A stretch of DNA of 36,332 nt, taken from positions 1 to 36,332 of the forward strand of contig NZ_JAHFRY010000030.1 in NCBI RefSeq assembly GCF_023266035.1, read 5' to 3'. The notes beneath the pieces were generated by a model that made no database searches, was not told the DNA's origin, and was given only the letters and a program-made list of their open reading frames with translations. Positions 1 to 36,332 of this stretch are shown here, in pieces. Position 1 is the stretch's first letter. Every line of letters starts with the position of its first letter. A program made the position numbers and the translations under genes. This DNA comes from Nevskia sp. (GTDB lineage: Bacteria > Pseudomonadota > Gammaproteobacteria > Nevskiales > Nevskiaceae).

Positions 1-3000
1 CCGGACAGGCCTTCGCCACCGAAGGGCTGCACGCCGACCACCGCGCCGGTCATGCTGCGATTGATGTAGACGTTGCCGACCTTGGCCCGCGACTGCACGC
101 GCCGCCAGGTGCTTTCGATGCGGCTGTGGATGCCCAGAGTCAGGCCGTAGCCGGAAGTATTGATCGCATCGACCACCGCATCGAGCCGACGCGACGAGAA
201 CCGCGCCACGTGCAGGATCGGCCCGAAGTGCTCCTCATCCAGCGCTTCGATGCCGCTGATCTCGACCGCCAGGGGCGCCACGAAACTGCCGTGTGCGCAG
301 CTGTCCGGCAGGCTCAGGCGCTCGATCAGCTTGCCGCTCTGGCTGATCGCGGTGGCATGGGCTTCGAGCCTGGTGCGCGCCGCTTCATCGATCACCGGGC
401 CGATATCGGTCGCCAGCAGCGCCGGGTCGCCGATGGTCAATTCCTGCATCGCGCCTTTCAGCATCTCGATGGTCTTGTCGGCGATGTCGTCCTGCAGATA
501 CAGCACCCGCAGCGCCGAGCAGCGCTGGCCAGCCGAACCGAAGGCCGAAGCCAGCGCGTCCTTGACTACCTGCTCGGGCAGCGAGGAGGAGTCGGCAATC
601 ATCACGTTCTGGCCGCCGGTCTCGGCAACCAGGGTGGCGATCGGCCCATCGCGCAGGGCGAGCTGACGATTGATCAGGCGCGCAACTTCGCTGGAGCCGG
701 TGAAGGCGACGCCAGCAACACCGGCTGCGGCGATCAGCGCTGCACCAACGGCGCCATCGCCGAGCACGCACTGGAACACGTAGCTCGGCACGCCGGCCTC
801 GCGCAGCAGCTGCGCCATCGCGGTGGCGATCATCGGCGTCTGTTCGGCGGGCTTGGCGATCACCGGATTGCCGGCGACCAAGGCCGCCGCGATCTGGCCG
901 GTGAAGATCGCCAGCGGGAAATTCCAGGGGCTGATGCAGACGAACACGCCCCGGCCATGCAGCTGCAGTTCGTTGTGCTCGCCAGTCGGGCCGGCCAGCG
1001 TTTCCGGATGAGCCAGCAGGCGGCGCGCTGCGGCGGCGTAATAGCGCAGGAAGTCGGCGGCTTCGCGGACCTCGGCCTGGGCATCGCTCAAGGTCTTGCC
1101 GGCTTCCTCGATCAGCAGGCGCAGGAACAGCGGCCGCGCGGCTTCGAGGCGATCGGCGGCGCGATCGAGAATCGCCGCACGGCTTTCGACCGGGATCGCA
1201 TTCCAGCGCTCGGCCGAGCCGACGGCGGCGGCAACCACATCGGCCGCAGCGGCCGGATCGAAGGCCAGCCATTCACCGAGCGCGACTCGGCGATCGGCCG
1301 GCTTGCGCAAGGTCTGCGGCGCACCGGTGGTGGCCGAGCCGTCGTAGCACAGCGAGGCGACGCGGGTCAGCGGCTCGGCGCTCTGCAGATCACGGGCCAG
1401 TGCGCAGGCGCAGGTTTCGTCAGCGAGGTTCAGACCGGCGGAATTGCGCCGCGCTGCGCCGTACAGCTCGGCCGGCAGCGGCAAACCCGGATTCGGCTTC
1501 ACGGCCAGCGCGCGAACCATGGCGACGGGATCGGCAACCAGCTGCTCGGCGGCGATGTTCTCGTCGAAGATGCGATTGACGAACGAGGTGTTGGCCCCGT
1601 TCTCGAGCAGCCGGCGGACCAGGTAGGGCAGCAGATCGGCATGGCTGCCGACCGGCGAATAGACGCGGCAGGGCACCGCGCAATCCTCGCGCACCACGTC
1701 GTACAGCGCTTCACCCATGCCGTGCAGGCGCTGGAACTCGAAGCCGGCCATACCGCCACCGATCGCCGTTTCGCCGGCATAGGCCTTCATCGCTGCGACG
1801 GTATGCGCATTGTGGGTAGCGAGCTGCGGATAGAAGACATCACGCGCCGCCAGCAAACGCCGAGCACAGGCCAGATAGGCGACATCGGTGTTGGCCTTGC
1901 GGGTGAACACCGGATAGCCGGCGAGCCCGGCTTCCTGGGCGCGCTTCACTTCGGTATCCCAGTAGGCGCCCTTGACCAGACGCACCGGAATCCGCCGGCC
2001 GACTTCGCGGGCCAACGCCTCCAGCCATTCGATGACCGCGATCGCCCGCTTCTGGAAACCCTGCACGGCCAGGCCCAGGCCGTCCCAATGGATCAGCGAG
2101 GCATCGCGATAGACGCGCTCGAACAGGTCCAGCGACAAGGACAGGCGATCAGCCTCCTCGGCATCGACACACAGGCTGATGCCGGAAGCGCGCGCCGATT
2201 GCGCCAGCAGCAGCAGGCGCGGCGTCAGCTCGGCGAGCACCCGGCTGCGCTTGGCGTGCTCGTAGCGCGGATGCAGCGCCGACAGCTTCACCGAGATGCC
2301 GGGCCGCGCTTCGACGCCCCCGTGGATGCTGCGCGCGGCATGGCCGATCGCGGTAATGGCATCGAGATACGAGGCCAGGTAGCGATCGGCATCGGCCACG
2401 GTCAGCGCCGCTTCGCCAAGCATGTCGTAGGAATGCCGGTACGGGCGCTGCCCCTTGGTCTGCGCGGCTTCCAGCGCTTCGTGGATGGTGCGGCCCATGA
2501 CGAACTGGCTGCCCATCATCCGCATCGCCGAGCGGATGGCGAGGCGCACCACCGGCTCGGTGGAACGATTGACCAGCCGCGACCATGCCGCCTTGAACGA
2601 ACCGGCGGTATCGGCCGGCGCGCGGACGATGCGGCCGGTCAGCATCAGGCCCCAGGTGCTGGCGTTGACGAACAGCGATTCACTGTGGCCGAGGTGGGTC
2701 TCCCAGTCGGCATCGGCGAGCTTGTCGGCGATCAGCTTCTCCGCCGTCTCGTCATCGGGAATGCGCAGCAGCGCTTCGGCGAGGCACATCAGCAGCACGC
2801 CTTCGTCGGACGACAGGTCGTACTCGCGCATGAAGCAGTCGAGCGCGCTCTGGGTGGCTTTCAGCTTGCGCACGCGGCGCACCCAGTCCGCCGCGGTGAC
2901 CACGACCTGCGCGGTGCGTTCGGCCGGCAGTTCGGCGATCGCCAGCAGGCGATTGACGATGGCGGTTTCGTCGGCGAGATACAGCTCGGCGATCGCCGCA

Positions 3001-3068
3001 CGCAGCGGGCTGCGGGCCGGTGGCGGGCAGTCGAAGATGAAAGCGGGCAGCGTTTCGGGCGCGTTCAT
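1..3068 (-). CDS. putA: Bifunctional proline dehydrogenase / L-glutamate gamma-semialdehyde dehydrogenase PutA (3' end outside window)
   Basis: Oxidises proline to glutamate in two steps using FAD, then NAD. 1022 codons are visible and the frame is still open at base 1. The proline dehydrogenase part shows SYDMLGEAALT (about residues 213-223), KLSALHPRYE (261-270), VDAEEADRL (301-309) and LVKGAYWD (364-371). The aldehyde dehydrogenase part shows CISPWNFPLAIF, VAETGGQNVM and the nucleophile in GQRCSALRV (about Cys850). It stops in PFGGEGLSG, so little is missing. The protein starts directly in the alpha-helical region, without the N-terminal ribbon-helix-helix DNA-binding domain of enterobacterial PutA, so it should not repress itself. 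The ATG at 3068 is chosen because homology begins soon after it; no strong ribosome binding site is seen. It is transcribed divergently from the redox genes at 3375. Confidence 0.95.
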   Translation of the reverse strand, partial: MNAPETLPAFIFDCPPPARSPLRAAIAELYLADETAIVNRLLAIAELPAERTAQVVVTAADWVRRVRKLKATQSALDCFMREYDLSSDEGVLLMCLAEALLRIPDDETAEKLIADKLADADWETHLGHSESLFVNASTWGLMLTGRIVRAPADTAGSFKAAWSRLVNRSTEPVVRLAIRSAMRMMGSQFVMGRTIHEALEAAQTKGQRPYRHSYDMLGEAALTVADADRYLASYLDAITAIGHAARSIHGGVEARPGISVKLSALHPRYEHAKRSRVLAELTPRLLLLAQSARASGISLCVDAEEADRLSLSLDLFERVYRDASLIHWDGLGLAVQGFQKRAIAVIEWLEALAREVGRRIPVRLVKGAYWDTEVKRAQEAGLAGYPVFTRKANTDVAYLACARRLLAARDVFYPQLATHNAHTVAAMKAYAGETAIGGGMAGFEFQRLHGMGEALYDVVREDCAVPCRVYSPVGSHADLLPYLVRRLLENGANTSFVNRIFDENIAAEQLVADPVAMVRALAVKPNPGLPLPAELYGAARRNSAGLNLADETCACALARDLQSAEPLTRVASLCYDGSATTGAPQTLRKPADRRVALGEWLAFDPAAAADVVAAAVGSAERWNAIPVESRAAILDRAADRLEAARPLFLRLLIEEAGKTLSDAQAEVREAADFLRYYAAAARRLLAHPETLAGPTGEHNELQLHGRGVFVCISPWNFPLAIFTGQIAAALVAGNPVIAKPAEQTPMIATAMAQLLREAGVPSYVFQCVLGDGAVGAALIAAAGVAGVAFTGSSEVARLINRQLALRDGPIATLVAETGGQNVMIADSSSLPEQVVKDALASAFGSAGQRCSALRVLYLQDDIADKTIEMLKGAMQELTIGDPALLATDIGPVIDEAARTRLEAHATAISQSGKLIERLSLPDSCAHGSFVAPLAVEISGIEALDEEHFGPILHVARFSSRRLDAVVDAINTSGYGLTLGIHSRIESTWRRVQSRAKVGNVYINRSMTGAVVGVQPFGGEGLS

Positions 3069-3374
3069 GGCAGGAAATCAGATGCTGAGGCTGGCTTTCG
3101 CAGAGCGCCGGCAGCGGCGAGCCGGTGCGCGTGCGGGCTGGCGTGATGGGCAGGTGTTGCTGACTGAGCGAGCAGGTATCGGGCCGACACCGGCCCGTGC
3201 CAACCCCGTCCAAACAATTATGCTCCCCGCCCGGCATGACGAACTTCCCCGAATCGCGGCGGTCAACATCGTCCAGGGCTTGCCGGCCTGGCCGTTTGGG
3301 CTGGCCGCAAGGTTTCGCCCGCGCACAGCACGGCTTGTCCTGACCAGAATTCGTTGAACCACAACCCTATCGCC
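3069..3374. other. Divergent intergenic region between putA and the nDsbD-like gene
   Basis: This 306-base gap has no convincing gene. It must hold the promoters of both divergent genes. One clear element is a 7-bp stem with a 4-base loop, CGGGCCG-ACAC-CGGCCCG, at 3180-3197, which would lie in the putA leader. An AT-rich patch at about 3215-3222 (CAATTATG) is the only part resembling a -10 region on either strand. No PutR/Lrp-type site was recognised. Confidence 0.5.
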
Positions 3375-3836
3375 ATGACGCTGCACGCCCGACTCGCTTC
3401 GCTGCTGCTCGCCTGCGCCATCGCGCTGCCGGCGGTGGCGATCGAATTCAGCCGCAAGCCGCAGGCCGGCAGCGCCGATGCGCTGCTGTCGGCCGATGCC
3501 GCGTTCAGGCTGGTGTCGGTGATCCGTGACCAGGACGCGATCCTGGTCAACTGGATGATCGAGCCGGGCTATTACCTCTACCGGCAACGGATTGCCGTCG
3601 AAGCGGTCGAGGCCGGGATCAGCCTGGGCAAGCCGGTGTTGCCGAAAGGCATCGCCGAGCACGACGAACATTTCGGCGATGTCGAAATCTACAAGACCGC
3701 TGTCGAACTGCGGCTGCCGCTGAAGGCCGGCGCGCCGGTGCCGACCCAGCTGCGCCTACGCTGGCAAGGCTGCGCAGAAGCGGGCGTCTGCTATCCGCCG
3801 GTGACCCGCGTCGTCGATGTCAGCCCCGCTTCCTGA
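3375..3836 (+). CDS. Stand-alone DsbD alpha-domain (nDsbD-like) periplasmic protein
   Basis: 153 residues. Residues 1-23 form a signal peptide (MTLHARL then a hydrophobic run ending PAVA). The rest matches the immunoglobulin-like N-terminal domain of the thiol:disulfide interchange protein DsbD, including GYYLYR near residue 66 and the redox motif GCAEAGVCYPP with Cys133 and Cys139, the same C-x5-C spacing as the catalytic pair of DsbD. In complete DsbD this domain hands electrons from the transmembrane domain to periplasmic partners. Neither the transmembrane beta domain nor a gamma domain is fused here. A TTG at 3354 would add seven residues before the signal peptide, so ATG 3375 is preferred. 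A TlpA-like gene follows after 20 nt, so the pair is probably one operon. The electron source is unknown. Confidence 0.85.
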   Translation: MTLHARLASLLLACAIALPAVAIEFSRKPQAGSADALLSADAAFRLVSVIRDQDAILVNWMIEPGYYLYRQRIAVEAVEAGISLGKPVLPKGIAEHDEHFGDVEIYKTAVELRLPLKAGAPVPTQLRLRWQGCAEAGVCYPPVTRVVDVSPAS

Positions 3837-3856
3837 ATGAGCCCGCAGAGAATTTC

Positions 3857-4438
3857 ATGTCGAAACTGAGTACCGTCCTGGTCATCGGCGCCTGCCTGCT
3901 GGCTGCAGCCGGTGGCTACGGCCTGAGCCAGCTCCAACACGGCGGCGAAGAGCATGCCCATGGCGAGACTCCTTCGACTCAAAAGCCCGGCACCACCGCT
4001 GCCGCGCCCAGCGAAAGCCTGCCGACCGGCATCGCCCTCAGCGACCTCGACGGCCACAAGTATTCGCTCGACGACTACAAGGGCAAGTTGATGATCGTCA
4101 ACTTCTGGGCGACCTGGTGTGCGCCCTGCCTGAACGAGATTCCGATCCTGGTGAAGATGCAGGAACGCTATGGTGCCAAAGGCTTCCAGCTGATCGGCCC
4201 GGCGGTGGACGATATCGAGGAAGCCCGCCGCGCGGCACCTGGACTGAAGTTCAATTACCCGGTGGCCGTCGGTACGCCGGAAGACATGCTGGAACTGATG
4301 TCGACGCTCGGCAACGATCAAGGCGGCCTGCCGTTTTCGGTGGTCATTGCCCCGGATGGACGGATCATCGAGCGCCAGCTCGGCGAGTATTCGGAAGTCG
4401 AGCTGGCCGGCCTGATCGAGAAGTACCTGCCCCACTGA
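3857..4438 (+). CDS. TlpA/ResA-family thioredoxin-fold protein, periplasmic
   Basis: 193 residues. An N-terminal hydrophobic stretch (residues 6-22) is a signal anchor or signal peptide. A low-complexity linker with His, Thr, Ala and Pro follows (28-55), then a thioredoxin fold with the active site WCAPC (Cys88, Cys91) and a likely cis-proline at Pro159 (GGLPFS). Members of this family reduce periplasmic disulfides, for example in cytochrome c maturation or as DsbD partners. It lies 20 nt after the nDsbD-like gene and ahead of aroQ. The two genes together carry the equivalents of the alpha and gamma domains of DsbD. The specific substrate cannot be read from the sequence. Confidence 0.88.
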   Translation: MSKLSTVLVIGACLLAAAGGYGLSQLQHGGEEHAHGETPSTQKPGTTAAAPSESLPTGIALSDLDGHKYSLDDYKGKLMIVNFWATWCAPCLNEIPILVKMQERYGAKGFQLIGPAVDDIEEARRAAPGLKFNYPVAVGTPEDMLELMSTLGNDQGGLPFSVVIAPDGRIIERQLGEYSEVELAGLIEKYLPH

Positions 4439-4536
4439 GGCCGGCTTGAACGGGGCCTTTCGGAACAGTCGTTTTCGCCGATCTGCCCCCAACGTCGACT
4501 GATCGGCGGCCATCGTCGCGTATTTCGGCCAGCTGT

Positions 4537-4565
4537 TTGTACCGAACTCAGGCTTCGTGCAGAAT
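4537..4565 (+). promoter_or_regulatory. Candidate sigma-70 promoter for aroQ-accBC
   Basis: TTGTAC at 4537-4542 and CAGAAT at 4560-4565 are separated by 17 bases and end 30 bases before the aroQ GTG. Both hexamers match the consensus at four of six positions. This is the best promoter-like pair in the 157-base gap after the TlpA gene. It was called by eye only. Confidence 0.4.
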
Positions 4566-4595
4566 CGCCGCTCTTGTTGTTGACGAGCCTCGTGC

Positions 4596-5042
4596 GTGAG
4601 TCGACTGCTGCTCCTGAACGGTCCCAATCTGAACCTGCTCGGCACTCGCGAGCCGGCGATCTATGGGGCAGCGAGCCTGGCAGACATCGAATCCAGCCTG
4701 ACTCGCCGCGCCGCCGAACTCGGCCACGAGCTGGCCTGTTTCCAGCGCAACCAGGAAGGTCTGCTGATCGATCGCATCCACGCGGCGAAAGCCGAAGGTG
4801 TCGCCTTCATCATCGCCAACCTCGGCGCTTTCACCCACACCTCGATCGCCTTGCGCGACGCGCTGCTCGGGGTGGCAATTCCTTTCGTCGAAGTGCACTT
4901 GTCGAACGTGCACGCCCGCGAAGCGTTCCGGCAACACTCGTATTTTTCCGACATCGCGGCTGGGGTGATCGTGGGCCTGGGGCCCATCGGTTACGACCTC
5001 GCCCTGCAAGCCGTCCACGCGCGGCTGGCATCACACCACTGA
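4596..5042 (+). CDS. aroQ: Type II 3-dehydroquinate dehydratase
   Basis: Catalyses dehydration of 3-dehydroquinate to 3-dehydroshikimate, step three of the shikimate pathway. 148 residues, normal for the small type II enzyme. Visible signatures are [17 protein letters not shown] near the N terminus, with the catalytic Tyr23 in the lid region, then [16 protein letters not shown], and [18 protein letters not shown] with the catalytic His. The start is GTG at 4596; translation from here gives the exact family start [11 protein letters not shown]. It is the first gene of the conserved aroQ-accB-accC cluster and its stop lies 18 nt before the accB ATG. Confidence 0.96.
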
Positions 5043-5060
5043 ATGGGGAGCAAGAACACC

Positions 5061-5558
5061 ATGGATTTGCGCAAGATCAAGACGCTGATCGACCTCGTCG
5101 AGGAATCGGGCATTGCCGAGCTCGAAGTCAAGGAGGGGGAGGAATCGGTTCGCATCTCGCGTTATCCGACCGGCGGCATGCAGCAGATGCCGCAGTACTA
5201 CGCGCCGCCGCAGATGGCAATGCCGGCACCGAGCGCCTCATCGGGCGTGGCAGCGGCGCCGATCGCTGCGGCACCAGCCGCTTCCGAAGCACCGGCCGCG
5301 CCAGCCGTGAAGGTTTCCGAGAATCGCCACGTGGTCAAGGCGCCGATGGTCGGCACCTTCTACCGCACGCCGTCGCCGGGCGCGAAGGCCTTCGTCGAAG
5401 TCGGCCAGACGGTCAAGGCCGGCCAGACGCTGTGCATCATCGAAGCGATGAAGATGCTCAACCAGATCGAGAGCGACAAGAGCGGCGTCGTCGTCGAGAT
5501 CCTGGTCGACAACGAGAAGCCGGTCGAATTCGATCAGCCGATGTTCATCATTGAGTGA
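5061..5558 (+). CDS. accB: Biotin carboxyl carrier protein of acetyl-CoA carboxylase
   Basis: 165 residues. Carries biotin between the carboxylase and carboxyltransferase halves of acetyl-CoA carboxylase, which makes malonyl-CoA for fatty-acid synthesis. The N-terminal helix [16 protein letters not shown] is the family start. An Ala/Pro-rich linker (about 44-85) leads to the biotinyl domain, with the biotinylated Lys131 in EAMKML. ATG 5061 is preferred over the in-frame ATG at 5043: it has GGGGAG at 5045-5050 upstream and starts at the conserved residue. accC follows after 65 nt. Confidence 0.97.
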
Positions 5559-5623
5559 AGGCCTGAACGTCCTGTTCAAGACCGGGCCATCCATGGCTCG
5601 GACTGCCCATTAGAAGGACATCC

Positions 5624-6991
5624 ATGTTCAACAAAATCCTGATCGCCAACCGAGGCGAAATCGCGCTGCGCATCCTGCGCGCCTGCCGCGAACTCGGCAT
5701 CAAGACGGTCGCCGTGCATTCCACGGCCGATCGCGACCTGAAGCACGTCCGCCTGGCCGACGAGACCGTCTGCATCGGCCCGGCCGCGGCGACTTCGAGC
5801 TACCTGAACATGGCGGCGATCATCTCGGCCGCCGAAGTGACGCAGGCCGACGCGATCCATCCCGGCTATGGCTTCCTGAGCGAGAACGCGGACTTCGCCG
5901 AAAGCGTCGAGCGCAGCGGCTTCGTGTTCATCGGCCCGCGTTCGGAAACCATTCGCCTGATGGGCGGCAAGACCACGGCGAAGGCGGAAATGATTTCCGC
6001 CGGTGTGCCTTGCGTGCCGGGTTCCGAAGGCATCCTGCCGGACGACGATCACGAGTGTCTGGCGGTCGCAGAGAAGGTCGGTTATCCGGTGCTGATCAAA
6101 GCCGCTTTCGGTGGCGGCGGTCGCGGCATGCACGTGGTTCGCAAGCCGGCTGATCTGATCGGTTCGATCAAGATCGCCCGCCAGGAAGCGCTGCAGGCGT
6201 TCAAGGACGGCTCGGTGTTTCTCGAGAAGTATCTCGAAGTGCCGCGCCACATCGAAATTCAGGTGCTGGCCGACGAGCACGGCAACGCCGTGTTCCTCGG
6301 CGAGCGCGACTGCTCGATGCAGCGCCGCAATCAGAAGGTCATCGAGGAAGCGACTGCGCCCGGCATCAGCCCCGAGCAGCGCGCCGAGATCGGCAAGCTG
6401 TGCACCGACGCCTGCAAGCGAATCGGCTATCGCGGCGCCGGCACCATGGAGTTCCTGTACGAGAACGGCCGCTTCTACTTCATCGAGATGAACACCCGCA
6501 TCCAGGTCGAACATCCGGTGACCGAGATGATCACCGGCGTCGATCTGATCGTGCAGCAGATTCGCGTCGCCGCTGGCGAGCCGCTGCCGTTCAAGCAGGA
6601 AGACATCAAGATCACTGGTCATGCGATCGAGTGCCGCATCAACGCCGAAGACCCGTTCAAGTTCACGCCGTCGCCGGGTGAAGTGAAGAAGTGGCATACG
6701 CCGGGTGGCCCGGGCGTGCGCATGGACAGCCATGTCTACGCCGGCTATCGCGTGCCGCCGAACTACGATTCGATGATCGGCAAGCTGATCGTCCACGGCC
6801 CGACCCGCGAAAGCGCGATCGCCCGCATGCGCACCGCGCTCGACGAGATGATCGTCGAAGGCATCGTCACCAACATCCCGCTGCAGCAGATGATCCTCAA
6901 CGATCCGACCTTCTGCGCCGGCACGCATCACATCCACTACCTGGCGTCGATGCTCGACAAGGCGGCGGGCGGCACCGGCGACGCCCACTAA
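5624..6991 (+). CDS. accC: Biotin carboxylase subunit of acetyl-CoA carboxylase
   Basis: 455 residues; the E. coli protein has 449. ATP-grasp enzyme that carboxylates biotin on AccB with bicarbonate. The N-terminal [20 protein letters not shown] is diagnostic. The glycine-rich ATP loop [13 protein letters not shown] and the catalytic segments [13 protein letters not shown] and [15 protein letters not shown] are intact. Start ATG 5624 has AGAAGGA 6-8 nt upstream. The next gene, prmA, begins one base after the stop, which implies translational coupling. Dosage with accB is probably set by the shared transcript. Confidence 0.97.
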
Positions 6992-6992
6992 G

Positions 6993-7874
6993 GTGTCGAC
7001 CTGGATCGAACTCGCGGTCGCGAGTCATTACCCCGAGTTTGCCGAAGAAGTCTTCACTGCCTGCGGCGCCGTGTCGGTAACCATGACCGATGCCGCCGAC
7101 GTGCCGGTGCTCGAACCGCTGCCCGGCGAAACGCCGCTGTGGCCGGCGACGATCACCAAGGGCCTGTTCACGGCCGGCACCGATCTCGACCTGGTGCGTG
7201 CTGCCCTCGCCGAGCAGCTGCCGGATGGCGACAGCGCCAAGACCGAAATCCTGACCGTCGAGGATCGCGACTGGGTGCGCGCCTGGCTTGATCACGCCGA
7301 AGCCATGCAGTTCGGCAAGCGGCTGTGGATCTGCCCGACCGGCCGGGAAGTCACGGCGGCCGACGCGATCATCGTCCATCTCGACCCGGGTCTGGCCTTC
7401 GGCACCGGCACCCATCCCAGCACCTCGATGTGCCTCGACTGGCTGTCGCTGAACGAGGTCGCCGGCAAGACCGTGCTCGACTACGGCTGCGGCTCCGGCG
7501 TGCTGGCGATCGCCGCGCTAAAGCTCGACGCAACGTCCGCGCTGGCGATCGACATCGACCCGCAGGCGATCACCGCAACGCTCGACAACGCGAACACCAA
7601 TCAGGTTGCCGAGCGCATCACCTGCGCCGGCATCGAGCACGTGCTGGTCAATCAGTACGACATCGTGCTCGCCAACATCCTGGCCCGGCCGCTGATCGAA
7701 CTGGCGCCGAAGCTGGCGGCCGCAACCAAGTTCGGCGGCCGCATCGTGCTCGCCGGTCTGCTCGAACGGCAGGCCGAAGAAGTGCGCGCAGCCTATGCGC
7801 CGTGGTTCAGCTTCGAGATCGACGGCCAGCGCGAGGGCTGGAATCGCATCAGCGGCACACGTATCGCCGCTTAA
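6993..7874 (+). CDS. prmA: Ribosomal protein L11 methyltransferase
   Basis: 293 residues, equal to the E. coli enzyme. Uses S-adenosylmethionine to trimethylate ribosomal protein L11. The N-terminal substrate-recognition domain begins STWIELAV. The methyltransferase domain shows LDPGLAFGTGTHPSTSMCL, the SAM-binding VLDYGCGSGVLAIAA and the motif IV segment LANILARPL. The start is GTG at 6993, one base after the accC stop. In this neighbourhood prmA is usually followed by dusB or another gene and then fis; here fis follows directly, after a 116-nt gap with a hairpin. Confidence 0.96.
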   Translation: MSTWIELAVASHYPEFAEEVFTACGAVSVTMTDAADVPVLEPLPGETPLWPATITKGLFTAGTDLDLVRAALAEQLPDGDSAKTEILTVEDRDWVRAWLDHAEAMQFGKRLWICPTGREVTAADAIIVHLDPGLAFGTGTHPSTSMCLDWLSLNEVAGKTVLDYGCGSGVLAIAALKLDATSALAIDIDPQAITATLDNANTNQVAERITCAGIEHVLVNQYDIVLANILARPLIELAPKLAAATKFGGRIVLAGLLERQAEEVRAAYAPWFSFEIDGQREGWNRISGTRIAA

Positions 7875-7901
7875 CGAGCGACGTAATGTGACGAACGGGG
7901 C

Positions 7902-7926
7902 TACCGACGAACGGGGCCCGTCGGTA
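7902..7926 (+). terminator. Stem-loop between prmA and fis
   Basis: TACCGACG and CGTCGGTA form a perfect 8-bp stem around a 9-base loop. There is no T-run after it, so it is at best a weak or factor-assisted terminator, an attenuator, or an operator upstream of fis. A 12-base direct repeat, GACGAACGGGGC, at 7890-7901 and 7906-7917 overlaps it. Confidence 0.4.
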
Positions 7927-7990
7927 TCATCCCCGTCCCCTTTGTGAACAAACGATGACGCCGTCGTGACGGCCATCGCGGCCGAGCGTC

Positions 7991-8275
7991 ATGTCCTCGA
8001 AAAACCCTCAAGACGTCGATACCCAGACGCCCGCGCCGAAGCCGCTCTGCACCTCGGTCGCCGAGTGCATGGACGCTTACTTCCGCACCTTGAACGGTCA
8101 CGCGCCGAAGTCGCTGAACCTCTACGACACCGTGCTCGAACAGGTCGAGCCGCCGCTGCTGCGCGCCACGCTCGATTACTGCGACGGCAACCAGTCGCGC
8201 GCTGCCGAACTGCTGGGCCTGAATCGCGCCACGCTGCGCAAGAAGCTGAGCCAGTACAACATCAGCACTCGCTGA
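7991..8275 (+). CDS. fis: Fis-family nucleoid-associated DNA-binding protein
   Basis: 94 residues. Homodimeric DNA-bending protein that organises the nucleoid and regulates rRNA and other growth genes. The C-terminal helix-turn-helix is clear: LLRATLDYCDGNQSRAAELL followed by GLNRATLRKKLSQYNI. The N-terminal arm (1-30) is polar and variable, as usual. ATG 7991 is used because the family length fits. The dusB gene, which is cotranscribed upstream of fis in many gammaproteobacteria, is not here. purH follows after a 180-nt gap carrying an inverted repeat. Confidence 0.93.
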   Translation: MSSKNPQDVDTQTPAPKPLCTSVAECMDAYFRTLNGHAPKSLNLYDTVLEQVEPPLLRATLDYCDGNQSRAAELLGLNRATLRKKLSQYNISTR

Positions 8276-8315
8276 TAGCCTCTGATTCGCGCCGAACCCG
8301 GCAAGCAAAAGCGAT

Positions 8316-8416
8316 CTCACGCCAAGACGCCAAGGCGCGAAAGAAAAGTCCAATGCTTTTTCGAGAATGTCTTTTTGCTTCAGTGCTGTTCTTTGCGTCT
8401 TCGCGCCTTTGCGTGA
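8316..8416. repeat. Intergenic inverted repeat, copy 1 (fis-purH)
   Basis: The left arm begins CTCACGCCAAGACGC at 8316. The right arm, about 8389-8416, ends GCGCCTTTGCGTGAG and reads as the imperfect reverse complement of the left (about 28 bases per arm). The centre is T-rich. A second copy is at 22834-22916. The pattern of AAG/CGC triplet-like steps resembles a small dispersed repeat seen between genes in many bacteria. No transposase is present. Confidence 0.75.
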
Positions 8417-8455
8417 GCCAAAGCTTTTGATGTAGTCCCAACCGACGAAACAACC

Positions 8456-10021
8456 ATGACCCTGCTGACCCCGCGCCGCGCCCTGCTGTCCGTCTCCGAC
8501 AAGTCCGGCATCGTCGAACTGGCGACCGCCCTGTCCGCCCGCGGCATCGAGCTGCTGTCGACCGGCGGCACCTTCAAGCTGCTGCGCGAAAAAGGCGTGG
8601 CGGTCACCGAAGTGTCGACCCACACCGGTTTCCCGGAAATGATGGATGGCCGGGTCAAGACCCTGCATCCGAAGATCCACGGCGGCCTGCTCGGCCGGCG
8701 CGGCACCGATGATGCGGTGATGGCCGAACACGGCATCGCGGCGATCGACATCCTGGTGCTGAACCTTTACCCGTTCGAAGCAACGGTCGCCAAGCCTGGC
8801 CACACGTTTGACGAAGCGATCGAGAACATCGACATCGGCGGCCCGGCGATGCTGCGCTCGGCGGCGAAGAATCATGCCGACGTCGCGGTGGTCACCAAGG
8901 CCTCGCAGTACGCCGAGCTGCTCGCCGAACTCGACCGCGAAGGCGGCATCACGAAAGCGACGCGCTTCAAGCTCGCCGTCGCCGCGTTCAACGGCGTGGC
9001 CGCCTACGACGCCGCGATCAGCGACTACCTGTCGGCGATCCAGCCGGACGGCAGCCGCGCGGAGTTTCCGGCGCAGGCCAGCGGCTGCTTCGAGAAGGTG
9101 ATGGACCTGCGCTACGGCGAGAACCCGCATCAGCAGGCCGCGTTCTATCGCGACCTGCATCCGGCGGCCGGCACGCTCGCGACCTTCCAGCAACTGCAGG
9201 GCAAGGAGCTGAGCTACAACAACATCGCCGATGCCGATTCCGCCTGGGAATGCGTGCGCAGCTTCGTCAAACCGGCCTGCGTGATCGTCAAGCACGCCAA
9301 CCCCTGCGGCGTCGCGGTCAGCCTGGATGGCATCGGCCAGGCCTATGAACTGGCCTACCAGACCGATCCGACTTCGGCCTTCGGCGGCATCATCGCCTTC
9401 AACCGTGAAGTCGATGCCGCAACCGCCGCCAGCATCGTCGGCCGTCAGTTCGTCGAAGTGCTGCTCGCCTACGGCTACACGCCGGAAGCGCTCGAGGTGC
9501 TGAAAGCCAAGGCCAACGTCCGCGTGCTGGTGATTCCGCAAGGCGACGGCCGCAACAGCCATGACACCAAGCGCGTCGGCTCCGGCCTGCTGATCCAGAC
9601 CGCCGACAACCGGATGATCACCGAGGCCGAGCTGAAGGTCGTCACCAAGCGAGCGCCGACCGAAGCCGAGCTGCATGACCTGATCTTTGCCTGGAAGGTC
9701 GCCAAGTTCGTGAAGTCGAACGCCATCGTCTACGCGAAGAATCGCCAGACCATCGGCGTCGGCGCCGGCCAGATGAGCCGCGTCTACTCGGCGAAGATTG
9801 CCGGCATCAAGGCGGCGGACGAGAAGCTCGTGGTTGCCGGTTCGGTGATGGCCAGCGATGCCTTCTTCCCGTTCCGTGACGGCATCGATGCCGCAGCAGC
9901 AGCCGGCATCGTCGCGGTGATCCAGCCGGGCGGCTCGATGCGCGACCTTGAGGTGATCGCCGCTGCCGACGAAGCCGGCATGGCGATGGTGTTCACCGGG
10001 GTTCGCCACTTCCGGCACTGA
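8456..10021 (+). CDS. purH: Bifunctional AICAR formyltransferase / IMP cyclohydrolase
   Basis: 521 residues; the E. coli protein has 529. Performs the last two steps of IMP synthesis. The N-terminal cyclohydrolase domain shows [20 protein letters not shown] and [17 protein letters not shown]. The C-terminal formyltransferase domain shows [15 protein letters not shown] and the catalytic [10 protein letters not shown], then [12 protein letters not shown] and the C-terminal [10 protein letters not shown]. All expected motifs are intact. The usual neighbour purD is not downstream. A CoA-transferase family gene starts five bases after the stop instead. Confidence 0.97.
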
Positions 10022-10026
10022 TCGAG

Positions 10027-11952
10027 ATGAATGAGCGCCTGACTGACTCCGAGGCTTGTGTCGACGCGATTCTCGCGCGGCTCGGCAAGCACATCGTGCT
10101 CGGTGCGCCGCTCGGCATCGGCAAGCCGAATGCGCTGCTCAATGCGCTGTACCGGCGCGCGCAGCAGGATTCGTCGATCTCGCTCGACATCATTACGGCG
10201 CTATCGCTGAATCCGCCGCAGGGCAAATCGGAACTCGAAGAGCGTTTCCTCGCGCCGGTGCGCGAACGGGTCTGGCCGAACTACCCGCGCCTCGAATATC
10301 TCGATGCCGTCGACGCCCGCGCCTTGCCGCCGAACATCCGGGTGATCGAGTTCTACTTGCGCGCGGCCAGCCAGCTCGGCAATCCGATCGCCCAGCAGGA
10401 CTACATCAGCACCAACTACACGCAGGTGGCGCGCGACATGCTCGTGCGCGGCGCCAATCTGCTGGTGCAGGCGATCGCCCTGCGCGTCGACAGCGATGGC
10501 CGGCAGCGCCTGAGCCTGTCCGGCAATCCGGACGTGAGCTTGCCGCTGCTGCGCGAGCTCGAAGCCGGCCCGAAGAACTGGCTCGCCGTCGGCCAGATCA
10601 ATCGCCAGCTGCCCTGGTTCGGCCGGAACGCGGAAATCGCCGAGCAGCGTTTCGATCTGGTGCTCGATGATCCCGCGCTCGACCACGCGCCGTTCGCGGT
10701 GCCGCATGAACCGGTCGGCACCGCCGAGTGGGCGATCGGCCTGCGCGCGAGTGCCCTGGTGGCTGACGGCGGGACGCTGCAGGTCGGCATCGGCGCGCTC
10801 GGCGATGCCGCCTGCCATTCCTTGCGTCTGCGGGAGCGCGACAGCGACCGCTATCGAGACGCGCTAAGCGCGATCGGCCGCAGCCCGATGATCGACAGCA
10901 TCGGCGGTGACGGACGCTTCGAACGCGGGCTGTACGTTGCCAGCGAGCTGATCTCGAACCCGTTGTTTGCCCTGTTCGAGGACGGCATCGTGCGCCGCCG
11001 GGTGTTCGAGGACGAAGCTCTGCAAACGGCGATCAACGACGGCAGCGCCGCCGAACCGGCGACCGGCGGCACCGCGCTGCAGGGCGCGTTCTTCATCGGC
11101 CCGGGCGATTTCTACCAGCGCCTGAGGGCACTGGACGAGGATCGCCGCGATCTGGTCGACATGACCGGCGTCGATGAAGTCAACGCGGTCTACAAGAGCT
11201 GGTCGCTGGAACGTGCACAGCGCCGCCATGCGCGCTTCATCAACATCACGATGAAGGTCACGCTGCTCGGCGCGGCGGTCTCCGATCAGCTCGGCAATGG
11301 TCAGGTGGTGTCCGGTGTCGGCGGCCAGCATGACTTCGTCGCGATGTCGCACCAGTTGCCGGACGCTCGCTCGATTCTGCTGCTGAAGTCCGTGCGCGGT
11401 GGCAGCGACGGCAAGCCGCTGGAATCGAATCTGGTCTGGGAATTCCCGCACGCGACCATTGCCCGCCACGAGCGCGACATCGTCATCACCGAATACGGCG
11501 TTGCCGATCTGCGTGGCAAGACCGACCGCGAATGCATCGAAGCCCTGCTGGCGATCGCCGACAGCCGCCTGCAGCAGCCACTGGCAGAACAGGCCCAGCG
11601 CGCCGGCAAGCTGCCGCGCAGCTATCGGGTACCCGAGGCCAGCCGCCAGAACCTGCCGCAAAATCTCGCCGCGGCGCTGGCCCCGTTCCAGATATCCGGC
11701 CTACTGCCGAAGCTGCCGTTCGGCAACGATCTGACCGATGCCGAACTGGCGCTGGCAGCGAAGCTCGGCAAGCTCAAGACCGCCTCATCGACCTGGAAAG
11801 GACGCCTGCAATTGCTCGGTGCCTTCCTGGCGCCGGCCGATGCCGGGCAGGCCGACATCGCCGCCGCCTTGAAGCATCTGCAACTGAGCGCACCGGCTTC
11901 CGGCAAGGAACGACGGCTGGCTCGACTGGTGCGCGCCGCCTGGCGGCTGTAG
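10027..11952 (+). CDS. Acetyl-CoA hydrolase/transferase family protein (long form)
   Basis: 641 residues. The C-terminal half carries the family signatures [33 protein letters not shown] and [17 protein letters not shown], which place it with acetyl-CoA hydrolase / 4-hydroxybutyrate CoA-transferase proteins. Ordinary members are about 430-500 residues. This form has an insertion of roughly 150 residues in the middle and a C-terminal extension, so the substrate is uncertain. It could move CoA between acetate or another short acid and an acyl-CoA, or simply hydrolyse it. ATG 10027 lies five bases after the purH stop, so translation is probably coupled, although no metabolic link to purine synthesis is known. 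It ends near the edge of the A+T-richer segment. Confidence 0.82.
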
Positions 11953-12091
11953 GGCTTTAACCATCGGCGACTTGATTGTTGACGATACCGGCAGCTTCAT
12001 CGGTGATCCAACCACCAGGTCACGGCGGCAGGCAGATTCCCTAGTACCTATTAGCCCAGTTGCGGTGCCTGCACTTGTAGGATCGGCTTAT

Positions 12092-15000
12092 CTAGCTCTT
12101 TCCCTCGGACCAACGACGCGCCGCGATTTCCGCATCTTCTAGCTCGTCCTTCCGCCGCCAATAGCCGTGCTTCTCAATAAGCCGACGCGCTTCAACAAGA
12201 TCGGCTAGAGGTGATTGCCAAGGATATTGCTCTCCCTCCGCTTTCAGATGGGGAACGCCAAATAGCCGGGCGCGATACAAATGAATGTCGGCCAGCAAGA
12301 GGGGCATCGGACCACCCTCGGCTATTTCCCAAGCTTCGTCGAGGTCGCTTTGGGCGCTATTGAAACCAATGCGCGTGCCCGCGAGGCCGCTCAACCAAGC
12401 GCGAGCCAAGAGGCCGAGCGTAAGAAATTTACTCTGACCGGCTCGTCTGAAGCCTTCCACAATCTCTTGGAAAAAAAAATGAAAACTATCAAGAGGTCGC
12501 CGTTGTAAAACGCATGCAAGAAAAGCCGCTCGATCGCCTGACAACTGCAAGAATGGAGTTTGAAGTAACGGCATTTTAGTATCGTCCATTACTTGGACAG
12601 TTTGTAAGACACGCTGACAAACTTCTTGGCACTTGCCAACCAGAGGGAATGGATCGATTTTCTCTTGAAGTCCCAGCACAAACTTCCATGCTAAAAGCTC
12701 TGCAGGAGCAAGAATTAGATCACAATACTGCAATCCGGGAACGGAATATAAAAACCGAAAACTACGCACGTCCCTAGACTGAATAGTCTCAGCCTCGCGA
12801 AATCTATGCATCGCTCCAATACTATCACCGGCTTGGTGGAGGGAATCTCCAAGAGATGCGACATTGATGGAGTATGTAGCTGTCTCTTCTTCATTAAACC
12901 TAGCGTATTTTACTGATTGCTCAGCCCACTCTACTGATTGCCTAACGCCGCCAACCGCACGCTCGATCTCGCTCAGATTATTGGCAATAGTCGCTGCTCT
13001 TTTCCAAGCCCTTTGCTCGATACGCGAACTCAAAGCCATCTGAATTGGCTTGCGAGCCTCAGCCAACCGACTCAGCGCTTGCAGGCAAATCGCAACCTCA
13101 TTCAATAGCCAATCTCGTGAAGGTTGTGTCAGCAAGAGCGAAGGTTCATCCCACTGGCGATCGAAGAAGCAAGCTACGGCACCCAAATCTGAGGAAAACG
13201 CACCGAGTCTGTTTGCGGAGTAGCCTTCGTCACTTTGTTTGATACGTTTCAGATAGACCTTGTGGAACGCCTCTTCCTGCAAGCCGGCACAACAACCGTG
13301 GGCAATAGCCTGATAAAAAGGTTGCAGATCGCCGAGAGAGGGGTTTACCGGATGCGGCGTGGTTGCACATAGCAGTTTGTAAAGCCGTCTGTGCCCTGAT
13401 TGCCACGCCTCCGGGCTTTCCAGCAGAAAGAGGCGCCCGAAGTACTCACGCAGGAAGGGATGAGTATCCAGCGCAAGTAATGAACCGGCTGAATCCCGAA
13501 TCACGGTAAGTAGCTTGGCATTCTCCAATCTACTGAGCAACAGATTTAGCTTTACCCCGCTTATACCAACCAGGGTTTCATTCAATCCTGGGACAGCCGG
13601 CAGGCTTAGCAACTCATTGATGCAGCTAGCCGCCGCCGGGCGATCAAATAATCCAACGAGGCGCAGCATCGAAAGCGCTTGCTCGCCTTTCTCGCCTCCT
13701 GCTTCAAACCAGCGAACATAAGCGTCCATTACGCGAAAGCAACGACCGCCTTGCTGCTCAGCATCCGCTTCCCCAAGCTTCACGAGGTCGCGCTTGCGGA
13801 CATCGCCAGCATGAGCGTCGCGCAGGTAGCTGCCGAGCAAGTTCAAGCTAAGGGCGTGTCCCTTCACGTCTTCCACAAGTGCCGCCAACTCCCCGTTCAT
13901 CCCTTTTACGCCGAGCTTCTCGAGCAGACCGATACCTGCGCTCAGTGACAGGCGAGCCAGCTTTTCCTCTGGCGCCGTCGTCTGCCAATAAGCCCGTAAA
14001 TCTGGGATGGAATACCGCGTAGTAAGAACACATAGACCCAGATTGATTGCGGCCAATCCTTTAAGCAGGACGGCAATGCCCTGATCCTTGAACTCGCCTG
14101 GTGTCGGGGAAGCAGGTCCATGTTGCAGAGGCTCTAAACCGTCGAGTATCAGTAGAGCTCGTCGCTCACCGATGATCTGCGCCAACCGCTTGCCCTTGTC
14201 GAATACGCTCTGCGCGCTACTCGCCATGTCAGCGTCGCCGAAGAAAGTGAGGGCTGCAGCGAGAAACAGATCACTTGAGGCCGTGGTCTGCTCGCGCGTG
14301 CCCTGACTGTAGAAAGACCACGCGAAGACCGCATCGCAACCCGGCCAGCCTTGATGAGCCAACTCCGCCGCCCACTTCGCGACCAATGACGTCTTTCCTT
14401 CACCACCCAATGCTACGAATGTCAGGACATGCGGCCGCTTGTTCTCACCCCGCTCCACCTTTCCCCAAGCGTCGGCGAGTCGGCTGACTTCCATCTCGCG
14501 GCCAATGAGTTCATCCGGCGCGTACTTGACGATCCGGTCGATGTCTATTTTTCTAGCTTTTGATGGTTGGGCGCCATCGAAGGTCAGAGGTACGCCGACT
14601 TGCCGAGCCTTGGTCCTAAGCGCACCTACAGGGGACGGTTGTATACCCGACTGCCCCAGCAAGAAGTCGTAAAGGCGTTCGTACTCGTCAGATGACGTCA
14701 GTGCGTAGCAAGTACCCGAGCGTAGCGGCTCGGGAATAAACTCCTTTCCGTCGTCAGATAACAAGATCGGGACAAATTTCAATGTCCGACTACGGGCGTC
14801 ATATAGCGCCTGAGTAATCAATGCTCCCTCCCAATCGGCACCCTTACCCCGACCTGGTTCTTCGTGCCCACGGAAGCGCCGGTAGTAAGTCTGAGTGCAT
14901 ACGACGAGTACGAAGTCCGCATTATCAAGCTGATCGAGCATCCAGCGCGGCCAGCCTTGTTCTGGCGACCCTTCTACGTACAGGTCAAGAATCGTCTCGA

Positions 15001-15106
15001 CTCCCTCTGACCGAAGCCGTTCGGATAGCTGCAGAACCGTCTCTTTATGCAGATCGGAATCATGGCTGTAGCTAATGAAGACTTTTCTTTTGTTCATGTC
15101 TGACAC
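12092..15106 (-). CDS. SEFIR-STAND ATPase-TPR protein, candidate anti-phage sensor/effector
   Basis: 1004 residues in three parts. Residues 7-150 are a SEFIR (TIR-like) domain: KVFISYSHDSDLHKE, then DLYVEGSPEQGWPRWM and ADFVLVVCTQTYYRRF, with DWEGALITQ carrying Glu93, a candidate catalytic or structural acid. Residues about 195-430 are a STAND/NB-ARC-like NTPase: GRE at 202-204, P-loop GGEGKTS (234-240), Walker B RALLILDGLE (316-325), sensor-like LTTRYS (361-366) and GHALSLNLLG (416-425). The remaining half is helical with TPR-like units, clearest at about 680-800. In bacterial immunity such proteins use the repeats to sense a phage product and the NTPase to assemble the N-terminal effector. 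SEFIR effectors have been linked to NAD depletion. The GTG at 15106 has GAGA five bases upstream; ATG 15097 is the alternative. G+C is clearly lower than in the neighbours. Confidence 0.87.
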   Translation of the reverse strand: MSDMNKRKVFISYSHDSDLHKETVLQLSERLRSEGVETILDLYVEGSPEQGWPRWMLDQLDNADFVLVVCTQTYYRRFRGHEEPGRGKGADWEGALITQALYDARSRTLKFVPILLSDDGKEFIPEPLRSGTCYALTSSDEYERLYDFLLGQSGIQPSPVGALRTKARQVGVPLTFDGAQPSKARKIDIDRIVKYAPDELIGREMEVSRLADAWGKVERGENKRPHVLTFVALGGEGKTSLVAKWAAELAHQGWPGCDAVFAWSFYSQGTREQTTASSDLFLAAALTFFGDADMASSAQSVFDKGKRLAQIIGERRALLILDGLEPLQHGPASPTPGEFKDQGIAVLLKGLAAINLGLCVLTTRYSIPDLRAYWQTTAPEEKLARLSLSAGIGLLEKLGVKGMNGELAALVEDVKGHALSLNLLGSYLRDAHAGDVRKRDLVKLGEADAEQQGGRCFRVMDAYVRWFEAGGEKGEQALSMLRLVGLFDRPAAASCINELLSLPAVPGLNETLVGISGVKLNLLLSRLENAKLLTVIRDSAGSLLALDTHPFLREYFGRLFLLESPEAWQSGHRRLYKLLCATTPHPVNPSLGDLQPFYQAIAHGCCAGLQEEAFHKVYLKRIKQSDEGYSANRLGAFSSDLGAVACFFDRQWDEPSLLLTQPSRDWLLNEVAICLQALSRLAEARKPIQMALSSRIEQRAWKRAATIANNLSEIERAVGGVRQSVEWAEQSVKYARFNEEETATYSINVASLGDSLHQAGDSIGAMHRFREAETIQSRDVRSFRFLYSVPGLQYCDLILAPAELLAWKFVLGLQEKIDPFPLVGKCQEVCQRVLQTVQVMDDTKMPLLQTPFLQLSGDRAAFLACVLQRRPLDSFHFFFQEIVEGFRRAGQSKFLTLGLLARAWLSGLAGTRIGFNSAQSDLDEAWEIAEGGPMPLLLADIHLYRARLFGVPHLKAEGEQYPWQSPLADLVEARRLIEKHGYWRRKDELEDAEIAARRWSEGKS

Positions 15107-15240
15107 AGCTATCTCACTGGCAACGACTTCAGTTTATTCGGAATTCGGGCACGTCCGAATGACTGCGGAATCCAACTACCTTAGCCCCGTACCTGTCAAT
15201 AAAACTCGGCGCTTAGAAGCCCCGAATTGCGAAGCAGGTC

Positions 15241-15270
15241 ATCGCCGCCGTAGCAGCGCACGGCGGCGAT
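15241..15270 (-). terminator. Hairpin after the 5'-nucleotidase gene
   Basis: ATCGCCGCCGT and ACGGCGGCGAT form a perfect 11-bp stem with an 8-base loop, 30 bases past the stop of the minus-strand gene at 15301. No T-run follows, so termination strength is doubtful. It also marks the right edge of the A+T-richer segment containing the SEFIR gene. Confidence 0.45.
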
Positions 15271-15300
15271 AGCTATTAGCAGGAAGGCGTAATGGGCCTG

Positions 15301-16242
15301 CTACAGCTTCCGGTTCAGCGAACCGAACGGGATGTGCACGCAGGGCAGCGCGGCAGCGGCCGGCGTGAGATGGCTCTGCTGGTCGTCGAAGAAGATGTGC
15401 GGCCTGAGTATTTCGAGGACGCGGCGCTTCTCGACGCCGCCGAGGAAGAAGGCCTCGTTGACGACCACATCCCAGTTTCTCATCGTGGTGATCACCCGCT
15501 CGTGCGCCGGCGCATTGCGCGCGGTGACGATGGCGACTCTCAGCTTGCGCACGTAGCTGCGATCGTCCATCACCTTCTGTTCTTCCAGCGCCTGGATCTT
15601 GCGCAGCTTGTGCAGAAACGGCGCCAGCGGACCGGGGCTCAAGGGAATGCCGGCGTTGCGCTGCTCGTGCTCGTGGAAGCCGACGAGGCCGCTGGCCTGG
15701 AAGACGGCTTCCGATTGATCGTCGGCGAGCACGCCATCGAAATCGAAGGCGATGCGCAGTTCGTCGTCGCCGTCCTCGTCGACGAAACTCGAATCGAGCA
15801 CATCGATCACTTGGCCCGCCGCATGGCCGGCGGCGTTGGCCTCACGAACATCGATCTCGTTTGCCGACAGGAACAGGCTGATGCTCAGCGCATCGATGAA
15901 GCGATGCGGCGAACGCCCCTGCAGGAACACCGCGCGGCTGATGCCGAGGCCGTGGGACTTGATCGAATCCATGACCCGCAGGCCGGTGTCGGGATCGTTC
16001 TTCGACAGCAGGATGACCTCGACCAGCGGGTCGTCCGTCGGGCTCAGATCATTCAGCGACAGCAGCCGCTTGATGAACGGGAAGGCGACACCCGGCGCCA
16101 GGGTCTGGGTGCGATTTTCCAGCTGGTAAGCGCGATAGGCGGCCTCGCCTTCCCTGCGGAAAACCTGATCGGCCTCGCCGAGATCGAACAGCGCGCTGGA
16201 AGCCAGTCCGATGACCAGGCGGGTATCGAGTTCGTAGGACAT
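15301..16242 (-). CDS. Cytosolic 5'-nucleotidase (NT5C1-like family)
   Basis: 313 residues, close to the usual length of the bacterial 5'-nucleotidase family. It would dephosphorylate nucleoside monophosphates in the cytoplasm. The N-terminal LVIGLASSALFDLGEAD and the segment GVAFPFIKRLLSLN are family signatures. The haloacid-dehalogenase-type motif I is RIAFDFDGVLADDQSE, with both Asp residues present. VAIVTARNAPAHERV and PHIFFDDQQSHL provide the later HAD motifs. It has its own gap upstream containing a CAGTGGTCAG-type repeat. Physiological substrate is not determinable here. Confidence 0.9.
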   Translation of the reverse strand: MSYELDTRLVIGLASSALFDLGEADQVFRREGEAAYRAYQLENRTQTLAPGVAFPFIKRLLSLNDLSPTDDPLVEVILLSKNDPDTGLRVMDSIKSHGLGISRAVFLQGRSPHRFIDALSISLFLSANEIDVREANAAGHAAGQVIDVLDSSFVDEDGDDELRIAFDFDGVLADDQSEAVFQASGLVGFHEHEQRNAGIPLSPGPLAPFLHKLRKIQALEEQKVMDDRSYVRKLRVAIVTARNAPAHERVITTMRNWDVVVNEAFFLGGVEKRRVLEILRPHIFFDDQQSHLTPAAAALPCVHIPFGSLNRKL

Positions 16243-16250
16243 CGGCTTCG

Positions 16251-16341
16251 CAGTGGTCAGTGATCAGTGACTGGTGGTCAGTGAAGCAGAACCGGCGCTG
16301 ACTTGCTGAACTGGCCACTGATCACCGGCCACAGACCACTG
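16251..16341. repeat. CAGTG-rich inverted repeat between the DUF4097 and nucleotidase genes
   Basis: The left side (16251-16283) is built from CAGTGGTCAGTGATCAGTG and a further GGTGGTCAGTG. The right side (16309-16341) ends CACAGACCACTG, the imperfect complement of the start. It fills almost the whole 100-base gap and could fold into a hairpin when transcribed. No second copy was found in the window. Confidence 0.6.
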
Positions 16342-16342
16342 C

Positions 16343-17533
16343 CTATTTCCTCTCGACGCGAATATCGCCGCTGAAGCTCGACAGCTCGATGCGCGCGCCG
16401 CGGCCATCGCCCCAGACGTATTCGCGCTTCTTGCTGCTGTGGTTCTCGACCGTGGTCGCACCTTCGCAGTGCACATCGCCGCTGAAGCTTTTCAACAGCG
16501 CGGTGCCGTTCAGGCTCTGCGGCACGATCATGGTGATCTCGCCGGACAAGGTCTGGCCACCGACCTGGGCGCTGTCGGTGAGCGCGACATCGAGGCGCAG
16601 GTCACCGCTGACCGACTTCAGCTTCAGATCGGAAAACTTGCCGCCGCGCCGCAACTCGATGTTGCCGGAGACCGTTTCCAGACTTAAGCCGCCGCTGAGG
16701 CCTTCGAGATCGAGATCGCCGCTGATGCTGTTCAGGCGGGTATTGGTCGACGGTGCCTTCAGCTTCACGTCGCCGCTGACCGTCTGCACGGAGACTTCGC
16801 TGGAGGCGAGCGCCAGCGCGATATCGCCGCTGACCGTGTTGACCTTGACCGGCCCCTTGCTGCCGTTGACGACGACATCGGCGCTGACCGTTTCCAGCTC
16901 GACCCGGGCATTGGTCGGCACTCGCAGTTCGAGCACGGTGTCGTGGCCGTTGCGGCTCTTCTTCGGCAGCCGCACGACCAGGTTCAGTTCGTTGGAGTCG
17001 CCGCTGATTTCGAGCTTGTCGTCACTGCTGCCGAGCCGGCCGCCGATGCTGACTTCGTTGCGGTCCCAGGTGGTGACTTCGATGATGCCGGCGACGTTGT
17101 TGACCGACACCCTGCCGTTCGATTTCAGGCCGCGGGTTTCGTCGATGACCGGGCCGCTGGAATCGCTGCTGTAGCGCTCGGCATAGCGTGCCGAGGCGCT
17201 GCCGGCTCCTGCCTCGGCTTGGGCTTCGGCCGCGGCGATCATCGCGTCGAGACGATCCGAGTCGGCCAGATGCTTGAGTTCGTCCAGATGCTCCAGCGCT
17301 TCCAGTTCGGCCAGCTTGCCGAGTTCCTGCAGGCCTTCGAGGCTGTGCATCACCTCGCGCTCGATATGGCCTTGCAGCTCGCTGCTGAACGGCGCCGCAT
17401 CGGCCGCCGGAGCGCCGGGTGCGGCGGCACGAACCGCTCCGGCGGCGAATAGAAGTGCAGCGGCCAGGATCATGATCTGGAGGGCGCTTGGGGGAGCTGC
17501 AAGCCCGGCCCGGGGCAGCGTGGAATACGACAT
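16343..17533 (-). CDS. DUF4097-family secreted beta-strand repeat protein
   Basis: 396 residues. A hydrophobic signal segment lies at about 19-37 (IMILAAALLFAAGAVRAAA). A charged helical region with many Glu/Leu residues (about 50-110) follows. Residues from about 140 to the end consist of short beta strands repeating the turn VSGD, ISGD, FSGD or a variant about nine or ten times, as in the DUF4097 (putative adhesin-like) family. The function of the family is not established. The start at 17533 has GAGGAA eight bases upstream. In-frame ATGs at 17554 and 17578 are possible; the latter overlaps the preceding stop as ATGA. It is the last gene of a sigma/anti-sigma operon, so it is probably made in response to that sigma factor. 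Confidence 0.85.
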   Translation of the reverse strand: MSYSTLPRAGLAAPPSALQIMILAAALLFAAGAVRAAAPGAPAADAAPFSSELQGHIEREVMHSLEGLQELGKLAELEALEHLDELKHLADSDRLDAMIAAAEAQAEAGAGSASARYAERYSSDSSGPVIDETRGLKSNGRVSVNNVAGIIEVTTWDRNEVSIGGRLGSSDDKLEISGDSNELNLVVRLPKKSRNGHDTVLELRVPTNARVELETVSADVVVNGSKGPVKVNTVSGDIALALASSEVSVQTVSGDVKLKAPSTNTRLNSISGDLDLEGLSGGLSLETVSGNIELRRGGKFSDLKLKSVSGDLRLDVALTDSAQVGGQTLSGEITMIVPQSLNGTALLKSFSGDVHCEGATTVENHSSKKREYVWGDGRGARIELSSFSGDIRVERK

Positions 17534-17574
17534 GACAGGGTTCCTCGAATTCATGGAAGTTGCACGGCCCAATT

Positions 17575-18243
17575 TCATGGGGTTGGGGCCAGCTCGGCGC
17601 TCAGGTGACGTTGCTGCGCGTTCGCGGAATCGAGCAGGCTCTGCAGGTAGGCGGCATCGTCCGGGTCGTCGGCGAGCGCGCGCTGGATCTGCGTTTCGGC
17701 ACTCTGGACGATCTTCAGGTTGGCGCGCATCAGCGCCCGGGTTTCGCGCGAAATCGGCCGATAGCTGGCGGTCCGCAGTTCGGCATCGTGGCCATTGCCG
17801 AGAGTCGCGGCCAGCACTGCCGCGGATGGCCGCAGCGGCGCCTTGTTGCTGGCCACGCCGGCCGCCACCGAACTGGCCGGCCCTTGGTTGAGGACCATGC
17901 TGAAGGCGACGACCAGGCAGGCCGCGAGCGCAGTTCCTACCGCGAGCCAGCGCCGGCGGGGCACAGCGCCGATGCGGCGTGCGCTGATGCGGCCGTCGAT
18001 TGCCGGCCACAGATCACGGCTCGGGGCTTGATCGATCGCCAGGGCTTTCAGAGCCTGCTGGGTTTCAGCCGGCAGTTCGCGATGCTCGCGCTCGGCGGGG
18101 TCGGCAATCCGGGCTTCGATGAAGGCCCACAGATCGGCGCTCGGCGCCTGATCACGACGCAGGGCCGACAGCTGCTCGCGGAGTGCCGGCGGCAGTTCCT
18201 TGCCGTCGTCGGCAACGGTTGGAAGATCGCGGGGTTCGTTCAT
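17575..18243 (-). CDS. Membrane anti-sigma-like protein with duplicated N-terminal motif
   Basis: 222 residues, one transmembrane helix at about 100-118, with a cytoplasmic N-terminal part of about 95 residues and an extracytoplasmic tail. The N-terminal part contains two copies of the same 33-residue unit, 16-48 and 56-88, each with ELP, DQAPS and DLW followed by an I..RI pattern. The ATG overlaps the sigma-factor stop as ATGA and the gene runs into the DUF4097 gene. This position and topology suggest that it holds the sigma factor inactive until a cell-envelope signal arrives. It has no zinc-binding HxxxCxxC motif. The role is inferred from context, not from a recognised domain. Confidence 0.75.
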   Translation of the reverse strand: MNEPRDLPTVADDGKELPPALREQLSALRRDQAPSADLWAFIEARIADPAEREHRELPAETQQALKALAIDQAPSRDLWPAIDGRISARRIGAVPRRRWLAVGTALAACLVVAFSMVLNQGPASSVAAGVASNKAPLRPSAAVLAATLGNGHDAELRTASYRPISRETRALMRANLKIVQSAETQIQRALADDPDDAAYLQSLLDSANAQQRHLSAELAPTP

Positions 18244-18860
18244 GACAGCATCGCCTGCAGCAACCGGCGGGCCCGGTGCAGCTGCGCCTTGGAGGTACCG
18301 ATCGCGATGCCGGTCAGCGCGCTGATCTCGTCATGCTGGTAGCCCTCGATGTCGTGCAGCATCAGCACCGTCCTCGCACCCTTGGGCAGCTTGGCCAGCG
18401 CCCGTTCCAGATCGATGCGGCTGCCGATGTCTTCCTGACGCAGTGGCTCGATCGCATCCATGCCGTCGACGCCATCCTGGCCGTCGACACCGGACTGCAC
18501 CTCGTCCTCGAAAGTCACCCAGCGGCGCAGCAGGCGGTGTTCGCCGAGCACCACGTTGACGGTCAGCCGGTGCATCCAGGTGCTGAAGCGGCTTTCGCCA
18601 CGGAAGCTGGAGAGCTTTTCCCAGGCGCGGACGAAAGCGTCCTGGGTAGCCTGCTCGGCACGCGAGGAATCGCCGTGGCAGAGCCGCAAGCAGAGCCCGT
18701 AGATGCGATCGACATTGAGGCGATAGAGCTGCTCGAAGGCACGCGAATCGCCGCTGGCCGCGCGGCGCGCCAGCACGTGATCATCGGGCTCGGCTTGCGG
18801 GACAGGCGTCGTGGCCGGCAAGGCGGCCTCCATCGTCAGGTTGAGGATTGCGGTAGTCAT
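18240..18860 (-). CDS. ECF-type RNA polymerase sigma factor
   Basis: 206 residues. Region 2 is seen in EQLYRLNVDRIYGLCLRLC and DAFVRAWEKLSSFRGES, followed by FSTWMHRLTVNVVL. Region 4 is seen in LPKGARTVLMLHDIEGYQHD and ALTGIAIGTSKAQLHRARR. Regions 1.1 and 3 are absent, as in extracytoplasmic-function sigma factors. The N-terminal 25 residues are a nonconserved extension. A Gly/Asp/Val-rich insertion (VDGQDGVDGMDA) sits between the two regions. The stop overlaps the next start by four bases. A GGGAACC on the minus strand at about 18991-18985 resembles an ECF -35 element but no matching -10 was found. Confidence 0.92.
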   Translation of the reverse strand: MTTAILNLTMEAALPATTPVPQAEPDDHVLARRAASGDSRAFEQLYRLNVDRIYGLCLRLCHGDSSRAEQATQDAFVRAWEKLSSFRGESRFSTWMHRLTVNVVLGEHRLLRRWVTFEDEVQSGVDGQDGVDGMDAIEPLRQEDIGSRIDLERALAKLPKGARTVLMLHDIEGYQHDEISALTGIAIGTSKAQLHRARRLLQAMLS

Positions 18861-18991
18861 TGACGCTCTGATGCGCCGCGTCGCCGCAGGGTTTGAACCG
18901 CCTCCGCGCCGGACAGCGCCGCTGCCGCGATAATACGAGCGTTCACTGCAGTCGGCCGGCTTTCGGTCGGCACCTTTTCGTTGGGGTTCCC

Positions 18992-19768
18992 ATGTCCGTC
19001 ACGCATCAACTGAAAGTCGTCAGTTCCGTCTTCGCGTCCAGCGCCCGCGGCTGGCGTGGCAGCCTGTCATTCCGGCCGACCACGCGGCAGCCCGAGCAAT
19101 TGCTGAAGCTCTACGAGTACGAGGCCAGCCCGTTCTGCCGCTTTGTCCGCGAAGGCTTGAGCGAAATGGATCTCGATGCGTTGATCCTGCCCTGTCCACA
19201 TGGCGGCAAGCGCTTCCGGCCGGAAGCAGTGAGCTTGAGCGGCAAGTCGCTGTTTCCGTTCCTCGTCGATCCGAACACCGGGCGCTCGATGCACGAATCC
19301 GCCGACATCGTCGACTACCTCGCCGAAACCTACGGCGGCCAGCTGCGGGCGCCGCGGGGCGTTCGCCGCAGCGGCGCGATCGTCGCGTCGGCGCTGGCGT
19401 CGACCTTCCGCGCCGTACCGACGGTACGCGGCATCAAGGCGGCGCCGTCGAAGGCACCGGCCGAGCCGCTCGAACTGTTCAGCTTCGAAGCCAGCCCGTA
19501 CTCGCGCCTGGTGCGCGAACGGCTGTGCGAACTGGAACTGCCCTACGTGTTGCGCAGCACCGCCAAGGCACGCTGGGAAGATGTCGGCCCGCCGTGGATT
19601 CGCGCGAAGTATTTCCCGACCCTGCCGGTCGAAGGCCGCAACCGCCTGCGGCTGCTGGAACTCGAAGGCAAGGTGCAGGTGCCGTTTCTGATCGATCCGA
19701 ATACTGGCGTGTCGATGTTCGAATCCGAGGAAATCCTCAAGTATCTCGACGCGACTTACGCGGTCTGA
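18992..19768 (+). CDS. Tandem glutathione S-transferase N-terminal domain protein
   Basis: 258 residues. Two thioredoxin-fold (GST_N) domains are joined in one chain: about 39-115, with YEYEASPFCRFVREGL and FLVDPNTGRSMHESADIVDY, and about 160-257, with FSFEASPYSRLVRERL and FLIDPNTGVSMFESEEILKY. The position of the redox or glutathione-binding residue is Cys49 in the first copy and Ser171 in the second, so only the first could be redox-active. No helical GST_C domain is present. ATG 18992 is preferred; upstream in-frame starts would run into the divergent promoter region. The LysE-family gene follows after 7 nt. Substrate unknown. Confidence 0.82.
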   Translation: MSVTHQLKVVSSVFASSARGWRGSLSFRPTTRQPEQLLKLYEYEASPFCRFVREGLSEMDLDALILPCPHGGKRFRPEAVSLSGKSLFPFLVDPNTGRSMHESADIVDYLAETYGGQLRAPRGVRRSGAIVASALASTFRAVPTVRGIKAAPSKAPAEPLELFSFEASPYSRLVRERLCELELPYVLRSTAKARWEDVGPPWIRAKYFPTLPVEGRNRLRLLELEGKVQVPFLIDPNTGVSMFESEEILKYLDATYAV

Positions 19769-19775
19769 TGTCTTG

Positions 19776-20402
19776 ATGAGTCCGGCCGAGCTGTTCGTGA
19801 CGATCGCCCTCGCCCACGCGCTGGCGGTGGCCAGCCCGGGGCCGGACCTCGCCGTGGTCACCCGGCAGACTCTGGCGCACGGCCGGCGGGCCGGCGTGCT
19901 GACGGCACTCGGCATCGCCGCCGGCATCAGCTTCCATGTCGCCTACGGCATGTTCGGCCTGGGCTGGGCGATCGAGCGTTTCCCGGCGCTGCTGACGGTG
20001 CTGAAGCTGGTCGGCGCCAGCCTGCTGCTATGGATCGGCTGGGGCGCGATTCGTGCCCAGCCAGCCGCCGATGCCGCGCCGATCACCGTCAGCGGCAAGG
20101 CCGCCCAGCGTGATTTCGGCATCGGCCTGGCGACCAATCTGCTCAACGTCAAAGCGATGCTGTTCTTCGTCGCGCTCTGTTCGGCAGTGATCACCGGCGA
20201 CACGCCGACCTGGCTGAAGCTGGGCCTGAGCGCCTGGATGATTGTCGCCACCGGTGCCTGGTTCAGCTTCGTAGCCTGGACGCTCGGCCATCCGCGCATC
20301 CGCAGCCGCCTGGTGCACGGCGCGCACTGGATCGATCGGGCGATGGGCGCGATCCTGCTGCTGCTTGGCGCCGGCATGCTGTGGTCGGTGCTGCATGGCT
20401 GA
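19776..20402 (+). CDS. LysE/RhtB-family amino-acid exporter
   Basis: 208 residues with about six hydrophobic segments, typical for this family of exporters of amino acids and related metabolites across the inner membrane. The family signature near the N terminus, ASPGPDLAVVTRQTLAHGRR, is intact. NLLNVKAMLFFVAL is the second conserved block. ATG 19776 is chosen over the TTG one codon earlier. It probably shares a transcript with the GST-like gene 7 nt upstream. The exported compound cannot be told. Confidence 0.9.
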   Translation: MSPAELFVTIALAHALAVASPGPDLAVVTRQTLAHGRRAGVLTALGIAAGISFHVAYGMFGLGWAIERFPALLTVLKLVGASLLLWIGWGAIRAQPAADAAPITVSGKAAQRDFGIGLATNLLNVKAMLFFVALCSAVITGDTPTWLKLGLSAWMIVATGAWFSFVAWTLGHPRIRSRLVHGAHWIDRAMGAILLLLGAGMLWSVLHG

Positions 20403-20411
20403 AACGGGTGG

Positions 20412-20638
20412 CGCGGGTTTATCTTTTCCGCATTCAACCGGCCTGAAGTCGGCGGCATCGGCACCCAGGAAGTCTGCATCACGGTCACCGATGCCGACGC
20501 GCACCACGCCCGCGCCTTGGTGCCGGCACCGTGGTGGTGACGCTGCTGGTCGATAAGGACTAAGGCGGACACGGCTATTCAGCCCGCGATCCCGAAGGCC
20601 ATGTCTGGCACTTCGGGACTTACGATCCCTGGGCTTGA
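20412..20638 (+). pseudogene. Broken VOC (glyoxalase-like) family gene, C-terminal part
   Basis: The conceptual protein reads VGGIGTQEVCITVTDADAHH then ARAL in one frame (to about 20518). It then continues in another frame as GAGTVVVTLLVDKD, stop, GGHGYSARDPEGH and VWHFGTYDPWA (20519-20638). These are the normal last strands of a vicinal-oxygen-chelate protein of the PhnB/YdcJ-like type ending in GTYDPW. A frameshift near 20518 and an in-frame TAA at 20561 break it, and the N-terminal half is absent. It lies 10 nt after the LysE-family gene. Confidence 0.8.
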
Positions 20639-20676
20639 GCCTGCATCCCTTCCCCAGCGAGCGGGAAAGGAGAACA

Positions 20677-21318
20677 TCACATCGGCTTAGCGATGGCCCG
20701 CCACAGCATGTCGAACAGCACGTTCGCCTGCTTGGTCAGCGGCTCCTTCTGGCCGCGGTGGATATACATCTGCACCAGGCGGGCGATGACGCCGAAGATG
20801 TAGTCGAGCAGGATCTTTTCGTCGACTTCATCGTTGAGCACGCCCTTGGCGCGGCCTTCGCCGAGCACGCGGATGAAGGTGCCGAATAACAATGGGTTCT
20901 GGTAGTTGTCCTGCTTGCGCCAGGTGTTGACGTACACCGAGCTCATGATCAGCTGGGCGACCTTCGGGTTCTTCTCGAAGAAATCCAGGGTCACCCAGAA
21001 CACCTTGCGGAATTTCTCCTTGAAGTCTTCGATGCCTTGCAGGTGGTCGATCATCCGCGTCGCCAGCCGGCCGAGCCAGGTGTCGAGGCAGGAGAACAGC
21101 AGCGCTTCCTTGCTGCCGTAGTACTTGTAGATCGTCTGCAGGCTGACGTTGGCGCCGCGGGCGACCTCGATCAGGCCGACCCGGTGGAACTCGCGCTCGG
21201 AAAAGATATCGAGCACTGCTTGCTCGATGCGCGCCCGGGTGTCCGGATCGAGCAGGGCACGGTCGGCGGTAACGGCGGCATCTTTCATCTCGTCATCTCG
21301 GCTTGCCACGGTCTTCAA
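20677..21318 (-). CDS. TetR/AcrR-family transcriptional regulator, probable fad operon repressor
   Basis: 213 residues. The N-terminal helix-turn-helix is at about 30-76: ARIEQAVLDIFSEREFHRVG, then ARGANVSLQTIYKYYGSKEA. The C-terminal ligand-binding domain is all-helical and ends LFDMLWRAIAKPM. ATG 21318 is used; an in-frame ATG ten codons later is also possible. The gene is divergent from fadI and both genes have AGTAA-N6-TTAC in front of them, so the protein probably represses itself and the fad genes and is released by a fatty acyl-CoA. This is an inference from position and motif. Confidence 0.92.
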   Translation of the reverse strand: MKTVASRDDEMKDAAVTADRALLDPDTRARIEQAVLDIFSEREFHRVGLIEVARGANVSLQTIYKYYGSKEALLFSCLDTWLGRLATRMIDHLQGIEDFKEKFRKVFWVTLDFFEKNPKVAQLIMSSVYVNTWRKQDNYQNPLLFGTFIRVLGEGRAKGVLNDEVDEKILLDYIFGVIARLVQMYIHRGQKEPLTKQANVLFDMLWRAIAKPM

Positions 21319-21340
21319 AGCGGTTTGCCTCGTGCTCGCA

Positions 21341-21356
21341 AGTAATGATCTTTACT
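21341..21356. promoter_or_regulatory. Candidate operator 1 for the TetR regulator
   Basis: AGTAATGATCTTTACT is a near-perfect palindrome (14 of 16 positions symmetric) starting 23 bases upstream of the tetR ATG. The core AGTAA-N6-TTAC recurs at 21508-21523 in front of fadI. Its size and place fit autoregulation by the TetR protein. Confidence 0.55.
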
Positions 21357-21507
21357 AGACCGACGATTCCGGTCGCCTCAACAGGTTGACCGGCATCATC
21401 GGCCTGATTATGCTGCAAACGCGTCATTTGGGCCCGTCGTGCTGTGTATGCCCAATAAGTTCCTGTCTGGTGAAATACACCATACAAAAGGTTGGAACTG
21501 AACTAAT

Positions 21508-21523
21508 AGTAATTGCGATTACC
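21508..21523. promoter_or_regulatory. Candidate operator 2, in front of fadI
   Basis: AGTAATTGCGATTACC carries the same AGTAA-N6-TTAC core as operator 1, and its inner GTAAT/ATTAC arms are perfectly symmetric. It starts 87 bases before the fadI ATG. A second, unrelated palindrome, TGGTG-AAATA-CACCA, lies at 21468-21482. The surrounding 276-base gap is A+T-rich and should hold both divergent promoters. Confidence 0.55.
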
Positions 21524-21594
21524 CAATCGCGCAACCGCCGACCCGACATCGCGCGCCCCGCAGTTCCCAGGACGATCCAACGGAATTCATCACC

Positions 21595-22800
21595 ATGAAC
21601 GAAGCATTCATTTTCGATGCCGTGCGCACGCCGCGCGGCAAGGGCAAGAAGGACGGCAGCCTGCATGAGGTGACGCCGGTGCACCTGCTCGGCAACCTGT
21701 TCAACGCGCTGGAAAACCGCAACAGCCTCGACACCTCGCAGGTCGACGACGTGGTGATCGGCTGCGTGACGCCTGTCGGCGAGCAGGGTGCGGATATCGC
21801 CCGCACCGCGATCCTGTATTCCGGCTGGGCCGAGAACGTGCCGGGCGTGACCCAGAGCCGCTTCTGCGCTTCGGGTCTGGAATCGGTGAACCTGGCGGCG
21901 ATGAAGGTGATGTCCGGCCAGGAAGATCTGATCGTCGCCGGCGGCGTGGAAAGCATGTCGCGCTGGCCGATGGGTTCGGACGGCGGTGCCTGGGCGATGG
22001 ACCCGCGCATCAACGAGCAGCTTGGCTTCGCGCCGCAGGGCATCGGCGCCGATCTGATCGCCTCGCTGGAAGGCTTCAGCCGTCACGATGTCGATGCCTT
22101 TGCCGTGCGTTCGCAGCAGCTCGCCGCGAAAGCCCATGCCGCTGGCCGCTTCGCCAAGACCCTGGTGCCGGTGCGCGATCTCAACGGCATGATCGTGCTC
22201 GACCACGATGAAACCGTGCGTGGCTCGACCACCACCGACTCGCTGTCCAGCCTCAAGGCCAGCTTCGAGCAGATGGGTGTGATGGGCTTCGACTCGACCG
22301 CGCTGCGCAAGTACACGACGCTCGAAAAGATCAACCACGTCCATCACGCCGGCAACTCGTCGGGCATCGTCGATGGCGCAGCATTGATGCTCATCGGCTC
22401 TGCGCCTAAGGGCAAGGCGTTGGGCCTGAAGCCGCGCGCGCGCATCCGTTCGGTGGCGGTGATCGGTTCGGAGCCGACGATCATGCTGACCGGCATCGCG
22501 CCGGCCGCCGAAAAGGCGCTGCGCAAGGCCGGCATGAGCATCAAGGACATCGATCTGTTCGAGATCAATGAAGCCTTCGCCGCCGTGGTCATGAAGGCCG
22601 TGCGCGCGCTGAACATCGACATGGACAAGGTCAACGTCAACGGCGGCTCGATCGCCATGGGCCATCCGCTGGGTGCCACCGGCTGCATCATCCTCGCCAC
22701 CCTGCTCGACGAGCTGGAGCGGCAGGACAAGCAGGTCGGCCTGGCCTCGCTGTGCGTCGGCGCCGGCATGGGCATCGCCACGATCATCGAGCGCGTCTGA
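21595..22800 (+). CDS. fadI: Acetyl-CoA C-acyltransferase (3-ketoacyl-CoA thiolase, FadI/FadA type)
   Basis: 401 residues. Cleaves 3-ketoacyl-CoA with CoA in the last step of fatty-acid beta-oxidation. The start [20 protein letters not shown] is typical. The nucleophile is Cys91 in [10 protein letters not shown]. The other catalytic residues are His357 in [10 protein letters not shown] and Cys387 in CVGAGMG, with NEAFAA between. First gene of the fadI-fadJ-fadE operon, divergent from the TetR gene. fadJ follows after 158 nt containing an inverted repeat. The symbol marks the class; orthology to fadI rather than fadA is not decided. Confidence 0.93.
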
Positions 22801-22833
22801 GGCGCTACTCCTAGCCAATAAAGCAACGTCAAT

Positions 22834-22916
22834 CTCACGCCAAGACGCAAAGCCGCCAAGAAAAGCCTTTCAAGAAAGTCTTTTGATTTTCCTTGGCGTC
22901 TTTGCGCCTTTGCGTG
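22834..22916. repeat. Intergenic inverted repeat, copy 2 (fadI-fadJ)
   Basis: Left arm from 22834 begins CTCACGCCAAGACGC, identical to copy 1 for 15 bases and closely similar beyond. The right arm ends at 22916 with GCGCCTTTGCGTG. The centre again is T-rich. The element is shorter than the copy at 8316-8416. It lies between two genes of the same operon and in the same orientation as the copy ahead of purH. Confidence 0.75.
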
Positions 22917-22958
22917 CCCCATGACGTTGCTGTTCATGAATTCATACGAGAACAAGAC

Positions 22959-25100
22959 ATGAGTGCAGTGCAAATGACGGTCGATGCCGATGGCATCGCC
23001 ACCTTGACGATGGACCTGGTCGACCGGCCGATGAACGTGCTGAACGAAGCGCTGATGGCGCCGTTCGCGGACTACATTGCGAAGATCGAAGCCGATGCGG
23101 CGATCAAGGGCGTGATCCTGACTTCGGCCAAGCGCGAGTTCCTCGCCGGCGCCGATATCGACATGGTGTTCGGCATCACCGATCCGAAGCTGGCGTTCGA
23201 AGTTGCCGAACGCCTCAAGCAGATGTTGCGTCGTCTGGAACTCTGCGGCCGGCCAGTCGTTGCGGCACTGAACGGCACCGCGCTGGGCGGCGGTCTGGAA
23301 GTGGCGCTGGCCTGTCACTGGCGCGTGGCGATCAATGATCCGAAAGCCAAGTTCGGTCTGCCGGAAGTGAAGCTGGGCCTGCTGCCCGGCGGCGGCGGCA
23401 CCCAGCGCCTGCCGCGCATGATCGGCATCCAGGCATCGCTGCCGCTGATGCTCGAAGGCAAGGAGCTGAATGTCGAAGCGGCGAAGCAGCAGGGCATCAT
23501 CAACGAGCTTGCTGCCGACAAGGCCGAGATGCTGGCCAAGGCCAAGAGCTGGTGTCTCGCCAACCCGAAGCCGGTGCAGCCCTGGGATGACAAGAAGTTC
23601 AAGTGGCCGGGCGGCGACGCCCGTCACCCCGCCGTGGTGCAGGTGTTCGCGATCGCGCCGTCGATGGCCGGTGCCAAGACGCAGGGCAACTACCCGGCGG
23701 CGACCAACATCATGAGCTGCGTCTATGAAGGCGGCATCGTCGACTTCGAATCCGGCTGCCGCATCGAGTCGCGCTACTTCGCGAACCTGGTGGTGTCGCA
23801 GGTCAGCAAGAACATGATCGGAACCCTGTGGTTCCAGCTCAACAGCATCAACAAGGGCAAGAGCCGTCCGGAAGGTTTTCCGAAGTCGAAGGTGCAGAAG
23901 CTCGGCATTCTCGGCGCCGGCATGATGGGCGCCGGCATCGCTTACGTGTCGGCCAAGGTCGGCATCGAATGCGTGCTGCTCGATTCGACGATCGAAGCTG
24001 CCGAGAAGGGCAAGGCCTATTCGGCCGGCCTGCTCGACAAGGCGATCAAGAAGGGCCGCGAAACCCCGGCCGGCAAGGGCGTGTTCCTCGACAGGATCAA
24101 GGCAACCACCGACTACGCCGATCTCGCCGGCTGCGATCTGGTGATCGAAGCGGTGTTCGAAGATCGCGCGATCAAGGCTGACGTCACCAAGAAGACCGAG
24201 GCGGTGATTCCGGCGACGGCGACCTTTGCCTCGAACACTTCGACCTTGCCGATCACCGGCCTGGCCACCGCCAGCCTGCGGCCGGAACAGTTCATCGGCC
24301 TGCACTTCTTCTCGCCGGTCGACAAGATGCCGCTGGTCGAAATCATCATCGGCGAGAAGACCTCGAAAGCCACGCTCGCCAAGGGCTTCGACTACGTGCA
24401 GCAGATCAAGAAGACGCCGATCGTGGTCAACGATTCGCGCGGCTTCTACACCAGCCGCTCGTTCGCGACTTACGTGATGGAAGGCATGGCGCTGCTGCAG
24501 GAAGGCCAGCATCCGCGTTCGATCGAAATGGCGGGCCTGAAGGCCGGCATGCCGGTAGGTCCGCTGGCGCTGCAGGATGAAGTGTCTTTGAGCCTGTCCG
24601 TGCACGTCATGGAGCAGACCAAGAAGGACCTCGCTGCCGAGGGCAAGCCTTACGTCGGCCATCCGTCCGAGCCGCTGATCCTGAAGATGTGCAAGGAGCT
24701 GAACCGTCCGGGCAAGAAGGCCGGCAAGGGCTTCTACGATTATCCGGAAGCCGGCACCAAGGGCGAGAAGAAGCTGTGGCCCGAACTAACCACGGTTTTC
24801 CCGCTCAAAGAACAGTTGTCGCAGCAGGAACTTGTCGAGCGAATGATGTTCGCGCAGGCCAATGAGGCGGCGCGCTGCTTCGAGGAGAACGTGGTGATGA
24901 CGGTGGCAGACGCCAACATCGGTTCGATCTTCGGTTGGGGTTTCGCCCCGCATCAGGGTGGCGCGCTGCAGTACATCAACGCTTACGGTGTGTCGAAGTT
25001 CGTCGCCCGTGCCGAAGCCCTCGCTGTGCAGTACGGCCCGCGCTTCAAGCCGGCGGCGATCCTCGTGAAGATGGCAGGAGAGGGCAAGCGCTTCGAGTAG
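22959..25100 (+). CDS. fadJ: Trifunctional-type enoyl-CoA hydratase / 3-hydroxyacyl-CoA dehydrogenase (FadJ/FadB type)
   Basis: 713 residues. The N-terminal crotonase domain (about 8-195) hydrates enoyl-Co[13 protein letters not shown] forms the oxyanion hole, and the catalytic acids are Glu114 ([11 protein letters not shown]) and Glu136 ([16 protein letters not shown]). The dehydrogenase domain (about 310-500) has the NAD-binding loop [12 protein letters not shown] and [10 protein letters not shown] with [15 protein letters not shown]. Helical C-terminal domains follow. ATG 22959 is chosen because earlier in-frame starts would read through the repeat. Works with FadI as the beta-oxidation complex. 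fadE follows after 137 nt. Confidence 0.94.
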
Positions 25101-25137
25101 TTCCGAGCAGTCAGGCGCTGGCCTGAAGCTGGATACC

Positions 25138-25177
25138 GAAGCCGCGGCGGCCGACTCAGATCGGTCGTCGCGGCTTC
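25138..25177 (+). terminator. Hairpin between fadJ and fadE
   Basis: GAAGCCGCG (25138-25146) and CGCGGCTTC (25169-25177) form a perfect 9-bp stem, and the inner GGCCGA/TCGGTC can extend it with one mismatch. Only TGCGTTT follows, so it is a weak intrinsic terminator or an mRNA-stability element that could lower or separate fadE expression. Confidence 0.45.
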
Positions 25178-25237
25178 TGCGTTTCAGCTTCTGAATGTGG
25201 GCCGGCACAGGAAATTTGAAACCAAGGAGATGACCCG

Positions 25238-27505
25238 ATGTTCGCAATGCTGATGAACTGGATGAAGGCCAACAAGATCCTGCCGCAGATCTCGGATACC
25301 GAGCGGCAGGCCCTGGAAGCCGGTTCGATCTGGATCGATGGCGAGCTGTTTTCGGGGCACCCGGATTTCACCAAGATCCTCGCCGAGAACTACAACAAGC
25401 TGCCGCCCGAAGAGCAGGCTTTCATCGACGGCCCGGTGGAAGAACTTTGCCGGATGATCGATCGCTACCAGATCGGCCGTACCAAGCGCATTCCGGACGA
25501 CATCCTCGCCTTCGTGAAGCAGACCGGGATGATGAGTTTCCTCATTCCCAAGCAGTACGGTGGCAAGCAGTTCTCGATCCTCGGCATCTCGACGATCCTG
25601 GCCAAGATCAGCGCCTACAACGCGACGGTCGGCACCTTCGTGGTGATTCCGAACTCGCTGGGCGCAGCCGAGCTGATCAAGCATTACGGCACCGATGCGC
25701 AGAAAACCGCTTACCTGCCGAAGCTGGCGAACGGCGAATACGTCCCTTGCTTCGGCCTGACCGAACCCACCGCTGGCTCGGACGCTGCGTCGATCAAGGC
25801 CGATGGTCTGGTGTTCAAGGACGTCGACGGCGAAACCAAGATCAAGCTGAACTTCCGCAAGCGCTACATCACGCTGGCGCCGATTGCCAACCTAGTCACC
25901 CTCGCCGCCAAGCTGCGCGATCCGCAGAACCTGCTCGGCAAGGGCGAAGACGTCGGCATCACCTGCGTGCTCATCCACGAAGGCACGCCGGGCTTCACCC
26001 ATGGCGATCACCACGATCCGATCGGCGATCCGTTCTACAACGGTCCGCTGACCGGCAAGGACGTGGTGGTGCCGGTTGCGAACATCATCGGCGAGCTCGA
26101 TGGCGCCGGTCAGGGCTGGCGCATGTTGATGGAACAGCTGGCGGGTGGTCGCATGGTGTCGCTGCCGGCCGGTGCGATCGGTGGCGCAAAGGCGGTGGCG
26201 GCCTTCACCGGCCCGTACTCGATGGTGCGCCAGCAGTTCGGCATCGCCATCGGCCGCATGGAAGGGGTCGAGGACAAGGTCGGCAAGATCGCCGCACTCA
26301 GCTACATGCTCGAAGGCGCGCGCGTGTTCGGTTGCTCGGCGGTGGACTCCGGCCAGCAACCGCCCGTGGTGTCGGCGATCATGAAGGCCTACAGCACCGC
26401 GCTCAGTCAGGAACTGGTGATCGATGGCATGGACGTGTTCTCCGGCGCCGGCGTCATGCAGGGTCCGAACAACATCCTCGGTGCCGGCTACAAATCCGCT
26501 CCCGTCGCGGTGACGGTGGAAGGCGCGAACATCCTTACCCGCACCTTGATGATCTTCGGCCAGGGGGCGACCCGCTGCCATCCGTATGCGCTGAAGGTGG
26601 TCAACGCGGTCGAGCAGGACGATGCCTCGGCGTTCCGCAACAACCTGCTCGGCTGGATCGGCCACTTCATCGTCAACAACTTCCGCGCTGTCGGCCGCTA
26701 TCTGACCCGCGGCTTCACCGCCGGCTCGCCGGTATCGGGCCCAACGGCCACCTACTACCGTCGCCTGGCCTGGAGCGCCACGCGCTTCGCGGTACTGACC
26801 GATCTGGCGATGTTCACCATCGGCGGCAAGCTGAAAGTTCGCGGCAAGCTCACCGGCCGCTATGCCGATGCCCTGGCCTGGCAGGTGCTCGCGATCGGCG
26901 CGCTGCGCCGCTACGAGGCCGAAGGCCGCCGTGAAGAAGATCTGCCGCTGGTGCATTACTCGGTGCAGTTCGCGCTGGCCAAGGTGCAGGACGCGTTCGA
27001 AGGCATCTACGCGAACTTCGGCGGCGCGCTGGGCGCCTATCTGTCGACCGTCGGCATGTTGCTGCTACGCCTGAATCCGATCGGCGCGCTGCCGAACGAC
27101 GCGCTCAGCCATCAATCGGCCCTGGCCATCCAGCGCCCGGGCGAGCAGTTCGATCGCCTGACCCAGGATGTCTTCAAGCCGGCCGACGAAAGCCTGGCCG
27201 CAGGTCGTCTGCTCAAGGCTTTCAAGCTGATCACCCAGGCCGAGCCGGTGATCGCGAAGATCCATGCCGCGCAGAAGGACAAGGCATTGCCGCGCGGCAT
27301 CCCGGAAGAGCAGGCGCAGGCCGCCGCCAATCAGGGCCTGATCACCGCGGACGAAGCCGCCCTGGCGCGCCGCGCCTACGCGGCGCGGCTGGACGCGATC
27401 GAGGTCGACGTGTTCACACCGGAGCAGTACTTCGGCGTCATCGACTCGCAGACGGATGGCGTGGTCCACGGCGCCGTCGAGCTGAAGCGGGCCGTGAATG
27501 GCTGA
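25238..27505 (+). CDS. fadE: Acyl-CoA dehydrogenase, FadE type
   Basis: 755 residues; E. coli FadE has 814. Flavoprotein that starts beta-oxidation by making trans-2-enoyl-CoA and passes electrons towards the respiratory chain. The central acyl-CoA dehydrogenase domain shows GMMSFLIPKQYGGKQFS, the substrate loop CFGLTEPTAGSDAASI, and GQGWRMLMEQLAGGRMVSLP. VSAIMKAYSTALSQELVIDG begins the catalytic helices. A long C-terminal extension, the FadE-specific DUF1974 region, occupies about 480-755. An excellent ribosome binding site, AAGGAG, lies about eight bases before ATG 25238. Last gene of the fad operon, followed by a strong terminator. Confidence 0.94.
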   Translation: MFAMLMNWMKANKILPQISDTERQALEAGSIWIDGELFSGHPDFTKILAENYNKLPPEEQAFIDGPVEELCRMIDRYQIGRTKRIPDDILAFVKQTGMMSFLIPKQYGGKQFSILGISTILAKISAYNATVGTFVVIPNSLGAAELIKHYGTDAQKTAYLPKLANGEYVPCFGLTEPTAGSDAASIKADGLVFKDVDGETKIKLNFRKRYITLAPIANLVTLAAKLRDPQNLLGKGEDVGITCVLIHEGTPGFTHGDHHDPIGDPFYNGPLTGKDVVVPVANIIGELDGAGQGWRMLMEQLAGGRMVSLPAGAIGGAKAVAAFTGPYSMVRQQFGIAIGRMEGVEDKVGKIAALSYMLEGARVFGCSAVDSGQQPPVVSAIMKAYSTALSQELVIDGMDVFSGAGVMQGPNNILGAGYKSAPVAVTVEGANILTRTLMIFGQGATRCHPYALKVVNAVEQDDASAFRNNLLGWIGHFIVNNFRAVGRYLTRGFTAGSPVSGPTATYYRRLAWSATRFAVLTDLAMFTIGGKLKVRGKLTGRYADALAWQVLAIGALRRYEAEGRREEDLPLVHYSVQFALAKVQDAFEGIYANFGGALGAYLSTVGMLLLRLNPIGALPNDALSHQSALAIQRPGEQFDRLTQDVFKPADESLAAGRLLKAFKLITQAEPVIAKIHAAQKDKALPRGIPEEQAQAAANQGLITADEAALARRAYAARLDAIEVDVFTPEQYFGVIDSQTDGVVHGAVELKRAVNG

Positions 27506-27553
27506 TCGTTAGCACCTACTGCCGAGACGTCTGGCGGTATTCAGAGGTATTTG

Positions 27554-27586
27554 GGCGCGAGGACTGAATGGTCCTCGCGCCTTTTT
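27554..27586 (+). terminator. Rho-independent terminator of the fad operon
   Basis: GGCGCGAGGAC and GTCCTCGCGCC form a perfect 11-bp stem around the loop TGAATG, followed directly by TTTTT. It starts 49 bases after the fadE stop. This is the clearest intrinsic terminator in the window. Confidence 0.92.
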
Positions 27587-27819
27587 GTTGCCCGTCGAAT
27601 CACAAAACTCTCGGAAAATCTCCGAATATCGACTCGTCGGCTCAAAAAATGCCTCGAATTTCAATCCCGGTTCCTCGACCTGAAATGTGAAGTACCTCAC
27701 ACTGAGGAGCTTGGTCTGTAATCCGACTCATGCGGTGCAGTTCCCCTCTCAAACAATCCGAGACGGCGCCCGCGTTCATTACCCCGCTCTCGCACAACCG
27801 GAAAGAATCGCCTCCAGCC
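27587..27819. other. Leader region of the secreted-protein gene
   Basis: The 314-base gap after fadE holds the terminator above and then about 230 bases, lower in G+C, without a credible gene. It carries the CRP-type site at 27686-27701, and a TGTAAT at 27717-27722 that could serve as a -10 element. Open frames reaching back to 27730 lack homology before the signal peptide. Confidence 0.5.
27686..27701. promoter_or_regulatory. CRP/Vfr/Clp-type binding site
   Basis: TGTGA-AGTACC-TCACA is a perfect match to the TGTGA-N6-TCACA core of cAMP-receptor-protein sites, and the preceding AAA adds to the E. coli consensus. It lies 119-134 bases before the ATG of the secreted-protein gene. It suggests carbon or second-messenger control by a CRP-family regulator not encoded here. 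Confidence 0.65.
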
Positions 27820-29124
27820 ATGATCCAACCAATCTGCGCCGTCCGAACTCGCCCGGCCACCGTGCTGTTGTCCGGCTTGCTGACCCTCGGCGCGGCACTT
27901 GCCGCTACGCCTGTCCAGGCGCAGCTGCTGCCCGGCCTAAGTGGAGCAGTCACTGTCGGCTGCCCGTTCCGCGTCTATACCGCCGAACAGAAAAACACCG
28001 GTTTTCTCGACGACACCGCCACCTATGGCGTCGCCCAAATCCCGCTGTCGCTGCCGGCTGGTGCGTCGATCCGCATCGAAGGCAAGTATCCGAAGGTGCG
28101 CTACTTCTCGCTCCAGTCCTATGACGGCGCCAAGGGCGGCAACTTCATCGACGCGATGGCCGACGCCCGCATCAAGTCGATCAACGGCGTCATCACTACC
28201 CCCAACGTCGCCGAACTGCCCACCGGCGGCGCGCCGGGCGACAGCTACACGCTGACCTTGCGCTACCAGAATCCGCCCAGCAATCCGGCACAGCGCCTGC
28301 CGAACGTGCTCTATGTCGGCACCCCGGTGACCAAGGCGCTGCCGACCCGTGTTGCCCGGCAGATCAGCTATCGCATCTATCTCCCGAACCCGGGCCAGAG
28401 CTTCCTGGGTGGCGAGGAGGTACCTCGGCTGATCTATAGCGACCGCAGCGGCGAGATCGATTTCCGCAAGACGCCGGACGCCAAGAAGTGTGCTCGCATC
28501 GAGGCCGCCTCCGATGCGTCGCAGACCCCCAACCTGGGCCTGCTGCCGAACCGCAACATCGCCTTCGAGCCGATCGCGCGCACCGCCGACAAGATCGCCT
28601 ACCCGAACGGTGACTCCAACTACCTGCGGGCCGGCGCCTCGCAGCTGTACGGCAAGATCGTGGTGGTCCGCGCCAAGCGCATGGTCACGCCGCTGCTGCC
28701 ACCGCTGGTGGGGCCGACGGCCGACGTCCGTTACCTGTCGCTGTGCCAGTACCAGAGCATCAACTCGTCCGTGGTGTCCTGCTTCACCGACCGCGGCCTG
28801 ATCGTGCAGCCGGATGACTACGTGGTCTACGCGATGTCGCCGACCAAGGAGCGTCCGAGCCGGGCGGTTGCGAAGTACGGCATCAACTGGCAGCCCTGGG
28901 GTGATACCCCGGCTCAGATGCTGATCCTGCGCCAGATTCTGGCGGCACCGGGCTTCGCCGGTGACTACGCACGTGCCGTCGCCCGGCCGACCACGGCCCT
29001 GACGACCACGCTCGGCGCCTACGCGCCGGAAGTCAGCTACTGCGATGCCGACACCTTCAACGCCTACGCCCCCAGCGGCGGCGAAGTGCTGATGGCAGCC
29101 TGCAAGCTGGTCAACGCGCGCTGA
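27820..29124 (+). CDS. Unrecognised secreted protein
   Basis: 434 residues. A typical signal peptide covers residues 1-34: arginines, then VLLSGLLTLGAALAA, ending TPVQA before QLLPG. I do not recognise the mature part. It is predicted mostly beta, contains VRYFSLQSYDG and an approximate second version VRYLSLCQYQS, and about six or seven cysteines, including LCQYQS, VVSCF, SYCD and AACK, which could form disulfides in the periplasm or outside. The repeated RYxSLxxY pattern hints at two related halves; a resemblance to DUF1214-type domains is possible but unproven. ATG 27820 is chosen for the signal peptide. It is a single-gene unit between two terminators, with a CRP-type site upstream. Confidence 0.75.
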   Translation: MIQPICAVRTRPATVLLSGLLTLGAALAATPVQAQLLPGLSGAVTVGCPFRVYTAEQKNTGFLDDTATYGVAQIPLSLPAGASIRIEGKYPKVRYFSLQSYDGAKGGNFIDAMADARIKSINGVITTPNVAELPTGGAPGDSYTLTLRYQNPPSNPAQRLPNVLYVGTPVTKALPTRVARQISYRIYLPNPGQSFLGGEEVPRLIYSDRSGEIDFRKTPDAKKCARIEAASDASQTPNLGLLPNRNIAFEPIARTADKIAYPNGDSNYLRAGASQLYGKIVVVRAKRMVTPLLPPLVGPTADVRYLSLCQYQSINSSVVSCFTDRGLIVQPDDYVVYAMSPTKERPSRAVAKYGINWQPWGDTPAQMLILRQILAAPGFAGDYARAVARPTTALTTTLGAYAPEVSYCDADTFNAYAPSGGEVLMAACKLVNAR

Positions 29125-29141
29125 GTCCTTCGTCGCTCGAT

Positions 29142-29178
29142 AGCCCCTGGCTTCCGTCGCGGAGCCCGGGGCTTTTTT
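29142..29178 (+). terminator. Rho-independent terminator after the secreted-protein gene
   Basis: AGCCCC and GGGGCT pair at the base, and GGCTTCC with GGAGCC extend the stem (one mismatch and one bulge) around a GTCGC loop. Six T follow at 29173-29178. It starts 18 bases after the stop. Confidence 0.88.
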
Positions 29179-29254
29179 GTCGCCGCGATTGGCCGGCAAA
29201 GCGCGTAGCGTGCGCAGGGCGCAGTCCGCGCAAGCACAGGGTTCCGAGTCAACG

Positions 29255-30907
29255 ATGATCGCGGTCACCGAAGCGGCAAAAGCCGGGCTGTTCGCGCGGC
29301 GGCACTGGCTGCCGAACCTGATGGCCGGCTTGCTGGTCGGCGTGGTGTCGCTGCCGCTGTCGATGGCCTTCGCGATCGCCTCCGGCGTCAAGCCGGAACA
29401 GGGCTTGTACACGGCGGTGATCGCCGGCCTGATCGTCGCGTTGTTCGGCGGCACGCGGAACCAGATCGCCGGGCCGACCGGCGCCTTCGTGGTGATCCTC
29501 GCCGCCGTCACCGCGAAGTACGGCGTCGATGGCCTGATGCTCGCCAGCTTCATGGCCGGCGCGATCCTGATCGCCTTCGGCCTGGCGCGGCTCGGCAATG
29601 TCATCCGCTTCATCCCGAGCCCGGTAGTTCTCGGCTTCACCGCCGGCATCGGCCTGGTGATCTTCATCGGCCAGTGGCCTTCCTACTTCGGTCTCGCGGA
29701 CCCCGGCAGCGGCCATTTCCACGAACGTCTGTGGCGCTTGCTGCAGGCGCTGCCGAATGCCGATCCGGTGACCACGGTGCTGGCCAGCGGCAGTCTCGCG
29801 CTGATGCTGGTCGGCCCGCGCATTCCGGGCCTGTCCCGCGTGCCCGGCCCCTTGCTGGCGATGCTGGCAGCCACGCTGGTGCAGGCCTGGCTCCAGTTCG
29901 ACAGCGTCACCACCATCGGCAAAGCCTACGGCGCGATCCCGGCCGGTCTGCCGGCGTTCTCGCCACCGGTGATCACCGCCACTCGCCTCGTCGAACTGCT
30001 GCCGGCGGCGTTCTCGATCGCCCTGCTCGGCGCGCTGGAATCGCTGCTGTCGGCCGTGGTCGCCGACAAGATTGCCGGCACCCGCCACGACGCCAATCAG
30101 GAACTGATTGCTCAGGGCGCGGCCAATCTGGTCACGCCGCTGTTCGGCGGCTTCGCGGCCAGCGGTGCGCTGGCCCGCACCGCCACCAGCATCCGCAATG
30201 GCGCCACCGGCCCACTGGCGGGCATCACCCATGCCGCGATGCTGCTGGCGATCCTGCTGTTCTTCGCGCCGTATGCCGCCAACGTGCCGCTGTGCGCGCT
30301 GGCCGCGATCCTGTTCGGCGTGGCCTGGAAGATGAGCGAAATGCCGCGCCTGAAGCAGATGATCGCCACCGCGCCGCGCGGCGACATCGCGGTGCTGGCG
30401 ATCACCTTCGTGCTGACCGTGTTCGCCGACCTGATCGTCGCCGTCAACATCGGCGTCATCGTCGCGATGCTGTTGTTCCTGCGCCGCATGGCCTCGTCGG
30501 TCGCAGTCACCCGCGAGGACGACGGCGCCCGCGCCGAGAGCCTGAGCGCCGCTGGTCTCGACCTCGCCACCGCAGTCGAGATCCTGAGCATCGACGGCCC
30601 GCTGTTCTTCGGCGCGATCGGCACCCTCGAACAGGCGCTTGGTCCTCTGCCCGCCGGGCGCAGCGTCGTCATCCGCCTGCACCGCGTGCCGTTCATGGAC
30701 ATCACCGGCATCGAAGCGCTGGCCGATGCGATCGCCAGCCTGGAACGCCGAGGCCAGAGCCCGCGGCTCTGCGAGGCGAACCCGCGCGTGCTCGGCAAGC
30801 TGGTCCGCGCCGGCCTGGTGAGCCGAGACTTGCCGCATCGCTACTTCCGCACGCTAGATCTGGCGCTGGCCGACAGCGCGCTGCCGCGCCCTCAGTCACA
30901 AGTCTGA
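29255..30907 (+). CDS. SulP-family inorganic anion transporter with STAS domain
   Basis: 550 residues. Ten or more hydrophobic segments begin at NLMAGLLVGVVSLPLSMAFA. GVKPEQGLYTAVIAGLI and IAGPTGAFVVILAAV are the SulP signatures. The cytoplasmic STAS domain covers about 450-545 (EILSIDGPLFFGAIGTLEQA and VPFMDITGIEALADA). Family members carry sulfate, bicarbonate or dicarboxylates, often driven by H+ or Na+; the substrate is not evident. ATG 29255 is taken because the frame upstream overlaps the preceding terminator. The antiporter gene follows after 64 nt in the same direction. Confidence 0.92.
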   Translation: MIAVTEAAKAGLFARRHWLPNLMAGLLVGVVSLPLSMAFAIASGVKPEQGLYTAVIAGLIVALFGGTRNQIAGPTGAFVVILAAVTAKYGVDGLMLASFMAGAILIAFGLARLGNVIRFIPSPVVLGFTAGIGLVIFIGQWPSYFGLADPGSGHFHERLWRLLQALPNADPVTTVLASGSLALMLVGPRIPGLSRVPGPLLAMLAATLVQAWLQFDSVTTIGKAYGAIPAGLPAFSPPVITATRLVELLPAAFSIALLGALESLLSAVVADKIAGTRHDANQELIAQGAANLVTPLFGGFAASGALARTATSIRNGATGPLAGITHAAMLLAILLFFAPYAANVPLCALAAILFGVAWKMSEMPRLKQMIATAPRGDIAVLAITFVLTVFADLIVAVNIGVIVAMLLFLRRMASSVAVTREDDGARAESLSAAGLDLATAVEILSIDGPLFFGAIGTLEQALGPLPAGRSVVIRLHRVPFMDITGIEALADAIASLERRGQSPRLCEANPRVLGKLVRAGLVSRDLPHRYFRTLDLALADSALPRPQSQV

Positions 30908-30971
30908 TCGCCGCAGCGCTTGCTCCTGTGAGAGCCTTGGAGCCGCCGCCCGCAACCACGCTACCGACCCG

Positions 30972-32678
30972 ATGGATCTGAGCCACGAACTTCCGCTGAT
31001 CGCGACCATCTCCGTGGGCCTCGGCATCGCCTTCATCGCCGGCTTCGCGGCGATGCGCCTTGGCCTGCCGCCGCTGGTCGGTTATCTGGTCGCCGGCGTG
31101 CTGGTCGGGCCGTTCACGCCGGGCTTCGTCGCCGACAGCGAGATTGCCAGAGAACTCGCCGAGATCGGCGTGATCCTGCTGATGTTCGGCGTTGGCACCC
31201 ATTTCTCGATCCGCGATCTGTGGTCGGTGCGGCGCATCGCCCTGCCTGGCGCGATCGTCCAGATTGGCGTCGCCACCGCGCTCGGCTACTGGCTGGCGAC
31301 GGTCTGGTGGGGCTGGCCGCTCGGTGGCGCGCTGGTGTTCGGGCTGTCGCTGTCGGTGGCCAGCACCGTGGTGATGCTGCGTAACCTGCAGGACCGTGGA
31401 CTGGTCGACAGCGCCAACGGCCGCATCGCCGTCGGCTGGCTGGTGGTCGAGGATCTGGCGATGGTGCTGGCGCTGATCCTGCTGCCGGCGTTCGCCAGCC
31501 ATCTCGGCGGTACCGCAGATTCGCTGACCGTGAGCAGCAAGCCGCTCTGGTACACGATCTCGATCACCTTCCTGAAGATCGCTGCGTTCTTCGGCCTGAC
31601 CTACGCGATCGGCCTGCGGCTGTTCCCGTGGCTGTCGGCGGCGCTGCTGAAATCCGGCTCGCGCGAGTTGATCACCTTGTTCGTCACCGTGCTGGCGATC
31701 AGCATGGCCTACGGCGCTGCGGTGACCTTCGGCGTGTCGTTCGCGCTCGGTGCCTTCCTAGCCGGTGTGGTGGTCAACGAAGCCGGCCTGACCCAGCGCT
31801 TCTCCAGCCAGGCGGAAGTGCTTGAGCACGTGTTCGCGGTGTTGTTCTTCGTTTCGGTCGGCATGCTGTTCGATCCGGCCGTGCTGCTACGGCAGCCGCT
31901 GGAAGTGCTCGCGGTGCTGGCGATCATAATGGTCGGCAAATCGCTGGCGGCGCTGGCGATCGTGCTGGCCTTCCGCCATCCACTGGCCACCGCGTTGACC
32001 GTCTCGGCCAGCCTGGCCCAGATCGGCGAGTTCTCATTCATCCTGATCGGCCTCGGCGTCACGCTGGGTTTGATGCCGGCCGAAGGACGCGACCTGGTGC
32101 TGGCCGGTGCGCTGCTGTCGATCACGCTGAACCCGATGGCCTTCCGGCTGGCGGCACGCTTCGAGCGGCGCTCGGCGCAGGCGCAGGCCGATAGGCTGGC
32201 GTCGATCGAATCAATGAGCGCGCCCAGCGATCTCGAGAACCACGTGGTGCTGATCGGCTATGGCCGCGTCGGCCGGGTGATCGGCAAAGACCTGCACAAG
32301 GCCGGCCAGCGCTTCATCGTCATCGAGCGCAGCCGCGACATCGTCGATCGTCTGCGCAAGCGCGGCATCCCGGTGATTTCCGGCGATGCCGCGATTGCCG
32401 ATCTGCTGACCCAGGCGGCTCTGGATCGCGCCCGCCTGCTGGTGCTGGCGATTCCCAACGAGCTGGAAACCAAGCGCATCTTCAATCTGGTGCGCGCCGC
32501 CAACCCGGCGCTGCCGATCGTCGTGCGCGCCGAGAACGACGACGAGCTGGAGCATTTCCGCACCGCCGGCGCAGCACTGGCGCTGCTCGCCGAAAACGAA
32601 CTCGGCCATTCGATGAGCCGCTACGTGCTCGATCAGTGCGCCCAGCCCAATAAGCCATTAGCGCTAACCGCCGAGTAG
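30972..32678 (+). CDS. ybaL: YbaL/Kef-type cation:proton antiporter with RCK (TrkA-N) domain
   Basis: 568 residues. The membrane part (about 1-395) is a monovalent cation:proton antiporter-2 module with about 12-13 helices. It includes LPPLVGYLVAGVLVGPFTPG, LLMFGVGTHFS and GLSLSVASTVVMLRNL, typical of the YbaL branch. The C-terminal TrkA-N domain binds nucleotide through VVLIGYGRVGRVIGKDL and ends near residue 560. Proteins of this type are proposed to export K+ in exchange for H+. The stop lies 16 bases from the end of the oppositely oriented LuxR fragment. Confidence 0.9.
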   Translation: MDLSHELPLIATISVGLGIAFIAGFAAMRLGLPPLVGYLVAGVLVGPFTPGFVADSEIARELAEIGVILLMFGVGTHFSIRDLWSVRRIALPGAIVQIGVATALGYWLATVWWGWPLGGALVFGLSLSVASTVVMLRNLQDRGLVDSANGRIAVGWLVVEDLAMVLALILLPAFASHLGGTADSLTVSSKPLWYTISITFLKIAAFFGLTYAIGLRLFPWLSAALLKSGSRELITLFVTVLAISMAYGAAVTFGVSFALGAFLAGVVVNEAGLTQRFSSQAEVLEHVFAVLFFVSVGMLFDPAVLLRQPLEVLAVLAIIMVGKSLAALAIVLAFRHPLATALTVSASLAQIGEFSFILIGLGVTLGLMPAEGRDLVLAGALLSITLNPMAFRLAARFERRSAQAQADRLASIESMSAPSDLENHVVLIGYGRVGRVIGKDLHKAGQRFIVIERSRDIVDRLRKRGIPVISGDAAIADLLTQAALDRARLLVLAIPNELETKRIFNLVRAANPALPIVVRAENDDELEHFRTAGAALALLAENELGHSMSRYVLDQCAQPNKPLALTAE

Positions 32679-32693
32679 ATTCAGCACACGCGC

Positions 32694-32880
32694 TTAAGCC
32701 AAAGCCGCCGAGCGGCTCGACACATTGAGCTTCGCGTACAGATTCTGCAGGTGCCACTCGATGGTGGTCAGCGATACCTCGCCGTGATCGGCGAGCTGCT
32801 GGTTGTTGAGGCCGGTGGCCAGCAGCTGCAGCAGCTCGAGTTCGCGGCGTGTCAGCTTGCCAAGCAGCTTCGGCTCGGCC
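32694..32880 (-). pseudogene. LuxR-family regulator, C-terminal DNA-binding fragment
   Basis: On the minus strand the last about 60 codons read [59 protein letters not shown], stop. This is a complete LuxR-type helix-turn-helix (the MalT/AlkS-like type). No start codon or upstream domain belongs to it. Beyond about 32880 the DNA encodes the P450 fragment on the other strand. It is therefore the tail of a regulator cut by a rearrangement. AlkS/MalT-type regulators often control alkane-use genes, which fits the neighbour, but this link is inferred. Confidence 0.8.
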
Positions 32881-32883
32881 CCT

Positions 32884-33800
32884 GTCTGCCGGCATCGCGG
32901 TGCTCGACGACACCACGCTGAACGCGGTCGAGGGCGGCATCTCGATGCCGAACTTCCTCGGCATGGATCCGCCGGTGCACGACGTGCACCGCATGGCGGT
33001 CAGCCCGATCGTCGCGCCAGCCAACCTGCTGCGCTTCGAAAGCCTGATCCGCAACCGCACCCGGGATCTGTTCGACAGCCTGCCGATCAATGAGGTCTTC
33101 AACTGGGTCGACCAGGTATCGATCCCGCTGACCACGATGATGCTGGCAACCCTGCTCGACTTTCCGAGCGCGGACCGCGCCAAGCTGACCCGCTGGAGCG
33201 ACGTCGTCACCACACGTCCGGGCTACGGCCTGGTCGAAACTTGGGAACAGCGCACCGCCGAGCTGATGGAATGCCTCGGCTACTTCCAGAACCTCTGGGA
33301 CAAACGTCAGAAGCTGCCGCCGCAGGCCGACCTGATCTCGATGCTGGCCCATTCGCCGGCGATGCAGGGCATGACCCCGACCGACTGCCTCGGCATGCTG
33401 GTGCTGCTGATCGTCGACGGCAACGACACCACACGCAGCTCGATGTCCGGCAGCGCGATGGCCGCTCATCTCTTCCCGGACGAGTTCGCCAAAGCCAAGG
33501 CTGATCCCTCGCTGCTGGCCAGCATCGTCCCCAAAGTGATCCGCTGGCAGACGCCGATCTCGCACATGCGTCGCACGGCGATCGAGAACGTCGAGTTCCG
33601 CGGCCAGCAGATCAGGAAGGGCGACAAGGTGGTGATGTGGTACCTGTCCGGCAATCGTCTGGCCGAGATGCAGATCAAGGCGCTCTGGGAAGAAATGCTG
33701 AAACGCTATTCGAAGATCGAAGTGATCGGCGAACCGGTGCGGGTGCCGTCGAACCGTGATCCACGGCTACATCGACATCCAGACCCGGCTGCACGCCTGA
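32884..33800 (+). pseudogene. Cytochrome P450 (CYP153-like alkane hydroxylase), truncated and deleted
   Basis: The frame encodes a P450 from just before the C-helix ([20 protein letters not shown]) through the I-helix ([18 protein letters not shown]), ExxR-like [16 protein letters not shown] and [14 protein letters not shown]. It then jumps directly to [18 protein letters not shown], which normally follows the haem-binding cysteine in CVGNRLAE. About 35 residues, including the haem-ligand Cys, are missing between two GNR motifs. The N-terminal ~100 residues are absent, and near 33757 a frameshift separates the body from its natural end [12 protein letters not shown] (stop 33798-33800). Sequence matches to CYP153 alkane/fatty-acid hydroxylases are from memory. 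The gene cannot make a working P450. The exact 5' junction is uncertain by about 20 bases. Confidence 0.85.
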
Positions 33801-33825
33801 TCCTGCCCCGAATTCCGAGAACCCC

Positions 33826-34173
33826 ATGCCCAAGATCACCTACATCGCGTCCACCGGCACCGAACACGCGGTCGACGCCGACTGCGGCGGCGTTGCCGAC
33901 TGCGGCACCTGCCACGTCTGGGTCGATCAGAACTGGCTCGACAGGATCGGCCCGGCCAGGCCCGGGAGCGAAGCCGAGATGCTGGCACTGACCGACGGCT
34001 CGACGCCGTTCAGCCGCCTCGCCTGCCAGATCGAACTCGACGACAGCCACGAAGGCCTGGTGCTGGGGATGCCGACCGACCAGCATCGAGGCCGCCACGC
34101 CGAATTTACGAAACATCGTTCACAATATGTGCCCGCCTCCCTGATCCAGCCGCCATGCACCCGACGCCGATGA
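33826..34173 (+). pseudogene. 2Fe-2S ferredoxin with internal deletion, partner of the P450
   Basis: It starts [16 protein letters not shown], the family start, then runs straight into [18 protein letters not shown]. Normally about 20-25 residues (a strand and helix with SVMEAA) separate these. All four cluster cysteines remain: C-x5-C-x2-C, and Cys in RLACQIELD. The usual end near MPTDQH has no stop, and the frame runs about 28 further codons, ending inside the fadL start region. Ferredoxins of this type feed electrons to CYP153 P450s. Because the fold is shortened and the tail overruns, it is probably inactive, though an expressed short form cannot be excluded. Confidence 0.75.
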
Positions 34174-35561
34174 CCCCTTGCTCCCTCCTGTGTCGCCGCC
34201 TGCTCGTCGCCAGCGCCTTGCTCGCCTCGGCCACGACTGCACAGGCCGTTGAACTGGCGAGAGTCGAAGGCTTCGGCCCGGTGTCGCGCGGCCTGGCCGG
34301 TGGAGGTCTGGCGCACCCGGTCGGCGCGGCGGCGATGATGCTGAATCCCGCCGAGCTGCTGTCGATCTCCGGCGAACGCGAGGTTATGTTCCAGTTCTCC
34401 GAGCTCCAGGCGCGGATCGAGGTGATCAACAGTGCCACTGGTGAGCGCGTGCGCAACCTGGGTTACGGTGCCAACCGCGGCCCCTACGATCTGCCGGAAT
34501 TGGCCTTCGCCGTTCGCCGTGGCAACTTCGCGTTCGGCACCGGCCTGTTCGCTGCCGGCGGGTTCGGCATCGAGTACGGCCGCAACAGTTTCCTGTCGAC
34601 TACCACCACCAACAACGTCGCCACTGGTCTGCCGATTTCCTCGCGTATCGGCCAATTGCGAGTGCCGTTCGCGGTGGCCTGGCGGCCGCACCCGCAATGG
34701 CGGCTCGGTGCCAGCCTCGATTACGTCAATGCCTCGGTCAATCTGGGCAGCCTGCTCGACGCCCAGCAGGTCGGCGGCTTGATCGCCTCGGGCCGCGCAA
34801 CCGGCAGCCTGGTGCCGGTGCTGGCCGGCATCCCGAACCTGTCTGGCGCGCACTTCGGCTTCATCCGCAATAACTACCTGACTTCGGCGCTGACCAGCCA
34901 GGGCATCGGCGGCCGAGTCGGTGTCACCTGGCAGCCGACGCCAGCAACGGCGGTTGCCCTCGGCTACGAGTTCAAGACCCTGCTCGCCAATTACTCGGGC
35001 CGCGGCACGCTCACCGCGATCGACGCCGACAACAACCAGATCGTCCTGCCCGGCACCGGCAAGCTGCCGCGCCTGCAGTTCCCGGACGCCTGGCTGATCG
35101 GCATCTCGCAGCGGCTGAGCTCGCATTTCGCGGTGGTCGCCGATCTGCGCCACATGTTCTGGTCGAAGTCCTTCGGCAACACTGTGGTCAGCTTCCGCTC
35201 CGACGACGGCGGCGATCTGCGCGTCTCGCTGCCGACCGGCTTCCGCGACATCACCACCTTGTCGCTGGGCGCCGAATGGCAGTTCCTGCCGGCCTGGACC
35301 TTGCGCGCCGGCGGCTCGCACGCCTTCCAGCAACTGCAGGACAGCGGCGCGCTCAGTGCCACGTTCTCGACCACCACCCGCAACCACCTGACTTCGACCC
35401 TGGTCTGGCGACTCGCGACTTCTCACGAGCTGGGTCTGGGCATGAGCTATGGCTTCACCCCAGCGGTCAACAATCCGGGCGGCAACGTCAACAGCGTGCC
35501 GCCGATCGAAGTCCGCAACCGTCAGTTCAATCCGGTGCTGAGCTACGGCTATCGGTTCTAG
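34155..35561 (+). CDS. FadL/TodX-family outer-membrane transport protein
   Basis: 468 residues. Signal peptide up to about residue 31 (RRLLVASALLASATTAQA). The mature start VELARVEGFGPVSRGLAGGG and AAAMMLNPAEL are typical of the FadL hatch domain. The rest alternates beta strands of a 14-strand barrel and ends in the aromatic SYGYRF expected of an outer-membrane protein. FadL proteins carry long-chain fatty acids or hydrocarbons across the outer membrane. ATG 34155 is listed; ATG 34170 is equally good, and the end of the ferredoxin frame overlaps both. The position beside a CYP153/ferredoxin remnant suggests an alkane-related origin, and it could now feed the fadI-fadJ-fadE operon. Confidence 0.9.
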   Translation: MHPTPMTPCSLLCRRLLVASALLASATTAQAVELARVEGFGPVSRGLAGGGLAHPVGAAAMMLNPAELLSISGEREVMFQFSELQARIEVINSATGERVRNLGYGANRGPYDLPELAFAVRRGNFAFGTGLFAAGGFGIEYGRNSFLSTTTTNNVATGLPISSRIGQLRVPFAVAWRPHPQWRLGASLDYVNASVNLGSLLDAQQVGGLIASGRATGSLVPVLAGIPNLSGAHFGFIRNNYLTSALTSQGIGGRVGVTWQPTPATAVALGYEFKTLLANYSGRGTLTAIDADNNQIVLPGTGKLPRLQFPDAWLIGISQRLSSHFAVVADLRHMFWSKSFGNTVVSFRSDDGGDLRVSLPTGFRDITTLSLGAEWQFLPAWTLRAGGSHAFQQLQDSGALSATFSTTTRNHLTSTLVWRLATSHELGLGMSYGFTPAVNNPGGNVNSVPPIEVRNRQFNPVLSYGYRF

Positions 35562-35578
35562 GATCAGCGCGCTGCGGG

Positions 35579-36332
35579 CTAATCGACGAGGCTCACCGTC
35601 CACTCTGCCCGCGGGCCCTGCGCCAGGATCGGCGTGAGGTAGGCCAGCACCGCGCGCATCTCGGCATCGAAACCGAACGGCGGATTGACCACCAGCAGCC
35701 CGCAGGTCGACATCGGATGCTTGACCACGCCGGTGATCGGAGACGGATCGCGCGCCGGGATGTCGACCTCGATCGACAGCTGCAAAGTCGGCTTGCCGGT
35801 CTCGCGCGCCACGCGGCGCACGAAGCTCGATGCCACATGGGTGTTCTTGATCGGATACCAGGCCGCGTAGATGCCGTTGGCGAAGCGCGCGACCGATTTG
35901 CGGATCAGTTCGGACGCCGCCTCGTACTCGTCCGTACGCTCGAACGGCGGATCGATCAGCACCAGCGCGCGCTTCTCCGGTGGCGGCAGCAGGGAATGCG
36001 CTTCGTAACCATCGCGAACATGGATCGTCGCCCCCGAGCCGCGCATCGTGCGGCGTAGTTCGTCCGCCACTTCCTCGATCTTCTCGCAGAGGATCAAGCG
36101 ATCCCCGAGCACCGGCCGCAGCATCTGCTGCGCCAGCCGCGGCGACCCCGGATAGAAGCGGCAACCACCGTCGGCATTGCCCGCCCGTACCAGTCGCAGA
36201 TAAGCCGCGACCGCTGGCGGCGTCGACGGCGCATAGACCGAGATGCCGGCAAAGCGCCCGATGCCATCGCGCCACTCGCCCGTGCGATCGGCCACCGGAT
36301 CACCCAGATCGTAATCGCCGGCACCGGCATGG
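35579..36332 (-). CDS. rlmJ: 23S rRNA (adenine-2030-N6)-methyltransferase RlmJ (5' end outside window)
   Basis: 251 codons are visible; the frame is open at the window end. The first visible residues, HAGAGDYDL, belong to the SAM-binding motif I that lies some 40-50 residues into the family. VLIDPPFERTDEYEAA carries the DPPF catalytic motif of N6-adenine methyltransferases, followed by AAWYPIKN and GLLVVNPPFGFDAE. It methylates A2030 of 23S rRNA. It converges on the FadL gene with a 17-base gap between the stops. Its start codon lies beyond base 36332. Confidence 0.93.
   Translation of the reverse strand, partial: HAGAGDYDLGDPVADRTGEWRDGIGRFAGISVYAPSTPPAVAAYLRLVRAGNADGGCRFYPGSPRLAQQMLRPVLGDRLILCEKIEEVADELRRTMRGSGATIHVRDGYEAHSLLPPPEKRALVLIDPPFERTDEYEAASELIRKSVARFANGIYAAWYPIKNTHVASSFVRRVARETGKPTLQLSIEVDIPARDPSPITGVVKHPMSTCGLLVVNPPFGFDAEMRAVLAYLTPILAQGPRAEWTVSLVD

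Follow-up and report, generated by a model that had tools for sequence, protein, structure and literature searches.

The window analyzed here is an entire contig of 36,332 bases (G000:C148) from a 4.5-Mb Nevskia genome that is assembled in 243 contigs and 96.8% complete, and it was compared with the genomes of its genus (18, the window's own genome counted in). DNA alignment shows most of the contig to be collinear with genome G002, in which the locus carries, in this order, a gene resembling cation/proton antiporters, a MalT-like regulator of 978 amino acids on the opposite strand, a CYP153 cytochrome P450 of 418 amino acids, a ferredoxin and a FadL protein; the alignment of G010 shows the same gene order across the locus. 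The antiporter-like gene, the window copy of which matches the Pfam models Na_H_Exchanger and TrkA_N, and the rlmJ gene align without gaps to both G002 and G010, and small insertions and deletions with respect to G002 are spread across the remaining contig. The features of the locus in the window are collected in table 1.

Table 1. Features of the CYP153 locus, in coordinates of the window
Feature	Position	Strand	Remarks
C-terminal remnant of the MalT-like regulator (LuxR-type HTH)	32664..32900	-	About 79 of 978 codons; collinear with L037 13417-13654; 1-bp deletion near 32883 and premature stop
Junction of the 2.94-kb deletion	32898..32900		Regulator fused to P450 codon 85; BLAST coordinates; no ancestry switch
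CYP153 pseudogene remnant	32900..33800	+	Residues 85-337 and 373-418 of the G002 protein (418 aa); final ~14 codons frameshifted
E296K in the ExxR motif	33533..33535	+	GAA to AAA
Haem-loop junction	33649..33657	+	105 bp gone between CGGCAAYCG repeats; doubles as left edge of the diverged tract
Diverged (putatively imported) tract	33655..34676		G010-like island inside at ~33859-33943
Frameshift, 1-bp insertion	33756..33756	+	Near the C-terminus of the P450
2Fe-2S ferredoxin remnant	33826..34173	+	Fer2 match; original end 34086; stop lost; 28 added codons
60-bp deletion in the ferredoxin	33871..33882	+	Bounded by imperfect TCGACGSCGA repeats; ancestry unchanged across it
FadL/TodX-type outer-membrane protein	34155..35561	+	Pfam Toluene_X; frame open; recombinant, 5' part in the tract and 3' part native

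Identity above 40% is the usual criterion for placing P450 proteins in the same family. The intact homologue of G002 is 61% identical to CYP153A7 (PDB 3RWL; 251 of 409 aligned residues), the chains of which are also the best matches of the window remnant, and the retained 5' part of the latter is 93-95% identical to G002 and G010; judged by these identities, the remnant is a CYP153 by descent. The G002 homologue resembles CYP153A alkane hydroxylases also in adjoining a ferredoxin, a FadL protein and a MalT-like regulator, whereas the window copy differs from these enzymes in lacking residues 1-84 and the haem loop, in its mutated ExxR motif and in its frameshift.

The P450 frame of the window passes directly from SGNR to LAEMQ, with the joint lying in CGGCAATCG. 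Relative to the six closest homologues in the genus (those of G002, G010, G011, G012, G014 and G015), 35 residues or 105 bp are absent, including the haem cysteine; in all six these 35 residues separate SGNR and LAE. An earlier note, which had claimed that YLSGNR is joined directly to the following sequence with about 35 residues and the haem cysteine gone, and which had proposed alignment with intact CYP153 genes of close relatives as a check, is borne out by this comparison, except that its second motif, VGNR-LAE, has LGNR in the six homologues. The lost segment corresponds to residues 338-372 of the G002 protein, Cys368 among them. Among the best 80 of at least 595 confirmed matches in a scan of genome contigs, a set from which the window's own genome may be left out, every locus has Cys at G002 position 368 and no gap across 338-372 when aligned to the intact G002 protein, and the joined motif SGNRLAE occurs in none of the 80. 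A first check of the haem motif covered whole loci, which may include a second P450, and its repetition on the best alignment alone gave the same result. The haem-ligand loop FxxGxxxCxG, present in the six homologues of the genus and in these 80 other loci, is missing in the window remnant; the earlier note would have yielded to a haem cysteine elsewhere in the protein, and no haem loop was found in the rest of the remnant. In G010, CGGCAACCG occurs twice, 9 bp each, at a spacing of exactly 105 bp, in agreement with the claim that the join falls at repeated GNR codons, and SGNR/LGNR repeats flank the haem loop in most of the CYP153 genes examined.

The frame stays open, as had also been said, over an ORF of 380 codons. 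For the further expectation that automatic annotation may call this ORF a functional P450 the evidence is mixed: its score with the Pfam p450 model is 15.4 bits, below the cut-off of 22.8 (the intact G002 protein scores 70.2), and no NCBIfam model reaches its cut-off either with the ORF or with the intact G002 protein; one P450 model nevertheless gives E 1.6e-90 with the ORF, so that annotation based on similarity could label the remnant a P450 all the same.

The loss of the haem loop is one of several lesions in the module. Most of the divergent regulator (whose G002 protein matches the MalT and GerE models), the region between the two genes and P450 codons 1-84 were removed by a deletion of 2939 bp with respect to G002 (2933 bp with respect to G010). 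With codons 1-84 deleted and the frameshift at 33756, the P450 of the window keeps neither its own start nor its full-length frame, and its retained part shows KVIRW in place of EVIRW at the ExxR motif together with G257D before NDTT. The ferredoxin has lost 60 bp between imperfect 10-bp repeats as well as its stop. Given these further lesions (codons 1-84, frameshift, ExxR, ferredoxin and regulator), the idea of an otherwise functional gene with a single in-frame loss was rejected, and the CYP153 module of regulator, P450 and ferredoxin is almost certainly a dead relic, a pseudogene and no new kind of protein.

The pattern of substitutions in the P450 remnant was assessed by counting codon changes, with sites having gaps or three states excluded and with G012 (76% DNA identity) excluded from both codon and ancestry counts. 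In the codons of 32900-33655 the window branch carries 10 synonymous and 16 nonsynonymous changes, versus 8:3 for G010 and 13:2 for G002, together 21:5 (Fisher p 0.004 against the window). Elsewhere the ratio along the window branch is 44:4 in the antiporter-like gene, 24:6 in rlmJ and 15:7 in the 3' part of fadL. The nonsynonymous share expected for random change in the P450 is 69-74%, and that found in the window is 62%. Such codon counts show the substitutions of the remnant to be near-neutral, and they fit a scenario in which purifying selection would have ended part-way along the window branch. Under a stricter count, which requires agreement among five relatives, the ratio is 3:11 on the window branch, 3:1 on that of G010 and 7:0 on that of G002; this count is less clear-cut because of the ratios found on longer branches, namely 17:14 for G015, 10:11 for G011 and 11:10 for G014.

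What goes beyond the earlier note is that, in comparison with the relatives, the haem-loop junction coincides with a switch in ancestry. Compared with G010, the window is 93-97% identical in each of the four segments that precede 33649. The value is 85.9% at 33658-33800, 94.4% at 33826-33950 and 76-87% in the segments from 33951 to ~34680, a tract that is not uniform; it then rises to 93-98% up to 35400, and the final segment has 88% (94% to G002). G010 and G002 are 94-97% identical to each other up to 34085 and 89-95% in fadL. A two-edge scan of the sites at which the window differs from both G002 and G010 places the diverged tract at 33655-34676 (~1.02 kb), with edges that extend, within 2 log-likelihood units, over 33642-33700 on the left and 34674-34689 on the right. 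The gain of this tract is 70 log-likelihood units versus 10.9 in the best of 200 shuffles, which were stepped by 10 and thus more coarsely than the observed scan, stepped by 3. A control scan of G002 versus G010 gained 14.8, with its edges elsewhere (34033 and 35475); this value lies above the shuffles, which indicates that rates are uneven along the region and in fadL, though far less than in the window tract. Differences private to the window amount to 28 of 749 sites before the junction and to 19 of 142 in the stretch immediately following (p 3e-5); the frequency of those between G002 and G010 remains unchanged over the junction (29 of 749 and 5 of 142).

Phylogenetic trees show the same switch. 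Upstream of the junction the window clusters with G002 and G010 (98/96), whereas at 33658-33800 it clusters with G011 and G014 (95/97, from 143 columns; the AU test gives the upstream grouping p 0.022 there), and after 34677 it is again placed with G002 and G010 (100/100). Since G002, G010 and G015 form a group to the left as well as to the right of the junction, the window is the lineage that has changed. For the fadL part of the tract (34220-34676) the native grouping is compatible with the data (AU p 0.37), but the window branch is longer there (0.16) than in the 3' part of the gene (0.03); G015, which is without a fadL match at the locus, is omitted from the fadL trees. At 34601-34676 the window is 91% identical to G016 and 74% to G010. 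Just to the right of the junction, the closest potential donor among the genomes compared reaches 88.7% identity. A paralogue in the window's own genome was rejected as the source of the tract, for 33650-35561 matches there, besides itself, just one stretch of 39 bp; local hypermutation was rejected on the grounds that at informative sites the window goes over to the other side, and that it clusters with different species.

The earlier note had attributed the missing loop to an in-frame deletion by recombination between short repeats. The loss of 105 bp at the repeated GNR codons agrees with this, but the deletion is not a lone lesion, and the change of ancestry at the junction (33655, within 33642-33700) makes recombination between repeats within the gene insufficient as an explanation by itself. 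Given the switch at the join, the latter has the appearance of an imported tract's border, misjoined at the 9-bp repeat, rather than of plain slippage within the gene. We infer the following sequence of events: DNA from a related species would have recombined into the locus, with one crossover in homologous fadL sequence, while at the other end the SGNR codons of the recipient would have been joined to the LGNR codons of the donor at the 9-bp repeat, 105 bp out of register. On this evidence, the locus is probably a decayed CYP153 hydroxylase module in which the haem-loop scar stems from recombination with the DNA of a related species, misjoined at the 9-bp repeat. The narrower proposition, that a single recombination between species both cut out the catalytic loop of the P450 and joined the imported DNA at the codon-phased SGNR/LGNR repeats, has in our judgment about an even chance of being right; if true, it would mean that exchange between homeologous sequences is able to remove the active site from members of this P450 family while the frame is kept. 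The P450 may already have been dead before the recombination.

The proposed event resembles homology-facilitated illegitimate recombination (HFIR), which, in the passages of PMC3240628 that deal with it, inserts ~1 kb of foreign DNA with one end homologous and the other at a short repeat while recipient DNA is lost, as would be the case here. The same passages give micro-homologies of 3-10 bp in most cases, a removal of ~1 kb on average, an E. coli study in which 3 of 4 junctions were without homology, and a frequency 100 to 10^6 times below that of homologous recombination. There are differences, in that HFIR as described in these passages has one homologous end whereas both sides are homologous to the recipient here, just 105 bp were lost, and the event is read from sequence and was not observed. 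Mosaic tracts with short segments are reported in passages on natural transformation in PMC13344027, and mosaic transformation of this kind could explain why an island at 33859-33943 is G010-like.

The main competitor of the misjoined import separates the two events: ordinary slippage between the GNR repeats, or a deletion from one to the other, would have cost the recipient or the donor its haem loop, and the tract would have been imported independently, its edge falling there by chance or because strand exchange halted at the 105-nt mismatch. Plain deletion does happen in this module, as indicated by the two other deletions that lack an ancestry switch (the one at 32900 and the one between imperfect 10-bp repeats of the ferredoxin), both of which look like ordinary deletions. 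However, the edge of the tract is confined to an interval of 58 bp that contains the junction, and we consider separate events a possible but rather unlikely account. An assembly chimera, in which the contig would join two related populations at 33655 and/or 34676 while the loop is intact in the organism, could be suspected from the draft state of the genome (243 contigs) and from the ancestry switch at the junction itself. It is improbable, since the repeats have just 9 bp in common, which is shorter than the usual assembly k-mers, and since three features located outside the tract (the excess of amino acid changes, the substitution E296K and the deletion of 2.94 kb) would not be produced by such a join. 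Finally, the retention of a haem-less protein of P450 fold with a new role, like EryCII or DesVIII, is extremely unlikely: an open frame of 380 codons does persist, and the model of P450-derived glycosyltransferase activators, TIGR04515, matches a part of it at E 6e-14, but this match is generic, given that intact G002 matches the model better (1e-25), and reaches 52.2 bits against a cut-off of 343; residues 1-84 and the native start are missing, the C-terminus is frameshifted and the ferredoxin broken; no glycosyltransferase was found in a Pfam scan of the 7 proteins of 27730-36331; and the near-neutral substitutions together with the TIGR04515 score speak against a functional protein. EryCII and DesVIII (TIGR04515) share with the remnant the condition of a P450 homologue without the haem cysteine, but they are whole proteins with a partner glycosyltransferase whereas the window holds a truncated and frameshifted remnant; passages of PMC3391682 describe how an added N-terminal helix of EryCII makes the partner contact and how its K, K' and L helices are conserved.

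Apart from the coincidence of the deletion with the ancestry switch, its sole unusual feature, the P450 of the window is an ordinary pseudogene. Two further CYP153-like genes in the same genome (L043 and L044), which are 55% and 50% identical to the remnant, have intact haem and ExxR motifs, so the loss may perhaps be tolerated; a DNA search found no second copy of this P450 in the genome, its three matches being the remnant itself and two sequences at 69-70%. The gene is present in 7 of the 18 genomes of the genus, the window's included (DNA search, at least 76% identity), and from this distribution the module looks dispensable. The homologue of G015 (L041, G015:C73:12500-32000) has an in-frame TAG, EVIL in place of EVIR and Cys in place of Arg just before the haem Cys; judging from these changes it seems to be decaying too, and independently. 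No title or abstract opening among the papers listed on CYP153 pseudogenes or on CYP153 in Nevskia names the locus. The locus calls for caution where a survey takes fragments of CYP153 as a measure of the capacity to degrade alkanes, for it matches by homology although the haem ligand has been lost, and it offers a readable fossil of how a gene that lies at the border of an imported tract of related DNA may be inactivated by the import.

Other differences from G002 are scattered along the contig. At 35562-35579, next to the module, ~1.2 kb found between fadL and rlmJ in G002 and G010 is missing from the window; this segment holds a DUF7064/DUF7065 gene and an ORF of 96 amino acids. The DUF7064 protein occurs in 5 of the 18 genomes and was not found in that of the window; its gene is present in G002, G010 and G015, and by this distribution the segment would have been lost in the window rather than gained elsewhere. 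Identity to G002, profiled in bins of 250 bp, is low in just one further run (72-87% per bin), at 27501-28500, around the start of a 464-amino acid gene without Pfam match (27730-29124). Between conserved neighbours that directly adjoin each other in G002 (11952 joins 15307), the window has a gene of 1004 amino acids at 12092-15106 on the minus strand. Its SEFIR/TIR domain scores above the Pfam cut-off, matches to NACHT/AAA and TPR are weak, and it is possibly an inserted defence gene of the STAND type.
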